From Ensifer sp. Root278 (GTDB lineage: Bacteria; Pseudomonadota; Alphaproteobacteria; Rhizobiales; Rhizobiaceae), in NCBI RefSeq assembly GCF_001429285.1, contig NZ_LMJJ01000001.1, forward strand, positions 254,565-318,564: a DNA stretch of 64,000 nt. The letters are read 5' to 3'. The stretch's first letter is position 1; each line of letters starts with the position of its first letter. The notes beneath the pieces were generated by a model. It saw only the letters and a list, made by a program, of their open reading frames with translations. It was not told the origin of the DNA and did no database searches. Shown here piece by piece: positions 1 to 64,000 of this stretch. The position numbers and the translations under genes were made by a program.

Positions 1-59
1 TCCCGCCTTGGAACAAAATCGCGAATTTGTAATCGTTCCGACATAAAAGCGTTACGGGC

Positions 60-77
60 CTGTCATTGAACGTCACT
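60..77 (+). promoter_or_regulatory. Probable PhoB binding site (Pho box) upstream of ugpB
   Basis: Reads CTGTCAT-TGAA-CGTCACT: two 7-bp half-sites repeated at exactly 11-bp spacing, as in the known Pho box (two CTGTCAT-like heptamers separated by 4 bp). The first half is perfect and the second matches 5 of 7. It lies about 40 bp before the ugpB start. ugp operons are classical phosphate-starvation (PhoB) targets, which supports the call. Confidence 0.6.
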
Positions 78-117
78 AGTCCAAGCCATCCGCAACCCGG
101 TGGAGAGGGACCAAGTC

Positions 118-1416
118 ATGTTCAAGAAGTTTTCATTCGCAGCCCTTAGCTTCGCTTTTTCCGCGACGTCATCATTTGCCGCGACCAATATCACCTGGTG
201 GCACGGCATGGCCGGCCGCAACGGCGAAGTCATCAATGAAGTTTCCAAGAAGTTCAACGAAGCCCAAAGCGCCTGCGCGCTGACCCCGGTTTCCAAGGGC
301 ACTTACGAGGAAGCGCTCGCTTCCGGCATCGCCGCATTCCGTTCGGGCGAACAGCCGAACATCCTGCAGGTCTTCGACGCCGGCGCCGCCACGATCATCA
401 ACGCCAAGGGCGCGGTCATTCCGGCCGAAGACCTGATCATCAAGGCTGGCCACAACTTCGACCGCAACGCCTTCATTGACGGCGTGCGCTACTTTTACGC
501 CGACAGCGAGGGCAAGTTCGTCGGCATGCCGTTCAATTCCTCCGCGCCGATCATGTACATCAACGACGAGGCCCTGAAGAAGGCCGGCGTCGAAGCGCCG
601 AAGACCTGGGAAGAGTTTGAAGCGGTTGCCCCGAAGCTGAAGGAAGCCGGCTACATCCCGCTCGTCCAGTCGCAGCTCACCTGGCAGTTCACGGAGAACT
701 TCTTCTCCCGCAACAACATCCAGTTCGCCACCAACAACAACGGCTATGACGCCGTCGTCGACACGCAGCTGAAGGTCACCGACCCGAACCTCATCATGAT
801 GTTCGACAAGCTCAAGGCCTGGAAGGACGAAGGCTACTTCGCTTTCTACGGCGCCGGCTGGAACGACAACCAGAAGGTCTTCGAAGAAGGCAAGGCTGCG
901 TTCTGGATCGGTTCGTCGGGCTCCTTCGGCGGCCTGCAGAAGACGGCGCAGATGCCGTTCTCGGCAACCTTCCTGCCCTATTGGGGCTCGATCAAGGGTG
1001 CCGGCACCAATTCTTTCATCGGCGGCGCGGCACTGTTTGCCATGTCCGGCAAGTCGGATGAAGAGAACAACTGCGTTGCCGACTTCTTCCAGTTCCTGAC
1101 CTCGCCGGAAATCCAGTACTTCTACCACAAGGCCACCGGTTACGTTGCCATCACCAAGGCAGCCTACGAGCTCGCCCAGAAGGACGGCTACTACAAGGAA
1201 AAGCCGGTTGCTGAAGTCGGCATCAAGCAGCTGCTGCTGCCGGCCGGTGACTGGTCGAAGGGCTACCGCCTCGGCTTCTACCCGCAGATCCGCGAAATCA
1301 TGGAACGCGAATACGGCCGCATCTTCTCGGGCGAAACGACCGTCAAGGACGCTTTCGACACGATCGAAAAGGAAGGCAACGAGCTGCTCGCTCGCTTCGC
1401 CAAGACGGCCGGCTGA
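118..1416 (+). CDS. ugpB: sn-glycerol-3-phosphate ABC transporter, periplasmic binding protein UgpB
   Basis: Solute-binding protein of 432 residues for the ugp importer, which captures sn-glycerol-3-phosphate or glycerophosphodiesters in the periplasm. The N-terminus (MFKKFSFAALSF...SSFAA) is a Sec signal peptide, followed by the mature start TNITWWHGMAGRNGE, characteristic of UgpB in extracellular binding-protein family 1. Length fits the family (about 435). The ATG at 118 is preferred over a GTG at 100 because GGAGAGG sits 8-16 bases before it and the signal peptide then begins cleanly. First gene of a ugpBAEC operon preceded by a probable Pho box. The substrate is inferred from gene order and similarity; another sugar-phosphate is possible. 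Confidence 0.9.
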   Translation: MFKKFSFAALSFAFSATSSFAATNITWWHGMAGRNGEVINEVSKKFNEAQSACALTPVSKGTYEEALASGIAAFRSGEQPNILQVFDAGAATIINAKGAVIPAEDLIIKAGHNFDRNAFIDGVRYFYADSEGKFVGMPFNSSAPIMYINDEALKKAGVEAPKTWEEFEAVAPKLKEAGYIPLVQSQLTWQFTENFFSRNNIQFATNNNGYDAVVDTQLKVTDPNLIMMFDKLKAWKDEGYFAFYGAGWNDNQKVFEEGKAAFWIGSSGSFGGLQKTAQMPFSATFLPYWGSIKGAGTNSFIGGAALFAMSGKSDEENNCVADFFQFLTSPEIQYFYHKATGYVAITKAAYELAQKDGYYKEKPVAEVGIKQLLLPAGDWSKGYRLGFYPQIREIMEREYGRIFSGETTVKDAFDTIEKEGNELLARFAKTAG

Positions 1417-1421
1417 TCTCC

Positions 1422-2426
1422 ATGTCGACCGCGACAGATCTCCTCCCCGCCTCGCGGGGAGGAACCGGAACCCAAACCGGCGGGCGTCGCTTCGGCGCCT
1501 TCCGGTTTTTCGGTGGCCAGTCGAAGAGCGGAGGAGAAGGCGTTGCCAAGCGCGTTCAGTTCTCCTCGCCGTTCCTGCCCTACCTCTTCCTCGCGCCACA
1601 GCTCGCGATCATCTTCATCTTCTTCTACTGGCCGTCGGTTCAGGCGATCCAGTCGTCCTTCTATCTGGAAGACCCCTTCGGCTTCGGCTCGACCTTCGTC
1701 GGCATGACGAACTATACCGACGTGCTGAAATCGGGCGAGTATCTCGGAATCGCCCGCTTCACTGCCGTCTTCACGGCGCTCGTCACCTTCTTCGCGCTGT
1801 CGATCGGCTTGCTGCTCGCCGTCAAGGCCGATGGCGTCATCCGCGGCAACGCCGCCTACAAGACGCTGCTCATATGGGTCTATGCCATCGCGCCGCCGGT
1901 CGCCGGCCTCATCGGCATGATGTTCTTCGACCAGCATATCGGCCCGATCGTCGAACTCGCCCGCTGGTTCGGCTGGGACATCAAGGTCGGTCTGAATTAC
2001 TTCGACACCGCCTTTTCCATGGTGGTCGTCTCCGTCTGGAAGCAGATCCCGTATAACTTCATCTTCTTCCTCTCGGGCCTGCAGGGCATCCCGGTCTCGG
2101 TGCGCGAGGCGGCGGCGATCGATTGCCGCTCCGGCTTCCGCCGCTTCTGGACGGTGATCCTGCCGCTCTTGGCGCCGACCGCCTTCTTCCTGTTGATCAT
2201 CAATGTCACCTATGCGCTGTTCGATACCTTCGGCGTCATCGACGTGATGGTGAAGGACAAGGCCGCCAACAACCCGATCACCCTTGTCTACAAGGTCTAC
2301 ATGGACGGTTTCCGCGGCAACGATCTCGGCGGCTCTTCGGCCCAGTCGGTGATCCTGATGCTGATCGTCTTCGTTCTCACCATCTTCCAGTTCCGCTTCA
2401 TCGAGCGGCGCGTGCACTACAACTGA
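1422..2426 (+). CDS. ugpA: sn-glycerol-3-phosphate ABC transporter permease UgpA
   Basis: Inner-membrane permease subunit of the Ugp importer. Conserved UgpA sequence begins around residue 46 (FSSPFLPYLFLAPQLAIIFIFF), with the expected hydrophobic segments and the EAA loop REAAAIDCRSGFRRFW that contacts the ATPase. At 334 residues it is about 40 longer than typical UgpA (about 293). The extra N-terminus is encoded by the palindrome and terminator-like hairpin after ugpB, so it looks non-native. However, no ATG, GTG or TTG exists in frame between 1422 and the conserved core; a GAGGAG at 1531 is followed by an in-frame GTT where a GTG would be expected. The start is therefore uncertain although the product is clear. 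Confidence 0.85.
   Translation: MSTATDLLPASRGGTGTQTGGRRFGAFRFFGGQSKSGGEGVAKRVQFSSPFLPYLFLAPQLAIIFIFFYWPSVQAIQSSFYLEDPFGFGSTFVGMTNYTDVLKSGEYLGIARFTAVFTALVTFFALSIGLLLAVKADGVIRGNAAYKTLLIWVYAIAPPVAGLIGMMFFDQHIGPIVELARWFGWDIKVGLNYFDTAFSMVVVSVWKQIPYNFIFFLSGLQGIPVSVREAAAIDCRSGFRRFWTVILPLLAPTAFFLLIINVTYALFDTFGVIDVMVKDKAANNPITLVYKVYMDGFRGNDLGGSSAQSVILMLIVFVLTIFQFRFIERRVHYN
1439..1510 (+). terminator. ugpB-ugpA intercistronic palindrome and terminator-like hairpin
   Basis: Two structures follow the ugpB stop. The first, 1442-1463, is a short palindrome of the TCCCCGC/GCGGGGA type that recurs in the REPIN-like elements elsewhere in the window. The second, 1474-1508, pairs AAACCGG with CCGGTTT, continues with a GC-rich inner stem after one mismatch, and is followed by a run of five T's. 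Such structures between a binding-protein gene and its permease genes commonly protect or attenuate the message so that the binding protein is made in excess. The attenuator role is inference. Confidence 0.5.
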
Positions 2427-2436
2427 GGCGGCGCCG

Positions 2437-3279
2437 ATGTATCGCACCAAGATTTTCGACCACGTCATCCTGCTCTTCGGCGTCTTCATCATGGTGGCGC
2501 CGGTCGTCGTCGCCTTCATGACCTCGACGCACGAGGCAGCCGATATCCACCGCAATGGCCTCAGCCTCACCTGGGGCGGCCATTTCGTCGAGACCTACCA
2601 GACGGTCTTGACCCGTCAAGGCGGCTTCACCGGCAAGATCACCGGCTTCAACATGATGCTGAACTCGATGATCCTCGGCTTAGGTTTCGCCGTCGGCAAG
2701 ATCGTGCTCTCGATGCTCGCGGCCTATGCGCTGGTCTATTTCCGCTTTCCGCTGGCGACCTTCTTCTTCTGGGTAATCTTCACCACGCTGTTGCTTCCGC
2801 TCGAAGTGCGCATCCTTCCGTCCTACGAAGTGATGAACACGCTGAAGCTGACCAACACCTACACCGGCCTGATCGTGCCGCTGCTCGCCTCGGCGACGGG
2901 TACGTTCTACTTCCGGCAGTTCTTCAAGTCGGTGCCGGACGAGCTGCTTGAGGCGGCGCGCATCGATGGCGCCGGGCCGTTCAAGTTCTTCATCGACGTG
3001 CTCGTGCCACTGTCGCGCACCATGATGGCGGCGATCTTCATCATCATGTTCGTCTACGGCTGGAACCAGTACCTCTGGCCCACATTGATGACCACCGACG
3101 AAGGCTTCTTCACCCTGGTTCGCGGCATCAAGCAGATCCTGCTTGTCTGGGTCGGCTCGAACATCCCCGACTACAACGAGGCCTTTGCACTGGCGATCCT
3201 CGCCATGCTGCCGCCTGTGATGATCGTCGTGATCTTCCAGCGCTGGTTCATCAAGGGCCTGACCGAAAGCGACAAGTAA
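2437..3279 (+). CDS. ugpE: sn-glycerol-3-phosphate ABC transporter permease UgpE
   Basis: Second inner-membrane permease of the Ugp importer, 280 residues, matching the family length. It opens MYRTKIFDHVILLFGVF and has about six hydrophobic segments. The cytoplasmic EAA motif (LLEAARIDGAGPFKFF, near residue 170) docks on the UgpC ATPase. The C-terminus YNEAFALAILAMLPPVMIVV is typical of MalG/UgpE-type permeases. It starts 10 bases after ugpA, consistent with one transcript. No abnormalities were seen. Confidence 0.9.
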   Translation: MYRTKIFDHVILLFGVFIMVAPVVVAFMTSTHEAADIHRNGLSLTWGGHFVETYQTVLTRQGGFTGKITGFNMMLNSMILGLGFAVGKIVLSMLAAYALVYFRFPLATFFFWVIFTTLLLPLEVRILPSYEVMNTLKLTNTYTGLIVPLLASATGTFYFRQFFKSVPDELLEAARIDGAGPFKFFIDVLVPLSRTMMAAIFIIMFVYGWNQYLWPTLMTTDEGFFTLVRGIKQILLVWVGSNIPDYNEAFALAILAMLPPVMIVVIFQRWFIKGLTESDK

Positions 3280-3290
3280 GCGGAGTGGAG

Positions 3291-3308
3291 GCGGGACAAC
3301 TGTCCCGC
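3291..3308 (+). other. Small hairpin between ugpE and ugpC
   Basis: GCGGGA and TCCCGC pair around a six-base loop. No T-run follows, so it is more likely an mRNA stability structure than a terminator. Confidence 0.35.
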
Positions 3309-3345
3309 CCGCTTCTGAAACGGTACCATTTTAACGGAGGCAGCC

Positions 3346-4458
3346 ATGGCGGCCATTACCATCGCCGAGGTCTCGAAGATCTATCACGGCAATGTCGAGG
3401 CGGTGAAATCCGTCTCGATCGATATCGAGGACGGCGAGTTCATCGTGCTGGTCGGCCCGTCCGGCTGCGGCAAGTCCACGCTTTTGCGCATGGTCGCCGG
3501 GCTCGAGACGATTTCGAAGGGCACGGTGACCATCGGTTCGCGCGTCATCAACGACGTCGATCCGGCCGAGCGCGACATCGCCATGGTCTTCCAGAACTAT
3601 GCGCTCTATCCGCACATGACCGTCTACGACAACCTCGCCTATGGCCTGAAGAACCGCAAGACGCCCAAGGCCGAGATCGATGCCCGCGTCGCCGAAGCCG
3701 CGCGGATGCTGGAAATCGAGCCCTATCTCGCGCGCAAGCCGCGCGCCCTTTCCGGTGGCCAGCGTCAGCGCGTCGCCATGGGCCGCGCGATCGTGCGCAA
3801 GCCGGCGGCCTTCCTGTTCGACGAGCCGCTCTCCAACCTCGACGCCAAGCTGCGCGTCTCGATGCGCGGCGAGATCAAGCGCCTGCAGAAGCGCCTCGGC
3901 ACGACCTCGCTCTACGTCACCCACGACCAGCTCGAAGCGATGACGCTCGCCGACCGGCTGGTGGTGCTGAACGGCGGCCGGATCGAGCAGATCGGCCGTC
4001 CGCTCGACGTCTACCACCGTCCGGCCTCGACCTTCGTCGCGAGCTTCATCGGCTCGCCGGCGATGAACCTGATCAAGGGCCAGATCGAGGGCGGCAGCCT
4101 GCAGATCGGCCTCTACAGGATTGAGCTTGGCAGCCGCGCCCCGGTCGAAGGCGCTGTGACCGTCGGCCTGCGCGCCGAGGACCTCCGGCTTGCCGGTGTC
4201 GGCGAGGATGCGATGCTGTTCCAGGTCGACTATGTCGAGGAGCTCGGTGCTCAGCGGCTCGTGCACGGCACCATCGAGGGCCAACCTCTGACGATAGCGC
4301 TCTCTCCGGAAATGCCGCTTTCCGGTGATCTCGCCGTGACGATTGCCGTCGACCGCCTGCACTTCTTCTCGCCCGAAACCGGCAAGCGGCTGGAACGGGG
4401 CACGTCTTTTGCCGGTGATGCACCGGCGCAGAACCTTCGGCTGGAGACGGCATCGTGA
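3346..4458 (+). CDS. ugpC: sn-glycerol-3-phosphate ABC transporter ATP-binding protein UgpC
   Basis: Cytoplasmic ATPase of the importer, 370 residues, in the MalK/UgpC class. Walker [10 protein letters not shown] is at residues 37-45, the signature [14 protein letters not shown] near 135, Walker [12 protein letters not shown] near 155 and the H-loop YVTHDQ near 188. A C-terminal regulatory beta domain (TOBE-like, GLRAEDLRL onward) follows. The ATG has a good GGAGG upstream (3337-3341). It overlaps the next gene by four bases, so the downstream phosphodiesterase is probably translationally coupled. The subunit is required for substrate import together with UgpA and UgpE. Confidence 0.92.
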
Positions 4459-5444
4459 TCCATGAAGCCGTTGAGCAGCTTGCCGTTCCATCGCTCGAAC
4501 TGCGTGCAGGATTTGCTTCGATGCTGCGCACCATTGCGGCCCATGACGCCGCCATGGCCGCGCGACCGGAAATGAACAGCATCGAGGTCGGCGCCGCGCC
4601 GTCCTCGACCGCGCCGCTCGCCTTTCCCTTCACCGTCGCTGCCTGGAACCTGGAGCGCTGCCTGTTCGCACCGGAAAGTGCTGGACATCTCGCAGCAACC
4701 AAGGCCCCAGTCGTGCTGCTATCGGAAATGGACAACGGCATGGCCCGCACCGGCCAGCGCCATCCGACCGCCGAAGTCGCTGCTATACTCGGCATGCAAT
4801 ATGCCTATGGCATCGAATTCATTGAGATGGGCCTCGGCTCCGATACCGAGCGCGCGTTCTGCGAGGATGATTTCAACGCCAGGGGCTTTCACGGCAATGC
4901 GCTGATGGCTTCGGTGCCGCTCGGCCGGCCCTTCATGCTGCGCCTCTGGGGCGAGCGTCTCTGGTTCACCGATGGCGAACAGCCGCGTCTCGGCGAGCGT
5001 TTCGCGATCGGTGCCGTTATCGAGACCGAGTCAGGCCCCTTCGTCGCCGTCTCCACCCATCTTGAAAGCGCGACGACCGCGGCCTACCGCGAACGCCAGG
5101 TCAGGGAATTGATCGATGCGCTCGACGAAGCCTTTCCCGGTCTGCCGGTGCTGATCGGCGGCGATCTCAACACCGGCAACCATGCTGGCGGCGACTTCGA
5201 AGCCGAAGGGCTCTTTGCGATGAGCGCTGCCCGCGGCTTCACCCGTCACGGTGGACCACTTGAGGTGATGACCACCCGGCCGAGCCTGATCACCCGTTGG
5301 CCGGAGCGCGCGATGAAGCTCGACTGGTTCCTCGCGCGCGGCCTGAAGATCGGCGAAACCAGGATCATTCCCTCGCTCGATGAAACCGGCCGGCCGCTTT
5401 CGGATCACGATCTCATCACCTGCGTGGTCGAAGGCTTCGAATAG
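4455..5444 (+). CDS. Endonuclease/exonuclease/phosphatase (EEP) family protein in the ugp operon
   Basis: Predicted metal-dependent phosphodiesterase of 329 residues. EEP landmarks are visible in order: AAWNLERC near residue 63, the catalytic-type STHLES near 200, GGDLNTGNH near 236, KLDWFLARG near 290 and the terminal SDHD near 319. No signal peptide or membrane segment is apparent. It begins with GTG overlapping the ugpC stop by four bases, so it belongs to the ugp operon. In many bacteria this place is held by ugpQ, a glycerophosphodiester phosphodiesterase of an unrelated fold. A comparable role on imported phosphodiesters is an inference from position only; the real substrate is unknown. 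Confidence 0.75.
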
Positions 5445-5590
5445 GCTCAGCTCTCCTTGCCTAAGGCACGCCCGCATTCTACATGTCGAGGGCTTTTCCA
5501 GTGCGGGAGAGGGCAGCGGTTTTCTCGTCCTCTTCCGTTCTGACGATTTGAAATCGATCACGCTTGGCGTGATCCACAGGGGACGGGAAG

Positions 5591-6538
5591 ATGGCGAAAA
5601 TCGTCAATGTCGGGGTCCAGATGGACCATGTGTCGGGCATCAATATTGCGGGTGATTCTACCTTCGCCATGAGCCTCGAGGCACAGTCGCGCGGCTACCG
5701 CCTTTTCCACTACACGCCCGAAAAACTGTCGCTGCGCGACGGCAAGGTCTATGCGAGCGTGCAGCAGATGACGCTGCGCGACGTCAAGGGCGATCACTTC
5801 ACGCTTGGCGAAGCCGAACGCGTCGATCTGTCGACCATGGACGTCATCCTGCTCCGCCAAGATCCGCCCTTTGACATGGGCTACATCACCTCGACGCATC
5901 TTCTGGAACGCCTGCATCCGAAGACGCTGGTTGTCAACGATCCGGCCTGGGTGCGCAATTCGCCGGAGAAGATCTTCGTCACCGAATTCGCCGACCTGAT
6001 GCCGAAGACGCTGATCACCCGCGACCCCCAGGAGATCGCCAGCTTCCGCCAGGAGATGGGCGACATCATCCTGAAGCCGCTCTACGGCAATGGCGGCGCC
6101 GGTGTCTTCCATTCGACCCGTGACGACCGCAACCTGTCTTCCCTTCTGGAAATGTTCGGCCAGATGTTCCGTGAGCCCTTCATCGCCCAGGAATACCTGC
6201 CGGCGGTACGCAAGGGCGACAAGCGCATCCTGCTCGTCGACGGTGAGCCGGTCGGCGCCATCAACCGCGTTCCGGCCGAACATGATGCGCGCTCCAACAT
6301 GCATGCCGGCGGTCGGCCGGAGGCGACCGAGCTTACGGCGCGCGAAAGGGAAATCTGCGCCCGCATCGCTCCGGCGCTGAAAGCCCGCGGCTTCCTCTTC
6401 GTCGGCATCGACGTCATCGGCGACTACATGACCGAGATCAACGTCACGTCGCCGACCGGCATCCGCGAAGTCAAGAAGTTTGGCGGCGCCGATGTTGCGA
6501 GCCTGCTCTGGGACGCGATCGAGCGCAAACGCGCCTGA
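5591..6538 (+). CDS. gshB: Glutathione synthetase
   Basis: Catalyses the ATP-dependent joining of gamma-glutamylcysteine and glycine, the second step of glutathione synthesis, in the cytoplasm. The 315 residues match bacterial GshB. Recognisable family segments include [17 protein letters not shown] at the N-terminus, [12 protein letters not shown], the ATP-grasp stretch [12 protein letters not shown] near 155 and the C-terminal metal/nucleotide region [21 protein letters not shown]. The ATG at 591 of this gene region follows GGGGACGGGAAG. It stands alone, with yifB/comM on the same strand 222 bases downstream. Confidence 0.93.
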
Positions 6539-6760
6539 TCCGGCGCTTCCGGTAGAACCTGTCTCCGGATGACGGAGATTGCCGCGGCTTCCGCCCGCGG
6601 CTGCGGGGGTGCGCCCTTGCCAACGGCAGCGCGTAGGTCTTGCCTCAGATGTTCCGTAATTGTTCTTGTTTTTGTGCGTGAACCGTGCAAGGCTCCGTCT
6701 TGCAACCCAAGGCGGTTGCGGCGCCCGTAATGACGGGACGCCCGGGGCGAGGGAGCAACC

Positions 6761-8293
6761 ATGGTCGCGCGCGTCAGCACGGTCGCATTTCAGGGTATCG
6801 AGGGTCTGCCGGTCGACGTTCAGGTGATGATCGCGCCGGGCAAAGTCGGCATGCAGATCGTCGGCCTGCCGGACAAGGCGGTGGCCGAAAGCCGCGAGCG
6901 GGTGCAGGCAGCGCTTCATGCTTCGGGTCTGGCGCTGCCGGCCAAGCGCGTCACCGTCAATCTCGCCCCCGCCGATCTGCCGAAGGAGGGCAGCCACTTC
7001 GATCTTGCGATCGCGCTCGGCCTGATGGCGGCGCTCGGGGCCATCCCCGGCGATGCGCTGGCGCCCTATGTCGTGATCGGCGAGCTCAATCTCGACGGCA
7101 GCATTGCCGCCGTTGCCGGCGCGCTTCCCGCCGCCATCGGCGCCAATGCGCTCGGCAAGGGGCTGATCTGCCCGGCCGAAAGCGGGGCGGAGGCGGCCTG
7201 GGCAGGTGCGGAGATCGACATTCTCGCGCCGCGCAGCCTGATCGCGATCGCCAATCATTTCCGCGGCACGCAGGTGCTGTCGCGGCCCCAGGCCGCGATC
7301 CGCTCGGGCGCTGCCAACCTGCCCGATCTCGCCGACATCAAGGGACAGGAAAGCGCCAAGCGGGCGCTGGAGGTGGCTGCTGCTGGCAACCACAATCTGT
7401 TGATGGTGGGACCGCCGGGATCGGGGAAATCGATGCTCGCCGCACGGCTGCCGTCGATCCTGCCGCCGCTCAATCCGGCCGAGCTGCTCGAAGTGTCGAT
7501 GATCCACTCGATCGCCGGGCAGTTGCCGGGCGGCAAACTCTCGGACCGGCGGCCGTTCCGCACGCCGCACCATTCCGCAACCATGGCCGCCATGGTCGGT
7601 GGCGGCTTGCGCGCCAAGCCCGGCGAGGCCTCGCTCGCCCATCATGGCGTCTTGTTCCTGGACGAGTTTCCGGAGTTCACGCCGCAGGTGCTCGACGCAC
7701 TGCGCCAGCCGCTCGAAACCGCGGAATGCATCATCGCCCGCGCCAATCACCGGGTGAGCTATCCCGCCGCCATCCAGCTCGTCGCCGCCATGAACCCCTG
7801 TCGCTGTGGCATGGCCGGCGAGCCCGGACGCAGCTGCGCCCGCGGCCCGCGCTGCATGACCGATTACCAGGCGCGCATCTCCGGCCCGCTGATGGACCGC
7901 ATCGATATCCGCATCGACGTGCCTGCCGTCAGTGCCGCCGATCTGTTGAAGCCGGCTGCAGCCGAAAGCAGTGAGGTCGTCGCCCGTCGGGTTGCCCGCG
8001 CCCGTGCCCTGCAGACCGACCGCTTCGCTGCCCTCGGTCATCCGGAGTTGACGAGCAACGCCCGGTGTTCGACATCGATGATCGAGAAGATCGCCGAGCC
8101 CGACGCGGCCGGCCTGCAACTCCTCCGGGATGCCGCCGAGAAGATGAAATTTTCTGCGCGCGGCTATCATCGTGTGCTGAAGGTCGCACGCACGCTCGCC
8201 GATCTCGATGGCGCGCAGACGGTCGGCCGCATCCATCTGGCCGAAGCGATTTCCTACCGCATTGCCGGCGAGAGGCTGCAGGCGGCGGCGTAG
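6761..8293 (+). CDS. YifB/ComM family Mg-chelatase-like AAA+ ATPase
   Basis: AAA+ protein of 510 residues in the family of YifB and ComM, which in naturally transformable bacteria is a helicase promoting branch migration during DNA integration. Domains in order are an N-terminal Lon-protease-like fold (about 1-160; KAVAESRERVQAAL, ADLPKEGSHFDLAIAL), an AAA+ core with Walker A GPPGSGKSM near residue 217 and Walker B VLFLDEFPEF near 298, a zinc-like cluster NPCRCGMAG, and a C-terminal Mg-chelatase helical domain ending in RVLKVARTLADLDG. Start ATG 6761 follows GAGGGAG. Nothing here shows whether the host is competent. Confidence 0.88.
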   Translation: MVARVSTVAFQGIEGLPVDVQVMIAPGKVGMQIVGLPDKAVAESRERVQAALHASGLALPAKRVTVNLAPADLPKEGSHFDLAIALGLMAALGAIPGDALAPYVVIGELNLDGSIAAVAGALPAAIGANALGKGLICPAESGAEAAWAGAEIDILAPRSLIAIANHFRGTQVLSRPQAAIRSGAANLPDLADIKGQESAKRALEVAAAGNHNLLMVGPPGSGKSMLAARLPSILPPLNPAELLEVSMIHSIAGQLPGGKLSDRRPFRTPHHSATMAAMVGGGLRAKPGEASLAHHGVLFLDEFPEFTPQVLDALRQPLETAECIIARANHRVSYPAAIQLVAAMNPCRCGMAGEPGRSCARGPRCMTDYQARISGPLMDRIDIRIDVPAVSAADLLKPAAAESSEVVARRVARARALQTDRFAALGHPELTSNARCSTSMIEKIAEPDAAGLQLLRDAAEKMKFSARGYHRVLKVARTLADLDGAQTVGRIHLAEAISYRIAGERLQAAA

Positions 8294-8310
8294 AGGTCGG
8301 TTCGAAACAA

Positions 8311-8333
8311 AAGGGCGCCGCGAGGCGCCCTTT
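8311..8333. terminator. Bidirectional terminator between yifB and cysK
   Basis: GGGCGCC and GGCGCCC form a perfect 7-bp stem with a four-base loop. A's flank the left side and a T-rich tract the right. It lies between two converging genes and can serve both strands. Confidence 0.75.
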
Positions 8334-8358
8334 CCTTTCGTGGGAGAAGGCTTGTCGA

Positions 8359-9327
<969 letters not shown>

Positions 9328-9463
9328 GGGTTTCTCCCTTGGGCGTGAACTGTCAGCTATGAGAATAGGAACAATGACTGCTCAATTCCAGAACGACAAA
9401 CACGCAGCGACGATTCGCCGGAGGAAAAAGCACCGGCGAAGTTGTTGTTCAGGAAAAGTTTTT

Positions 9464-10087
9464 TCAGCTCGCGCGGACGGCGATATAGGCGGCCGTTCCC
9501 GCCAACACGCTGGCTGCGACCCGGTTCAGTGTTCGGAGCGCCTTTGGCTGCTTGAGCAGCAGACGTGCGCGCGCCGCGAGCAGCATATAGGGAACCAGCA
9601 CGGCCAACAGCACCAGGAAGGTTGCCGTCAGCAAAAGGCCGTAGTCGCGGGGGCCGATGTCTGCGATGTCGATCAGCGTCGGCACCAGCGCCACATAGAA
9701 CAGCATCGTCTTCGGGTTGCCGAGGGTGACGAGCAGGCCGGACAGGAAGGACATCACCGGACTCGTCGACGGCTTCGCTTTGATATCCTCGGGCAGCAGC
9801 CCCGCGGTCCAGAGTTTCCAGGCGATGTAGCCGAGATAGAGGACGCCTGCAAATTTCACGACCAGGAAGACCGTGGTGAAGGTCTGGGCGATCAGCGCCA
9901 GCCCGAGCACGACAGCCGTCAGGTAGATAATGTCGCCGAGTACGATGCCAAGACCCATGAAGAAGGTTTCGCGGAAACCGGAGCCGAGCGCACGGGCGAC
10001 GAGCGCCGTCACGCCGGGACCCGGTATGGCCGCAGCGATGAAGAGTGCGCCGCTATAGGCAACGAGAGCCGCGAGCGTCATGGACAT
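9464..10087 (-). CDS. LysE/RhtB family amino-acid exporter
   Basis: Small inner-membrane exporter of 207 residues. It has the LysE-type N-terminus (ALFIAAAIPGPGVTALVARALGSG), where the PGPG motif falls between the first two of about six membrane segments, and the NPKTMLFYVALVP motif before helix four. Members export amino acids such as lysine, threonine or homoserine lactone, but the substrate cannot be read from sequence. A second LysE-type gene starts divergently at 10257, so the 169-base gap probably holds both promoters. Confidence 0.82.
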   Translation of the reverse strand: MSMTLAALVAYSGALFIAAAIPGPGVTALVARALGSGFRETFFMGLGIVLGDIIYLTAVVLGLALIAQTFTTVFLVVKFAGVLYLGYIAWKLWTAGLLPEDIKAKPSTSPVMSFLSGLLVTLGNPKTMLFYVALVPTLIDIADIGPRDYGLLLTATFLVLLAVLVPYMLLAARARLLLKQPKALRTLNRVAASVLAGTAAYIAVRAS

Positions 10088-10256
10088 TCCTTCCGATGGT
10101 GATGCCGATTTCTAGCGCAGACGGACAAAAAAGGGAAATCAAGGAACGACGACCGATAGGCGCCTGACGACAAAATTGATCGGGTGACAAGTCTGGCGTT
10201 GTCCGCCGACGCGGGATCGGTAGAGCTTGCAGAAAACGAGCGAAAGGCGCCTCTCC

Positions 10257-10889
10257 ATGCCCGAGTTGAAAGATATGATCGGCTTTGCCCTCCTTGCTCT
10301 CGGCATGGTGCTGACGCCGGGGCCGAACATGATCTACCTGATCTCGCGTTCGATCAGCCAGGGGCCGGGCGCCGGATTGATCTCGCTCGGCGGCGTTGCG
10401 CTCGGTTTCGTCGTCTACATGATTTCGGCCGCACTCGGCATCACCGCGCTGCTTCTCGCCGTTCCCTTTGCCTATGATGCGCTGAGAATTGCCGGCGCCG
10501 GCTACCTTCTCTATCTCGCCTGGCAGGCTGTGCGGCCTGGCGGGCGTTCGCCGTTTCAGGTCCGCCATCTGCCGAAGGATGGGCCGAAGAAGCTGTTCGT
10601 CATGGGGTTTCTGACGAGCCTGCTCAATCCCAAGGTGGCGGTGCTCTATCTCTCGTTGCTGCCGCAGTTCATCCGGCCGGAACTCGGCAATGTGCTCGGC
10701 CAGTCGCTGGTCTTCGGGTCGATTCAGATCATGACCAGCGTTACCGTCAACGCGATGATCGCGCTTGCCGCCAGCGGCATCGCGGCCTTCCTCGCCGGGC
10801 GACCGCTGTTCATGGTGGTGCAGCGCTGGGCCATGGGTACGGCGCTTTTCGGCTTCGCGCTGAGCATGGCATCGGAGGCGCGGCGTTAA
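10257..10889 (+). CDS. LysE/RhtB family amino-acid exporter (second copy)
   Basis: Second LysE-type exporter, 210 residues. The signature GMVLTPGPNMIYLISRSISQG is at the N-terminus and GFLTSLLNPKVAVLYLSLLPQF near 120, with about six hydrophobic helices. ATG 10257 is chosen because the conserved MPELKDMIGFALLALG begins there; an upstream ATG at 10227 would add only non-conserved residues. It is divergent from the 9464-10087 exporter and clearly different in sequence, so it is not a recent duplication. Substrate unknown. Confidence 0.82.
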   Translation: MPELKDMIGFALLALGMVLTPGPNMIYLISRSISQGPGAGLISLGGVALGFVVYMISAALGITALLLAVPFAYDALRIAGAGYLLYLAWQAVRPGGRSPFQVRHLPKDGPKKLFVMGFLTSLLNPKVAVLYLSLLPQFIRPELGNVLGQSLVFGSIQIMTSVTVNAMIALAASGIAAFLAGRPLFMVVQRWAMGTALFGFALSMASEARR

Positions 10890-10911
10890 TCCGCGCTTTA
10901 TCGACCAGGGA

Positions 10912-11217
10912 CTATTCGAAGACCGGCCGCATGAAGCTGCGCTCATAGCTGACGATGCAGCGCGTCTTCTCGGCATAGGCGAAGGCTTCCTGGCATTCCG
11001 GATCCGCGGCCATTTCCTGGCGGTAGCTTTCATAGGCCGCAAGGCTCGGAAAGCTGAAGAGCGCGAGCGCGATGTTGTTTGCCCCTTCATGCGGCATGAA
11101 ATAGCCGTGATGCGTGCCGCCGAGACGGTTGACGAGCGGAATCCAGAGCTTGGCATAGTGCTCGAACTCGGCGGCCTTGTAGGGGTCGATGACGTATTTC
11201 AGGTAGCAGGTGATCAT
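10912..11217 (-). CDS. NIPSNAP family protein
   Basis: Small protein of 101 residues with the dimeric alpha-beta barrel pattern of the NIPSNAP family: MITCYLKYVIDPYKAAEFEHYAKLW at the start and IALALFSFPSLAAYESYRQEMAADPE in the centre. Function is not established for bacterial members. The start codon overlaps the stop of the DMT exporter gene by four bases (ATGA), so the two are translationally coupled. A link to that exporter's metabolism is inferred only from this coupling. Confidence 0.75.
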   Translation of the reverse strand: MITCYLKYVIDPYKAAEFEHYAKLWIPLVNRLGGTHHGYFMPHEGANNIALALFSFPSLAAYESYRQEMAADPECQEAFAYAEKTRCIVSYERSFMRPVFE

Positions 11218-12128
11218 GCGGTTCTCCCTTCGCGCTCCCGCTTGATAGAAGAGGGCAGGCGAAGTTTCCAGCCGAGATTCATGCCGGCGGCGGCAATGAG
11301 GATGGCGATCGAGCCGAGGATCTGGATCGGTTGCAACTGATGGCCGAAGGCGATGCGATCGACGACGATGGCGGCGATCGGGTAGACGAAGGAGAGCGCG
11401 CCGGTCATATGCGTCGGCAGTCGCTGGATCGCGCCATAGAGCAGCACATACATCAGCCCCGTGTGGACGATGCCGACCGTGACCAGGATCGACCATTGCG
11501 CGGCACCAGACGGGGCGGGCGCCGCGAGCGCCATCGGCGCCAGCATCAAGGTGCCTGTGATCACCTGGATCAGCGCGATCAGATGCGGCGGCGTACCCTT
11601 GAGCAGCTTCGTCGCGATCGCTGCGATCGCGTAGAAGAAGGCCGCGCCGATCGCCAGCGCAACACCCGTCAGATAGCTTTCCGGCGCGAAGCCGTGGCCG
11701 GGTTTGGCCGAAATGATCGCCAGCATGCCGGCAAACGAGACCGACAGCCAGAAGATCTTGGTGGCCGTGATCTTCTCGCCGAGGAAGAGCGCACCGAGCC
11801 CCAAGAGCATGAAGGGCTGGGTGTTGTAGACCATCGTCGCGATCGAGATCGAGGCGTGGGAATAGGCGGCGAAGAGCAGCAGCCAGTTGACGACGATCGC
11901 GACGCCGCCGACGATCGAAAGCAGCAGCATCCGTCGGCTGAAGTGGCGGCGATCGAACAGACCGAGAAACCAGGCAATGCCGACGAGTGTCACGGCGCCG
12001 AAGACACAGCGCCAGAAGACGACGCTCGTCACCGGCTGCCCCGACTTCAGCACGAACCAGCCGATGGTTCCGGAAATCAGCATCGCGGCTGTCATCTCGA
12101 TGCTGCCGCGTTTGAGTTCGGTATTCAT
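11214..12128 (-). CDS. DMT superfamily (EamA) transporter
   Basis: Inner-membrane exporter of 304 residues with ten predicted helices in two EamA repeats: SGTIGWFVLKSGQPVTSVVFWRC in the first and ALSFVYPIAAIVVDRIAFGHQL in the second. The start MNTELKRGSIEM is preferred to an upstream ATG (12200) because the conserved region begins there. It is divergent from an Lrp-type regulator at 12242, and the gap holds a 20-bp inverted repeat, so Lrp-controlled amino-acid or metabolite export is likely. The actual substrate is unknown. Confidence 0.82.
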   Translation of the reverse strand: MNTELKRGSIEMTAAMLISGTIGWFVLKSGQPVTSVVFWRCVFGAVTLVGIAWFLGLFDRRHFSRRMLLLSIVGGVAIVVNWLLLFAAYSHASISIATMVYNTQPFMLLGLGALFLGEKITATKIFWLSVSFAGMLAIISAKPGHGFAPESYLTGVALAIGAAFFYAIAAIATKLLKGTPPHLIALIQVITGTLMLAPMALAAPAPSGAAQWSILVTVGIVHTGLMYVLLYGAIQRLPTHMTGALSFVYPIAAIVVDRIAFGHQLQPIQILGSIAILIAAAGMNLGWKLRLPSSIKREREGRTA

Positions 12129-12195
12129 GTTCGCCGCTCCATGTTGGTGATCGGAGAATAGCCGGTGCTTGCAGCCTTTCCCATGGATGAACGAA

Positions 12196-12215
12196 GGCAA
12201 TTGTGTTATATTGCC
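12196..12215. promoter_or_regulatory. Inverted repeat between exporter and Lrp gene, candidate Lrp operator
   Basis: GGCAAT and ATTGCC arms flank an 8-base AT-rich centre, located between the divergent EamA exporter and Lrp/AsnC genes. Lrp-type regulators usually bind AT-rich imperfect palindromes beside their own gene. No binding data exist here, so assignment rests on position and symmetry. Confidence 0.5.
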
Positions 12216-12241
12216 TAATTATCGAAGTTCTGTTCGTTACT

Positions 12242-12697
12242 ATGACTTATGGTGCCGTGATGCTGGACGAGATTGACCGACGGATCCTAGACATTCTGGC
12301 AGCCAATGCCCGGGTATCGCTGAAGGAGCTGGCGCAGGAGGCAGGCCTTTCCTCGCCGAGTGCTGCGGATCGTCTGCGCAAGCTGGAAGAGCGCGGCGTT
12401 CTCGATGGCTTCACCATCGCCCTCAATCCCCAGAAGGTCGGCTATCCCCTGCAGGCGGTCATCCGCGTGCGGCCGATGCCGGGCATGCTGCACATCGTTG
12501 AGCGGCTGATCCAGGACACGCCCGAAATCGTAGAATGCGACAAGGTCACCGGCGACGATTGCTTCATCGCCAAGCTCTTCGTGCGCGACATGGCGCAGCT
12601 CGACACGATCCTCGACCGGATCGCCGAGAAGGCGCAGACCAACACTTCGATCGTCAAGTCGTCGCCGGTCAAGCGCCGCTTGCCGCCGTTAATTTAA
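12242..12697 (+). CDS. Lrp/AsnC family transcriptional regulator
   Basis: Cytoplasmic regulator of about 151 residues. An N-terminal winged helix (MLDEIDRRILDILAANARVSLKELA, with recognition-helix region GLSSPSAADRLRKLEERGVL) is followed by a C-terminal RAM ligand-binding domain (VIRVRPMPGMLHIVERLI; VTGDDCFIAKLFVRDM). No clear ribosome site precedes either ATG 12242 or ATG 12260; the latter begins at the conserved MLDEID, and the message may be leaderless. It is divergent from an EamA exporter, the usual arrangement for Lrp-controlled efflux. The ligand is probably an amino acid but is not determinable here. Confidence 0.85.
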   Translation: MTYGAVMLDEIDRRILDILAANARVSLKELAQEAGLSSPSAADRLRKLEERGVLDGFTIALNPQKVGYPLQAVIRVRPMPGMLHIVERLIQDTPEIVECDKVTGDDCFIAKLFVRDMAQLDTILDRIAEKAQTNTSIVKSSPVKRRLPPLI

Positions 12698-12804
12698 GAG
12701 AGCAATTCCAGGAAAAGTGTGAAGCGGTTTTCCGTCCGGAATTGCGTAGACGAGAGCAATTCCAGGAAAAGTGTGAGGCGGTTTTCCGTCCGGAATTGCG
12801 TAGA
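12698..12804. repeat. Tandem pair of 53-bp palindromic elements
   Basis: Two 53-bp copies (12698-12750 and 12752-12804) differ at one base and are separated by a single C. Each folds as GCAATTCC...GGAATTGC with an inner GGAAAA...TTTTCC arm. The pair fills the entire gap between the converging lrp and dut genes; the dut stop codon begins at the next base. Related elements, sharing the AAAAGTGTG...CGGTTTTCCG core, lie at 31054 and 57758. It could serve as a two-way terminator. Confidence 0.85.
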
Positions 12805-13278
12805 TTAAACCCCGGTCGAGCCGAAGCCGCCGGCGCCGCGCGTCGTCTCGCTGGCATTGTCGCTCTCGCGGACAGTCACCTGCGTGACCGGCGCGATCAC
12901 CATCTGGGCAATGCGCATGCCGCGCTCGATGATGAAGTCTTCGTCAGCGAGATTGATGAGCAGCACCTTCACCTCGCCGCGATAGTCGCTGTCGATGGTG
13001 CCGGGTGTGTTGAGGCAGGTGATGCCGTGCTTGAAGGCGAGGCCCGAGCGCGGGCGGATCTGCGCTTCATAGCCCACGGGAACCTCGAAGATGAAGCCGG
13101 TCGGAACGAGGGCGCGTTTGCCCGGGGTGAGCATGAGCGGCCGATCGCCGGGAACGGCTGCGCGCAGATCCATGCCGGCGGCGCCTGCCGTCTCATAGGC
13201 GGGCAACTCGAGGCCTTCGCCATGCGGCAGGCGAACAAGGTTGAGGGTCGGGCGGGATTCGGATGGGTGCGTGCTCAT
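12805..13278 (-). CDS. dut: Deoxyuridine 5'-triphosphate nucleotidohydrolase (dUTPase)
   Basis: Hydrolyses dUTP to dUMP and PPi, keeping uracil out of DNA and feeding thymidylate synthesis. The 157 residues match trimeric dUTPases, with the five motifs in order: [36 protein letters not shown] (motifs 2 and 3), [10 protein letters not shown] (motif 4) and the C-terminal [10 protein letters not shown] (motif 5). ATG 13278 is preferred since the upstream extension is unlike the family. In other rhizobia dut lies near coaBC; here coaBC is 28 kb away. Confidence 0.93.
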
Positions 13279-13369
13279 GACCGCATAAGCCGGGCGGCGG
13301 GCGCCTCGGTCAATTGCATAATCGGGGCCGAGCCTGTAAAGGACGCGGCAACTCACAGGATTCTACGAC

Positions 13370-14953
13370 ATGGCTGAAACTCTCGCCGAGGCGGTCTCCC
13401 GCCGCCGCACATTTGCGATTATCGCCCACCCGGACGCCGGTAAGACCACGCTCACCGAAAAATTGCTGCTGTTCGGCGGCGCCATCCAGCTCGCCGGCGA
13501 GGTCAAGGCCAAGAAGGATCGGATCCAGACCCGTTCGGACTGGATGAAGATCGAGCGCGAGCGCGGCATCTCGGTCGTCACCTCGGTGATGACCTTCGAA
13601 TATGGCGGCAACGTCTTCAACATTCTCGATACGCCCGGTCACGAAGACTTCGCCGACGACACCTACCGCACGCTGACGGCGGTGGATGCCGCGGTCATGG
13701 TCATCGACGCCGCCAAGGGTATCGAGCCGCGCACGCTGAAGCTTTTCGAAGTCTGCCGCATGCGCGATATTCCGATCATCACCTTCGTCAACAAGATGGA
13801 CCGCGAAAGCCGCGATCCCTTCGAGATCCTGGACGAGGTCGAGGAAAAGCTGGCGCTCGACTGCGCGCCCGTCACCTGGCCGATCGGCCGCTCGAAGACC
13901 TTCTGCGGCTCCTACAATCTCGCCCACGACACCGTGCGCGGCTCCGACACGCAGGAAATCCCGACCAAAGTCAACGGTCCGGAGATGGCCTCCCATCGCC
14001 TGCCGGAAAACGAGCGCGACGTCTTCACCGACGAGCTGACGCTGGCGATCGAGGCCTGCAAGCCCTTCGACAAGAAGGCTTTCCTCGAAGGTCACCTGAC
14101 GCCGGTGTTCTTCGGTTCGGCGCTGCGCAACTTCGGTGTGCGCGATCTCATCAACGCGCTCGGCGACATCGCACCGCCGCCGCGTGACCAGGTGGCCGAT
14201 ATCCGCACCGTGCACGCCACCGACGACAAGATGACGGCCTTCGTCTTCAAGATCCAGGCCAACATGGACCCGAACCATCGCGACCGTATCGCCTTTGCCC
14301 GCGTCTGCTCCGGCAAGCTGGAGCGCGGCATGAAGGCGCGGCTGTCGCGCACCGGCAAGCAGTTGGGCCTCAGTGCCCCGCAGTTCTTCTTCGCGTCGCA
14401 GCGCCAGCTCGCCGACACCGCCTATGCCGGCGACGTCGTCGGTATCCCCAACCACGGCACGCTCCGGATCGGCGACACGCTGACCGAGGGCGAGTCGCTG
14501 GTGTTCCAGGGCGTGCCGAATTTTTCGCCGGAAATCCTGCGCCGCGTGCGTCTGGAAGATGCAATGAAGGCCAAGAAGCTGAAGGAAGCGCTGCAGCAGA
14601 TGGCGGAAGAGGGCGTCGTGCAGCTCTTCTCGCCCGAAGACGGCTCGCCGGCAATCGTCGGCGTCGTCGGCGCGCTGCAGCTCGACGTGTTGAAGGAGCG
14701 CCTCAGCGCCGAATACGGCCTGCCGGTTTCCTTCGAAATGTCGCGCTTCTCGGTCTGCCGCTGGATCTCGGCTGATCAGCCTGCCGAACTCGACAAGTTC
14801 GTCACGGCCCGTCGCGGCGACATCGCCCGCGACCTCGATGGCGACCCGGTGTTCCTGGCGCAGGACAGCTTCTCGCTGCGCTACGAGGCGGAACGCTATC
14901 CGGCGATTAAGATGGTCGCGATCAAGGAGTATCACGTCGCCAAGGCGGCGTGA
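13370..14953 (+). CDS. prfC: Peptide chain release factor 3
   Basis: GTPase of 527 residues that recycles RF1/RF2 from the ribosome after termination. The translational GTPase motifs are all seen: G1 AHPDAGKTTLTEK (about 19-31), G2 area ERERGISVVTSVM, G3 DTPGHEDF (about 85) and G4 NKMDRESRD (about 140). The RF3 C-terminal domain includes the region around FVTARRGDIARDLDG. Length equals that of E. coli RF3 (529). It is divergent from dut and followed by a strong terminator at 14966. Confidence 0.95.
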   Translation: MAETLAEAVSRRRTFAIIAHPDAGKTTLTEKLLLFGGAIQLAGEVKAKKDRIQTRSDWMKIERERGISVVTSVMTFEYGGNVFNILDTPGHEDFADDTYRTLTAVDAAVMVIDAAKGIEPRTLKLFEVCRMRDIPIITFVNKMDRESRDPFEILDEVEEKLALDCAPVTWPIGRSKTFCGSYNLAHDTVRGSDTQEIPTKVNGPEMASHRLPENERDVFTDELTLAIEACKPFDKKAFLEGHLTPVFFGSALRNFGVRDLINALGDIAPPPRDQVADIRTVHATDDKMTAFVFKIQANMDPNHRDRIAFARVCSGKLERGMKARLSRTGKQLGLSAPQFFFASQRQLADTAYAGDVVGIPNHGTLRIGDTLTEGESLVFQGVPNFSPEILRRVRLEDAMKAKKLKEALQQMAEEGVVQLFSPEDGSPAIVGVVGALQLDVLKERLSAEYGLPVSFEMSRFSVCRWISADQPAELDKFVTARRGDIARDLDGDPVFLAQDSFSLRYEAERYPAIKMVAIKEYHVAKAA

Positions 14954-14965
14954 TCGATTTCTCGT

Positions 14966-14996
14966 CCGGCCGGTGCCTGAGGCATCGGCCGGTTTT
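14966..14996 (+). terminator. Rho-independent terminator after prfC
   Basis: CCGGCCG...CGGCCGG stem continuing inward with TGCC/GGCA, a three-base loop, and TTTT immediately after. Placed 12 bases downstream of the prfC stop. Confidence 0.8.
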
Positions 14997-15030
14997 CCGG
15001 CGCCTGCCGCGCCGTGTCGGAACGACTTCC

Positions 15031-15729
15031 CTAAATCGAAAAATCGAAACGCGGTGACGAGCGATCCAGCATGGCCATGCTCGGGCGAGTGCTCCAAGCT
15101 GCAGAGATCGCTTCCGAAAGCGCAGTCATCAAACGCGCGACGTCCTCTCGCGCCGTTTCGTGCATGGCTTCGGCAACGATCAGCGCATGCGCCGTCTGCG
15201 GCCGGATCGCCGAATGGCCGCTCTGCCGGTTGGTCCAGCGCCGGGCATGGGCCCGTCCTTCGGCATCCGCGAAGATCACTTCGCCGGGTTCCGGGTTTTC
15301 CGTTTCGTCTGCGAAGGTCAGATAGGTCTCGTTGCCGACCGCGCGGCGGACGTGCAGAAAATCGCTGACGTTCGAAAGGTCGAAGACCGCGATGGGAATC
15401 GCGGAGGCGAGCGAGGCGGCGTTGCACAGATCGATCAGCGGATGGATCGCCGGCAGGCTGCCTTCTTTCCGGAAGCGCCGGAGCAGCGCCTCGGAGGCGG
15501 AGCGATACTGTGTCGGCTTCAGCCCCATCCTGGCAAAGGTTCGGCGCCATGCCTGGATTTCCGGCAGATCGCTTTCCGATCCGGCGCCGAGGCGGTCCTC
15601 TGCGATCGCCTGGAAGCGGCGAACATGGTCCTCGACCGAAACTTCGCTGCGTACGTTGTCGATGAAGAGTGCGCCGACGTTGAGCTCCGGGAAGTCGCGC
15701 CAGATATCGTCTGCGTGTTGGAAGTGCAT
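15031..15729 (-). CDS. B3/B4 tRNA-binding domain protein
   Basis: Stand-alone protein of about 232 residues resembling the B3/B4 domain found in the phenylalanyl-tRNA synthetase beta chain. Indicators are the central AWRRTFARMGLKPTQYRSASEALLRR, followed by AIHPLIDLCNAASLASAIPIAVFDL and a C-terminal DxE/GEVIFADA stretch. Free B3/B4 proteins have been proposed to act in editing mischarged tRNA, but no function is settled. ATG 15729 is favoured because GAGGG lies about ten bases upstream; another ATG at 15756 is possible. It is followed on the same strand by nothing closer than the prfC terminator. Confidence 0.75.
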   Translation of the reverse strand: MHFQHADDIWRDFPELNVGALFIDNVRSEVSVEDHVRRFQAIAEDRLGAGSESDLPEIQAWRRTFARMGLKPTQYRSASEALLRRFRKEGSLPAIHPLIDLCNAASLASAIPIAVFDLSNVSDFLHVRRAVGNETYLTFADETENPEPGEVIFADAEGRAHARRWTNRQSGHSAIRPQTAHALIVAEAMHETAREDVARLMTALSEAISAAWSTRPSMAMLDRSSPRFDFSI

Positions 15730-15762
15730 GGAGGCCCTCGGATTAGATGCGTTCATTCTGGC

Positions 15763-16680
15763 TCAAGCCTTCCCTGCCTGAAAGGCGCGCGCTGTCCTTC
15801 GGCTGGCGCGGATCTGGGGCACGGTCAGGCCAAGTACGGCGGCGAGCACGCAGCCGATCCCAAGCAACTGATGGGTGCCGACCGGTTCGCCGAGCAGAAG
15901 AAAGGCAAAGAGCACGGCAGAGACAGGCGCCAGCGCCGTGAAGACGGAAGCCTCGGTGCCGCTCACCCTTGCGGAGCCGGCATACCAGAGCACGAAGCCC
16001 ACCACCGTCGGAATGAGCGCATAGTAGAGAACCGCAACGATCGCGCCCTTGTCGATCCGTGCGGCCGAAGGTGCCTCGAAGAGCGCGGGGATGAGGGCGA
16101 CGGCGAGGCCGAGACCTGCCATCAGCGTCGAAAGGGCAAGCGGAGAGATCTCGGCCCTGACGCGCTTGTTGATGAGGATGAACAGGCCCTCGCAGATGAC
16201 GGCGCCGAAGATGAGGGCGATGCCGAACGGGGAGTGCGCGGCGCCTTCGCCGGGCTTGAAGACGATGGTAAGCACGCCGGCAGCGGCGAGCACGATCGCC
16301 GCAAGCATCCGGCGGTCGGGGCGCTCGCCGAGAAGCAGGATGGCGATTGCGGCGGAAACGATCGGCAGGGTCCCGATCACCACGCCTGCGTCGGTTGCGG
16401 ACGTCAGGCTCAGGCCGGCGATCAGCAGGGTGGTGTAGCCGACGCTACCGGCACCCGCCTGGGCGATGAGGATCAGCCAGTCGCGCCACCCGAGTTTCGG
16501 CCAGGGCGTCTTGGTCAGTCGCATCAAGAGCAGGAACAGCGGGAAGGCGATGGCGAAGCGCAGAGCTGTCGCGGTGAAGGGCGCAAGCCCGGCGGCAATG
16601 ATCTTGCTGGCGATCACCGTGCTGCCGACGAGGATCATCGCCAGCGACAGATAGAGATAGCCCTGAAATTTTTCCGACAT
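15763..16680 (-). CDS. DMT superfamily (EamA/RhaT-like) transporter
   Basis: Predicted ten-helix inner-membrane transporter of 305 residues with two EamA repeats (YLYLSLAMILVGSTVIASKIIAAG in the first; ALAPVSAVLFAFLLLGEPVGTHQLLGIGCVLAAV in the second). ATG 16680 is chosen because homology starts at MSEKFQGY; the longer reading to 16728 is not family-like. It lies upstream of the B3/B4 gene and downstream of an AraC regulator, all on the minus strand. The substrate is unknown; regulation by the neighbouring AraC protein is plausible but unproven. Confidence 0.8.
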   Translation of the reverse strand: MSEKFQGYLYLSLAMILVGSTVIASKIIAAGLAPFTATALRFAIAFPLFLLLMRLTKTPWPKLGWRDWLILIAQAGAGSVGYTTLLIAGLSLTSATDAGVVIGTLPIVSAAIAILLLGERPDRRMLAAIVLAAAGVLTIVFKPGEGAAHSPFGIALIFGAVICEGLFILINKRVRAEISPLALSTLMAGLGLAVALIPALFEAPSAARIDKGAIVAVLYYALIPTVVGFVLWYAGSARVSGTEASVFTALAPVSAVLFAFLLLGEPVGTHQLLGIGCVLAAVLGLTVPQIRASRRTARAFQAGKA

Positions 16681-16770
16681 GTCCGTTCTCCGTTGCAGTG
16701 CCGCGCTGTCGATGCGCAGGTTGAGCAATGCGCCGGAGGGGGAGACGGGTCTTGAACGGAATTGCGGGTG

Positions 16771-17577
16771 TTACTTCCTGGCCTCGGCATAGGTGCCGGG
16801 CGAGAGGCCGTATTTGCTGACGAAGACGCGCGTCATGTGGCTCTGGTCGGCAAAGCCGGCCGCGAATGCGGCCTCTGCCAGCGGTGTGCCTGCGCCGATC
16901 AGTCGGCGGGCGAGATCGATGCGGCGCTGGACGATATAGGCATGCGGCGTCAGGCCGACCGCTTTCGCGAAGTTGCGCACCAGCTGGAAGCGGCTGAGCC
17001 TCGCCTCGGCGGCGAGGTCGGTAAGCGTGATCGTCGCCGTCGGATCGTCGTCGATCATCGTTTTTGCAGCGGTGACGGTTGCCGGCCTTTCGTGATGCTG
17101 GGGTTTCCCGGTGCCAAGAACGTTCGCAAGCAGCAGCAGAAGCTGCTCCTCGCGCCGGATCGTCTCATCCTCTGCTTCGGGACCGGTGATCGCCGTGAAC
17201 AGTGCCCGGAACTGGTTTGCCGCTTCGGCGTCCTTAAAAGCCGGTGAGGCAAATTCTCCAGCGTCCGAGCGGCCCTGGCTGATATCCGCGGCGGCGGTGG
17301 CAATGACGGAAGGATCGAAATAGAGTATGCGCCAGGAACGGCCGGCGTCACCGATCGGTGCGCCGTCGTGCACCTCGCCGGGGTTGACGGTGATCATGTC
17401 GCCGGCGCCGGCCTCGACCATGCCGCGGCCGCTGAGCGATTTCTGTGCGCCCTGGTAGATGAGGCCGATGCCGAACTGGTCGTGGGTATGGCGGGCGAAG
17501 GAATGGCGCGTTTCCGCCTCCACCGCGTCAATGCCCGCGGTAGCGCTGCGCAGCATCCTGAACTGACCCTTTGCCAT
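16771..17577 (-). CDS. AraC family transcriptional regulator
   Basis: Regulator of 268 residues. The N-terminal cupin-like ligand domain (HSFARHTHDQFGIGLIYQG, TVNPGEVHDGAPIGD) is followed by a C-terminal double helix-turn-helix, with LTDLAAEARLSRFQLVRNFAKAVGLTPHAYIVQRRIDLARRLI as helix-turn-helix one and FADQSHMTRVFVSKYGLSPGTY as the second. This layout is common in regulators paired with amino-acid or drug exporters. The exporter at 15763 lies 90 bases downstream on the same strand, so they may form one unit. It is divergent from nasT. Confidence 0.85.
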   Translation of the reverse strand: MAKGQFRMLRSATAGIDAVEAETRHSFARHTHDQFGIGLIYQGAQKSLSGRGMVEAGAGDMITVNPGEVHDGAPIGDAGRSWRILYFDPSVIATAAADISQGRSDAGEFASPAFKDAEAANQFRALFTAITGPEAEDETIRREEQLLLLLANVLGTGKPQHHERPATVTAAKTMIDDDPTATITLTDLAAEARLSRFQLVRNFAKAVGLTPHAYIVQRRIDLARRLIGAGTPLAEAAFAAGFADQSHMTRVFVSKYGLSPGTYAEARK

Positions 17578-17754
17578 CCGCGCGCCGCTCCTTTTACTAC
17601 GACGTCTTTTACATCGTCCGACCGCATCCCGCTATCGTCCTCAACCTCGCCCAATCGATTGGCGTTTCGCCTAAATTTTATGCATCTAATACAAATGTCA
17701 AAACATTAGGCAAATCCTGTTGCGAAAAATGCTGCGCTGCATCATGATCGAGCG

Positions 17755-18342
17755 ATGACGCACCGGGACCTCACCATTCTCGTGATTGACGAGAACGCCA
17801 TCCGCGCCTCGATCATCGAGGAAGGCTTGCATGAGGCCGGTCATCGCAAGGTCACAGTCATTCACGAGGTCCAGGGCGTCGCGCGCGCCATCGACACGCT
17901 CAGGCCCGATGTCATCGTCATCGATATCGAAAACCCCAACCGCGACATGATGGAGCATCTGTTCCAGCTCACCCGCACCGTCGGGCGGCCGATCGCCATG
18001 TTCGTCGACCGCTCCGATACGGCGTCGATAGAGGCGGCGGTGGAGGCGGGCGTCTCCGCCTATGTGGTCGACGGGCTGAAGAAGGAACGCGTCAAACCGA
18101 TCCTCGACATGGCCGTCAGCCGCTTTAATGCCTTCAGCCGGCTGCAGCGCGAGCTCGCCGATGCGAAATCGGCGCTGGAAGAGCGAAAGGTGATCGAGCG
18201 CGCCAAGGGCATCCTGATGAAGATGCGCGGGCTTTCAGAGGACGAGGCCTTCGCACTGCTGCGCCAGACGGCGATGAACGAAAAGAAGAAGATGTCGGAG
18301 ATCGCGCAGAGCGTGGTGACGGCCGCGGGCCTGCTGATGTGA
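17755..18342 (+). CDS. nasT: Nitrate-responsive ANTAR antiterminator NasT
   Basis: RNA-binding antiterminator of 195 residues for nitrate assimilation. The N-terminal receiver-like domain begins LTILVIDENAIRAS, with Asp57 in VIVIDIEN at the phosphoacceptor-like place; NasT receivers are mostly not controlled by a kinase. A coiled linker leads to a C-terminal ANTAR domain (about 140-188) reading ERAKGILMKMRGLSEDEAF, EKKKMSEIAQSVV. In characterised systems NasS sequesters NasT without nitrate, and free NasT binds a leader-RNA hairpin and prevents termination. Its stop overlaps an ATG of the nasS frame. The likely target is the leader at 19863-20000. Confidence 0.9.
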   Translation: MTHRDLTILVIDENAIRASIIEEGLHEAGHRKVTVIHEVQGVARAIDTLRPDVIVIDIENPNRDMMEHLFQLTRTVGRPIAMFVDRSDTASIEAAVEAGVSAYVVDGLKKERVKPILDMAVSRFNAFSRLQRELADAKSALEERKVIERAKGILMKMRGLSEDEAFALLRQTAMNEKKKMSEIAQSVVTAAGLLM

Positions 18343-18380
18343 GAGCGCGGTTTCCGATGCTGTCGGAAGGAGACACCGGA

Positions 18381-19682
18381 GTGAACATCATGACGACCAT
18401 CGACAATTCGCGACCCGGAGCGGCGATGGGTGACGGGCTGCCGGCGCCGGTGAGACTGGGCGGCGAGGGGGCACGGACGATCCGCGCCGGCTTCATTCCG
18501 CTGGTCGATGCCGCCGTGCTGATCGTGGCGGCGGAACTTGGCTTCGCGCGCAAGGAGGGGCTGACGCTTGATCTCGTCAAGGATGTCTCCTGGGCCAATG
18601 TACGCGACCGCCTCGCCTTTCGTCAGTTCGATATCGCCCATATGCTCTCGCCGATGCCGGTCGCCGCCATGCTCGGCCTCGGCTCCAATCCTTCGCCGAC
18701 GATCGCCCCTTTCTCGCTCGGGCGCGGCGGCAATGCGATCACGCTTTCCAACCGGCTCTTCGCCCGCATGCAGGAGGAAGGCGCCCTTGGCGAAGTAGAG
18801 GATGCGCTCGCCCATGCGCGTGCGCTCGCCGCGGTGCTTGCCCGCATGCGCCAAAGCGGCGAGGCGGCGCCAAGGCTCGGCGTCACCTATCCCTTCTCCT
18901 CACACAATTACGAGGTCCGCTACTGGCTTGCCGCAGGCGGCATCGATCCGGACCGCGACGTCAAGCTTGTGGTGGTACCGCCGCCGTTGACCTCGGATGC
19001 CCTTGCCGCCGGCGCCATCGATGGTTTCTGCGTCGGCGCGCCCTGGAACATGGTGGCCTCCGAGCGTGGACTCGGGCGCATCGTCGCCGCCAAGCAGGAC
19101 ATTTGGCCATTGGCGCCGGAAAAGGTGATCGGCATGCGGCCCGAATGGGCGGAGAGCAACGCCGAGACCGTATCGCGCCTGCTTCTGGCGCTCGACCAGG
19201 CGGCGCGCTGGTGTGATGAGCCGGACAATCGCGGCACGCTTGCCGAACTGCTTGCCGCCCCCCGTTACATCGGTGCCCCGATCGAAATCATCCGCCGGGT
19301 TCTCGCCGGAGAGTTCGCCATCGACGCGGCCGGCAACAGGCGTGTGATCGATGATTACTTCGTCTTTCATCGCGACCACGCCAACTACCCCCGTCCCGGC
19401 CAGGCGCTCTGGATCTATAGCCAGATGGCGCGCTGGGGACAGGTGCGGCTATCGCCCGAGATGCAGGCGCTGGCGGCTGCCGCCTATCGCCCCGACCTCT
19501 ATCGCCACGCGCTCGGCGAGGCCGCCGCTCCCGCCGCTCCCGCTATTCGTGTCGAAGGCGAGAGGCCGGGCGAACGCTTCATGGATGGGCACGTTTTCGA
19601 TCCCGCAGATATCGGGGCCTATGTTCGCACTTTCCCCGTTCGCGCTTTGGCGGAGAGCGTTTCGGTCGAGCAGGAGGGTTGA
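18381..19682 (+). CDS. nasS: Nitrate sensor NasS (NrtA-like, cytoplasmic)
   Basis: Protein of 433 residues related to NrtA-type nitrate-binding proteins but with no signal peptide, as expected of NasS. Shared landmarks are AGFIPLVDAAVLIVAAELGFARKEGL, LAAGGIDPDRDVKLVVVPPP, FCVGAPWN and RVIDDYFVFHRDHANYPRPGQALW. Known NasS binds nitrate or nitrite and releases NasT. GTG 18381 is chosen because AAGGAG at 18367-18372 is eight bases upstream; ATG 18390 is too far from it. It forms a two-gene operon with nasT, 346 bases before nrtA. Confidence 0.85.
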   Translation: MNIMTTIDNSRPGAAMGDGLPAPVRLGGEGARTIRAGFIPLVDAAVLIVAAELGFARKEGLTLDLVKDVSWANVRDRLAFRQFDIAHMLSPMPVAAMLGLGSNPSPTIAPFSLGRGGNAITLSNRLFARMQEEGALGEVEDALAHARALAAVLARMRQSGEAAPRLGVTYPFSSHNYEVRYWLAAGGIDPDRDVKLVVVPPPLTSDALAAGAIDGFCVGAPWNMVASERGLGRIVAAKQDIWPLAPEKVIGMRPEWAESNAETVSRLLLALDQAARWCDEPDNRGTLAELLAAPRYIGAPIEIIRRVLAGEFAIDAAGNRRVIDDYFVFHRDHANYPRPGQALWIYSQMARWGQVRLSPEMQALAAAAYRPDLYRHALGEAAAPAAPAIRVEGERPGERFMDGHVFDPADIGAYVRTFPVRALAESVSVEQEG

Positions 19683-19688
19683 GGATGG

Positions 19689-19705
19689 CGCACCATGTTT
19701 GTGCA
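19689..19705 (+). promoter_or_regulatory. Probable NtrC enhancer site upstream of nrtA
   Basis: Reads CGCACCATGTTTGTGCA, close to the NtrC consensus TGCACCA-N3-TGGTGCA (GCACCA and GTGCA arms kept). It is centred about 140 bp before the -24 box of the sigma54 promoter, a typical enhancer distance. A weaker TGC-N9-GCA match follows at 19714-19728. It implies activation under nitrogen limitation. Confidence 0.65.
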
Positions 19706-19836
19706 GAATCCCGATGCGGAATGTGTGCACCGCACAATAATTCAGCAGAGTCTACAATAGGCGCATTTATGGGCGCCGCATCTGCATCCGGAAATTACGA
19801 TTTGAATTCAAACCACTAAGGGGCGTGGCGGCGAAC

Positions 19837-19852
19837 TGGCACGGCCCTTGCT
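19837..19852 (+). promoter_or_regulatory. Sigma54 (RpoN) promoter for the nitrate operon
   Basis: TGGCACGGCCCTTGCT has the conserved -24 GG and -12 GC dinucleotides with the standard 10 bases between them and matches TGGCACG-N4-TTGC(A/T) fully. Transcription should start near 19863, leaving a leader of about 165 bases before nrtA. Confidence 0.85.
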
Positions 19853-19862
19853 TTTCTAGAAA

Positions 19863-20000
19863 TGCTTCGGTCAACGGCGATTGAAGCTATCTCAAACGCC
19901 AGATCGCGTTTGCCAACGACACCGACGTCGCAAGGTTTTTGTTTTCCGAGGGTTCCTCCCGATCCCGGACGCAAGCACCGAGCGGCGTTTTTTTATGTCC
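19863..20000 (+). promoter_or_regulatory. Putative NasT-responsive leader RNA with attenuator
   Basis: The untranslated leader between the sigma54 promoter and nrtA holds hairpins at 19893-19912 (CAAACGC/GCGTTTG, six-base loop) and just downstream CGAC-ACCGAC-GTCG, whose six-base loop has A at position 1 and G at position 4, the hallmark of ANTAR-target loops. A weak hairpin ending in seven T's (19988-19994) then precedes nrtA and looks like the terminator to be overridden. The first loop does not fit the A1/G4 rule, so the exact bipartite fold is uncertain. Confidence 0.55.
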
Positions 20001-20028
20001 GTTATCCGGCCAGCAGAGGAACCTGCGC

Positions 20029-21321
20029 ATGACCAAGTTTTCGACCGGCGGTCTGACCCGCCGAAGCCTGCTGAAGACCACCGCGACCGTTGCGCTCTTC
20101 GGCGCGGTCAAGTCGGCCTTCCCATCCGGTGCCTTTGCGCAAGGCTCCGGGCCGGAAACCACCAAGGCCGTGCTCGGCTTCATCGCGCTCACCGACTCGG
20201 CACCGCTGATCATCGCCAAGGAGAAGGGCCTCTTCGACAAATACGGCATGACCGAAGTCGAGGTGGTCAAGCAGGCCTCCTGGGGCACGACCCGCGACAA
20301 CCTGGTGCTCGGCTCCGCCGGCGCCGGCATCGACGGCGCCCATATCCTGACGCCGATGCCCTATCTGATCTCGACCGGCAAGGTCACTCAGAACAACCAG
20401 CCGCTGCCGATGGCGATCCTTGCGCGCCTCAACCTCGATGCCCAGGCAATCTCGGTCGGCCAGGCCTATGCCGACCTCAAGGTCGGCCTCGATGCATCCG
20501 CGCTCAAGGAAGCTTTCGCCAAAAAGAAGGCCGAAGGTGCCGCCGCCAAGGTGGCTATGACCTTCCCCGGCGGCACCCACGATCTCTGGATCCGCTACTG
20601 GCTCGCCGCCAGTGGCATTGATCCCGATAGCGATGTCGAAACCATCGTCGTGCCGCCGCCGCAGATGGTCGCCAACATGAAGGTCGGCACCATGGACTGT
20701 TTCTGCGTCGGCGAGCCCTGGAACGAGCAGCTCGTCAACCAGAAGATCGGCTACACCGCCGTCAACACCGCCGAAATCTGGAACGAGCATCCGGAAAAGT
20801 CCTTCGCCATGCGCGCCGACTGGGTGGAGAAGAATCCGCGTGCTGCCAGGGCGCTTACCATGGCGATCCAGGAGGCGGCGCAATGGTGCGACGACATGGC
20901 GAACAAGGACGAACTGGCGAAGATCGTCGGCAAGCGTAGCTGGTTCAACGTGCCGCCGAAGGACATCGTTGATCGCCTCAAGGGCGAGTACGACTACGGC
21001 AATGGCAAGGTCGTCGAACAGAGCCCGCACTTCATGAAGTTCTGGCGCGATCACGCCTCCTATCCCTTCCAGAGCCACGATACCTGGTTCCTCACCGAGA
21101 ATATCCGCTGGGGCAAGTTTGCGCCCGATACCGACGTCAAGGCGCTCGTCGCCAAGGTCAACCGCGAGGATATCTGGCGTGAGGCCGCCAAGGATCTGGG
21201 CGTCACCGACGTGCCGGCTTCCACCTCGCGTGGCGTCGAAAAATTCTTTGACGGCAAGATCTTCGATCCCGCGGATCCGCAAGCCTACCTCAAGAGCCTT
21301 TCGATCTCGCGCGTCGCCTGA
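20029..21321 (+). CDS. nrtA: Nitrate ABC transporter, periplasmic binding protein NrtA
   Basis: Nitrate/nitrite-binding protein of 430 residues in the CmpA/NrtA family. The N-terminus has a twin-arginine signal (LTRRSLLKTTATVALFGAV, cleavage near AFAQ), indicating Tat export. Typical segments are AVLGFIALTDSAPLIIAKEKGLFDKYG, HILTPMPYLISTGK, DCFCVGEPWNEQLV and HFMKFWRDHASYPF. ATG 20029 follows AGAGGA; longer readings would run through the terminator-like T-tract and disrupt the signal peptide. First structural gene of the nrtABC-nirBD-nasA-cysG operon. Confidence 0.9.
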   Translation: MTKFSTGGLTRRSLLKTTATVALFGAVKSAFPSGAFAQGSGPETTKAVLGFIALTDSAPLIIAKEKGLFDKYGMTEVEVVKQASWGTTRDNLVLGSAGAGIDGAHILTPMPYLISTGKVTQNNQPLPMAILARLNLDAQAISVGQAYADLKVGLDASALKEAFAKKKAEGAAAKVAMTFPGGTHDLWIRYWLAASGIDPDSDVETIVVPPPQMVANMKVGTMDCFCVGEPWNEQLVNQKIGYTAVNTAEIWNEHPEKSFAMRADWVEKNPRAARALTMAIQEAAQWCDDMANKDELAKIVGKRSWFNVPPKDIVDRLKGEYDYGNGKVVEQSPHFMKFWRDHASYPFQSHDTWFLTENIRWGKFAPDTDVKALVAKVNREDIWREAAKDLGVTDVPASTSRGVEKFFDGKIFDPADPQAYLKSLSISRVA

Positions 21322-21385
21322 GCCATCGCCGATGCTGGCCGGCATGGCCCGCCAGCATCCGCTTTCGAATACCAAGGAGAACGGC

Positions 21386-22279
21386 ATGACCGTCACCAAC
21401 CTCAAACTCAAGGGCCAGTCGGCGCCGCGACCTGCCGCGCGCGTGATCGCCTTTACCCGCTCGGCGAAACCCGGAAGCAGCCGTCCGCTGCTCGAAAGGC
21501 TCGCCGCCGGTGCCGCGAACATCGCGCCGCTCATCGTCACGCTGTCGCTGATCCTCATCACCTGGCAGGTTGTCTGTTCGGCGCCCGATTCCAGCCTGCC
21601 GTCGCCGGCGCGGGTGCTGGAGGAAAGCTGGGAGCTCATCGCCCATCCCTTCTATATCGGCCAGGGCGTCGACCAGGGTCTCTTCTGGCATATCGCGGCG
21701 AGCCTTCAGCGCGTCGCGGTCGGCTATGCGCTCGCAGCGGTCGTCGGCATCGCGCTCGGCGCGCTGGTTGGCCAGAGCCAGCTTGCCATGCGCGGGCTCG
21801 ATCCGATCTTCCAGGTGCTGCGCACTGTGCCGCCGCTTGCATGGCTGCCTTTGTCACTGGCTGCTTTCCAAGACGGCAACCCCTCGGCGATCTTCGTGAT
21901 CTTCATCACCGCCATCTGGCCGATCATCATCAATACCGCTGTGGGCATCCGCAACATCCCGCAGGATTATCAGAACGTCGCCAGGGTGCTGCGCCTCAAC
22001 GCCTTTGAGTACTTTTCGAAGATCATGTTGCCGGCCGCCGCCCCCTACATCTTCACGGGGCTGCGCATCGGCATCGGCCTCTCCTGGCTGGCGATCGTCG
22101 CGGCTGAAATGCTGATCGGCGGCGTCGGCATCGGTTTCTTCATCTGGGACGCTTGGAACTCCTCGCTGATCAGCGACATCATCGTCGCGCTGATCTATGT
22201 CGGCATCGTCGGTTTCCTGCTCGATCGCCTCATCGCCCTCGTCGGCCGCGTTGTCACCCGCGGCACCGCAACCGCTTGA
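21386..22279 (+). CDS. nrtB: Nitrate ABC transporter permease NrtB
   Basis: Inner-membrane permease of 297 residues. About five to six hydrophobic segments follow a 45-residue cytoplasmic N-terminus. The binding-protein-dependent permease loop IPQDYQNVARVLRLNAFEYFSKIMLPAAAPYIF is the EAA-type ATPase contact, and GLSWLAIVAAEML is typical of the nitrate/taurine/sulfonate permease class. ATG 21386 has AAGGAGA six bases upstream (21374-21380). It lies between nrtA and the ATPase gene, so nitrate is the expected substrate. Confidence 0.9.
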   Translation: MTVTNLKLKGQSAPRPAARVIAFTRSAKPGSSRPLLERLAAGAANIAPLIVTLSLILITWQVVCSAPDSSLPSPARVLEESWELIAHPFYIGQGVDQGLFWHIAASLQRVAVGYALAAVVGIALGALVGQSQLAMRGLDPIFQVLRTVPPLAWLPLSLAAFQDGNPSAIFVIFITAIWPIIINTAVGIRNIPQDYQNVARVLRLNAFEYFSKIMLPAAAPYIFTGLRIGIGLSWLAIVAAEMLIGGVGIGFFIWDAWNSSLISDIIVALIYVGIVGFLLDRLIALVGRVVTRGTATA

Positions 22280-22293
22280 GAGAGGGGAAAGCC

Positions 22294-23094
22294 ATGACCA
22301 AGAGCTATCTTTCGCTGGAACTGATCGACAAGAGTTTTGAACGCGGCGGCGTGCGCACAGAAGTGCTGAAACAGGTGTCGCTCTCTGTGGACAGGGGCGA
22401 GTTCATCTCGATCATCGGCCATTCCGGTTGCGGCAAGTCGACCTTGCTCAACATCGTTGCCGGCCTGACGCTGGCGACGACCGGCGTCGTGCTGCTCGAC
22501 GGCCGGGTCGCTGACGAGCCGGGGCCGGACCGCGCCGTCGTCTTCCAGAACCACTCGTTGCTGCCCTGGCTGACCGTCTACGAGAACGTCCGCCTCGGCG
22601 TCGACAAGGTCTTCTCGCGCACCAAGAGCAAGGCCGAGCGCCACGACTGGACGATGCGCAATCTTGAACTCGTGCAGATGGCGCATGCGACGGACAAGCG
22701 CCCGTCCGAAATCTCCGGCGGCATGAAGCAGCGCGTCGGCATCGCCCGCGCGCTTGCCATGGAGCCGAAGGTGCTGCTGCTCGACGAGCCTTTCGGTGCG
22801 CTGGACGCGCTGACCCGCGCGCATCTGCAGGACCAGGTGATGCAGATCCATGCCGAGCTCGGCAACACGGTGCTGATGATCACCCATGACGTGGATGAGG
22901 CGGTGCTGCTTTCCGATCGCATCGTCATGATGACCAACGGCCCATCGGCCCGCATCGGCGAGATCCTCGACGTGCCGCTCGCCCGCCCGCGCCGCCGCAT
23001 CGAGCTTGCCGGTGACCGAACCTACCTCAAATGCCGCGAAGCCGTGCTCAAGTTCCTCTACGAGCGCCACCGCTTCGTCGAAGCTGCGGAGTGA
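22294..23094 (+). CDS. nrtC: Nitrate ABC transporter ATP-binding protein
   Basis: ATPase of 266 residues that energises NrtAB. Walker [12 protein letters not shown] is near residue 45, the signature SEISGGMKQRVGIARALA near 140, Walker B VLLLDEPFGALD near 162 and H-loop MITHDVDEA near 196. It lacks the NrtA-like C-terminal regulatory domain of cyanobacterial NrtC and so resembles NrtD in layout; rhizobial annotations nonetheless call it NrtC. ATG 22294 follows GAGAGGGG. The nirB gene begins four bases after its stop. Confidence 0.88.
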   Translation: MTKSYLSLELIDKSFERGGVRTEVLKQVSLSVDRGEFISIIGHSGCGKSTLLNIVAGLTLATTGVVLLDGRVADEPGPDRAVVFQNHSLLPWLTVYENVRLGVDKVFSRTKSKAERHDWTMRNLELVQMAHATDKRPSEISGGMKQRVGIARALAMEPKVLLLDEPFGALDALTRAHLQDQVMQIHAELGNTVLMITHDVDEAVLLSDRIVMMTNGPSARIGEILDVPLARPRRRIELAGDRTYLKCREAVLKFLYERHRFVEAAE

Positions 23095-23098
23095 TCCC

Positions 23099-25561
23099 AT
23101 GGCTGAACACACCACTGAAAAGCTCGTGATCATCGGCAACGGCATGGCGCCGGGCCGCATGCTGGAAGAACTCTTCGAGAAGGCCTCGGGCCGATACGCG
23201 GTGACGATCTTCAACGCCGAGCCGCGCGTCAACTACGACCGCATCATGCTGTCGCCGGTGCTTTCGGGCGAGAAGGACTACGAGCAGATCATCATCCACG
23301 GCGACGGATGGTACATCAAGCACGAGATCACGCTCTACAAGGGCCACAAGATCATCGCCATCGACCGTGACGCCAAGACCGTCACCTCCGACCATGGCGT
23401 CACCGAGAGTTACGACAAGCTCGTGATCGCGACCGGTTCGGTGCCATTCATCATTCCGGTACCGGGCAAGGACCTGCGCGGTGTCATCACCTATCGCGAT
23501 CTCGACGATGTGCAGGCGATGCTGCTTGCGGCCCAGTCGCGCGAAAAGGCTGTCGTCATCGGTGGCGGTCTTCTCGGCCTCGAAGCGGCAGCCGGTCTCA
23601 ATGCACGCGGCATGGACGTCACCGTCCTGCACGTCATGCCGACGCTGATGGAGCGGCAGCTCGACCCGTCCGCCGGCTACCTGCTGCAGAGGGCGGTCGA
23701 AGAGCGTGGCATCAAGGTCATCACCAAAGCGAATACCAAGCGGATCGTCGGCGACGAGAAGGTCGAGGGCATTGAACTCGACGACGGCCGGATCATCCCG
23801 GCGACACTGGTCGTGATGGCGGTCGGCATCCGACCGAATGTCGGCCTTGCCAAGGAGGCGGGGCTTGCCACCAACCGCGGCATCGTCGTCGACGCCGGTA
23901 TGCAGACGTCCGACGGCCACATCATGGCGCTCGGCGAATGCGCCGAGGTCGGCGGCATGGTCTATGGCCTGGTGGCGCCGCTGTATGAGATGGCGCGGGT
24001 TGCCGCGCGTCACCTGGCCGGCGATCGCAGCGCCGCCTTTGTCCATTCCGATACGCCGACAAAACTGAAGGTGACCGGCATCAACCTCTATTCGGTCGGC
24101 GATTTCGCCGACGGCGACGGACGCGAGGAGATCGTCCTTCGCGATGCTACCGCCGGCATCTACAAGCGGCTGGTGCTCAAGGAGAACCGCATCATCGGCA
24201 CGGTGCTCTACGGCGAGACCGGCGACGGCGCCTGGTTCAACGATCTGATGAAGCGTGGCACCGACATTACCGAAATGCGCGACACGCTGATCTTTGGCCA
24301 GGCCTATCAGGGAGGGTCGCCGCTGGACCCTATGGCGGCCGTTGCAGCCTTGCCGGATGATGCGGAAATCTGCGGCTGCAACGGCGTCTGCAAGGGCAAG
24401 ATTGTCTCGACGATCGCGACCAAGAGCCTGACCTCGCTCGACGACGTGCGCGCCCATACCAAGGCGTCCGCCTCATGCGGCTCCTGTACCGGCCTCGTCG
24501 AGCAACTGATGTCGCTGACGCTCGGAGACACCTACAATCCCGCTGCCGTCCAGCCGATGTGCACCTGCACCGAGCTCGGCCATGACGACGTGCGCCGGCT
24601 GATCAAGGCCAAGGGGCTGAAGACCATTCCCGCCGTGATGCAGGAGCTGGAGTGGAAGACCTCCTGCGGCTGCGCCAAGTGCCGCCCGGCGCTCAACTAC
24701 TATCTCGTCTGCGACTGGCCGGACGAATATGCCGACGATTACCAGTCGCGCTTCATCAACGAGCGCGTCCACGCCAATATCCAGAAGGACGGCACCTATT
24801 CGGTGGTGCCGCGCATGTGGGGCGGCGTCACCAATTCCGGGGAATTGCGGGCGATCGCCGACGTGGTCGACAAGTTCGATATCCCCCTGGTCAAGGTGAC
24901 GGGAGGCCAGCGCATCGACCTGCTCGGCATCGAGAAGGAAGACCTGCCGGCGGTCTGGGCGGATCTCGGCAAGGCCGGCTTCGTCTCCGGTCAGGCCTAT
25001 GCCAAGGGGCTGCGCACGGTGAAGACCTGCGTCGGCTCCGACTGGTGCCGCTTCGGTACCCAGGATTCGACGGGGCTCGGCATCCGCATCGAAAAGTTCA
25101 TGTGGGGCTCGTGGACGCCGGCCAAGCTGAAGATGGCGGTCTCCGGCTGTCCGCGCAATTGCGCGGAAGCCACCTGCAAGGACATCGGCGTCGTCTGCGT
25201 CGACAGCGGCTTCGAGATCCATTTCGCCGGTGCTGCCGGGCTCGACATCAAGGGTACGGAGGTGCTCGGGCTGGTGAAGACCGAAGACGAGGCGCTGGAG
25301 CATATCGTGGCGCTGACGCAGATGTACCGCGAACAGGCCCGCTATCTCGAGCGCATCTACAAATGGGCGAAACGCGTCGGCCTAGACGAAATCCGCCGCC
25401 AGATCATGGGCGATGCCGACAAGCGCAAGGCCTATTTCGACCGCTTCGTCTTCAGCCAGAAATTCGCCCAGGTCGATCCCTGGTCGGAGCGCGTCTCCGG
25501 CAAGGACAAGCACGAGTTCCGGCCGATGGCGACGGTCGGTTTTTCAGAAGCCGCGGAGTGA
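23099..25561 (+). CDS. nirB: Assimilatory nitrite reductase [NAD(P)H], large subunit
   Basis: Reduces nitrite to ammonium in the cytoplasm with NirD. It has 820 residues. In order: an FAD/NAD-binding half (VIIGNGMAPGRM at 10; VVIGGGLLGLEAA near 148), a BFD-like [2Fe-2S] domain (CGCNGVCKGK near 425 and CGSCTG near 461), a second Cys cluster (CTCTELGHDD; CGCAKCRP), and a ferredoxin-type siroheme/[4Fe-4S] module with CVGSDWC near 643 and CPRNC near 683. All cluster cysteines are present. ATG 23099 is taken because the upstream reading overlaps nrtC. Siroheme is supplied by the cysG gene downstream. Confidence 0.93.
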   Translation: MAEHTTEKLVIIGNGMAPGRMLEELFEKASGRYAVTIFNAEPRVNYDRIMLSPVLSGEKDYEQIIIHGDGWYIKHEITLYKGHKIIAIDRDAKTVTSDHGVTESYDKLVIATGSVPFIIPVPGKDLRGVITYRDLDDVQAMLLAAQSREKAVVIGGGLLGLEAAAGLNARGMDVTVLHVMPTLMERQLDPSAGYLLQRAVEERGIKVITKANTKRIVGDEKVEGIELDDGRIIPATLVVMAVGIRPNVGLAKEAGLATNRGIVVDAGMQTSDGHIMALGECAEVGGMVYGLVAPLYEMARVAARHLAGDRSAAFVHSDTPTKLKVTGINLYSVGDFADGDGREEIVLRDATAGIYKRLVLKENRIIGTVLYGETGDGAWFNDLMKRGTDITEMRDTLIFGQAYQGGSPLDPMAAVAALPDDAEICGCNGVCKGKIVSTIATKSLTSLDDVRAHTKASASCGSCTGLVEQLMSLTLGDTYNPAAVQPMCTCTELGHDDVRRLIKAKGLKTIPAVMQELEWKTSCGCAKCRPALNYYLVCDWPDEYADDYQSRFINERVHANIQKDGTYSVVPRMWGGVTNSGELRAIADVVDKFDIPLVKVTGGQRIDLLGIEKEDLPAVWADLGKAGFVSGQAYAKGLRTVKTCVGSDWCRFGTQDSTGLGIRIEKFMWGSWTPAKLKMAVSGCPRNCAEATCKDIGVVCVDSGFEIHFAGAAGLDIKGTEVLGLVKTEDEALEHIVALTQMYREQARYLERIYKWAKRVGLDEIRRQIMGDADKRKAYFDRFVFSQKFAQVDPWSERVSGKDKHEFRPMATVGFSEAAE

Positions 25562-25565
25562 GGGG

Positions 25566-25901
25566 ATGGATATGAACTGGATCTCAATCGGCGACATCTC
25601 CGACATTCCGCTGAGGGGCGCGCGTTGCGTGAAGACACCCCAGGGCAAGATCGCCGTGTTCCGCACGGGCGAAAACGAGGTGTTCGCCATCGAGGATCAT
25701 TGCCCGCACAAGGGTGGACCGCTGTCGCAAGGCATCGTGCACGGCACGGCGGTGACCTGCCCCTTGCACAATTGGGTGATCTCGCTCGAAACCGGCAAGG
25801 CGCTCGGCGCCGACGACGGCGCAGTGCGCACGATCCCGGTGCGCAACGACGGCGGCGCGCTGTTCATCGCACTCGAAAGCCTGCTGATCGCGGCGGAGTA
25901 A
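25566..25901 (+). CDS. nirD: Nitrite reductase small subunit NirD, with intact Rieske motif
   Basis: Partner of NirB, 111 residues, Rieske-like fold. Both cluster motifs are complete: CPH at residues 46-48 and CPLH at 65-68, so a [2Fe-2S] centre is expected. E. coli NirD has lost these ligands, whereas several assimilatory enzymes retain them. Two ATGs are possible (25566 and 25572); the latter has better spacing to GAGGGG. It starts four bases after nirB. Confidence 0.9.
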   Translation: MDMNWISIGDISDIPLRGARCVKTPQGKIAVFRTGENEVFAIEDHCPHKGGPLSQGIVHGTAVTCPLHNWVISLETGKALGADDGAVRTIPVRNDGGALFIALESLLIAAE

Positions 25902-25959
25902 TCGCATGGATGATTGCGTTCCCCGTTCTGTTCTCTTGCGCGCTACCTCACGCTCTTCC

Positions 25960-26071
25960 TCATCCTTGTGCTTGTCACAGGGATCCAGCAGCGCCGCGTC
26001 CACGGCGCGAAGGGGACCCATCACGCGAAAGATTTCGCGTGATTGGATTCCTGTCACAAGCACAGGAATGA
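25960..26071. repeat. Nested palindromic intergenic element inside the nitrate operon
   Basis: Outer arms at 25960-25986 and 26045-26071 are imperfect inverted copies built on CTTGTGCTTGTCACAG and its complement. Inside lie a GCGCCG/CGGCGC hairpin (25991-26008) and a perfect 11-bp hairpin (26020-26043) built on ATCACGCGAAA. It occupies the nirD-nasA gap, whereas the gaps between the other structural genes from nrtA to cysG are at most 64 bases. It looks like a rhizobial intergenic mosaic element rather than a terminator, as no T-run follows. Confidence 0.7.
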
Positions 26072-26131
26072 CGGAGGAAGGGCTTCAGGGCGCCGGTTCA
26101 ACAGCGCCTCGATGCCGGAGGAGGACAGGCA

Positions 26132-28789
26132 ATGCCCTCTGAGACGAGAACCACCTGTCCCTATTGCGGTGTCGGCTGTGGTGTTATCGCGACGGTGGCC
26201 GAGGACGGCGCCGTCTCCGTTCGCGGCGACGTCGAGCATCCTGCCAATTTCGGCAGGCTGTGCTCCAAGGGCTCGGCGTTGGCCGAGACCCTCGATCTAG
26301 ACGGCAGGCTTCTTTACCCCGAGGTCGACGGCAAGCAGGCCGGCTGGGACGAGGCGCTCGATATCGTCGCCACACGTTTCGCTCAGACGATCGCAGAACA
26401 TGGGCCGGATTCGGTTGCCTTCTATGTCTCCGGGCAGTTGCTGACCGAAGACTATTACGTCGCCAACAAGCTGATGAAGGGCTTCATCGGCTCGGGCAAC
26501 ATCGACACCAATTCGCGGCTCTGCATGTCCTCCTCGGTCGCCGGTCATCGCCGCGCCTTCGGCTCGGACACGGTGCCGGGCTGCTACGAGGATCTGGAGC
26601 TTGCCGATCTCGTGGTGCTGACGGGCTCCAATCTCGCCTGGTGCCACCCGGTGCTCTACCAGCGCCTTGCCGCGGCAAAGGCGGCGCGGCCCGAGATGCG
26701 GGTGGTGGTGATCGATCCGCGCCGCACGATGACCGCCGATATCGCCGACATGCATCTTGCCATCCGGCCGGATGGCGACGCGGCGCTGTTCAACGGCCTT
26801 TTCGCCCATCTGGCCGCCAGCCCCACTAACGACCGGTCCTTTATCGCTGCCCATACCAGCGGCTTCGCCGAAGCCTTCGCAGCGGCGAGCGCGCTTGACG
26901 AGTCCGCCTTGGCACAATCGACCGGGCTCGAACCGTCGGAAATCACCGCCTTCTTCCGCCTGTTCGAAACGACGGAAAACGTCGTCACCTGCTACAGCCA
27001 GGGCGTCAACCAGTCCTCCTCGGGCACCGACAAGGTCAACGCCATCATCAACTGTCATCTCGTCACCGGCCGCATTGGCCGGCCGGGCATGGGGCCGTTT
27101 TCGCTGACCGGTCAGCCCAATGCCATGGGCGGCCGCGAGGTCGGCGGCCTCGCCAACATGCTTGCCGCCCATATGGACATCGAAAAGGCCGGGCACCGCG
27201 ATCAGGTGCGCCGCTTCTGGGGCGCGCCATCGATCGCGACCAGGCCGGGGCTGAAGGCGGTCGACATGTTTCGTGCGGTTGCAGACGGCCGGATCAAGGC
27301 GATCTGGATCATGGCGACCAATCCCGTGGTCTCCATGCCGGATGCCGACGCCGTCGAGGCCGCACTCAAGGCCTGTCCCTTCGTCGTCGTCTCCGATGTG
27401 CTCCAGGAGACCGACACCACCCGTCACGCCCATGTGCTCCTGCCCTCGCTCGGCTGGGGCGAGAAGGACGGGACGGTCACCAATTCCGAGCGCCGCATTT
27501 CCCGTCAGCGCGGCTTTCTCGCGGCCCCGGGGGAGGCCCGCGCCGACTGGTGGCAGCTGAACGAAGTGGCGCGCCGTATGGGGTTCCAGGGTGCCTTCGC
27601 CTATACCTCACCCTCAGAAATCTTCGCCGAGCATGCTGGTCTTTCGGCGTTCGAGAATGACGGGCGGCGCGATTTCGACATCGGCGCCCATGCGGAGATC
27701 GATGCTGCGGCCTACGACGCGCTCGCGCCGTTCCAATGGCCGCAATCGCTGGGGAAGCCAGAGGGCGAGACCCGCTTCTTTGCCGATGGTGGCTTCTTCC
27801 ACGCGGATGGGCGTGCCCGCTTCGTCGCGGTTGCGAGCGCCGTGCCGGCCCGCGTCAGTGGCGGCTTCCCTTTGACCTTGAACACCGGCCGCGTGCGCGA
27901 CCACTGGCACACGATGACCCGCACCGGTAAGAGCGCGCGCCTCTCCGCCCACCTCGCCGAACCTTTCGTCGAGATCCACCCGCGTGACGCGATGGATCTT
28001 GGCATCGCCCCCGCCGATCTCGTTTCCCTTGAGAGCCCTTACGGCTCGGCGATCGTCCGCGCACTCATCACTGAGCGCCAGGCGCGTGGCAATCTCTTCG
28101 TGCCCATGCACTGGAACGACCAGTTTGCCGCCAAGGCGCGCATCGATGCGCTGGTCCCGCCGGTTACCGATCCGGTCTCGGGCCAGCCGGCCTCGAAAAA
28201 TGCCGCCGTTGCGATCCGCCGTTTTTCCGCTTCGACCTACGGCTTTGCGGTCAGCGCGTCGAAACCCTCGGGTCTCGATCTCGGCTACTGGGCCGTCGCC
28301 AAGGCGAGGGGCGGTTGGCGTCTGGAACTTGCTGCGGAGACGACGCCGGAGGATTGGGTCGCCTGGTGCCGGAAGACCTTTGGCCTTACTGGGGACATCG
28401 AGCCGATCGGCTATGCGGATGGGCCCTCCGGCCAAAGACGGCTCGCCTTCTTCGACGGCGATCGCTTGCTGCTGGCGCTGTTTCTCGCACCTGAACCCGT
28501 CGCCGTAGCCCGCAACTGGGCGGTCGAACAGCTGAGCGCCTCGCATACGGACCTGCGCACGCGCTTTGCGCTCGTTGCCGGCCGGCCGGGCGCCGACCGG
28601 CCGGACCCCGGCGCGACCGTCTGCTCCTGTTTCAATGTCGGCGTCAATCAGATCGTCGCGGCTGTCCGCGGCGGCTGCCGTTCGGTTGAAGCTGTCGGGC
28701 GGGCGCTGAGCGCCGGAACCAATTGCGGCTCCTGCCGCGCCGAGATCAGGGGGATCGTCGATGGATGCCTTGCTGCCGCTGCGGAATGA
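26132..28789 (+). CDS. nasA: Assimilatory nitrate reductase catalytic subunit
   Basis: Cytoplasmic molybdenum enzyme reducing nitrate to nitrite, 885 residues. N-terminal [4Fe-4S] ligands are CPYCGVGC (Cys9, 12, 16) and LCSKGS. Next come the Mo-bisMGD domains (SNLAWCHPVLYQRL, VVVIDPRRTMTADIADMHLAIRPDGD, GVNQSSSGTDKVNAIINCHLVTGRIGRPGMGPFSLTGQPNAMGGREVGGL). A C-terminal BFD-like [2Fe-2S] domain has CSC near 832 and NCGSC near 867; this extra domain is typical of Klebsiella NasA-type enzymes. No Tat signal, as expected for the assimilatory form. It overlaps cysG by 29 bases. Confidence 0.93.
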   Translation: MPSETRTTCPYCGVGCGVIATVAEDGAVSVRGDVEHPANFGRLCSKGSALAETLDLDGRLLYPEVDGKQAGWDEALDIVATRFAQTIAEHGPDSVAFYVSGQLLTEDYYVANKLMKGFIGSGNIDTNSRLCMSSSVAGHRRAFGSDTVPGCYEDLELADLVVLTGSNLAWCHPVLYQRLAAAKAARPEMRVVVIDPRRTMTADIADMHLAIRPDGDAALFNGLFAHLAASPTNDRSFIAAHTSGFAEAFAAASALDESALAQSTGLEPSEITAFFRLFETTENVVTCYSQGVNQSSSGTDKVNAIINCHLVTGRIGRPGMGPFSLTGQPNAMGGREVGGLANMLAAHMDIEKAGHRDQVRRFWGAPSIATRPGLKAVDMFRAVADGRIKAIWIMATNPVVSMPDADAVEAALKACPFVVVSDVLQETDTTRHAHVLLPSLGWGEKDGTVTNSERRISRQRGFLAAPGEARADWWQLNEVARRMGFQGAFAYTSPSEIFAEHAGLSAFENDGRRDFDIGAHAEIDAAAYDALAPFQWPQSLGKPEGETRFFADGGFFHADGRARFVAVASAVPARVSGGFPLTLNTGRVRDHWHTMTRTGKSARLSAHLAEPFVEIHPRDAMDLGIAPADLVSLESPYGSAIVRALITERQARGNLFVPMHWNDQFAAKARIDALVPPVTDPVSGQPASKNAAVAIRRFSASTYGFAVSASKPSGLDLGYWAVAKARGGWRLELAAETTPEDWVAWCRKTFGLTGDIEPIGYADGPSGQRRLAFFDGDRLLLALFLAPEPVAVARNWAVEQLSASHTDLRTRFALVAGRPGADRPDPGATVCSCFNVGVNQIVAAVRGGCRSVEAVGRALSAGTNCGSCRAEIRGIVDGCLAAAAE

Positions 28790-30263
28790 AATTCAATCGC
28801 GCCGCGAGCCGGTGAGCATGGCCGCGCTTGCCAAGCTGCCGGTCTTCTGGTCGCTCGAAGCCAAGCGTGTCGTGGTGGCGGGCGGCAGCGATGCCGCGGC
28901 CTGGAAGGCGGAACTGCTGGCCGCCTGCGGCGCCGAGGTTCATATCTATGCGCCGGAGGAAGAGCTCGGCGAGGTCTGCGCGGCTTTGATCAGCCAGGGC
29001 GCCGCTCATCCCACTGGTCGTCTCGTCCATCACCGCGAGAGCTGGCAGGCGAATGTGCTTGCCGGTGCCGCGCTTGCGGTCGCCGATTGCGAGAGCGACG
29101 ACGAAGCGCAAGCCTTTTTTGCGGCGGCGCAACAGGCCGGCGTACCGGTCAATGTCATCGACAAGCCCGCTTTCTGCCAGTTTCAGTTCGGTTCCATCGT
29201 CAACCGCTCGCCGGTCGTGGTGTCGATCTCGACCGATGGTGCGGCACCCATCCTCGCCCAGGCGATCCGCCGGCGCATCGAGACGCTGCTGCCGCCGGTG
29301 CTGAAGGATTGGGCAGCGCTGGCGCAGGCTTTGCGAGACAAGGTCAATGCCCGGCTCAAGCCCGGCGCGCCGCGCCGCGCCTTCTGGGAGCGGTTCGTCG
29401 ATCTCGCTTTTCAAGCGACACCGGAGGAGGGTGTCGAGACGCGGCTGGTGGCGGAGATGGAGCGCTTGTCGGCGAACCATGCCGCCACCGGTCGCGTGAC
29501 GCTTGTCGGCGCTGGCCCCGGCGACAGCGAGTATCTGACGCTGAAGGCGGTACGGGCCCTACAAGCCGCCGACGTCATCCTGTTCGACGATCTCGTTTCG
29601 AACGAGGTTCTGGAGCTCGCCCGGCGCGAGGCCAAGCGCATGCTGGTCGGCAAGCGCGGCGGGCGCGAGAGCTGCCGGCAGGAGGACATCAACGACATGA
29701 TGGTGGCGCTGGCGCGCGCCGGCAAACGTGTCGTTCGCCTGAAGGCCGGCGATCCCATGATCTTCGGCCGTGCCGGCGAAGAGATCGCCCGTCTGGAGCA
29801 GGAAGGGATCCCGGTCGATGTCGTGCCCGGCATCACCGCCGCAAGCGCCATGGCGGCGCGTCTCGGCCTGTCGCTCACCCATCGCGACCATGCCCAGGCG
29901 GTGCGCTTCGTCACCGGCCACTCCCGTCATGGCGGTTTGCCGTCGGACATGGACTGGCGCGCTTTGGCCGATCCGAAGACCACGACGATCTTCTACATGG
30001 GCGGTCGCACTGCACCTGCTATCGCCGCGCGCCTCCAGGCGGAGGGATTATCCGGCGAGACCCCGGTCGTCATCTCGGCCAATGTCAGTCGCGACAACGA
30101 GCGGCGCTGGCAAGGCGCCTTGCGCGACCTTGCCACAGGCATCGCCGTGATCGGCTACGACGATCCGGTCCTGATCGGCATAGGTGCCGCTTTTGGCGTC
30201 AGGCGGGTGCCGAGGGCGGCCATCCGACCTGCGCCTTTTGCCGCAGGTTCGCTTGCAGGTTGA
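28761..30263 (+). CDS. cysG: Siroheme synthase CysG
   Basis: Bifunctional enzyme of 500 residues making siroheme, the cofactor of NirB. The N-terminal precorrin-2 dehydrogenase/ferrochelatase domain (VVVAGGSDAAAWKAELL near 35; SPVVVSISTDGAAPILAQAIRRRIE) is followed from about 240 by a SAM uroporphyrinogen-III methyltransferase domain (VTLVGAGPGDSEYLTLKAVRAL; RLKAGDPMIFGRAGEE; VVPGITAASAMAARLGLSLTHR). ATG 28761 lies inside the nasA end with AGGGGGAT six bases before it; ATG 28818 is a weaker choice. Last gene of the nitrate operon, so siroheme supply is coordinated with the enzyme that needs it. Confidence 0.92.
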   Translation: MDALLPLRNEIQSRREPVSMAALAKLPVFWSLEAKRVVVAGGSDAAAWKAELLAACGAEVHIYAPEEELGEVCAALISQGAAHPTGRLVHHRESWQANVLAGAALAVADCESDDEAQAFFAAAQQAGVPVNVIDKPAFCQFQFGSIVNRSPVVVSISTDGAAPILAQAIRRRIETLLPPVLKDWAALAQALRDKVNARLKPGAPRRAFWERFVDLAFQATPEEGVETRLVAEMERLSANHAATGRVTLVGAGPGDSEYLTLKAVRALQAADVILFDDLVSNEVLELARREAKRMLVGKRGGRESCRQEDINDMMVALARAGKRVVRLKAGDPMIFGRAGEEIARLEQEGIPVDVVPGITAASAMAARLGLSLTHRDHAQAVRFVTGHSRHGGLPSDMDWRALADPKTTTIFYMGGRTAPAIAARLQAEGLSGETPVVISANVSRDNERRWQGALRDLATGIAVIGYDDPVLIGIGAAFGVRRVPRAAIRPAPFAAGSLAG

Positions 30264-30351
30264 AACCTTCTCTCGCTCGGCGTTGCAATCACCGGCCGCA
30301 TGCTTACCTTGCCGCGCGGTAGAGTGATGTCGATGACGGGAGATTCGCCAG

Positions 30352-31047
30352 ATGCTGGACCTGCGTGTTCACTTCCTTGAGGCCTATGGATCGCTTGCCG
30401 CTTGGCGCGAACAGATTTTGCGCCAGGTGGACGAGACGGCCGAGCGGGTCGGCGCGCGTGTTCCTGCCGCCGACAGTGCCGCTCCCATCGATATCGTCGT
30501 CGAAAACAGGCCGGGAGAGACCATTCCCGAACTGGGTGTGGCCGGTAGCTGCTATCGCAGAGGATTGGTCTACCTGACGCTCGACCCCGACAACGAGAAC
30601 TTCCATGCCAGCCTTGCCGCCGGCGAGTTGCGGAAAATGTTGACGCATGAGCTGCATCATTCCTTCCGCCACGCGACCTGCGGCTACGGCTCCAAGCTCG
30701 GCGAAGCTCTGGTCACCGAGGGCCTTGCGGATGCCTTCGATGTCGAGATCAATGGCGGCGACGGCCATCCTTGGAACCACGCGATTGCAGCGGGCGATTG
30801 GGCAGATTTGCTGGAGCGCGCCGAGCGGGAACTCTGGGCGGAGGGCTATGATCATGCCGGCTGGTTCTTTGGCTGCGATCGTGCGCTGCCGCGCTGGGCC
30901 GGCTATACGATCGGCTATCACCTTGTGAAAACTTATCTCGCAGCGAACCCCGATGCACACCCGTCGCAGATGACGGCGACACCTGCTTCCGTCGTCATCG
31001 GCGAAGCCTGGGCGCCGTTGAAGCAAGGCCTGCTGGCCGCCGCTTGA
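30352..31047 (+). CDS. Putative Zn-dependent protease, DUF2268 family
   Basis: Protein of 231 residues with a metalloprotease motif HELHHSFRH near residue 100 and a downstream LVTEGLAD helix that would supply a third ligand. The C-terminal GYTIGYHLVKTYL is characteristic of the DUF2268 group (YjaZ-like). No signal peptide is seen, so it is probably cytoplasmic. It stands alone after cysG and converges on the GFA-family gene, with a palindromic element between. The natural substrate is unknown. Confidence 0.75.
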   Translation: MLDLRVHFLEAYGSLAAWREQILRQVDETAERVGARVPAADSAAPIDIVVENRPGETIPELGVAGSCYRRGLVYLTLDPDNENFHASLAAGELRKMLTHELHHSFRHATCGYGSKLGEALVTEGLADAFDVEINGGDGHPWNHAIAAGDWADLLERAERELWAEGYDHAGWFFGCDRALPRWAGYTIGYHLVKTYLAANPDAHPSQMTATPASVVIGEAWAPLKQGLLAAA

Positions 31048-31053
31048 GCGGCC

Positions 31054-31121
31054 AGAGCGGGATGAGGAAAAGTGTGTGCGGTTTTCCGCCCGCATCCCGC
31101 TCTAAACCATCGTGATCTAAG
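31054..31121. repeat. Palindromic element with AAAAGTGTG core
   Basis: AGAGCGGGATG and CATCCCGCTCT close a palindrome at 31054-31103 with an inner GGAAAA/TTTTCC arm, followed by a tail ending ATCGTGATCTAAG. Same family as 12698 and 57758. The stop codon of the GFA gene (31117-31119) is read from the tail on the other strand. Confidence 0.8.
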
Positions 31122-31536
31122 AGTAGGGCGCCTCATCGCGGTCGCGTCCGGGCAATTTCCTGACATCGCCGATCCAGGGCAGCGCCGAGGAGCACCAGAT
31201 CTGCGACCGTGGCTTGAGCTCCCGGCGCTGGTTGATCGTGCCGACCCGGATGCCGACTTCCAACGCATCCTCGTCCGTGCCGGTCGTATAGATCGGCGAG
31301 CCGCAGTTCGGGCAGAAGAACTGCAGCCGCTGGCGACCGTTTTCAGCGACCTTCGTATAGAGCTTCGGTTCGCCGCCGGTCAGCCGGAAGTTCTCGCGGG
31401 CAGTACCTGCGGTCACGCGATAGGCGGATCCCGTCAGTTGCTGGCAATCGGTGCAATGGCAGATCGCGACGTCGCCCGGATCGATCTCGGCCTCATAGGT
31501 CACGTAGCCGCAGTGGCATTGCCCGTCGATGCGCAT
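31117..31536 (-). CDS. GFA (glutathione-dependent formaldehyde-activating enzyme-like) family protein
   Basis: Zinc-binding beta-tent protein of 139 residues. Zinc-ligand cysteines are seen in GQCHCG at the start, CHCTDCQQLTGSAY near 32 and FFCPNCGSPIYT near 78. The family is named after Gfa but most members have no known activity. ATG 31536 is chosen because the conserved MRIDGQCHCG begins there with GGAGG upstream. The last residue and stop are contributed by the repeat element. Confidence 0.8.
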   Translation of the reverse strand: MRIDGQCHCGYVTYEAEIDPGDVAICHCTDCQQLTGSAYRVTAGTARENFRLTGGEPKLYTKVAENGRQRLQFFCPNCGSPIYTTGTDEDALEVGIRVGTINQRRELKPRSQIWCSSALPWIGDVRKLPGRDRDEAPYS

Positions 31537-31562
31537 GGAGGCCTCCCTGAAAGCACAGAAGC

Positions 31563-31600
31563 TAGAGCGGAGCAGCAAAAAGTGTATGCCGCTTTCCGGG
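31563..31600. repeat. Degenerate copy of the AAAAGTGTG palindromic element
   Basis: AGAGCGG...CAAAAAGTGTATGCCGCTTTCCGG keeps the core of the elements at 12698, 31054 and 57758 but has lost most of its symmetry. It lies upstream of the GFA gene. Confidence 0.5.
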
Positions 31601-31694
31601 TTTGAGCTTGGATAGCTCACGCCTGACTATCGACGACAATCGCCACTGGCTGCAGCGGCTGGAGGCATGGGGCCACGATTGCGTAAGTAGAAAC

Positions 31695-32495
31695 TTACAC
31701 GCCGGTGAACAGCCACTCGTGTTCGCGGGCGTTGTGGAACTTCCAGATACGCTTCGGCCCGGCCATGACGTTGAGATAGTAGACGTCGTAGCCGTGTACT
31801 GCGGCAACGGGGTGATATCCCTTCGGCACCAGCGTCACGTCGCCGTCCTCGACCGCCATGGTCTCGTCCAGCGAGCGGTCGTCGGTATAGACGCGCTGCA
31901 TGGCGAAACCCTGCGGCGGGTTCAGCCGGTGATAGTAGGTCTCTTCCAGATAGCTTTCGGCCGGCAGGTCGTCCTGGTCGTGCTTGTGCGGCGGGTAGGA
32001 GGAGGTGTGGCCGCCGGGCGTAATCACTTCTACGACGAGCAGAGACTGCGCCGAACCGTCATCTTCCGGCATGATGTTGGTGACGTAGCGGGTGTTGGTG
32101 CCCTTGCCGCGCGTCATCTGCGGATGCGTGCCCGGCGCGATGACCTTCGCCTTGAAGCCCTCGCCGCCCGGTGCCGAGCAGATGGCAAGATCCAGATCCG
32201 AAGTCGCCGTTGCCTGCCAGCGGCTGCCCTTCGGCACATAGACGGCATAGGGCTGGCCCTCGAACGGCGTCATGCGCCCGCCGAGTTCGCCGAAGCTTTC
32301 GCCGTCAACGGATACCTTCGCCTTACCGGAGACCAGCACGAGGCAGACTTCCTTGTCACCGGTCTCGCCTTCGGTCGTTTCGCCGGCCTTCAGCCGTTCA
32401 AGCGCGAAGCCGACATAGGTCCACCCGGCGCTCTCCGGCGTCACGTTTTGCATCAGGCCCGATTTGGCCTTCGGTTTGACGAGCAGCTTGGACAT
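31695..32495 (-). CDS. iolB: 5-deoxy-glucuronate isomerase
   Basis: Isomerises 5-deoxy-D-glucuronate to 2-deoxy-5-keto-D-gluconate in myo-inositol catabolism. The 266 residues form a cupin-type enzyme. Matching segments are MSKLLVKPKAKSGLMQNVTPESAGWTYVGF at the start, HTSSYPPHKHDQDDLPAESYLEETYYHRL with its metal-binding His/Glu near 160, and the C-terminal YYLNVMAGPKRIWKF. Last gene of the leftward iolCDEB series, preceded by a REPIN-like element in the iolE-iolB gap. Confidence 0.93.
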   Translation of the reverse strand: MSKLLVKPKAKSGLMQNVTPESAGWTYVGFALERLKAGETTEGETGDKEVCLVLVSGKAKVSVDGESFGELGGRMTPFEGQPYAVYVPKGSRWQATATSDLDLAICSAPGGEGFKAKVIAPGTHPQMTRGKGTNTRYVTNIMPEDDGSAQSLLVVEVITPGGHTSSYPPHKHDQDDLPAESYLEETYYHRLNPPQGFAMQRVYTDDRSLDETMAVEDGDVTLVPKGYHPVAAVHGYDVYYLNVMAGPKRIWKFHNAREHEWLFTGV

Positions 32496-32544
32496 GTGAC
32501 GGTCTCCCTGATTCCTTTCCCGGGGCGCTCTGAACGTGTGGCTT

Positions 32545-32697
32545 GCCCCTCACCCTAACCCTCTCCCCGCAGGCGGGGAGAGGGAATCTGGAGTTTGCCG
32601 CATGCTCTCCACCTTACGTCGCGAGGAATTGGGGAGCCAGCGGCATATCCCTTCTCCCCGCAAGCGGGGAGAAGGTGGCGGCAGCCGGATGAGGGGC
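32545..32697. repeat. REPIN-like element between iolE and iolB
   Basis: A 153-bp element bounded by perfect 8-bp inverted ends GCCCCTCA/TGAGGGGC. It carries two 26-bp palindromes: CCCTCTCCCCGC-AG-mirror at 32559-32584 and CCTTCTCCCCGC-AA-mirror at 32650-32675. Flanks and orientation match the elements at 33714 and 41066 (those are inverted relative to this one). Confidence 0.85.
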
Positions 32698-32732
32698 AAT
32701 CCCCGTGAAGTCCGGCGACCGAAACCGTGAGC

Positions 32733-33632
32733 TTACTTGTCGAGCCCGGCTTCCTTGGCAAGGGCCTTCAGCGACTTCAGCCCGAGTGACTGGTATTCGA
32801 ACGGGTTGCGCACGGCCGAATCCTGTTCGGCCTCGATCACCAGCCAGCCGGAATAGTCGTGCTCGGCCGCGATCTTCAGCACGGGCAGGAAGTCGACGCC
32901 GCCCTCGCTGTCGCCGGGCACGGTGAAGACGCCGCGGCGCACGCCTTCGAGGAAGGAGAGGTCTTCACCTTCGACGACTTTGCGGATGGCCGGCCGCACG
33001 TTCTTGCAATGGATGTGGCGTACACGGTGCATGTACTTGCTTGCGACTTCCGCCGGATCGGAGCCGCCGAACCAGGCGTGGCCGGTATCGAGCAGCAGCT
33101 TGGTCGCCGGCCCGGTGTTCTGCATCAGGAGGTCGATTTCCTCGCCGGTCTGGACGATCGTGCCCATGTGGTGGTGGTAGACGAGGTCGATGCCCTGGCC
33201 GGCGCAATACTCAGCGATCGCTTCGAGGTCGGCACCGAACTTCTTCCACTGGTCGGCCGGCAGCACCGGCTTATCGTTGGCAACCGACTTCGTGTCGTCG
33301 CCATGAATGGCGTTCGAGGTTTCGCAGACGATCGCCACCTTGCAACCATTGTGCTTCAGGAGGTCGAGATGTGGCTGGATCGCCTTCTTCTCGGCCTCGA
33401 CGTCGTGGGTGAGCAAGTTGGTCGAATGCCAGCCGGAAACGAAGACGAGATCGTAGGAGGCGAGCTTCTGCTTCAGTGCCTCCGGATCGCTTGGCATCTT
33501 GTGCCCCTTCTCGATGCCGTCGAAGCCGATCTTCTGGCAATCGGAGAGGCAATCCTCGAGCGTCAGATGCGCGCCGATCGTATGATCGTCGTCGTTGCTC
33601 CAGGCGATCGGGTTGGTTCCGTAGCGGATCAT
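32733..33632 (-). CDS. iolE: Inosose dehydratase (2-keto-myo-inositol dehydratase)
   Basis: Dehydrates 2-keto-myo-inositol to the diketo product used by IolD. It has 299 residues in the xylose-isomerase-like TIM-barrel family. Markers are [19 protein letters not shown] at the start, [12 protein letters not shown], a histidine pair [10 protein letters not shown] near 155, [12 protein letters not shown] near 190 and RHIHCKNVR near 216, a metal-ligand pattern of the family. It is flanked on both sides by REPIN-like elements within the iol operon. Confidence 0.93.
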
Positions 33633-33713
33633 GTTAGTCGTTTCCTATAGCATTGTCCGCGCAGGCGGATCGTTCGTGGTGCCTCATGGGTGCGCAGCGG
33701 GGACGGGGCGATT

Positions 33714-33824
33714 GCCCCCTCATCCGGCTGCCGCCACCTTCTCCCCGCAGGCGGGGAGAAGGGAAATGCCGCGCCCTCCGTGTTCCCTCTCCCCGCTCGC
33801 GGGGAGAGGGTTAGGGTGAGGGGC
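33714..33824. repeat. REPIN-like element between iolD and iolE
   Basis: A 111-bp element with palindromes at 33737-33762 and 33785-33810 and ends CCCCTCA/TGAGGGG, inverted relative to the 32545 copy. The 23-base flank next to the first palindrome is shared with the other two copies. The spacer is shorter than in those copies. Confidence 0.85.
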
Positions 33825-33892
33825 CGCTCTCGATGTCTCATCCTTCCGGACGTTGCCCGACAGGCAAAGACGCGGGCGCCGAAAGGGCAATC

Positions 33893-35746
33893 TTAGCCGA
33901 AGCGCTGGGAGGTGAGCGCCTTTACGTAGCCCTCGCGCGCCTCGTTGACTTGCTTGCGGCCCGAGACTTCGGGCACTGCCACATCCCACCAGTGGCCGCC
34001 GGCCTCGGTGGTGATCAGCGGGTCGGTGTCGATGACGATGACGGTCGTGCGCGCCTCGCCCGCCGTCTCCTTGAGGGCCGCTTCGAGCTCGGAGATCGAG
34101 CCGACCTTGCGGGTGACGGCGCCCATCGCGGCAGCGTGGGCCGCGAAGTCGATCTGCGGCAGCTCGACGTGATGGGTGTCCTTCAAGAGATTGTTGAAGT
34201 TGGCGCCGCCGGTGCCCATCTGCAGCCGGTTGATGCAGCCGTAGCCGGCATTGTCGAGCAGCACGATGGTGAACTTGGCGCCGAGCATGATCGAGGAGGC
34301 GATCTCCGAGTTCAGCATCATATAGCTGCCGTCGCCGACCATGACGATGACATCGCTCTCGGGCTTGGCAAGCTTGACGCCGAGGCCGCCGGCGACCTCG
34401 TAGCCCATGGTCGAGAAGCCGTATTCCATGTGGTAGCCGCCAGGCTCTTCCGCCTGCCAGAGCTTATGCAACTCGCCCGGCAGACCGCCGGCGGCGCAGA
34501 CGAGGGTCGTGTTCTTGCCGCCGCGGGCGCGCTGGACGGCGCCGATCACCTGGGCATCGGAGGGAAGCGCCGCATTGGTCGTGGCGGTCGCCTTGTCGGC
34601 AGCCGTCAGCCATTCGGCCTTGCCGGCCTTGGCCTTGGCGGTCCAGCTCGGGTCGGCCTTGTAGCTGCCGAGACCGCCAGAGATCCGGTTGAGACCGGCG
34701 CGGGCGTCGGCAATCAGAGGCAGGCCGTTGTGCTTGCCGGCATCGAACGGCTGGACGTTGAGGCCGATGATCTTGAGGCCCTCATTCTTGAAGAGCGCCC
34801 AGGAACCGGTGGTGAAATCCTGCAACCGCGAACCGACGGCGAGAACCACATCGGCGTCCTCGGCGAGCGCGTTGGAGGCGGAAGTGCCGGTGACGCCGAC
34901 CGAGCCCATGTTAAGGGAATGCGAATGCGGCAGCGCCGACTTGCCGGCCTGCGTTTCGACGACGGGAATGCCGTGCCGTTCGGCAAAGTCGCCGAGCTCC
35001 TTGGTCGCTTCCGAATAGAGCACGCCGCCACCGGCGATGATGATCGGCTTCTTCGCTTGCTTCAGCGCTGCGATTGCCGTTGCCAGTTCGTCGAGATCGG
35101 GCTCGATGCGGCGCGGCACCCAGACCTTCTCGTCGAAGAAGTTTTCCGGATAGTCATAGGCTTCAGCCTGCACGTCCTGGCAGAGCGACAGCGTGACGGG
35201 GCCGCAATCAGCCGGATCGGTGAGAACCTGCATGGCGCGGCGGAGCGCCGGCACGATCTGTTCGGGCCGTGTGATGCGGTCGAAGTAACGCGACACCGGA
35301 CGGAAGCAGTCATTGGCCGAGATCGTGCCGTCGCCGAAGCTTTCCACCTGCTGCAGCACCGGATCGGGGCGGCGATTGGCGAAGACGTCGCCGGGCAGGA
35401 ACAGGACAGGCAGGCGGTTGACATGGGCGAGTGCCGCCGAGGTCACCATGTTGAGTGCGCCGGGGCCGATCGAGGTTGTGCAGGCCATGAAGCGGCGGCG
35501 GAAGCTCGCCTTGGCAAAGGCGATCGCTGCATTGGCCATGCCCTGTTCGTTCTGAGCGCGGTAGGTCGGCAGCGTGTCCTTGATTGCATGCAGCGCTTCG
35601 CCGACGCCGGCAACGTTGCCGTGGCCGAAGATGGCGAAGACGCCGCCGAAGATCGGTACCTTCTTGCCGTCGATCACGGTCATCTGGCGGGTCAGGAACC
35701 GCGCCACGGCCTGGGCCATGGTCAGGCGCACGGTCTTCTGGCTCAT
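33893..35746 (-). CDS. iolD: 3D-(3,5/4)-trihydroxycyclohexane-1,2-dione hydrolase
   Basis: TPP-dependent ring-opening enzyme of inositol catabolism, 617 residues, in the acetohydroxyacid-synthase-like family. Landmarks are RLTMAQAVARFLTRQM at the start, the TPP-type glutamate region NEQGMANAAIAFAKAS near 60, the GGG(V)LYS motif of the central domain, and MVGDGSYMMLNSEIASSIML near 440, the TPP/Mg motif. ATG 35746 is used because an upstream reading is not conserved. A 75-base gap separates it from iolC. Confidence 0.93.
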   Translation of the reverse strand: MSQKTVRLTMAQAVARFLTRQMTVIDGKKVPIFGGVFAIFGHGNVAGVGEALHAIKDTLPTYRAQNEQGMANAAIAFAKASFRRRFMACTTSIGPGALNMVTSAALAHVNRLPVLFLPGDVFANRRPDPVLQQVESFGDGTISANDCFRPVSRYFDRITRPEQIVPALRRAMQVLTDPADCGPVTLSLCQDVQAEAYDYPENFFDEKVWVPRRIEPDLDELATAIAALKQAKKPIIIAGGGVLYSEATKELGDFAERHGIPVVETQAGKSALPHSHSLNMGSVGVTGTSASNALAEDADVVLAVGSRLQDFTTGSWALFKNEGLKIIGLNVQPFDAGKHNGLPLIADARAGLNRISGGLGSYKADPSWTAKAKAGKAEWLTAADKATATTNAALPSDAQVIGAVQRARGGKNTTLVCAAGGLPGELHKLWQAEEPGGYHMEYGFSTMGYEVAGGLGVKLAKPESDVIVMVGDGSYMMLNSEIASSIMLGAKFTIVLLDNAGYGCINRLQMGTGGANFNNLLKDTHHVELPQIDFAAHAAAMGAVTRKVGSISELEAALKETAGEARTTVIVIDTDPLITTEAGGHWWDVAVPEVSGRKQVNEAREGYVKALTSQRFG

Positions 35747-35821
35747 TGTCTGTTTCCTCCTCGTGGCGGAATCGTCCCGTTCCACCCTGTCCGCAGCATT
35801 ATCGATGGTTATCCGTCGATC

Positions 35822-37759
35822 CTATGCCGCCTTTGTTTCACCCAGTTGCAGCCAGAGATCCACCAACGCCCCAAATTTTCCGGCCATGTCGGCGATCGCC
35901 TGCTCGTCTGTCATCGTACCGCCGAGCCAGGCCTTGCCGGCATCGGCGAAGATCGTGCGGCCGACGGCGAAGCCTTTGACCGTCTTCGAGGTGCGGGCGG
36001 CTGCAAAGCCATCCTTCAACTGCTCATAGGGCGCCTCGAGGCCCAGGAGCACCACGCCGCGGCAGAGCGGATCGCGGGCCTCGATCACGGCGTCGATCGC
36101 CGCCCAGGCGCCGCGGCTTGCCTGCGGCTCGAGCTTCCACCAGTCGGGCTTGAGGCCGGCGTCGTAGAGTTCGGTCAGCGCCCGCGGGATCGTCTGGTCG
36201 TCGAGCTTGCCATGCTTGCCGGCGATGATCTCGATCAGGATCTCGCGACCGACCTTGCGGGCCGCTTCGAAGGCCGAGCGGAGCTTCGCCACCTGCTGCG
36301 CCTTGAGGTCTGCGGGATCATCCGGGTGGTAGAAGGAGAGCACCTTGATGCAATGATCGACCGGCCAATCGATCAGGCGGCTGCCGAGGTCCTGGCTGAA
36401 TTCGAACTGCAGCGGCCGCGAGCCCGGGAGCTCGATCGGCTTGCCGATCCAGAAATCGTGGTGTGCGCCGGCGGCATAAAGCGCATCGCGGCCGTATTTA
36501 TCGTCGATCAGCATGCCGAAGCCGGAGCGACCGGCCGCGACCTGGGCGGCGGCCTTGACCGCCAGCACCTTGAAGGCGGGAATACGGGCAAGCAGAGCCT
36601 GGTCGCCGGCGGCCATATCTTCGAGCTGGCTGCGATGGTCGATCGCAAGCGCCATCAGAAGCGGAATGTCGCGGCGACGGGTGGTCGCCCAGTGAACGTG
36701 GTTGATCGCCTCGTCCTTGCGCAGCGCCCGTTCCTTGCTGCCGTTTTCCAGGAAGAACTGCAGCTCGGTCCAGGTCGGAATTTCAGGCGCACAAAGCAGC
36801 CGCGATACGGCAAAGGCGCCGCAAGCATTGGCCCAGGTGGCAGATGTTGCATGCGGTTCGTTCTTCAGCCAGCCGCGCAGGAAGCCGGACATGAAGGCGT
36901 CGCCGGCGCCGAGCACGTTGTAGACCTCGATCGGGAAGCCCTTGCCGACGATGCCGTCTTCGAGATTGTCGGAGATAGGGCCGTCATAGACGATGCAACC
37001 CATCGGTCCGCGCTTCAGAACGATCGTCGCCTTGGAAAGCGAGCGGATTGTCTTCAGCGCTTGCAAGAGGTCGCTTTCGCCGGACGCGATCAGCACTTCC
37101 TCTTCCGTGCCGACGATCAGGTCGCAATCGGCAAGAACGGTCTTCAGGTGCGCCGAAACCCGGTCGGAGGCGATGTAGCGGCTCTCGCCGGCATCATGGC
37201 CGGCAAGACCCCAGAGGTTCGGACGGTAGTCGATGTCGAAGACGATCTTGGCGCCGCTTTCCTTGGCAAGGCGCATGGCCTTGCGTTGGGCGGCGTCGGT
37301 GTTCGGCTTGGAGAAATGCGTGCCGGAGACGAGGATGGCGCGGGCCGAGCGGATGAAGTCTTCCGAAACGTCGTCTTCGCAGAGCGCGTTGTCGGCGCAG
37401 TTGTCGCGGTAGAAGAGCAGCGGGAAGGACTTGTCGTTTTCGACCGCGAGGATGGCGAGCGCCGTCAGCCGCTCCGGATCGGTGACGATGCCGCGCGTCT
37501 CGACGCCTTCACGGATGAGCTGCTCACGGATGAAGCGGCCCATCTGTTCGTCGCCGACGCGGGTCAGCAACGCCGACTTGAGGCCCAGGCGGGCCGTGCC
37601 GACCGAGATGTTGCACGGGCACCCGCCGACCGACTTGGCAAAGCTCGAAACGTCTTCAAGCCGCGTGCCGATCTGCTGGCCGTAGAGATCGACCGAGGCT
37701 CGGCCGATGGTGATCAGGTCGAGCGACTTTGCTCCCTGTGCCGAAACGTTCTGGCTCAC
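35822..37759 (-). CDS. iolC: 5-dehydro-2-deoxygluconokinase IolC fused to a DUF2090 (aldolase-like) domain
   Basis: Phosphorylates 2-deoxy-5-keto-gluconate in inositol breakdown. The 645 residues are two fused parts: an N-terminal PfkB sugar kinase (about 1-330; DLITIGRASVDLYGQQIG, GLKSALLTRVGDE, and the catalytic VLGAGDAFMSGFLRGW near 285) and a C-terminal DUF2090 domain (ALAIDHRSQLEDMA onward, with VLSFYHPDD and WWKLEP), thought to be an aldolase-like fold. The fusion is the usual form in rhizobia. The start is GTG at 37759 with GGAGGA four bases upstream. First gene of the iolCDEB unit. Confidence 0.92.
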   Translation of the reverse strand: MSQNVSAQGAKSLDLITIGRASVDLYGQQIGTRLEDVSSFAKSVGGCPCNISVGTARLGLKSALLTRVGDEQMGRFIREQLIREGVETRGIVTDPERLTALAILAVENDKSFPLLFYRDNCADNALCEDDVSEDFIRSARAILVSGTHFSKPNTDAAQRKAMRLAKESGAKIVFDIDYRPNLWGLAGHDAGESRYIASDRVSAHLKTVLADCDLIVGTEEEVLIASGESDLLQALKTIRSLSKATIVLKRGPMGCIVYDGPISDNLEDGIVGKGFPIEVYNVLGAGDAFMSGFLRGWLKNEPHATSATWANACGAFAVSRLLCAPEIPTWTELQFFLENGSKERALRKDEAINHVHWATTRRRDIPLLMALAIDHRSQLEDMAAGDQALLARIPAFKVLAVKAAAQVAAGRSGFGMLIDDKYGRDALYAAGAHHDFWIGKPIELPGSRPLQFEFSQDLGSRLIDWPVDHCIKVLSFYHPDDPADLKAQQVAKLRSAFEAARKVGREILIEIIAGKHGKLDDQTIPRALTELYDAGLKPDWWKLEPQASRGAWAAIDAVIEARDPLCRGVVLLGLEAPYEQLKDGFAAARTSKTVKGFAVGRTIFADAGKAWLGGTMTDEQAIADMAGKFGALVDLWLQLGETKAA

Positions 37760-37821
37760 TGCTTCCTCCCCGCGGACACCTTGGCGGGCCCGACCATTTT
37801 CGTACTGTGGGTGATGGCGGT

Positions 37822-37867
37822 ATGAAACATAAATTCCGACGTTTCGTCAATATGGAATTTTCATTCT
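37822..37867 (-). promoter_or_regulatory. iolC promoter with IolR operator
   Basis: Read leftward: operator AGAATGAAAATTCCAT (37852-37867; GGAA-N6-TTC core on the plus strand), then TTGACG (37845-37850) as -35, 17 bases, then TTTCAT (37822-37827) as -10. The same operator-to-promoter block precedes iolY. The published S. meliloti IolR motif GGAA-N6-TTCC agrees except at its last base. The operator ends just above the -35. Confidence 0.75.
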
Positions 37868-37883
37868 ATCTGTTCCGTTTGAC

Positions 37884-38738
37884 CTAGCCACCTTCGGCAA
37901 GGCGCTGACGCTTCTCGGCGATGGCGACGGTCAGCGCCATGGCGAAGGCCATGCTGGCGGAGAGCGAACGGAACCCGGCATGGTCGGCCTCGACCAGTTC
38001 GAACCAGACCTTCGAGGATTCCGCGAGCGGCGAGAAGGCCGAATCCGTCAGCGACACGACCGGCACCTTGCGTTCCGCGAGAAGCCTCGCCTGGGCGGCG
38101 CTTTCGGAGGCATAGGGTGAGAAACTGACGGCAAAGGCCGCATCGTTCTTCGTCGCCATGGCCAGCACATCCTCGTCGATGCCGGCGGCCGTGCCGACGA
38201 GCTGGTACTTCACCTTCAGCTTGCCAAAGGCATAGGCCATGTAGCTGGAGATCGGGTAGGAGCGGCGCTTGGCGATCAGGTAGATCGTGTCAGCTTTGGC
38301 CAAAATGTCGACGGCCCGCTCGAAGGCTCCCGGATCGACCGAAGAGGCGATGTTGTCGAGCGAGCGGTGGGCGGCGGCGACGAAGCCGTTGAAGATCGAG
38401 CCGCTTTCGAGCCTGCTATGGTCGTTGTTGCTCAGCGCCTTCAGCCGATCCTCGTAGCCGGGCGTGCGCTCGCGCAGCCGCGCGCGAAAGATCTGCTGCA
38501 GGCTGGAGAAGCCCTCGAAGCCGAAATGCTGAGCGAAGCGCACCAGCGTCGACGGCTGCACTTCGGCGGAGGTGGCGATGCTCGCCGCCGTGCCGAAGGC
38601 GATTTCGTCAGGATTGTCGAGCGAATAGGCGGCGACCTGGCGCAGCCGTTTCGGTAGCTGCGCCTTGCGTTCCAGAATGGCGGCCTTCAGCGCCTCGAAA
38701 TCCTGCGGGACCTCCGTCGTCGTTTCCGGCATGGCCAT
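37884..38738 (-). CDS. iolR: RpiR-family repressor of inositol catabolism IolR
   Basis: Regulator of 284 residues. The N-terminal RpiR helix-turn-helix (RLRQVAAYSLDNPDEIAFGTAASIATSAEVQPSTLVRFAQHFGFEGFSSLQ, about 35-85) is followed by a C-terminal SIS sugar-phosphate-binding domain (ADTIYLIAKRRSYPISSYMAYAF, about 140-265). In rhizobia this protein represses the iol genes until an inositol intermediate binds. Candidate operators lie ahead of iolC, iolY and iolR itself. A second in-frame ATG at 38732 is possible. Confidence 0.9.
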   Translation of the reverse strand: MAMPETTTEVPQDFEALKAAILERKAQLPKRLRQVAAYSLDNPDEIAFGTAASIATSAEVQPSTLVRFAQHFGFEGFSSLQQIFRARLRERTPGYEDRLKALSNNDHSRLESGSIFNGFVAAAHRSLDNIASSVDPGAFERAVDILAKADTIYLIAKRRSYPISSYMAYAFGKLKVKYQLVGTAAGIDEDVLAMATKNDAAFAVSFSPYASESAAQARLLAERKVPVVSLTDSAFSPLAESSKVWFELVEADHAGFRSLSASMAFAMALTVAIAEKRQRLAEGG

Positions 38739-38808
38739 GTCTTATTCGTCTCCTCGGTCTTCGGTGTCGTTTGCATCCTCACTCTAATCGATTAGCCGGG
38801 AACGGCAT

Positions 38809-38824
38809 AGAACAGACGTTCCAT
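38809..38824. promoter_or_regulatory. IolR operator upstream of iolR
   Basis: AGAACAGACGTTCCAT contains GGAA-N6-TTC on the minus strand and is about 70 bases before iolR. It suggests autoregulation; it also lies beside the iolY stop (38828). Confidence 0.6.
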
Positions 38825-38827
38825 TTT

Positions 38828-39955
38828 CTAGATATGCACCCATTCATTGGTCCTGGCAGACTGATAGGTCGCCGACAGCACCTTCTGTACCTCAAAGCCT
38901 TCGCGGAAATCGGTCGAGGGTGATTTGCCCCCGGCGATGGCGTCGAGGAATTCCTTGACCTCGATCGCCTTCAGGTCGTTGAAGCCGATCTGGTGGCCGG
39001 GAGCCACGCAGAAGGCGCCATAGGGCGGATGCTCCGGTCCCGCCCAGATGGTGCGGAAGCCGCGGGTGCGGATGTCGTCGCCGGTCTTGTAGAGGCGGAT
39101 TTCGTTCAGCCGCTCCTGGGTGAAGACGATGCTGCCCTTGGAGCCGTAGATTTCGAAATCGTGCTGCATCTTGCGCCCCGTTGCGATCCAGCTGGCCTCG
39201 AAGCTGCCGGTGGCGCCGTTCTCGAACCGCACGAAGGCGCGCGTGATGTCGTCGACCTCGACGGCGCGTGTTTCGCTGGAGCCGGCGGCAACGGGGCGTT
39301 CCGGAATCTGGATGATGGTTTCGGCCAACACCGCTTTGATCGGGCCGACGAGGTGGCGCATGGAGGCGATGATGTGGCTGCCGATATCGGCAAGCGCGCC
39401 GCCGCCGCTGGCCGGGTTCAGGCGCCAGCCCCACGGCACGTTGGCATCGGCCATGAAATCTTCCGCATGGATGCCGCGCATCGAGCGGATCTCGCCGATC
39501 TCGCCGCTTTCGATGATGTCTTTGGCAAGGAAGATCAGCGGGTTCTTGAGATAGTTGAAGCCAACCTGGGTGACGACGCCGGCCTTCTCGGCGGCCTCGA
39601 CCATCTCGCTGCATTCGGCGACGGTCGGCGCCAGCGGCTTTTCGCAATAGACATGCTTGCCATGGGCGATTGCCGCCAGCGCCATTTCCTTGTGCAGGAG
39701 GTTCGGCGTGGTGATGTCGATGATGTCGATATCCGGATCGGTCAAAAGTTCGCGCCAGTCGGCAGTCGCCTTGCGGAAGCCGAGTTGGCCGCGAGCCCGT
39801 TCAGCGCTCTCGGTGGTCACGTCGGCGACCGAAACGAGATCGAGCTCGAAGGGCAGGTCGAAGACCCGCGCGGCAATGGTGAAGCCGAGCGCATGGGCCT
39901 TGCCCATGAAGCCCGTGCCGATCAGGCCGATCCCGAGTTTGCGCTTGCTGGCCAT
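38828..39955 (-). CDS. iolY: Inositol-type dehydrogenase, Gfo/Idh/MocA family (IolY-like)
   Basis: Oxidoreductase of 375 residues. The N-terminal Rossmann NAD(P) site is GIGLIGTGFMGKAHALGF, the family EKP appears as YCEKPLAPTVAE near 95, and the C-terminal half carries the dimerising beta-sheet region. Gene order with iolR and iolCDEB and the shared IolR operator point to the rhizobial IolY, reported to oxidise scyllo-inositol. ATG 39955 is preferred because conserved sequence begins MASKRKLG. Another inositol isomer as substrate cannot be excluded. The main myo-inositol dehydrogenase and iolA are not in the window. Confidence 0.8.
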   Translation of the reverse strand: MASKRKLGIGLIGTGFMGKAHALGFTIAARVFDLPFELDLVSVADVTTESAERARGQLGFRKATADWRELLTDPDIDIIDITTPNLLHKEMALAAIAHGKHVYCEKPLAPTVAECSEMVEAAEKAGVVTQVGFNYLKNPLIFLAKDIIESGEIGEIRSMRGIHAEDFMADANVPWGWRLNPASGGGALADIGSHIIASMRHLVGPIKAVLAETIIQIPERPVAAGSSETRAVEVDDITRAFVRFENGATGSFEASWIATGRKMQHDFEIYGSKGSIVFTQERLNEIRLYKTGDDIRTRGFRTIWAGPEHPPYGAFCVAPGHQIGFNDLKAIEVKEFLDAIAGGKSPSTDFREGFEVQKVLSATYQSARTNEWVHI

Positions 39956-39996
39956 GTTGAAGTCCTCCCGGTCGGCGCCGCTGCAATCGGTCCAAA

Positions 39997-40041
39997 ATGA
40001 AATGAATTGTGCAAGTTTTGTCAATATGGAATATTTATTCG
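39997..40041 (-). promoter_or_regulatory. iolY promoter with IolR operator
   Basis: Read leftward: operator CGAATAAATATTCCAT (40026-40041), then TTGACA (40019-40024), 16 bases, and TTTCAT (39997-40002). It shares an 18-base block (GTTTYGTCAATATGGAAT on the plus strand) with the iolC promoter. Confidence 0.7.
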
Positions 40042-40227
40042 AAATGCGACGGTAATAGGGGAACGGTGTCCATCGAAACGGCCAAATCTGTGCGTTCCGG
40101 CCAGGCTCATCTTGACCAAGGGGGAATGTGTTAACGCATTTTTACCATGTTCCGTTGGAACATCGCACTTCGTCATGGTTAACGAATCGCTCCGGAGTCT
40201 ACGGGGCGGAGCTGGAGTGAAATCAGC

Positions 40228-41034
40228 ATGTGCCGCTGGGCAGCCTATCGCGGGGACCCGCTCTATCTCGAGGAACTGGTAACCTCTCCCGCGCACTCGC
40301 TGATCGAACAGTCCCATTGCGCGACGCGGGCGAAGACGGCCACCAATGGCGACGGCTTCGGCATCGCCTGGTATGGCGATCACCCGGAGCCGGGGCGCTA
40401 CCGCGATATCCTGCCCGCCTGGTCGGACTGCAATCTCAAGAGCATTGCCCGCCAGATCCGCTCGCCGCTCTTTCTTGCCCATGTGCGCGCCGCGACCGGC
40501 GGTGGCACAAGGCGCGACAACTGTCATCCTTTCGTCTTCGGCCGCTGGTCGTTCATGCACAACGGCCAGATCGGCGACTTCGAGCATCTGCGCCGGCCGA
40601 TGGAGAGCATGCTCGACAACGATCTCTATTCGGCGCGCACCGGCACGACCGATTCCGAGCTTCTGTTCCTGCTTGCCATGCAGTTCGGGCTCGACCGCGA
40701 TCCGCTCGGCGCGATCGCCGAGGCACTCGCCTTCGTCGAGCAGCTTGCCGAACATCTCGAACGCCAGGTGCTGGTCCGCTTCACCGCCGCCTTCTCCGAC
40801 GGCCAGGATCTCTACGCCGTGCGCTATGCCTCCGACTGGAAGGCGCCGACGCTCTACGCGGCACCCATGGGCCCGAGCGGCGGCTATTGCCTCGTTTCCG
40901 AGCCGCTCAACGACGACGATAGCGCCTGGGTGGAAATCCCGGACGGCACGGCGGTCATTGTCGGTGAGAATGGTGTCGATGTCCGGCTGTTCTCGACGCA
41001 GGGGACGCCGGTGAAGACACGTCAGATGGCTTGA
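40228..41034 (+). CDS. Class II glutamine amidotransferase (YafJ-like)
   Basis: Stand-alone Ntn-type glutaminase of 268 residues. Cys2 (MCRWAAYRG) is the N-terminal nucleophile after Met removal. Other family features are FGIAWYGD near 49, the conserved HVRAATGG and NCHPFVFGRWSFMHNGQIGDF near 90-115, and TDSELLFLLAM near 140. No synthetase domain is attached, so the ammonia acceptor is unknown. It lies divergently from iolY with a 270-base gap, and a REPIN-like element follows. Confidence 0.85.
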   Translation: MCRWAAYRGDPLYLEELVTSPAHSLIEQSHCATRAKTATNGDGFGIAWYGDHPEPGRYRDILPAWSDCNLKSIARQIRSPLFLAHVRAATGGGTRRDNCHPFVFGRWSFMHNGQIGDFEHLRRPMESMLDNDLYSARTGTTDSELLFLLAMQFGLDRDPLGAIAEALAFVEQLAEHLERQVLVRFTAAFSDGQDLYAVRYASDWKAPTLYAAPMGPSGGYCLVSEPLNDDDSAWVEIPDGTAVIVGENGVDVRLFSTQGTPVKTRQMA

Positions 41035-41065
41035 GGCGCAGTATCTTGATGGTCGATGGCAGGTG

Positions 41066-41219
41066 GCCCCTCATCCGGCTGCCGCCACCTTTTCCCCGCA
41101 GGCGGGGAGAAGGGACATGCCGCACTCTCCCGAATCTATCTGCTTGCTGCGAACGCTTCGTTCACTCAGGGCACGTCCCCCCTCGCCCCGCTTGCGGGGA
41201 GAGGGCTAGGGTGAGGGGC
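41066..41219. repeat. REPIN-like element between the glutamine amidotransferase gene and coaBC
   Basis: A 154-bp element with perfect 8-bp ends GCCCCTCA/TGAGGGGC and palindromes at 41088-41113 and 41180-41205. It shares flanks with the copies at 32545 and 33714. It sits between converging genes. Confidence 0.85.
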
Positions 41220-41234
41220 ATCGGTAATTCGGAG

Positions 41235-42455
41235 CTAGCCCTTGTCGATCCGCGCCAGTTGCTCGGCAATCATCACGGCCAGCTTTTCCGCAACCGCGTC
41301 CTTGTCCATCTCCGGCCAGTCGTCGTTGCCGGCAGGGGAGATCAGCTTCACCTTGTTGCGGTCGCCGCCCATGATGCCGGTTGCCGGCGAAACGTCGTTG
41401 GCGAGGATGAAGTCGGCGCCCTTGCGCTCGAGCTTGGCGCGGCCGTTGTCGGCGACGTTTTCGGTCTCGGCGGCAAAGCCGATCACGAGCTTCGGCCGCT
41501 TGGTATGATGGCCGACCGTCTTCAGGATATCGGGGTTTTCGGCAAGCTGCAGCGGCGGCGGGGCCTCGCCCGGCTTCTTCTTGATCTTGTTGCCGGCAGC
41601 GCTGGCTACCCGCCAGTCGGCAACGGCGGCAACCATCACGGCGACATCGGCGGGCAGGGCGGTTAGCACCGCGTCGCGCATTTCCTCGGCCCGCTCCACG
41701 TGCACGACCTTGACGCCGGCGGGATCCGGGATCGTCACCGGGCCGGAGACGAGTGTGACATTAGCGCCGAGCTTTGCCAGCGCGGCGGCGATCGCGTGGC
41801 CTTGCTTGCCGGAGGAACGGTTGGCGATGTAACGCACTGGGTCGATCGGCTCATGCGTCGGCCCTGAGGTTACGATCACGCTGCGCCCGGCAAGCGGCTT
41901 CGCGGCGCCGCCGAGAAGATCCTCGACGGCGGCCACGATCGAAAGCTGCTCGCTCATGCGGCCTTCCCCGGCCTCGCCGCTTTCCGCCATCTCGCCGGCT
42001 TCGGGGCCAATGAAGCGGATGCCGTCTTTGGCGAGCGTCGCCCGGTTGCGGCGCGTTGCCGGATGCGCCCACATCTTCGGGTTCATCGCGGGAGCGATCA
42101 GCACCGGCCGGTCGGTCGCGAGCAGGATGGTGGAGGCGAGGTCGTCCGCATGGCCGTTCGCCATCTTGGCCATCAGGTCGGCGGTCGCCGGCGCAACGAC
42201 GATCAGGTCGCACTCGCGCGCCAGTCGGATATGGCCGACATCCTGCTCGTCCTCGCGCGAAAAGAGATCGATATAGACGTGCGAGGCGGACAGCGCGCCG
42301 ACGGCAAGCGGGGTCACGAACTGCTGCGCGCCGGCCGTCATCACCGGCCGCACGCTCGCCCCGCGTTCCCGCAAACGTCGGATGAGATCGAGGCTCTTAT
42401 AGGCCGCGATGCCGCCGGAGATGATCAGGAGAATACGCTTGCCCGACAGTGTCAT
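41235..42455 (-). CDS. coaBC: Bifunctional phosphopantothenoylcysteine decarboxylase/synthetase
   Basis: Two consecutive coenzyme A biosynthesis steps in 406 residues. The N-terminal CoaC flavoprotein domain opens KRILLIISGGIAAYKSLDLIRRLRERG and has the catalytic-loop PAMNPKMWAHPATRRN near 125. The C-terminal CoaB domain has VIVTSGPTHEPIDPVRYIANRSSGKQGHAIA near 197 and the late KRPKLVIGFAAETEN. ATG 42455 follows the GC-rich leader and matches the family; a longer reading upstream is not conserved. Confidence 0.93.
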   Translation of the reverse strand: MTLSGKRILLIISGGIAAYKSLDLIRRLRERGASVRPVMTAGAQQFVTPLAVGALSASHVYIDLFSREDEQDVGHIRLARECDLIVVAPATADLMAKMANGHADDLASTILLATDRPVLIAPAMNPKMWAHPATRRNRATLAKDGIRFIGPEAGEMAESGEAGEGRMSEQLSIVAAVEDLLGGAAKPLAGRSVIVTSGPTHEPIDPVRYIANRSSGKQGHAIAAALAKLGANVTLVSGPVTIPDPAGVKVVHVERAEEMRDAVLTALPADVAVMVAAVADWRVASAAGNKIKKKPGEAPPPLQLAENPDILKTVGHHTKRPKLVIGFAAETENVADNGRAKLERKGADFILANDVSPATGIMGGDRNKVKLISPAGNDDWPEMDKDAVAEKLAVMIAEQLARIDKG

Positions 42456-42800
42456 TTGCACCCGGCCTTTCGGCCGTCCTCTTGCCCGGCATGGGCTGCC
42501 GGGTTCTACGCGATACCAGAATATTCCAGCGGCTGGCCTCACCAGCGCCTTCGAGATCGAACCTACTTGAGCGATCCGCTGCGCGCAACGTGTCCCACCG
42601 GAGGAGGTAGCCTGCGCTGACATCCGTGCGATATGGCGTTTCGCTATGCTGGCCCCCCGGGCATCACCACCGGTTGTTCCCGCCCGTAGCGCGCAATGGA
42701 ACAAAAGCCGTGCCGCCCGCGTCAACATGCTCCGGGCCTGTTGCCGAAGCCAGGGAATGCGATTAATCCGCTTTCAATCCGCGCAGGGTAAGCTCTTCTC
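42456..42800. other. Intergenic region between coaBC and the GGDEF gene
   Basis: A 345-base gap between divergent genes; it should hold both promoters. I saw no convincing coding sequence, RNA gene or repeat. A CGGCCTTTCGGCCG hairpin lies at 42469-42478 surroundings near coaBC. Confidence 0.4.
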
Positions 42801-44612
42801 ATGCGAATAAATGCGATCACCAACTGGGCCTACGGCGTTACCGTGCTTCTGACGGGGCTTTCGGGCGCCGCCTTCATCCTGTCGACGAATAGCGCTCTCG
42901 AGGAGAGGCGCGCGGTCGAACAGCATCTTGCCCTCGATACGCTTGGCGAAGAACTTGCGCTCGGAGCGGAAGTACGGACCGACGAGGCGCGCCTTTACGT
43001 CATGCGCGGCGACGAGCGTCACCTCGAAACCTTCCATCGCGCGGAGGAAGAGGAGCGCAAGCGCGAAGAGGCGATCAAGACGGCCACGAGTTTCGGCGCG
43101 TCCCAGGGCGAGATCGCAGCCCTTCAGGAGACGATGCGCGAGGCAGAGGCACTCGACAAGATCGAGGTTGCCGCCATCGAGGCCTATCAGAAGGGCGATC
43201 GCACGACCGCCCTGGAGAAGCTATTCGGCCCGGAGCACGAGCGCCTGCAGACAGCGCTTCTCGACACGGTCGCACGGTTTCGAGACTTGACCAATGCTCG
43301 CACAGGCGGGGCGCTCAACGAGGCACAGGCGCGCAGCGACTGGTTCGCCATCGCCGCCAAGACGATGCTTGGCATCACCGCCGCCCTGTTCCTGAGCGTG
43401 CTCTATTTCATTCTCAAGCGCCGCGTCGCCATGCCGCTCACCCGCATGAGCGGCATCGTCACGCGTCTCGCCGAGCAGGACTACGCTGTGGAAGTGCCGC
43501 TCGATCGGCGCCGCGATGAAATCGGCGAGATGAACAAGGCGATCCATATCTTTCGGGAAAACGGTATCGAACGTGATCGGCTCGATGCGGAGCGGCGCCT
43601 GGACCAGCAGACCAAGGACCTGATCCTGCAGATGATGCACCGGCTGCAGGCCTGCCAGAGCCAGGACGAACTGGCCGAGGTCGTGGCCCGCTTCGCGCCG
43701 CAGGTCTTTCCCAATCTTGCTGGCCATCTCTACGTGCTGAGCGACAGCCGGACGCTCTTGACCCGCGTCGGCAGTTGGTTCGATCCGCAGCATTCTGCGC
43801 CATCCTTCCCGTCCAGCGCCTGCTGGGGACTTCGCCGCGGCCGGCCGCATGTCAGCAATCGCGGTCACAGCGACATCGCCTGCCAGCATCTCGACGACGA
43901 TGGCGCGGTCGGTCTCTGCGTGCCGCTGACAGCCCAGGGCGATACCATTGGTCTCCTCTATTTCGAGGAGCGCTCTGACGAAACATTCGCAGTCGAAGCA
44001 TCGCGCCTCTATCTCGAATTGATCGCCGAAAACATCGGGCTGGCCGTCGCCAATCTTCAGCTGCGCGAGAAGCTCACCAATCTGGCGGTGCGCGACGCGC
44101 TGACGGGCCTGCTCAACCGGCGCTGCCTCGACGAGGCGCTGAACCGTGAGCCGCGCGGGCAGGGCGGCAAGCCACTCACCTGCCTGATGATCGATATCGA
44201 CCATTTCAAGCGCTTCAACGATGAGTTCGGCCACGATGCCGGCGACGTCGTCATGCAATATGTCGCGCAGATCATCGTCGATACGGTGGCCGACGCCGGC
44301 AGCGCCTATCGTTTCGGCGGCGAGGAATTTACGGTGTTGCTGCCGGAAGCAGACGAGGCGGCAGGTTTCGAGCTTGCCGAGCGGCTGAGGACCCGGATCG
44401 GCACCACCCCTCTGTCGCATCGCGGCCGGATTCTGGGCACGGTTTCAGTCTCGGTCGGCATTGCCTCGGCTCCGGACGACGGGCCCGTCGCTACCCTGCT
44501 GACGCGGGCTGACGCCGCTCTTCTCGACGCCAAGAACCACGGCCGAAACCGAAGCGTGCGCGCCTCCGGGCTGACTTTCGGCCATGACGAGGCGCGGCGC
44601 AGCCTCGCCTGA
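42801..44612 (+). CDS. Membrane-bound diguanylate cyclase (HAMP-GAF-GGDEF)
   Basis: Predicted c-di-GMP synthase of 603 residues. Order: membrane helix at about 8-30, a helical periplasmic sensor (31-190) of four-helix-bundle type, a second helix (AAKTMLGITAALFLSVLYFIL, about 188-208), HAMP (about 210-262), a GAF domain (about 275-430), and a GGDEF domain with DALTGLLNRRCLDEAL and the active site GGEEF near residue 506. The allosteric RxxD site upstream of GGEEF is absent (ADAG there), so product inhibition is unlikely by that route. The periplasmic ligand is unknown. Confidence 0.88.
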   Translation: MRINAITNWAYGVTVLLTGLSGAAFILSTNSALEERRAVEQHLALDTLGEELALGAEVRTDEARLYVMRGDERHLETFHRAEEEERKREEAIKTATSFGASQGEIAALQETMREAEALDKIEVAAIEAYQKGDRTTALEKLFGPEHERLQTALLDTVARFRDLTNARTGGALNEAQARSDWFAIAAKTMLGITAALFLSVLYFILKRRVAMPLTRMSGIVTRLAEQDYAVEVPLDRRRDEIGEMNKAIHIFRENGIERDRLDAERRLDQQTKDLILQMMHRLQACQSQDELAEVVARFAPQVFPNLAGHLYVLSDSRTLLTRVGSWFDPQHSAPSFPSSACWGLRRGRPHVSNRGHSDIACQHLDDDGAVGLCVPLTAQGDTIGLLYFEERSDETFAVEASRLYLELIAENIGLAVANLQLREKLTNLAVRDALTGLLNRRCLDEALNREPRGQGGKPLTCLMIDIDHFKRFNDEFGHDAGDVVMQYVAQIIVDTVADAGSAYRFGGEEFTVLLPEADEAAGFELAERLRTRIGTTPLSHRGRILGTVSVSVGIASAPDDGPVATLLTRADAALLDAKNHGRNRSVRASGLTFGHDEARRSLA

Positions 44613-44716
44613 TCCTCCGCTTATCGCCGCGCGGCAATCGAATGTCCCGCCTTGAAACGGGCGCATTCGATGCTATCTATTGCCGCGATAGAAATTTGAA
44701 CAGGATACACGCATCG

Positions 44717-44821
44717 ATGGATTTCACCCTGACCGCCAAGCCGAACCGTCTTGCCATCAGGGAAAACCGTATCCATGCCTGCTTCGATTTCACTCTCCCA
44801 ACTTTCGTGGTCCACGCCTGA
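44717..44821 (+). CDS. Possible 34-residue leader peptide ahead of the ABC-F gene
   Basis: Short open frame starting MDFTLTAKPN, ending FVVHA, in another frame and overlapping the first 47 bases of the ABC-F gene. A CAGGA lies 12 bases upstream. Antibiotic-resistance ABC-F genes are often controlled by such leader peptides. No other support (conservation, hairpins) could be checked, so it may be chance. Confidence 0.25.
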   Translation: MDFTLTAKPNRLAIRENRIHACFDFTLPTFVVHA

Positions 44822-46355
44822 GGGCCGAAGCCTCTTTTCCAATCTCGACCTGAGCTTTGGTGCTTTGCGCACCGGTCTCGTCGGCCGCAACGGCGTCGGC
44901 AAGTCGACGCTCCTGCGGCTGATCGAAGGTTCACTCGCGCCGCAGGCCGGCAAGGTTACGGTCACGGGCAGCCTCGGCATGCTCAGCCAGACCGTCCAGG
45001 TCGCGGACAATGAAACCGTCGCCGACCTGTTTGGCATCCGCGATGCGCTTGGCGTCCTCAAGCGTGCGGAAGAAGGGCTGGCCAGCATGGACGAGCTTGC
45101 CGCGGCCGACTGGACGCTCGAATCCCGGCTGGAGGCAGCACTTGCGCGCGTCGGTCTGGAGGCGTCGGCGGGGACGCGCCTTGCAGCACTTTCCGGCGGG
45201 CAGATGACCCGCGTGAAGCTTGCCGCCCTCGTCTTCCAGGAACCGGATTTCATCCTGCTCGACGAACCCACCAACAATCTCGACCGCGAGGGGCGGGCTG
45301 CCGTTGCCGCGTTGATGGCGGGCTGGCGCGGCGGCGCCATCGTCGTCAGCCATGACCGCGAACTCCTGGAGACGATGGATGCGATCGTCGAGCTGACATC
45401 GCTCGGCGCCACGACCTATGGCGGCAACTGGAGCCACTACCGCGAGCGCAAGGCGATCGAGCTCGCGTCGGCCCGTCACGATCTCGCCGACGCGGAGCGC
45501 CGTCTGGCCGAGGTCCAACGAAAAACGCAAGAGATAGCCGAGCGCAAGGCGCGCAAGGACGCGTCAGGCCGCCGTAAGCGGGCCAAGGGGGATGAGCCGC
45601 TGCTGCTGCTCGATGCGAGGAAGGAGCGCAGCGAGAAGACGGGCGGCGACAATGCCCGTCTTGCCGAGCGCCGCCGCGATTCTGCGATCGGCGATGTGGC
45701 CGAGGCACGCGAACGCATCGAAATCCTGCAGCCGCTGACCGTCCGCCTGCCTGCGACCGGCCTGCCCGCCGGCCGGGGCGTGCTGCAGGTCGATGCCGTC
45801 ACTGCGGGTTATCAGCCGCGAACGCCAGTGATCGACCGGCTGTCGCTCTCGATCGTCGGCCCCGAGCGCGTAGCACTCACCGGCCGCAACGGCTCGGGCA
45901 AGACGACGCTGCTGTCGCTGTTGACCGGTGATCTCAAGCCATGGTCCGGCAATGTGCGTGTCCTGGTCGAATACGCCATGCTCGACCAGCAGGTGAGCCT
46001 GATCGATCCCCGTCTTTCGATCCGTGACAATTTCCGGCAACTTAATCCTGACGCCAGCGAGAACGACTGCCGCGCGGCGCTCGCCCGTTTCATGTTCCGG
46101 GCAGACGCGGCCTTGCAGGTCGTTTCGAGCCTCAGCGGCGGCCAGATGCTGCGTGCAGGGCTTGCCTGCGTGCTCGGCGGCAGCAGCCCACCGCAGCTCT
46201 TGATCCTCGACGAGCCGACCAACCATCTGGATATCGAATCCGTCGAGGCGGTCGAGGCGGGTCTCAGAGCCTATGACGGCGCGCTGCTCGTCGTCAGCCA
46301 CGACCACGCCTTCCTGGAGGCGATCGGCATCAACAGGCGGATCGAGCTTTCCTGA
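44775..46355 (+). CDS. ABC-F family ribosome-associated ATPase
   Basis: Cytoplasmic protein of 526 residues with two ABC domains and no membrane segments. Walker A motifs are GRNGVGKSTLL near residue 42 and GRNGSGKTTLL near 373, with signatures LSGGQMTRVKLAAL and LSGGQMLRAGLACVLG. Between them is a charged linker (about 215-310; RHDLADAERRLAEVQRKTQEIAERKARKD) typical of ABC-F. Members act on the ribosomal E-site as translation factors or antibiotic-protection proteins; which applies here is undetermined. ATG 44775 is chosen because homology starts there; another ATG lies 24 bases upstream. Confidence 0.85.
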   Translation: MPASISLSQLSWSTPEGRSLFSNLDLSFGALRTGLVGRNGVGKSTLLRLIEGSLAPQAGKVTVTGSLGMLSQTVQVADNETVADLFGIRDALGVLKRAEEGLASMDELAAADWTLESRLEAALARVGLEASAGTRLAALSGGQMTRVKLAALVFQEPDFILLDEPTNNLDREGRAAVAALMAGWRGGAIVVSHDRELLETMDAIVELTSLGATTYGGNWSHYRERKAIELASARHDLADAERRLAEVQRKTQEIAERKARKDASGRRKRAKGDEPLLLLDARKERSEKTGGDNARLAERRRDSAIGDVAEARERIEILQPLTVRLPATGLPAGRGVLQVDAVTAGYQPRTPVIDRLSLSIVGPERVALTGRNGSGKTTLLSLLTGDLKPWSGNVRVLVEYAMLDQQVSLIDPRLSIRDNFRQLNPDASENDCRAALARFMFRADAALQVVSSLSGGQMLRAGLACVLGGSSPPQLLILDEPTNHLDIESVEAVEAGLRAYDGALLVVSHDHAFLEAIGINRRIELS

Positions 46356-46365
46356 CGGGGGAAGA

Positions 46366-47268
46366 TTACTCAGCCCAGCGCGCTTCGCCGGTAAAGGCGA
46401 TCGTCAGCCAGCGGTCGTGGCCGGGATCGCCGATCTCCTCGCCGACCTCGGCGCGGATCCGGTCGAGTTCGGCGAGGGTGCCGACCTTGGTTTCCGGCGT
46501 TCCGATAAGATAGACCTCGATCGTCTTGGAGCGCCCGACCTTGGCGACATAGGTGCGATAGTCGGCAAAGCCGTGGCGCGCGACCGCATTTGCCGCCGCC
46601 TGACGCACGCGCTCGTCGAGTTCGGCAGGCGCGACCAGGAAGATCTCCTTCAATGCCTGGAAGACCGTGCGGATCGGCAGCGGAATAAGGCAGAGCGTCA
46701 GCACGATCAGGATCGCCGGGTCGACATAGGGCGTCCAGTGTTCGTAAGCCGTACCCTTCAACGCCGCGGCGATCACGAAGGCGACGAGCAGGGCCGAGGT
46801 GATCGCACCGGACATCGCCCAGGCACGCACGTCGAGCGCCAGGAACTCCGAGCCGATCGGCCGGTTTGCCCGGCGAATGTAGAAAAACATGACGAGGCAG
46901 ATCACCACGACGACGGCGGCATAGGCAATCGCCCAGTCGAAGGCGAGATGGTTGCCACCCGACAGGAGCGATCCGACGGCGTTGACCATCGCGTAGAAGG
47001 AAAGCAGCGTCAGCAGCCCGGCATTGAAGAGCAGCACCATGGGCTCGATATGCCAGAAACCCATCTGGAACCGCTTGCTCTGCTTCGGGATCAGTTGCGT
47101 CACGCCGAGCGCAAGCACGGTCATGGAGGCATCGACGGCCGAGAACACGCCGTCGAAGACGATGGAAACCGAGCCCGAAAGCAGACCGAAGATCACGCCC
47201 GTCACCCCGACGACGACGGTGGCCGCGATCGATTGCTTGAGGACTGTCTGTTCGCTTGGGGCGGTCAT
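46366..47268 (-). CDS. Cation diffusion facilitator (CDF) family transporter
   Basis: Predicted metal/proton antiporter of 300 residues with about six membrane helices (SIAATVVVGVTGVIFGLLSGSVSIVFDGVFSAVDASMTVLAL at the start, holding the metal-site FDGVFSAVD). A C-terminal cytoplasmic domain (about 205-300) has the CDF ferredoxin-like pattern. Canonical helix II/V HxxxD and DxxxD metal sites are only partly visible: D near residue 37 and 41, DVRAWAMSGAITS in helix V. Divalent cation export, e.g. Zn, Mn or Fe, is likely; the metal cannot be assigned. Confidence 0.8.
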   Translation of the reverse strand: MTAPSEQTVLKQSIAATVVVGVTGVIFGLLSGSVSIVFDGVFSAVDASMTVLALGVTQLIPKQSKRFQMGFWHIEPMVLLFNAGLLTLLSFYAMVNAVGSLLSGGNHLAFDWAIAYAAVVVVICLVMFFYIRRANRPIGSEFLALDVRAWAMSGAITSALLVAFVIAAALKGTAYEHWTPYVDPAILIVLTLCLIPLPIRTVFQALKEIFLVAPAELDERVRQAAANAVARHGFADYRTYVAKVGRSKTIEVYLIGTPETKVGTLAELDRIRAEVGEEIGDPGHDRWLTIAFTGEARWAE

Positions 47269-47464
47269 GATGTTGTTTTTACTCCTGTTTCGGCGCGGCG
47301 CTTACGGGTTGGCAATGTCGAAATGGTGGCGGCGGCTGCAAACATAGCGGTTTGCCTGCAGGCAAGACAGCTGTTGCGTGCATTTGCTAATAAAGCGAGG
47401 CGTTGTGTTTCCAGGCCTCGACGCTCAGAATTGCCGATGTTATCGGCGGCCGGCGGAGGGGAAA

Positions 47465-48247
47465 ATGATCGTCGAGATGTTGCTCGGTGCCTTATTCGTC
47501 TTCGGCACGGTCGCCCTGACGCTCGCGTCCTACTTTGCAATGCGGCTGATCATGGGCGGCGAGGCGGAAGGGCACGAAAAGGAACTTGCCAGTTTGGTCA
47601 TCTTTCGCATTTCGGCGCTGCATGGCTTGATCCTCGCGCTGGTCTTTGCGCAGGAGATGGTCGAGTACCAGCAGCTCAAATACGAGATGGCTACCGAAGC
47701 CGGGGCGACCGCTGACATCTTCTACGACGCCGAACGTTACGGTGAAGCCGTCAAGGCGCCGATCCAGCAGGCGATCTCCGCCTATGCGGCCGAGGTGATC
47801 GATGGTGAATGGCAGTCACTGGCGGACAAGGGACGTCTTTCACCACAGGCTTGGGTGCACTGGGATCGCGCCTATCAGCACGTGCTGAACCTGGTCCCGG
47901 CCGACAAGCGCCAGGAGAGCCTGCGCAGCCAGATGCTGGAGCGGCTGCACGACATCTCGCAAAGCCGGACCAAGCGGGAAAGCAATGTCGCGGACTCGAT
48001 CGACAGTATCTTCTGGTTCGCGGCACTCTCCGGCGTCATCTTCATCGCGCTCGCCTATTATTCCTTCCCGCCAATGCGGCGCAATCTGCTGCTGCTCTGC
48101 CTCTTCGGCGCGTACACGGGCATCATTCTGTTTCTGATCTATGCCTTCTCCAATCCGTATCAGCCGCCAGCGGCGTTGGCGCCGGGGCCGCTCGAACGGG
48201 TGCAACAGCAGATCAACGCCTCGTCGGCGCCTGCGACGGGAGGATAA
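47465..48247 (+). CDS. DUF4239 family membrane protein
   Basis: Protein of 260 residues. Hydrophobic helices near 3-25 and 40-60, a soluble middle section (about 65-175), and two C-terminal helices (SIFWFAALSGVIFIALAYYSF; LLLLCLFGAYTGIILFLIYAF) give a four-helix membrane protein with a loop on one side, the layout of the bestrophin-like DUF4239 group. ATG 47465 follows GGAGGGG. Function unknown. It converges on the MFS gene with a five-base gap and is divergent from the CDF transporter. Confidence 0.7.
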   Translation: MIVEMLLGALFVFGTVALTLASYFAMRLIMGGEAEGHEKELASLVIFRISALHGLILALVFAQEMVEYQQLKYEMATEAGATADIFYDAERYGEAVKAPIQQAISAYAAEVIDGEWQSLADKGRLSPQAWVHWDRAYQHVLNLVPADKRQESLRSQMLERLHDISQSRTKRESNVADSIDSIFWFAALSGVIFIALAYYSFPPMRRNLLLLCLFGAYTGIILFLIYAFSNPYQPPAALAPGPLERVQQQINASSAPATGG

Positions 48248-48252
48248 CGGCG

Positions 48253-49521
48253 CTAGGCGAATTGACCCAGCCGCAGGAGATCGCCGCTAATGGCGCCACC
48301 GTCGGACGCATCGGCGCGCGCGGTCTCAGGGCGCGGCGGCGGCATGGAGTGGCCGATCGCAAACAGAAGCGCGCTTGCCGCCGAAAGAAATGCAAACAGC
48401 AGGAACATGCCGGCGCCGCCGATGGTGCCGAGTGCCAGGCCGCCGATCAGTGGCCCAAGGAAGTTCCCGACCGTCGAGAGCGAATGGGCGCCGAAATAGG
48501 TGCCGCGATTGCCGGCATCGGAGATACCATCGACCAGCACATATTCCGAGGGCACGACGAGCACCTCGCCGATGGTGAAGAGGATCATCGAGGCGACGAG
48601 CATTTCCATTCCGGACGAGGCCGCAAAACCGACTTCGCCAAGCAGAAACAAGAGGCAGCCGAGTGACAGTGCCGGCAGCGCGCCGATCCGTTCGATGACG
48701 AAGCGGGCAGGCGTGCTGGCGATCAGCACCGTTGCGGCATTGGTCGAAACCAGGAGCGCGAAGAGGGTGACGCCATCCGCAAAGCCGGTGTTGAGATACT
48801 GCGACAAGGTCACCGACCATTGACCATGAACGGCCAAGAGCAGCGTGCCGCCGATGACGAAGAATACCAGCCTTCGGTCGCGCAGGGCGGCAACAAGCCC
48901 GCGCCAGCCACCGGCAGCCTGTGTTGCCCCTTTGGTTTGGATCATCTGCCTGTTGCCGGCTTCGGGCACGTTCAAGAAGAGCACCAGGCCGAAGGCTGCG
49001 TGCATGACGCCGGCGCTGACGAACAGCGTCGAATAGGCAGCACCGACCCAGACGCCGATCAGCGGCCCGATGGCCCAGCCGGCATTGATGGCGAGATAAC
49101 GCCAGGAGAAGACTTTAAGGCGCAGATGCTCAGGCGCTGCATCGCTCATCAAGGCACGCGCAACCGGTTCGTAGACGGCGGCTGCGACGGCAGACACGAT
49201 GTGCGCCAGCGCGAAGGCGGCGATCGATTGCGCCAGTCCGAGCCCCGCCAGCGCCAGCCCGGCCATGAAAAGCGCTGCGGTCAGCACCCCTTTTCGGCCG
49301 ATGCGATCGGACAGCGTGCCGGCAAAGGGGCTGACGATTGCGCCGAGCAGCGGGCCGGCGCCGATGAGAGCGCCGATGCCTGCGGGGCTGAGGCCAAAAT
49401 CACGCTGCAGGCGGATCGCGAGGAAGGTCAGGCTCATGCCCTTCGCGATCGTCACCACGCCGGAACCCGCGATGAGAAGCAGCGCAACACGGCGACCCGC
49501 TTTTTCGGAATAGGCATTCAT
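48253..49521 (-). CDS. Major facilitator superfamily transporter
   Basis: Predicted twelve-helix exporter of 422 residues. The conserved loop 2-3 motif appears as GTLSDRIGRKGVLTAA near 70, and NAATVLIASTPARFVIERIGALPAL is its counterpart in the second half. Similarity is to drug/sugar-type MFS exporters but the substrate is unknown. ATG 49521 is preferred; sequence before it is not membrane-like. Confidence 0.82.
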   Translation of the reverse strand: MNAYSEKAGRRVALLLIAGSGVVTIAKGMSLTFLAIRLQRDFGLSPAGIGALIGAGPLLGAIVSPFAGTLSDRIGRKGVLTAALFMAGLALAGLGLAQSIAAFALAHIVSAVAAAVYEPVARALMSDAAPEHLRLKVFSWRYLAINAGWAIGPLIGVWVGAAYSTLFVSAGVMHAAFGLVLFLNVPEAGNRQMIQTKGATQAAGGWRGLVAALRDRRLVFFVIGGTLLLAVHGQWSVTLSQYLNTGFADGVTLFALLVSTNAATVLIASTPARFVIERIGALPALSLGCLLFLLGEVGFAASSGMEMLVASMILFTIGEVLVVPSEYVLVDGISDAGNRGTYFGAHSLSTVGNFLGPLIGGLALGTIGGAGMFLLFAFLSAASALLFAIGHSMPPPRPETARADASDGGAISGDLLRLGQFA

Positions 49522-49758
49522 CACGGGCACCTGCAGGCTGGGAGCGCTCGGTTTCCGTGGGAATGTCGAGCGACGGGAGTAAGGAAGAAGACTCCCTTTG
49601 CGATTACATCCGTCGCGTGTACTCGGCAAGTGGGCAGCTATCCAGCGGCAATCTGTCCCTGTCGGCTGAGGGCGTCGGTTTCCCACTCGGCCGTGGTCTG
49701 AACGAAAATGCAAGGCGGCCACCGGCCGTGGCCGCCTCAGGGCTGTTTCACCTGCCGG

Positions 49759-50229
49759 CTATTCGTTCCCCTGCCGCTCCTGCCAGGTCACGTAGAGCGG
49801 TGTTGTGTCGGAATCGTCGACCGGTACATGGCGGAAGCGCATGGCCTGCTCGGCAAGCGGTTTTGCCAGTTCCGCGTAGATCGCCGCTGTCGACAGGCCG
49901 AAAGATTCGGCATCGGCGTTCGAGTTCGCATAGGCGATCTCGGTGATCCCGGCCATGCGCATGGCCGCAAGGCACATCGGGCAGGGCTGTCCACTGGCAT
50001 AGACGGCAGCACCTTCGAGCCGCGGGGAGCGGAGCGTCCGGGCGGCGGCACGCAATGCGTTGAGTTCCGCATGCGAAGTCGGGTCCCCGGTCGACAGCAT
50101 CTCGTTGACGCCGCGGCCGACGATCTCGCCGTCCTTGACGACGACAGCGCCGAAGGGCCGTCCGCCATCCTCGATGTTGCGGCGGGCAAGCGTTACCGCC
50201 TCGGCCAGATAGGTCTGTTCCTGGTTCAT
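49759..50229 (-). CDS. Nucleoside/nucleobase deaminase, cytidine deaminase-like fold
   Basis: Zinc hydrolase of 156 residues. The catalytic zinc motifs are HAELNALRAA near residue 54 (His and Glu) and PCPMCLAAM near 83. The C-terminal part (ADAESFGLSTAAIYAELAKPLAEQAMRF) is like guanine deaminase/GuaD-type enzymes rather than TadA. Upstream ankyrin gene ends 11 bases before it, forming an operon. Substrate not proven. Confidence 0.82.
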   Translation of the reverse strand: MNQEQTYLAEAVTLARRNIEDGGRPFGAVVVKDGEIVGRGVNEMLSTGDPTSHAELNALRAAARTLRSPRLEGAAVYASGQPCPMCLAAMRMAGITEIAYANSNADAESFGLSTAAIYAELAKPLAEQAMRFRHVPVDDSDTTPLYVTWQERQGNE

Positions 50230-50240
50230 GGGAGTTCTTT

Positions 50241-50915
50241 CTAACGCGCGCCGGCGTCGACCAGCAGCGTTTCAATGCTGCCGTAGCCGCGCTGGCGCGC
50301 GTGGCTCAGCGGGCTGACGCCTTCGCCATCGGCGAGGTTGACGTCGGCGCCGGCCTTGATCAGCAGCCGCACGATCTCGGTGTGCTTTTCGCCGCCGGTG
50401 CCAAGGATGATCGCCTCAAGCAGCGCTGTCCAGCCGAGGCGATTGACGTGGTTGATATCGACGCCGGCTTCGATCAGCGCCTTGACGGTCTCGACATGGC
50501 CGCGCTCGGCGGCCGGAATGAGCGCCGTGCCGCCATAGCGGTTCGTGCTCTTGAGGTCGGCGCCATGGGCCAGCGTCAGCTTCATGATTTCGAGATGGCC
50601 ACGTGCGCCGGCGTAGAGGTAAGGACTGTCCTGGATCTTGTCCTTGGCGTTGACGTCGGCGCCGGCCTCGATCAGCGCGCGTGCCGCATCGACGCGGTTT
50701 TCGTGGGTGGCGACGAGAAGGGCCGTGGCGCCGCTGGCATCACGGGTCTCGATGCTTGCGCCCTGTTGCAGCAGCGATTTGACCTTGTCCGTATCACCGG
50801 CCTCGGCAGCAGAAATCAGTTGGGTTTCGAGCATGGAGGCCCCCACGGCTGCGGGTGAAAGGCTGAAGGCGGCGATCGATGCGCCGACCAGCGAGCCGAA
50901 TAGTCTTGGTCGCAT
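50241..50915 (-). CDS. Secreted ankyrin-repeat protein
   Basis: Protein of 224 residues with a Sec signal peptide (MRPRLFGSLVGASIAAFSLSPAAVGA) and about six ankyrin repeats over residues 30-222, such as GATALLVATHENRVDAARALIEAGADVNAKD and GWTALLEAIILGTGGEKHTEIVRLLIKAGADVNL. The mature protein should be periplasmic. Bacterial ankyrin proteins of this type often protect or inhibit a partner enzyme; the co-transcribed deaminase is a possible partner, but a periplasmic location argues against direct contact. Confidence 0.8.
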   Translation of the reverse strand: MRPRLFGSLVGASIAAFSLSPAAVGASMLETQLISAAEAGDTDKVKSLLQQGASIETRDASGATALLVATHENRVDAARALIEAGADVNAKDKIQDSPYLYAGARGHLEIMKLTLAHGADLKSTNRYGGTALIPAAERGHVETVKALIEAGVDINHVNRLGWTALLEAIILGTGGEKHTEIVRLLIKAGADVNLADGEGVSPLSHARQRGYGSIETLLVDAGAR

Positions 50916-51386
50916 TTGGTCTTTCCGATCATGCCGACCGGTCGAACAGGCCGACCGATCGCAGTGGTTCCGGTTAAGGGCGAGACGTGGAAGCCCGGAA
51001 TTGGCCGCGCTTTCGTGCCGCTCTCGCTCTTTGCGATCTCGTGCTTACTTGAGCCGGCCCGTGACCTTTTCAAGGGCGCAAGATGCGCGTCTTGCCGAAC
51101 CTGTCCCGCGCCCGGCATGGCGCCCTGGACGCCGACCGTAGGTGGCGGGCCATCCATTTGGAAATTAAATGTATGAATGATGAAAAGGGGAAATATGAAT
51201 GCGTTGCCGTTCGACCTGGATCTGCTCATAGCATTCGCGACCGTGGTCGATTGCTGAGGCTTCAGGGCCACGGCGAGCCGATTGCATTCCACCTGGTCAT
51301 CAGCCCGGAGGTGATGGGTACCAGAAGCGAGGTGTGATCTGACGGATAATCACACCATCCGTGGACGGACGCTGTCCTGAACGGCC
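50916..51386. other. Intergenic region without a recognised gene
   Basis: A 471-base stretch between two genes on the minus strand. Open frames present are short and have no family features. A GCAAGA/TCTTGC hairpin lies at 51078-51095. It probably contains the ankyrin gene promoter near 50930. Confidence 0.4.
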
Positions 51387-52157
51387 CTAGAGCATCGAGC
51401 GGCTGAGACCGCCGTCGACGGGCAACGCGACGCCGGTGATGTAGCTTGCTTGGCGGCTGGCGAGGAAGGCCGCGGCCGCGCCGAATTCCGCCGGCGTGCC
51501 GTAGCGCCCAAGCGGGATCTCCTGCTGGCTGCGCGCCGCGACCGTGGCGATATCGACGCCCTCGCTTTCGGCATCCATCCGGTCGAAGCTGAGCGTGCGG
51601 TCGGTGGCAAGCCGCCCTGGAAGAAGCAGGTTGACGGTCACGCCCTCGGCTGCGACCTCGCCGGCAAGTGTCTTCAGCCAGCCTGCAACAGCGCTTCTGA
51701 GCGCATTCGAGGCGGTGAGCCCGACGATCGGCTCGCGGATGCTGGTGGAGGCGACGGCGATGATGCGTCCGAACCGGCGTTCCCGCATGCCGGGCAGCAG
51801 CCGTCCGGTGATGCGCATGCCGGCCAGCACCATGGTTTCGAATTGCGCCCGCCAGAAATCGGGCTCGATCGCCGAGGCCGGCGGTCCGCCGCCATTCAGC
51901 ACCAGAATGTCGATCGCGCCGAAATCGGCTTCGAGCCGATCCAGCAGGCGGTCGAGCATATCGGGTTTCGAGAGGTCGAGCGCGTAGCCCCGCGCCGACG
52001 GGCCGATGTCGCTTGCGACCTTGGCCGCCGATGCGGCATCGCGACCGGTCAGCGCAACGATGACGCCTTCGCTTGCCAGCGCCTCGGCAATGCCGCGGCC
52101 CAATCCCTTGCTGCCGCCGAGCACCAGCGCGCGCTTTCCAGCAATACCAAGATCCAT
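51387..52157 (-). CDS. SDR-family protein lacking the canonical Tyr/Lys active site
   Basis: Rossmann protein of 256 residues. The NAD(P) motif is GGSKGLGRGIA (about 15-25), with NGGGPP near 89 in place of NNAG. The C-terminal DGG and Gly-rich tail are normal. At the active-site position where YxxxK is expected (Y-S-A-S-K type) it has L-T-A-S-N, so the catalytic Tyr and Lys are both replaced. Some SDR-like enzymes with this pattern exist in alphaproteobacteria but their reactions are unclear. Start ATG 52157 follows GAGGAG. Confidence 0.8.
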   Translation of the reverse strand: MDLGIAGKRALVLGGSKGLGRGIAEALASEGVIVALTGRDAASAAKVASDIGPSARGYALDLSKPDMLDRLLDRLEADFGAIDILVLNGGGPPASAIEPDFWRAQFETMVLAGMRITGRLLPGMRERRFGRIIAVASTSIREPIVGLTASNALRSAVAGWLKTLAGEVAAEGVTVNLLLPGRLATDRTLSFDRMDAESEGVDIATVAARSQQEIPLGRYGTPAEFGAAAAFLASRQASYITGVALPVDGGLSRSML

Positions 52158-52270
52158 GACCGGTTCTCCTCGATGTGGAATTCAGAATGACCAGGAACTG
52201 GAGCTACTACAGTTTTACTCGAAGCGGAATCGAATTGACCGTCGGCGAATGGCGAAGGCAGGCCGAACGG

Positions 52271-52302
52271 AAAAGCCCGACCGGAAAACCGACCGGGCTT
52301 TT
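52271..52302. terminator. Bidirectional terminator between the secreted protein and the SDR
   Basis: AAAAGCCCG and CGGGCTTTT form an extended stem with flanking A and T runs. It ends transcription of the small secreted protein gene, read leftward. Confidence 0.8.
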
Positions 52303-52325
52303 GCCCCTCGCCCTTCTTGAGTGCA

Positions 52326-52586
52326 TCAGCGGCAGATGCGAATTTTCTTGAAGTAGACGTTGCCGTAGTGGTCGTAGCGCTTGACCTTCTTGAGGAAGCA
52401 GTACGGTTCGTCTTCGTAATAATAGGGGCCGCCGTAGTAGTCGCCGACATAGCCGACATGCCCACCCCAGCCATGACCGTAGTGGCCATTGCTGAAGCCG
52501 ATCGAGAAACCGCCGGCCTGCGACGGGGCGGCAAAGGAGACGGCGGCGGTAACGGCAACAACGGCTGCGATGATGATCTTGCGCAT
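52326..52586 (-). CDS. Small secreted Gly/Tyr/His-rich protein
   Basis: Precursor of 86 residues. The first 24 residues (MRKIIIAAVVAVTAAVSFAAPSQA) are a signal peptide; the mature part is rich in Gly, Tyr and His (YGHGWGGHVGYVGDYYGG) and has two cysteines near the C-terminus (YCFLKK and IRICR) that could form one disulfide. No known family was recognised. It has its own terminator, so it is probably a monocistronic expressed gene. Envelope or metal-binding functions are guesses. Confidence 0.65.
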   Translation of the reverse strand: MRKIIIAAVVAVTAAVSFAAPSQAGGFSIGFSNGHYGHGWGGHVGYVGDYYGGPYYYEDEPYCFLKKVKRYDHYGNVYFKKIRICR

Positions 52587-52756
52587 GATGGTCTCTCCTC
52601 TGGATTGGTTGGGATGATCGCTTCGTCATCCATGAGAAGAAGGTCTCACATCGCGGATAAGCGCGCAGTTCCGGATGGAACATGGTCATGGCCGGCTGCT
52701 GCCAAGGGGGCTGCGAACCCGGCCATGACCGGTGCCGATCGGCGCATTGCCGCCCG

Positions 52757-53287
52757 TCAGGCAGCGCGCGATCCGCTAGGAGTGCGGATGCGCGCCATCG
52801 CGAAGACGTCGGCCAATGCGCCGTTCCTGAGCGCATAGGCCCTGTGTGTGCCCTCCATCTCGAAACCCGCCTTGCGGTAGAGTGCGATCGCAGACTCGTT
52901 GTCGGTGAAGACCGTGAGCTCGATGCGGCTGATGCCCAGCCAGTTGTCGGCGGCATCGATCAAAGCCGTAAGCAGTGCCTTACCGATGCCTTCGCCACGG
53001 TGATTGTCATCGACGCTGATGCCAAGGGCAGCCGAATGCTGACGACGTCCCTTGCTGCGGTGCAGGCCGGCCATGCCGACTATATGCCCGTCGCGTTCGG
53101 CAACGATGACCGTGTCGTCGTCCGATCTTGTCTCGATCCACTTGCGCGTTTGTTCCGGGGTGGAAAAGGGCAGTCGGAGTGTTCCAGATCGGATGCCTGG
53201 CTGGCTCATCAAGGCGGCGACCGCCTCCCAGTCGACGATGCGCGCCGCGCGGATCTTGGTTTCAGGAGGAGCGTGTGTTTCGGTCAT
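52757..53287 (-). CDS. GNAT family N-acetyltransferase
   Basis: Protein of 176 residues with the GNAT fold: DGHIVGMAGLHRSKG near 65, the acetyl-CoA loop GISVDDNHRGEGIGKALLTALID (about 90-112) and LTVFTDNESAIALYRKAGFEMEGTHRAYALRNG near 130. It resembles ribosomal-protein or amino-acid acetyltransferases. The substrate is unknown. It is separate from neighbours. Confidence 0.82.
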   Translation of the reverse strand: MTETHAPPETKIRAARIVDWEAVAALMSQPGIRSGTLRLPFSTPEQTRKWIETRSDDDTVIVAERDGHIVGMAGLHRSKGRRQHSAALGISVDDNHRGEGIGKALLTALIDAADNWLGISRIELTVFTDNESAIALYRKAGFEMEGTHRAYALRNGALADVFAMARIRTPSGSRAA

Positions 53288-53513
53288 TGTTTCCTCTCTT
53301 TGCGCCGAGGAAACAGGACCCGACCCTGCTCGCCTCGGCAGGGTTGGTGGGGGACATTTCGCTTAAATCAGCGCAACAGGTCTCCCGCACACCCCTGGGG
53401 TATGCGTGCAAAGCACCATTGCGATTGTCGAGCGATTGTCCATGGCGGAAGAATAACAAGCGCAAGTGGAAAGGCAAGTCCGCAGAACGCGCAGAACGCT
53501 CTGCGCGCCGCGA

Positions 53514-55088
53514 TCAGGTGACCTGCCAGGCGATATAGACGAGCGTGGCGGCGATCAGCCAGAGGGCGACGCGGCCTGAACGGGTATGCCGGGCCTCCGC
53601 CTTGCCGATCGCGTGCGCCGTCTCGGCGTCGAAGCGCAGGCCGTTCTCGCTCATCGCCATGATCTCGCTGGAGAATTTTTCCGTGCGGGCGGCGATCTCG
53701 GGGGCGGCCTCGGCGAGCCGGAGCGCCGCGTGCAGGCCGTCGCGCAGATCCGTGACGATGCGCTTCGGTCCGAGATTGTCGCGAATCCATTTGCCGACGA
53801 CCGGTTCCGAAGCCTTCCACATGTTGAAGCGCGGATTGAGCGTGCGGGCCACACCTTCGACGACCACCATGGTCTTCTGCAGCATGACGAGCTCGGGGCG
53901 CGTCTGCATGTCGAAGAGTTCAGTGACCTCGAAGAGCAGCGTCAAGAGCTTCGCCATCGAAATGGTTTCGGCCGGCTGGCCGTGGATCGGCTCGCCGATC
54001 GCGCGGATCGCCTGGGCGAAGCTCGCGGCGTCGTGATGCGAAGGCACATAGCCCGCCTCGAAGTGCACGTCGGCGACGCGCTGGTAGTCACGGGTAATGA
54101 AGCCGAAGAGGATTTCCGCCAGGAACCGGCGCTCTTTCTTGCCGAGACGGCCGACGATGCCCATGTCGACGGCGACGATATGGCCGGCATCGTCGACGAA
54201 GAGATTGCCCTGGTGCATGTCGGCATGGAAGAAGCCGTCGCGCAGCGTGTGGCGCAGGAAGGACTGAATAAGCGTCTCGGCAAGCTCGTTGAGGTCGTGT
54301 CCGGCGGCCTGCAACCCCTCGATATCCGACATCTTGACGCCGTCGATCCATTCCATCGTGACGACGTCGCGCCCGGTCCGTTCCCAATCGACTTTCGGCA
54401 CGCGGAAGCCGGAATCGTCCTTGGTGTTTTCGCCAAGCTCGGAAAGGGCGGCGGCCTCCAGACGAAGGTCCATTTCGATCTTCGTCGTCTGCTCCAGAGT
54501 CTTGGTGACCTCGACCGGCTTCAGCCGGCGCGTATAGGGCAGGAACCGTTCCTGCATATGGCTGACGAGATACATCGCCTCGATATCGGAGGCGAAACGC
54601 TGGCGCACGCCGGGGCGGATGACCTTGACGGCGACCTTTTCGGGCTTGCCGTCGCGAAGCACGATGGCCGGATGCACCTGCGCGATCGAGGCGGCCGCCA
54701 TCGGTTCGGAGAGCTCGGCGTAGAGGTCCTCGACCTTGCGGCCGAGCGAACCTTCGATTGCGGCCTTCGCCTCGCTCTGCGGGAAGGTCGCCATGCTGTC
54801 CTGCAAGAGCGACAGGTCGGCCGCGAACTCTGCGCCGACGACATCCGGGCGCGTCGCCAGGAACTGACCGATCTTGACATAGGAGGGCCCGAGGCGGGCG
54901 ACCGCGCGTGACAAGCGGTCGCTGCGTTCCTCGCCCGGCACCCTGCGGCGCGCCAGAAGTCCTGCCGCCTTCTGGGCGAAACGGGCAAACGACGGCAGAT
55001 GCTCGGTTGGGACGGCTGAGACGACGCCTTCGCGCACGAGAACCCACCCGATCCGCGCAAGGCGGACATATGTTCCAGGCGTGCTCAT
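53514..55088 (-). CDS. ubiB: Ubiquinone biosynthesis protein UbiB (ABC1-type atypical kinase)
   Basis: Membrane-associated ATPase/kinase-like protein of 524 residues needed for ubiquinone biosynthesis. The family KxGQ motif is present as SYVKIGQFLATRPDVVG near 70. Kinase-like elements VAVKVIRPGV near 175 and HADMHQGNLFVDDAG near 290 follow, and the C-terminal tail (ARHTRSGRVALWLIAATLVYIAWQV) is a membrane helix. It begins five bases after ubiE on the same transcript. Confidence 0.92.
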   Translation of the reverse strand: MSTPGTYVRLARIGWVLVREGVVSAVPTEHLPSFARFAQKAAGLLARRRVPGEERSDRLSRAVARLGPSYVKIGQFLATRPDVVGAEFAADLSLLQDSMATFPQSEAKAAIEGSLGRKVEDLYAELSEPMAAASIAQVHPAIVLRDGKPEKVAVKVIRPGVRQRFASDIEAMYLVSHMQERFLPYTRRLKPVEVTKTLEQTTKIEMDLRLEAAALSELGENTKDDSGFRVPKVDWERTGRDVVTMEWIDGVKMSDIEGLQAAGHDLNELAETLIQSFLRHTLRDGFFHADMHQGNLFVDDAGHIVAVDMGIVGRLGKKERRFLAEILFGFITRDYQRVADVHFEAGYVPSHHDAASFAQAIRAIGEPIHGQPAETISMAKLLTLLFEVTELFDMQTRPELVMLQKTMVVVEGVARTLNPRFNMWKASEPVVGKWIRDNLGPKRIVTDLRDGLHAALRLAEAAPEIAARTEKFSSEIMAMSENGLRFDAETAHAIGKAEARHTRSGRVALWLIAATLVYIAWQVT

Positions 55089-55093
55089 CGGGT

Positions 55094-55870
55094 TCAGATT
55101 TTCCAGCCGGAATGCAGCGCTGCGATGCCGCCGGTGTAATTGGTGAAGGAGACGCGTGAGAAGCCGGCCTCCTTGATCATCGTCGCGAAGTTGCGCTGGT
55201 TCGGGAACTTGCGGATCGATTCCACCAGATACTGGTAGGGCGCCTCGTCGCCGGTGATCAGCTTGCCGAATTTCGGGATCGCGTTGAACGACCAGGCATC
55301 ATAGAAGCGATCGAGCAGCGGCATCTCCACTTCGGAGAATTCCAGTACCAGCAGGCGACCGCCGCGCTTCAGCACCCGGTGCGCCTCTTTCAGCGCCACG
55401 TCGATGCGCGGCACGTTGCGAATGCCGAAGGCGATCGTATAGGCGTCGAAGGAATTGGCCTCGAAGGGCAGTTCCTCGGCATTGGCCTCGACGAATTCGA
55501 GATTGGCGGAAAGCTTCCTCTTCTCCGCCCGTTCGGCGCCGACGGCGAGCATCGAGCCGTTGATGTCGAGCACGGTCGCATGCGCCTTGCGGTCGGAGGC
55601 CTCGATGATGCGGAAGGCGATATCGCCGGTGCCGCCGGCAACGTCCAGAACCTTGTAGTCTTCGCGGCGCGGCGGGTTGAGGGCGGCGATCATCGCGTCC
55701 TTCCAGGCGCGGTGTAGGCCGGCCGACATCACGTCGTTCATGATGTCGTAGCGCTTCGCCACCTTATGGAAGACGTCGTTGACGAGCGGCTGCTTTTCGC
55801 CGGCGTCGACATTGCGGAAACCGAAGGATGTTTCCATGCCGCCATCGGCCGATACGCGCTGATCCGTCAT
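55094..55870 (-). CDS. ubiE: Ubiquinone/menaquinone biosynthesis C-methyltransferase UbiE
   Basis: SAM-dependent methyltransferase, 258 residues, for the C-methylation in ubiquinone synthesis. Family features are [27 protein letters not shown] near 36, the SAM site [15 protein letters not shown] near 75, [26 protein letters not shown] near 145 and the C-terminal [17 protein letters not shown] 55870 is preferred over upstream readings. Divergent from mutM. Confidence 0.95.
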
Positions 55871-56043
55871 ACGAAGAACTCCACCTGAACCAATTTTTCC
55901 GGCACCATAGCGAAAAGGCCCCATCCGCGCTATCTCGTGGACGGGACCGCGCCTGCGGCATAGCGCACTCCCTATAGGATAAGAAGGCCGCCAAGGAAAT
56001 GCCAACCACCGCATCCGGTGGCTGAGATCGTAGGAGTGCATTT

Positions 56044-56934
56044 ATGCCGGAGTTGCCCGAGGTCGAAACCGTCAAGCGCGGCCTGGCGCCGACCATGGAG
56101 GGCGCGCGGATCGTCAATGCGGAATTGCGCCGTCCGGACCTGCGCTTCCCGTTTCCGGAGAATTTTTCTTCGACCGTTGCCGGCCAGCGCATTGTCTCGC
56201 TGTCACGGCGGGCGAAGTACCTGATGATCGATCTGGAAGCCGGCGACGTGATCATCGCCCATCTCGGTATGTCCGGTTCCTTCCGCATCGAGGCAGGGCC
56301 GGCTGCAGCGACGCCGGGCGAGTTTCACCATCCGCGCGGCAAGGACGAGAAGCACGATCACGTCATCTTTCATCTCGACGGCGCCGAAGGCCCGGTGCGG
56401 GTGATCTACAACGACCCGCGTCGTTTCGGTTTCATGGATCTTGCCCGCCGCGACACGGTGTCAAGCCACGCCTATTTTCGCGCGCTTGGCGAGGAGCCGA
56501 CCGGAAACGCGCTCGATGCCGCCTATCTCGCTGTACGCTTTTCCGGCAAGGCGCAGCCGCTGAAGGCGGCCTTGCTCGATCAGAAGAACATCGCCGGTCT
56601 CGGCAATATCTATGTCTGCGAGGCGCTCTGGCGCTCGAGCCTGTCGCCGGTGAAGCCCGCGGGCGAACTCGTCGACAAGCGTGGCAAGCCCAAAGATGGC
56701 CTGGTGCGCCTGACGGACGCGATCCGCGAGGTGATTACCGATGCCATTGCGGCTGGCGGCTCGTCGCTGAAGGACCACATCCAGGCCGACGGCTCGCTCG
56801 GTTACTTCCAGCACTCCTTCTCCGTCTACGACCGCGAAGGAGAGGCTTGCCGCACGCAGGGCTGCAACGGTACGGTCGCCCGTATCGTGCAGGCGGGCCG
56901 GTCGACCTTCTATTGCCCGCATTGCCAGAAATGA
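56044..56934 (+). CDS. mutM: Formamidopyrimidine-DNA glycosylase
   Basis: Bifunctional DNA glycosylase/AP lyase removing 8-oxoguanine, 296 residues. Catalytic Pro1/Glu2 are in MPELPEVET after Met removal, Lys near [11 protein letters not shown], and [20 protein letters not shown] near 180 is typical. The C-terminal zinc finger has Cys pairs at CRTQGC and CPHC. The usual length is about 270-300. Confidence 0.95.
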
Positions 56935-56985
56935 ACGTCGGGCTGTCCGCGGCCTGGCGTCGGAGATGAACCGGAGGAAACAGGA

Positions 56986-57759
56986 ATGACCTACGAAACG
57001 CTGCTGGTCGAAACGCGCGGCCGCGTCGGCCTCGTGACGCTCAACCGTCCGCAGGCGCTGAATGCGCTGAATTCGACCGTCATGCGCGAGCTTGCCGCAG
57101 CGCTGAAGGCCTTCGATGCCGACAAGGAGATCGGCGCCGTCGTCGTCACCGGCTCGGAGAAGGCATTTGCAGCCGGCGCCGACATCAAGGAGATGCAGGC
57201 GCTCGATTTCGTCGACAGCTATCTTGGCGATTTCATTGGCGGCTGGGACCAGGTGGCTGCGGCCCGCAAGCCGGTGATCGCCGCTGTCTCTGGCTATGCG
57301 CTCGGCGGAGGCTGCGAGCTGGCGATGATGTGTGACTTCATCATCGCCTCCGAGACCGCGAAGTTCGGCCAGCCCGAAATCACCCTCGGCGTCATTCCCG
57401 GCATGGGTGGCTCGCAGCGCATAACGCGCGCCGTCGGCAAGGCGAAGGCGATGGACCTGGTTCTGACCGGCCGCATGATGGACGCGGCGGAGGCGGAACG
57501 CGCAGGACTCGTTTCGCGTGTGGTGGCGCCGGAGAAATTGATGGAGGAAGCGCTGGCTGCCGCAGAGAAGATCGCATCCTTCTCGCTGCCGGCGGTCATG
57601 ATGGCGAAGGAGGCGGTGAACCGCTCTCTCGAGCTGACGCTCGCCGAAGGCCTTCGTTTCGAGCGGCGTCTCTTCCATTCGCTGTTTGCGACCGAAGACC
57701 AGAAAGAAGGCATGGCCGCCTTCGTCGCCAAGCGTAAGCCGGAGTTCAAACATCGCTAG
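56986..57759 (+). CDS. Enoyl-CoA hydratase/isomerase family protein
   Basis: Crotonase-fold enzyme of 257 residues. The oxyanion-hole region is [12 protein letters not shown] near 65 and [21 protein letters not shown] near 105, with the second catalytic Glu in [18 protein letters not shown] near 135. Length and residues fit 2,3-enoyl-CoA hydratase. It is downstream of mutM, but a separate start at GGAGGAAACAGGA suggests independent translation. The stop codon lies at the edge of a palindromic element. Confidence 0.88.
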
Positions 57760-57873
57760 AGCGGGATGAGGAATAGTGTTTACGGTTTTCCGCCCGCATC
57801 CCGCTCAAGCCTGTTAGAAACGATCACGTTTATGGTTTTGGGTCGATCAGACCCAAGACCATCGTGATCTAAG
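57758..57873. repeat. Double palindromic element after the enoyl-CoA hydratase
   Basis: The first palindrome, 57758-57806, is AGAGCGGGATG...CATCCCGCTC with the AAGTGTG core variant, matching 31054. The second, about 57821-57870, is CGATCACG...CGTGATC with inner GGTTTTGGGTC/GACCCAAGACC, and shares its ATCGTGATCTAAG end with the 31054 tail. Together they form two adjacent stem-loops in the gap before rpsT. Confidence 0.8.
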
Positions 57874-57906
57874 CCAGAGCACGGCGCAGATTCTAGAAAA
57901 TGCGCG

Positions 57907-57935
57907 TTGACGGGGCGGCTGTTTCCCGCTATACG
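57907..57935 (+). promoter_or_regulatory. Sigma70-type promoter of rpsT
   Basis: TTGACG, 17 bases, TATACG: close to the rhizobial housekeeping consensus (CTTGAC-N17-CTATAT). Start near 57942 would give a leader of about 120 bases ahead of rpsT. Confidence 0.7.
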
Positions 57936-58060
57936 CCGCCCTCAGTTTGGAACGCCATTTTGGGCTTTCCGGAAATATTCCCGAATTGCTTTGATGACAG
58001 GTCGCAGTGACCCGGCACGGCGAGGGCGGAGTTCATGTCAGTTTTCGAAGAGAGGCACCA

Positions 58061-58327
58061 ATGGCCAATACAACTTCGGCGAAAAAGGCGACCCGCAAGA
58101 TCGCACGCCGCACCGCAGTGAACAAGGCCCGTCGTTCGCGCGTTCGCAACTTCATCCGCAAGGTCGAAGAAGCGATCGCTACCGGCGATCAGGCAGTTGC
58201 AGCCGCAGCGCTCAAGGCAGCTCAGCCCGAGCTGATGCGCGCAGCCACCAAGGGCGTCCTGCACGCCAACACTGCATCGCGCAAGGTTTCGCGCCTCGCG
58301 CAGCGCGTGAAGTCGCTTTCGGCCTAA
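58061..58327 (+). CDS. rpsT: 30S ribosomal protein S20
   Basis: Primary 16S rRNA-binding protein, 88 residues. The sequence [26 protein letters not shown] is a typical basic S20 N-terminus, with the helical [29 protein letters not shown] at the end. ATG 58061 follows AGAGGCACCA. Strong promoter upstream and terminator downstream give a monocistronic unit. Confidence 0.96.
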
Positions 58328-58350
58328 TCCGGCTAAGAAAAATCTGTTGA

Positions 58351-58382
58351 CGAAAAGCCCGGCCCTTGCGCCGGGCTTTTCG
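58351..58382 (+). terminator. Terminator of rpsT
   Basis: CGAAAAGCCCGG and CCGGGCTTTTCG form a perfect 12-bp stem around eight bases, with T-run inside the right arm. Located 24 bases after rpsT. Confidence 0.85.
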
Positions 58383-59269
58383 GATTCATACTTCTGTCAT
58401 CGCGATGGTTAATCCGACGGTATTACGTTGTGTCAATGCGATGACAAAATTTATGAAATAAATTCAATGACATACGGGAGGTCCTTATCAAAAGGATGTC
58501 TCTGGCCGGGGCTCTCCTGACCCCGTAATGAGTCAAGCGATTTTTTATTTTTTTTCTTTTTCGCCAGCTAAGCAAAGGGCGAAAAATCAAAACCCTTGAT
58601 TCAAAAGCGATTCTTCACGGACTCGGAATGCGGCAAGCAAAAGGCAGGCTGAGAGTCAACGGTCAGTGCCTAAGGTTGCTTAAAAATCGCGATTGATCTT
58701 GCCCATCGATCCTGCCTAAATGCCCTCCACAGGGGACACGGACCACATCTGTAAAGGAAGCAGAAGACGCCATTTCGAAGAAATGGTTTCGATGTTTCTG
58801 TCCTTTGTATCAGGGCGGCTCCGCGTCGTTCAATCAGACAAGTCGAAGGTGAAAAAACCGGATGGTTCGTTCCACTCCGGGTGAGGAGCTTTCGTCCTAT
58901 GGTTGTGTGGCGGGGCTTGGCTCGTGACGGCGGGTGCAAGCGGCGCCTGCCGGCAGACAAAGGTCCAACGCGCGGCTCATCGCTTCGTACGAGGGTGCGA
59001 AGAGCTGTTGACGAGGAGGAGGATCCGAGGCGGTGCGGAAGCGCACCGGAGGATTGTTGACAAGAGGCGCGAGGGGACATCTCCGGCCACAGGTGGGCTG
59101 GTGGATGCGCGTAGCGCGCAGCGAGGCGGGAGATGAGGAGCCCGGCGTCGACTGCGACTGTGACGTTCGGCGAGTGCGGCATGGCCTTTCGGGGCGCCGC
59201 GGGCGACGGACATACGAGATGACGCCGGCAGTGATGACGGCATCTGAACATGAACTGGAAGGCGGCAAA
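58383..59269. other. Long dnaA upstream region with GANTC cluster and AT-rich tract
   Basis: The space between rpsT and dnaA is about 940 bases and holds no recognisable gene. It includes six GANTC sites (58383, 58530, 58598, 58609, 58620, 58653), five of them within 128 bases, an unusually T-rich stretch at 58540-58560 in an otherwise high-GC region, and an inverted repeat TTTTTCGCC...GGCGAAAAA at 58556-58585. GANTC is methylated by CcrM in alphaproteobacteria and affects dnaA transcription there. No perfect DnaA box was found. Confidence 0.6.
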
Positions 59270-60814
59270 ATGCAGATGAATTTGGTGACGGCGGGCGCAC
59301 TTCAGAAAGAAGGAGACGCATTCCAAGCCGGAAGCAATCTATCTCAGGCGGCGGGGGAAAAAGTCGACATGAGGCACGACGCACTGTTCGAGCGAGTAAG
59401 TGCGCGTCTCAAGGCTCAGGTCGGTCCGGATGTCTTTGCGAGCTGGTTTGGGCGTCTGAAGCTCCATTCCGTATCCAAGAGCGTCGTGCGCCTCTCGGTG
59501 CCGACCACGTTCCTGAAGTCCTGGATCAACAATCGTTATCTCGATCTCATCACGTCGCTCTTCCAGCAGGAAGACGGCGAGATTCTGAAGGTCGAAATCC
59601 TGGTGCGCACCGCGACCCGTGGCGCCCGGCCGACGACACAGGAAGACGTGTTGCCGCAGGCGACCGAAGCGGCTCCAACCGCACCGGCGCGCCGTCCGGC
59701 AGCAGCCCAGCCGGTCGCAACCGTTGCCGCAGCGGCGATTGCGAGCGTACAGAGGCCTGTCCAGGCGCCGCTTTTCGGCTCGCCGCTCGACCAGCGCTAT
59801 AATTTCGAAAGCTTCGTCGAGGGTTCCTCGAACCGCGTGGCGCTTGCCGCTGCCCGGACGATCGCGGAAGCCGGCGCCGGTGCCGTGCGGTTCAACCCGC
59901 TCTTCATCCATTCGAGCGTCGGTCTCGGCAAGACGCACCTCCTGCAGGCCATCGCCATCCAGGCGCTGCAGAGCGCGCGTGCACCGCGTGTCGTTTATCT
60001 GACGGCCGAATATTTCATGTGGCGTTTCGCCACCGCCATTCGCGACAACGATGCGCTGTCGCTCAAGGAGTCGCTGCGCAACATCGATCTGCTGATCATC
60101 GACGACATGCAGTTCCTGCAGGGTAAGTCGATCCAGCACGAGTTCTGCCATCTCTTGAACATGCTGCTCGACTCCGCCAAGCAGGTCGTCGTCGCCGCCG
60201 ACCGCGCTCCGTGGGAACTGGAATCGCTCGACAGCCGCGTTCGCTCGCGTCTCCAGGGCGGTGTCGCCATCGAGATGGACGGCCCCGACTACGACATGCG
60301 CCTCGAAATGCTGAAGCGTCGGCTGGACGTCGCCCGCCAGGACGATGGATCGCTCGACATTCCCGGCGATATCCTGAGCCATGTCGCCCGCAATGTGACG
60401 GCGAGCGGCCGCGAGCTGGAAGGCGCGTTCAACCAGCTTCTGTTCCGTCGTTCCTTCGAGCCGCAGCTTTCGATCGAGCGCGTCGATGAACTGCTCGGCC
60501 ACCTCGTCAATGCCGGCGAACCACGCCGCGTGAGGATCGAGGACATCCAGCGCGTCGTCGCCAAGCATTATAACGTCTCGCGCCAGGAGCTCGTCTCCAA
60601 CCGTCGCACCCGCGTCATCGTCAAGCCGCGCCAGATCGCCATGTATCTGTCGAAGACGCTGACGCCGCGCTCCTTCCCGGAGATCGGCCGTCGCTTCGGC
60701 GGACGTGACCACACGACGGTGCTGCATGCCGTGCGCAAGATCGAAGAGCTGATTTCGGGCGATACCAAACTCAGCCACGAGATCGAGCTTCTGAAGCGTC
60801 TGATCAACGAATAG
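59270..60814 (+). CDS. dnaA: Chromosomal replication initiator protein DnaA
   Basis: Binds DnaA boxes and melts the replication origin. Predicted 514 residues. Domain I has [26 protein letters not shown] near 40; a low-complexity Ala/Pro linker (about 125-165) is domain II; the AAA+ domain has Walker [14 protein letters not shown] near 216 and Walker [10 protein letters not shown] near 273; the C-terminal DNA-binding domain carries the signature [16 protein letters not shown] near 477. ATG 59270 is favoured because GGAAGG lies seven bases upstream; ATG 59219 and 59369 (MRHDALF) are alternatives. The longer N-terminus is common in Sinorhizobium-like DnaA. Confidence 0.95.
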
Positions 60815-60835
60815 TCGCAGCTGACTGTTTCAAAG

Positions 60836-60863
60836 AAAAGGCCCGGTTTTCCGGGCCTTTTTT
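60836..60863 (+). terminator. Terminator of dnaA
   Basis: AAAAGGCCCGG-TTTT-CCGGGCCTTTTTT, a perfect 11-bp stem with a terminal T-run, between converging dnaA and lysR-type genes. Confidence 0.9.
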
Positions 60864-60871
60864 CGTTTGGG

Positions 60872-61816
60872 CTAACGCACCGCCTTCAACGTCGGTCGCT
60901 GAGACGGCCTGATCGGCTGGTCCTCGACGACCTGCGATGTGCGGGCCTCCGCGATGATCCAGCTGCGAAAGGCGACGACAGGCGGTCGGTCGAGAGCGGC
61001 CGGCGGATAGACGAGGTGATAGGCAAGGCCGGTCATCACTCCCTCCGGGAAGGGGGCAACCAGCAGGCCTTCCGCAAGCTCCCGCGCCACGAGCGACAGG
61101 CGCACCAGGGCGACCCCGTCGCCGGCCTTGGCCGCCTCGATGGCGCCGTTGCTGTTGACGAAGACCGGCCCGCGCCCGGGATCCACCCCTTCGGCCCCTG
61201 CCGCATCCAGCCACAGCCGCCAGTCCTGGCGGTGCACGTCGTGCAACAGCGCATGGCGGGCGAGGTCGCTGGGCGTGTCGAGCGGCAGTTTGGCCCGAAG
61301 CGCCGGATGGATGACCGGAACCGGGTCGTCGTCGATCAGCCGTTCGCTGACCAGACCGTCATACCGGCCGAGCCCATGCCGGATGGCGACGTCGACGCCG
61401 TCACTGTTAAAATCCGTCAGCCGGTTCGTGGTGCTGATGCGGACGTCGATGCCAGGCACCTTCTGTTCGAAGGCGCCGATGCGCGGCACCAGCCATTGCG
61501 CGGCGAAGGTCGGCGTGCAGCTCACCGTCAGCACCGGCGCACGTTTGCGCGCCGTCAGCTCCTCGGTTGCCTCCCGCATCATGCGGAAGGCACGTCGGAG
61601 CGTTGCGAAATAGAGGCTGCCGTCTTCCGTCAGAACCAGTTGCCTGGGCCTTCGTTCGAAGAGCGTTACACCCAGCGTCTGCTCCAGCTCCCGCACCTGC
61701 AGGCTGACGGCGCCCGGCGTGACGTTGAGTTCGTGCGCGGCCTTGGTGACGCTTGAATGACGCGCCGTCGCCTCGAAGGCGCGAAGCGATGCAAGGGAGG
61801 GAAGGGATGTGGTCAT
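60872..61816 (-). CDS. LysR family regulator (GcvA-like)
   Basis: Regulator of 314 residues. The N-terminal helix-turn-helix is SLASLRAFEATARHSSVTKAAHELNVTPGAVSLQVRELEQTLGVTLFERRPRQLVLTEDG (about 7-66); an effector domain follows. The pattern is that of GcvA-like LysR proteins. It is divergent from an EamA exporter at 61936, which it probably controls; the 119-base gap would hold both promoters. The effector is unknown. Confidence 0.87.
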   Translation of the reverse strand: MTTSLPSLASLRAFEATARHSSVTKAAHELNVTPGAVSLQVRELEQTLGVTLFERRPRQLVLTEDGSLYFATLRRAFRMMREATEELTARKRAPVLTVSCTPTFAAQWLVPRIGAFEQKVPGIDVRISTTNRLTDFNSDGVDVAIRHGLGRYDGLVSERLIDDDPVPVIHPALRAKLPLDTPSDLARHALLHDVHRQDWRLWLDAAGAEGVDPGRGPVFVNSNGAIEAAKAGDGVALVRLSLVARELAEGLLVAPFPEGVMTGLAYHLVYPPAALDRPPVVAFRSWIIAEARTSQVVEDQPIRPSQRPTLKAVR

Positions 61817-61935
61817 GGTTTAACCAAACTCAATCATCCAGCGAGAAATGATCGTTTGTCCGAAGCGTAATATGCTGAGAATAATGGCATAAATTCACGA
61901 CGGTCAACACCGTTTCGATTTAGTCAGATAAACAA

Positions 61936-62910
61936 ATGAGGGTTTTCGCGATGGTGCAGCCGGTTCAGGCCAAGGTCATGGGAGCGCGGGAATGGGGCAT
62001 GTTGATCATGCTCTCTCTCCTCTGGGGCGGCTCCTTCTTCTTCATCGGTATCGCCGTCAAGGCGCTGCCGCCATTTACGATCGTGGCGCTGAGGGTCAGC
62101 CTCGCGGCGGTCGCACTGCTCGTTTTCCTGCGCCTTGCGGGACTGTCGATGCCGCGGGACCCGCGTGTGTGGCTGGCGTTCTTCGGCATGGGGCTGCTCA
62201 ACAATCTCATCCCCTTTTCGCTCATCGTCTGGGGGCAGACGCATATCGCCAGCGGCCTCGCCTCGATCCTCAACGCCACCACGCCGCTTTTCGGCGTGAT
62301 CGTCGCGCATCTGCTGACCGATGACGAGAAGCTGACCGTCAACCGCTTCGCCGGCGTGGTCGTCGGTTTCCTGGGCGTTGCCATGATGATTGGTCCGGCG
62401 GCACTCGGCGGGCTCGGCTCGAACCTTGTTGCTCAGCTTGCCGTTCTCGGTGCGGCGCTCTCCTATTCGCTCGCCGGTGTCTTTGCCCGCCGCTTCAAGC
62501 GCATGGGCGTGGCACCGATCGTGACGGCCACCGGCCAGGTCTCTGCTGCCAGCATCATGCTGGTGCCGCTGTCGCTGCTCGTCGATCATCCCTGGACGCT
62601 TACGATGCCCGGCCTCGACGTCTGGGCCGCAATCGTCGGCATTGCTCTGGTCTCCACGGCGCTCGCTTATGTCCTGTTCTTCCGCATCCTGGAAACGGCT
62701 GGAGTCACCAACCTGATGCTCGTCACCTTCCTGATCCCGGTCAGCGCCATTCTGCTTGGCGCGACGTTCCTGGGCGAGACGCTGGAGCCCAAGCACTTTC
62801 TCGGCATGGCGCTGATTGCAGCGGGTCTGGCAGCAATCGACGGGCGACTTCTTCGCCTCTTTTCTCGGCCGGCCGTCGACCCCAAGTTAGAGTGCCGCGA
62901 GAACGTCTGA
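61936..62910 (+). CDS. DMT superfamily (EamA) transporter
   Basis: Predicted ten-helix transporter of 324 residues. First repeat MLIMLSLLWGGSFFFIGIAVKALPPFTIVALRVSLAAVAL, second repeat FRILETAGVTNLMLVTFLIPVSAILLGATFLGETLEPKHFLGMALIAAG. It is divergent from the LysR gene and followed by a strong terminator. Substrate unknown; exporters of amino acids or metabolites are typical of the family. Confidence 0.85.
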   Translation: MRVFAMVQPVQAKVMGAREWGMLIMLSLLWGGSFFFIGIAVKALPPFTIVALRVSLAAVALLVFLRLAGLSMPRDPRVWLAFFGMGLLNNLIPFSLIVWGQTHIASGLASILNATTPLFGVIVAHLLTDDEKLTVNRFAGVVVGFLGVAMMIGPAALGGLGSNLVAQLAVLGAALSYSLAGVFARRFKRMGVAPIVTATGQVSAASIMLVPLSLLVDHPWTLTMPGLDVWAAIVGIALVSTALAYVLFFRILETAGVTNLMLVTFLIPVSAILLGATFLGETLEPKHFLGMALIAAGLAAIDGRLLRLFSRPAVDPKLECRENV

Positions 62911-62934
62911 GCGTTCCCTTCTTACACGCATTGC

Positions 62935-62972
62935 GGGCCGGTGGGCGAAAGCACCACCGGCCCTGTTTTTTT
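62935..62972 (+). terminator. Terminator after the EamA gene
   Basis: GGGCCGGTGG and CCACCGGCCC form a perfect 10-bp stem with a nine-base loop, followed by TGTTTTTTT. Confidence 0.9.
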
Positions 62973-63032
62973 CAGCTGGGTTGTCGGCTATTCCTTGCCG
63001 CCACCGTCTTTGTTTCAGGAGCAGGAGTTCCG

Positions 63033-63407
63033 ATGCTTTACGCCGTGTTTTGCTACAACAACGAAAATGTCACCAGTGAGTGGAGCAAGGAGCAGGATGA
63101 TAAGGTCATGCGTGACTTGGCGGCCGTACAGAGCAAATATGCTGAAGCCGGAAAACTTGGGCCGGTGGCCCGCCTGATGCCAACGACAACGGCGACGACG
63201 CTTCGGCACACTCACAGCGAGACGATCGTCACCGACGGCCCTTTCGCCGAAACCAAGGAACAGTTGCTCGGCTTCTATGTCGTCGACTGCGCGTCTATGG
63301 ACGAAGCACTCGAATTTGCTCGTGATCTGAGTTCTGCCAACCCGGCGGCCGGCTCCTACGAAATCCGACCCCTTGCCATCTACAAACCCAGTGAGCTTGC
63401 TTCATGA
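63033..63407 (+). CDS. DGPF/YCII-related domain protein paired with an ECF sigma factor
   Basis: Protein of 124 residues in the YCII-like fold. It has the DGPF tetrad in IVTDGPFAETKEQLLGFYVVDC near 70-90 and the C-terminal GSYEIRPLAIY. Such genes characteristically precede an ECF42-type sigma factor, as here (the next start overlaps this stop by four bases). ATG 63033 has AGGAG 7 bases before it. Its role in the pair is unknown. Confidence 0.85.
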   Translation: MLYAVFCYNNENVTSEWSKEQDDKVMRDLAAVQSKYAEAGKLGPVARLMPTTTATTLRHTHSETIVTDGPFAETKEQLLGFYVVDCASMDEALEFARDLSSANPAAGSYEIRPLAIYKPSELAS

Positions 63408-64000
63408 CAGACACAGCCTGGATAGACCTCGCACTCGTTTCAGCCCGGCCGCAGGCAGTGGGCGCATTGCTGCGCTATTTCCGTAATCTCGATACGGCCG
63501 AGGAAGCGTTCCAGGAGGCTTGCATCCGGGCTTTGAAGACCTGGCCGAAGAGTGGCCCGCCGCGCGATCCTGCGGCGTGGCTGATCTTCGTCGGCCGCAA
63601 CAGCGGCATCGACAAGGTCCGGCGCCAGTCCCGCGAGACGGCGCTGCCACCGGAGGAAATGCTCTCCGATCTCGAGGATCAGGAGAGCAATCTCGCCGAC
63701 CGGCTGGATGGCTCGCAATATCGCGACGACATTCTTCGGCTGCTGTTCGTCTGCAGCAACCCGGCTCTGCCGGCAACCCAGCAGATCGCGCTGGCTCTGC
63801 GCATCGTCTCGGGCCTTTCGGTCAAGCAGATTGCCCGCGCCTTTCTCGTCAGCGAAGCGGCGATGGAGCAGCGCATCACCCGCGCCAAGTCCCGCGTCGC
63901 GGCGGCCGGCCTTGCTTTCGAAACGCCCGATGTTGCCGATCGTGCCGACCGGCTCGCCGCCGTCGCAACGATGATCTATCTCGTCTTCAACGAAGGCTAT
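63404..64000 (+). CDS. ECF-type RNA polymerase sigma factor, 3' end outside window
   Basis: Partial gene: 199 residues from the ATG, open to the window end. It begins MTDTAWIDLALVSARPQAVGALLRYFRNLDTAEEAFQEACIRALKTWP, a sigma-2 region, followed by the linker PPEEMLSDLEDQE and a sigma-4 region around LSVKQIARAFLVSEAAMEQRITRAKSRV. The region VATMIYLVFNEGY continues into the SnoaL/TPR-type extension seen in ECF42 factors. The downstream end cannot be judged. It is translationally coupled to the DGPF gene and not paired with an obvious anti-sigma factor. Confidence 0.85.
   Translation, partial: MTDTAWIDLALVSARPQAVGALLRYFRNLDTAEEAFQEACIRALKTWPKSGPPRDPAAWLIFVGRNSGIDKVRRQSRETALPPEEMLSDLEDQESNLADRLDGSQYRDDILRLLFVCSNPALPATQQIALALRIVSGLSVKQIARAFLVSEAAMEQRITRAKSRVAAAGLAFETPDVADRADRLAAVATMIYLVFNEGY

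Follow-up and report, generated by a model that had tools for sequence, protein, structure and literature searches.

The window analyzed here, a stretch of 64,000 nucleotides from Ensifer sp. Root278, carries nasT and nasS, then a gap of 346 bp, and then nrtA, nrtB, nrtC, nirB, nirD, a nitrate reductase gene and cysG in succession (20029-30263, Table 1). A whole-genome search returned a single ANTAR match, which is nasT, and its product was 97% identical to its nearest counterpart in the named collection, that of Ensifer sesbaniae, in a collection from which very near records may be absent. The genome also has one ntrC match above cut-off and one rpoN match. The name nasS was assigned from gene order and from an NMT1-like domain that is common to NrtA, and NCBIfam gave no match for it at 1e-10. 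For nrtA the NCBIfam result was the SsuA family alone, under that family's cut-off. Matches to ntrB, ntrCD, nirB, nirD and cysG were above cut-off in the same collection, and those of the nitrate reductase were all below it.

Table 1. Genes and sequence features of the nasTS-nrtABC region, in positions of the window.
Feature	Position	Strand	Basis or remark
nasT, receiver and ANTAR antiterminator protein	17755..18342	+	ANTAR and Response_reg Pfam matches above cut-off
nasS, nitrate-sensor partner of NasT	18339..19682	+	PF13379 NMT1_2, 246 bits
NtrC-like site CGCACCATGTTTGTGCA	19689..19705	+	Matches the consensus at 10 of 12 bases; 148 bases upstream of where the -24 box begins
Second short palindrome, TGTGC-ACC-GCACA	19724..19736	+	Sequence; NtrC-like score nearby just 7 of 12
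Candidate sigma54 (-24/-12) promoter TGGCACGGCCCTTGCT	19837..19852	+	Exact consensus match
P1, 9-bp hairpin, hexaloop AACGGC (19873-19878); predicted first ANTAR recognition hairpin	19864..19887	+	Folding; adjoins the inferred transcription start
Pm, middle (linker) hairpin, 7 bp, loop CAGATC	19893..19912	+	-7.6 kcal/mol; loop not ANTAR
P2, 4-bp hairpin CGAC-ACCGAC-GTCG; predicted second ANTAR recognition hairpin and antiterminator	19917..19930	+	-3.1 kcal/mol alone
Intrinsic terminator hairpin	19924..19989	+	5' arm 19924-19931, 3' arm 19982-19989; -30.9 kcal/mol
Seven-T tract of the terminator	19988..19994	+	Sequence
nrtA, nitrate-binding protein	20029..21321	+	PF13379 NMT1_2, 354 bits; name from context and domain
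nrtB, nrtC, nirB, nirD, assimilatory nitrate reductase, cysG	21332..30263	+	NCBIfam

Within the gap, the original prediction had pointed to an NtrC-like palindrome, a -24/-12 promoter and a leader with an ANTAR-like loop and a run of seven T before nrtA, and each of these is present. The consensus for sigma54 promoters is TGGCAC-N5-TTGCW, and the candidate promoter is the sole sequence in the 64 kb that matches it with no or one mismatch (the other 18 matches have two); the total of 19 sigma54-type matches, against 25.6 expected, is no excess. By its sequence this is a sigma54 promoter with predicted dependence on RpoN, from which transcription would start near 19863 (about 19861-19866). A scan of 17500-21500 for promoters of the sigma70 type found none. 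The NtrC consensus is TGCACC-N5-GGTGCA, and when the upstream regions (260 bases) were shuffled by dinucleotides, 1% of the shuffles reached the score of 10 found in the window. Among 90 distinct upstream regions five score 10, four of these being the window and its closest relatives, and 23 score 9 or 10 of 12, as compared to 11% of shuffles. In 38 of the 90, the start of the best NtrC-like site falls between 150 and 141 bases upstream of the -24 box, and this retention of position in related sequences gives the site support, short of proof. Beyond the nearest species the match is weak, which counts against the reading that we prefer below. The palindrome intended in the original prediction could instead be the second, shorter one (Table 1), possibly a further activator site, for which the case is weak.

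The leader (19864-19996) folds at -51.3 kcal/mol with a z-score of -3.86, which none of 200 shuffles equaled, and its unconstrained fold consists of P1, the 7-bp middle hairpin and the terminator. The terminator is an 8-bp stem beneath an internal loop, and a simple terminator scan of 17500-21500, which demands a loop of 3-8 bases directly above the stem, found none. Bases 19924-19930 are common to P2 and the 5' arm of the terminator. When the transcript was folded as a series of prefixes, with its start set at 19863, the probability of P2 was 0.72-1.0 in every prefix computed up to 19984 and 0.01 at 19986, so that P2 is lost at 19984-19986, once the 3' arm of the terminator has emerged. Given the difference between the energies of P2 and the terminator (-3.1 and -30.9 kcal/mol), a protein would be needed to hold P2.

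To compare leaders, we searched for a pattern of promoter, P1 loop, GAC-N6-GTC and a T run, which fixed the promoter and the initial AA of the P1 loop and left the P2 loop free. The pattern was found in 69 of 92 loci (L013-L104), which with the window make 70 records and 63 distinct leaders. The other 23 loci comprise 20 that retain the promoter and P1 and diverge downstream and three (L022, L035, and L039) without such a leader. The P1 loops of the 63 leaders are AACGGC (46), AATGGC (14), AAAGGC (2) and AACGAC (1), and the P2 loop is ANNGAC in all 63; both loops therefore have A1 and G4 in every distinct leader, the AA of the P1 loop being imposed by the search. The eight basal pairs of the terminator are likewise retained in 63 of 63, with one pair U-A instead of U-G in two leaders. 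Four of the seven inner pairs of P1 are changed on both sides among the 63. P2 is invariant across them, and thus lacks covariation support there, which counts against our preferred reading; outside the 63 its stem does change on both sides, to GGC/GCC (L107, L116) and to CAGC/GCTG (R. leguminosarum-type leaders). For P1, the middle hairpin and P2 together the covariation score was 0.320, as compared to 0.188 for shuffled alignments and with none of 500 as high, a comparison in which related sequences can beat shuffles without any structure. Of the cells of the proposed pairs in the 63 leaders, 92% are paired, against 24-40% when the partners are slid. We also folded 64 leaders (the 63, window included, and that of S. 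meliloti 1021) as growing transcripts, and P2 had a probability of at least 0.5 in 61 of the 64 at the early stage, in 48 at the late-prefix stage and in none at full length.

The 20 Rhizobium/Rhizobiales loci that diverge after P1 (L042, L052, L053, L055, L062-L064, L067-L069, L079, L081, L084, L085, L088, L090, L091, L097, L099, and L104) form a group of their own, in that the promoter, P1 and, by eye, a stretch like the middle hairpin are kept and the place of P2 and the terminator is taken by a second ANTAR target, complete with a terminator of its own. The second hairpin of this target, CAGC-N6-GCTG, and the terminator are present in 20 of 20; its first hairpin was identified by a strict pattern in 17, and the linker is 1-3 nt in the 18 listed. 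A frame for an MFS transporter stands in place of nrtA (by Pfam for L081 only; L042, L064, and L091 are alike). The leaders of these loci look like a fusion of two leaders.

Searches beyond these loci added further leaders. The narK model gave 41 matches across the order, of which 29 new loci were examined and the 11 weakest left out; nine of the 29 passed our scanner, 17 look like chance, and three (L105, L106, and L126), which the scanner did not pass, look by eye like real ANTAR targets with short linkers. L139-L141 also carry leader features and were not passed. A second model, R1, gave 23 matches across the order, the best 12 of which, window included, are real leaders by eye; four of the weaker 11 were looked at and none shows a leader. 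Across the class, R1 matched three places besides the window and narK seven besides the window and G132, and L159-L162 and L166 passed the scanner. In the genome of Root278 itself R1 matched at the window's place only, and we found no second NasT target there with strict filters that may lose weak ones. Leader-like DNA also occurs in 223 plasmid records (E up to 1e-5), by record name 115 from Sinorhizobium, 107 from Rhizobium and one from Ensifer.

The published features of ANTAR targets are A1/G4 hexaloops, C:G closing pairs and a second hairpin that overlaps the terminator (PMC3369931, PMC7496416). The Ensifer leader has two hairpins in tandem, each at least 3 bp long and with a loop of six bases (P1, 9 bp; P2, 4 bp), A1 and G4 in both loops (AACGGC and ACCGAC), C:G closing pairs, and a P2 that is mutually exclusive with the terminator, falling from 0.72 to 0.01 as the terminator forms. 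Its linker of 29 nt lies outside both the 5-12 nt and the 2-25 nt given for such targets, and by that length we class the leader as a variant of the ANTAR target rather than an ordinary member, with NasT binding predicted. The original prediction had judged the two hairpins an incomplete, possibly divergent match to the ANTAR pair, a judgment that came of pairing the wrong hairpins: the pair with A1/G4 in both loops, C:G closure and terminator overlap is P1 and P2. An ordinary two-hairpin target in which the middle hairpin is the second recognition element would agree with the minimum-energy fold, where that hairpin comes second and has a six-base loop closed by C:G. Its loop, CAGATC, lacks A1 and G4, though, none of the 63 leaders has an ANTAR-like loop at this place (lengths 3-9, sequence varied), and it has no overlap with the terminator, unlike 19917-19930, which overlaps it and has a proper loop in 63 of 63; we find this alternative hardly credible.

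What pointed to P2 as the second recognition hairpin was the consensus of the Rfam narK RNA (RF03032), which has a -24/-12 promoter, a P1 with the loop AACGGC and, following it, CGACAAAGACGUCGC. The latter can fold as CGAC-AAAGAC-GUCG where the window reads CGAC-ACCGAC-GTCG (19917-19930). RF03032 draws P1 only and has about 7 nt between P1 and CGAC, unlike the 29-nt linker of Ensifer. No Rfam family matched the 64 kb at its gathering threshold, and a relaxed search returned narK, at 32.7 bits (gathering score 43.2). With E up to 10, RF03032 matched 14 places in the genome, only that of the window with an E below 0.1; the second (L003) and third (L004) places were rejected, as by eye they look like coding sequence. 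RF03032 itself appears to combine a sigma54 promoter and an ANTAR target, with the second hairpin of the target shown as unpaired. At looser settings, 17 of 28 narK-family loci (L191-L218) pass for two A1/G4 hexaloops, an overlapping terminator and the promoter, and by eye the frames after these 17 resemble NarK-type transporters or NrtA/NasS-like proteins.

The feature that sets the Ensifer leader apart is the linker, 20 of whose 29 nt lie inside the middle hairpin and nine outside. All 63 distinct aligned leaders have this hairpin; their linkers are 25-34 nt long (26-34 by another stem rule), with 5-13 nt outside it. Five of the seven pairs of the stem are changed on both sides. In 49 of the 63 leaders, 5% or fewer of mononucleotide shuffles reach the energy of the hairpin, the figure being 56% in L074, so that in a single leader the energy is only modestly unusual and the case for the hairpin rests on covariation. 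In distant leaders with long linkers (L112, L115, L139-L141, L159, L161, and L166) hairpins of other sequence occur at the same place.

We also scanned the fetched loci (2.31 million bases, both strands) for linkers of any length, and obtained 123 hits, 98 of them with an upstream promoter motif. The 98 represent 12 distinct linker-and-loop combinations at 2-11 nt and 60 at 25-38 nt, numbers that include decoys inside one leader (L138, L162) and come from loci fetched by models or proteins favoring one type. A hairpin was present in 14 of 14 long linkers inspected, out of the 60 long combinations. The 25 hits without a promoter motif consist of 20 narK-type targets and five that look like chance. 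That the middle hairpin is a neutral insertion would agree with the existence of short-linker leaders that lack it, and is very improbable against the two-sided changes in five of seven pairs and its presence in both the 14 inspected long linkers and the 63 aligned leaders. An earlier statement that no linkers of 12-24 nt exist was dropped, as a wider sample had linkers of 16 nt (L209) and 18 nt (L208), both from other lineages of the phylum and without a strong hairpin; the spacing rule is therefore not absolute.

Published linkers are mostly short. The eut leaders have 5-12 nt, and induction was severely reduced with as few as 14 nt (PMC3369931); a 20-nt extension abolished antitermination by EutV in vitro (PMC8934654); curated actinobacterial targets span 2-25 nt (PMC8164766); and the 2012 definition of the ANTAR target, in the text covered, speaks only of a "variable linker". 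The rhizobial linkers exceed nearly all of these lengths unless they are folded, and when folded the part outside the hairpin matches them. Counted in full, the linkers of the 63 leaders are roughly equal in length to the extended linker with which EutV lost antitermination. From the conservation of the hairpin and the published linker experiments, we infer that it would keep P1 and P2 within reach of one NasT dimer, a spacer role argued from geometry and by analogy with a different protein, EutV. It is feasible that the hairpin is instead a separate element, such as a pause site that buys time for NasT or a binding site for a small RNA or some other protein, and the conservation of the stem under changing sequence and an ATA common to many of the 63 loops would suit such an element. 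The loops vary widely in sequence and length, however, and the hairpins of other sequence in distant leaders suit a spacer better, and we therefore think a separate element unlikely.

More broadly, we give about even credence to a class of ANTAR antiterminators in which a third hairpin, as a folded spacer, brings P1 and P2 back to the short distance that one dimer needs, a class common in Rhizobiaceae and present in other Alphaproteobacteria, and in which a single NasT can act within one cell on a folded linker of 29 nt and on a bare one of 2 nt. The latter part derives from G296, a genome with one NasT match and two leaders: L138, with a folded 29-nt linker before an NrtA-like frame (PF13379, 360 bits), and L156, with a 2-nt linker before a transporter-like frame alike to that of L081, which matches MFS_1. 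If both are functional, one NasT accepts both geometries. On a NasT tree of 27 rows, the label of long or short linker needs five changes and 0% of 200 bootstrap trees need only one, with labels of our own assignment (L182 and L183, for leaders L105 and L106, short by eye; L186, for leader L162, short though ambiguous; L167, for G296, long though both types are there). The well supported branches force just one label change, which weakened an earlier claim of many independent origins; the tree suggests several gains or losses of the middle hairpin and is also compatible with one origin. We found no description of a third hairpin or folded linker in an ANTAR target in the part of the literature covered, which does not establish its absence from print. 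A curation limit of 2-25 nt, as used in Actinobacteria, would discard nearly all 63 leaders, and NasT targets in rhizobia may consequently be under-annotated.

The leader of L162 (G589) has, before its terminator, three successive hairpins with A1/G4 hexaloops (AATGAT, AATGGC, and AACGAC), and its middle hairpin could itself be a recognition hairpin.

The reading that we consider probable for the window is that an NtrC/sigma54-controlled start is combined with NasT antitermination across a folded spacer. Under nitrogen shortage, NtrC bound about 150 bp upstream would activate sigma54 polymerase at the candidate promoter, and the transcript would begin close to P1. P1, the middle hairpin and the short P2 would, as computed, fold in the order in which they emerge, the middle hairpin taking up most of the linker. 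Nitrate would free NasT from NasS, and NasT would then grip the A..G.. hexaloops of P1 and P2 so that P2 stays folded, 19924-19930 are barred from the terminator and polymerase reads through into nrtABC-nirBD-nitrate reductase-cysG. With no free NasT, the 3' arm of the terminator would displace P2 and transcription would stop at 19988-19994, in keeping with the computed structures. The step that involves the NasT protein is modeled on work in Paracoccus, Klebsiella and Enterococcus.

Each part of this arrangement has a known relative. The EutV/NasR targets are alike in the two A1/G4 hexaloop hairpins, the C:G closing pairs, the terminator overlap and the ANTAR protein gene next door (PMC3369931, PMC7496416, PMC8934654), and differ from Ensifer in that the eut linkers are short and that of Ensifer has its own conserved hairpin. 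Paracoccus denitrificans nas (PMC3795266, PMC5424462) and Bradyrhizobium nos/nas (PMC6759348) have the same NasS-NasT pair and type of operon, a leader with hairpins that separates nasTS from the structural genes, and an NtrC layer on top. In Paracoccus the tested NtrC site is at nasT, whereas in Ensifer the sigma54 promoter and NtrC-like site are directly before the leader, and the text covered for Paracoccus describes no third hairpin (PMC3795266, PMC5424462), unlike the Ensifer leader. Klebsiella nasF is similar in its Ntr-controlled start and nitrate-controlled antitermination and uses a one-component sensor, NasR, where the Ensifer locus has NasS-NasT (PMC5424462). The two-layer (AND-gate) logic is already known from Klebsiella (Ntr and NasR) and Paracoccus (NtrBC and NasTS) (PMC5424462).

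An AND gate of nitrogen starvation and nitrate had been proposed for the window from the outset, and its two layers, NtrC/sigma54 initiation and NasT attenuation, are supported by the anatomy of the leader, by how well it is kept in relatives and by the nasT, ntrC and rpoN genes that the genome carries. Its strict form is spoken against by S. meliloti, where strains 1021 and 2011 have the same leader ahead of nirB and where nirB rose about 1000-fold once ammonium was removed, whereas with nitrate it was "only slightly induced" (PMC6616083); regulation in S. meliloti was called unknown in 2019 literature. The leader of S. meliloti folds less cleanly, which also counts against our preferred reading. 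In Paracoccus, activity was "relatively unaffected" when the second hairpin of the leader (HII) was mutated, a misfit to a simple gate (PMC5424462), and in a Bradyrhizobium nasT mutant narK and bjgb, which have predicted NasT hairpins, went up, not down (PMC6759348). The nitrate gate may be weak in vivo. A nitrate layer that is mostly open, with NasT in excess of NasS, expression set by NtrC/sigma54 and ammonium, and the leader serving to trim it, would accommodate the S. meliloti data and also the complete nasABGHC transcript that Paracoccus makes even in glutamate, for which a sufficient amount of free NasT was the explanation given (PMC5424462). Set against such a layer are the conservation of both loops and of the terminator pairing in 63 leaders, which implies that the switch is used, and the severe reduction in expression and in growth on nitrate that followed mutation of hairpin HI in Paracoccus (PMC5424462); on balance we regard it as possible and somewhat unlikely, and retain the two-layer reading with a folded spacer.

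The folded linkers bear on a disputed point, whether an ANTAR dimer binds both hairpins at once or in turn. In the text covered, the EutV structure had no single dimer on the two hairpins of the same RNA, and the proposal made with it was that the hairpins are bound successively, under a strict limit on their spacing (PMC8934654). Leaders in which about 20 nt have been added and folded are nature's counterpart of the published linker experiment and open the point to direct testing in a laboratory strain, S. meliloti 1021 being a carrier of the element. Nitrate control is also of relevance to soil nitrogen turnover.

On pSymB of S. meliloti 1021 (NC_003078.1) the three-hairpin leader (1215042-1215204; L190:2480-2800) lies directly before nirB, and the sequence before nirB matches, by eye, the last part of nrtC, as though a deletion had removed nrtABC and spared the leader. 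In G485 and G580, NasT-type leaders (L161 and L166) with hairpin-bearing linkers of 25 and 30 nt, respectively, precede a frame that by eye resembles an outer-membrane protein, and the regulon may include a porin in these genomes.
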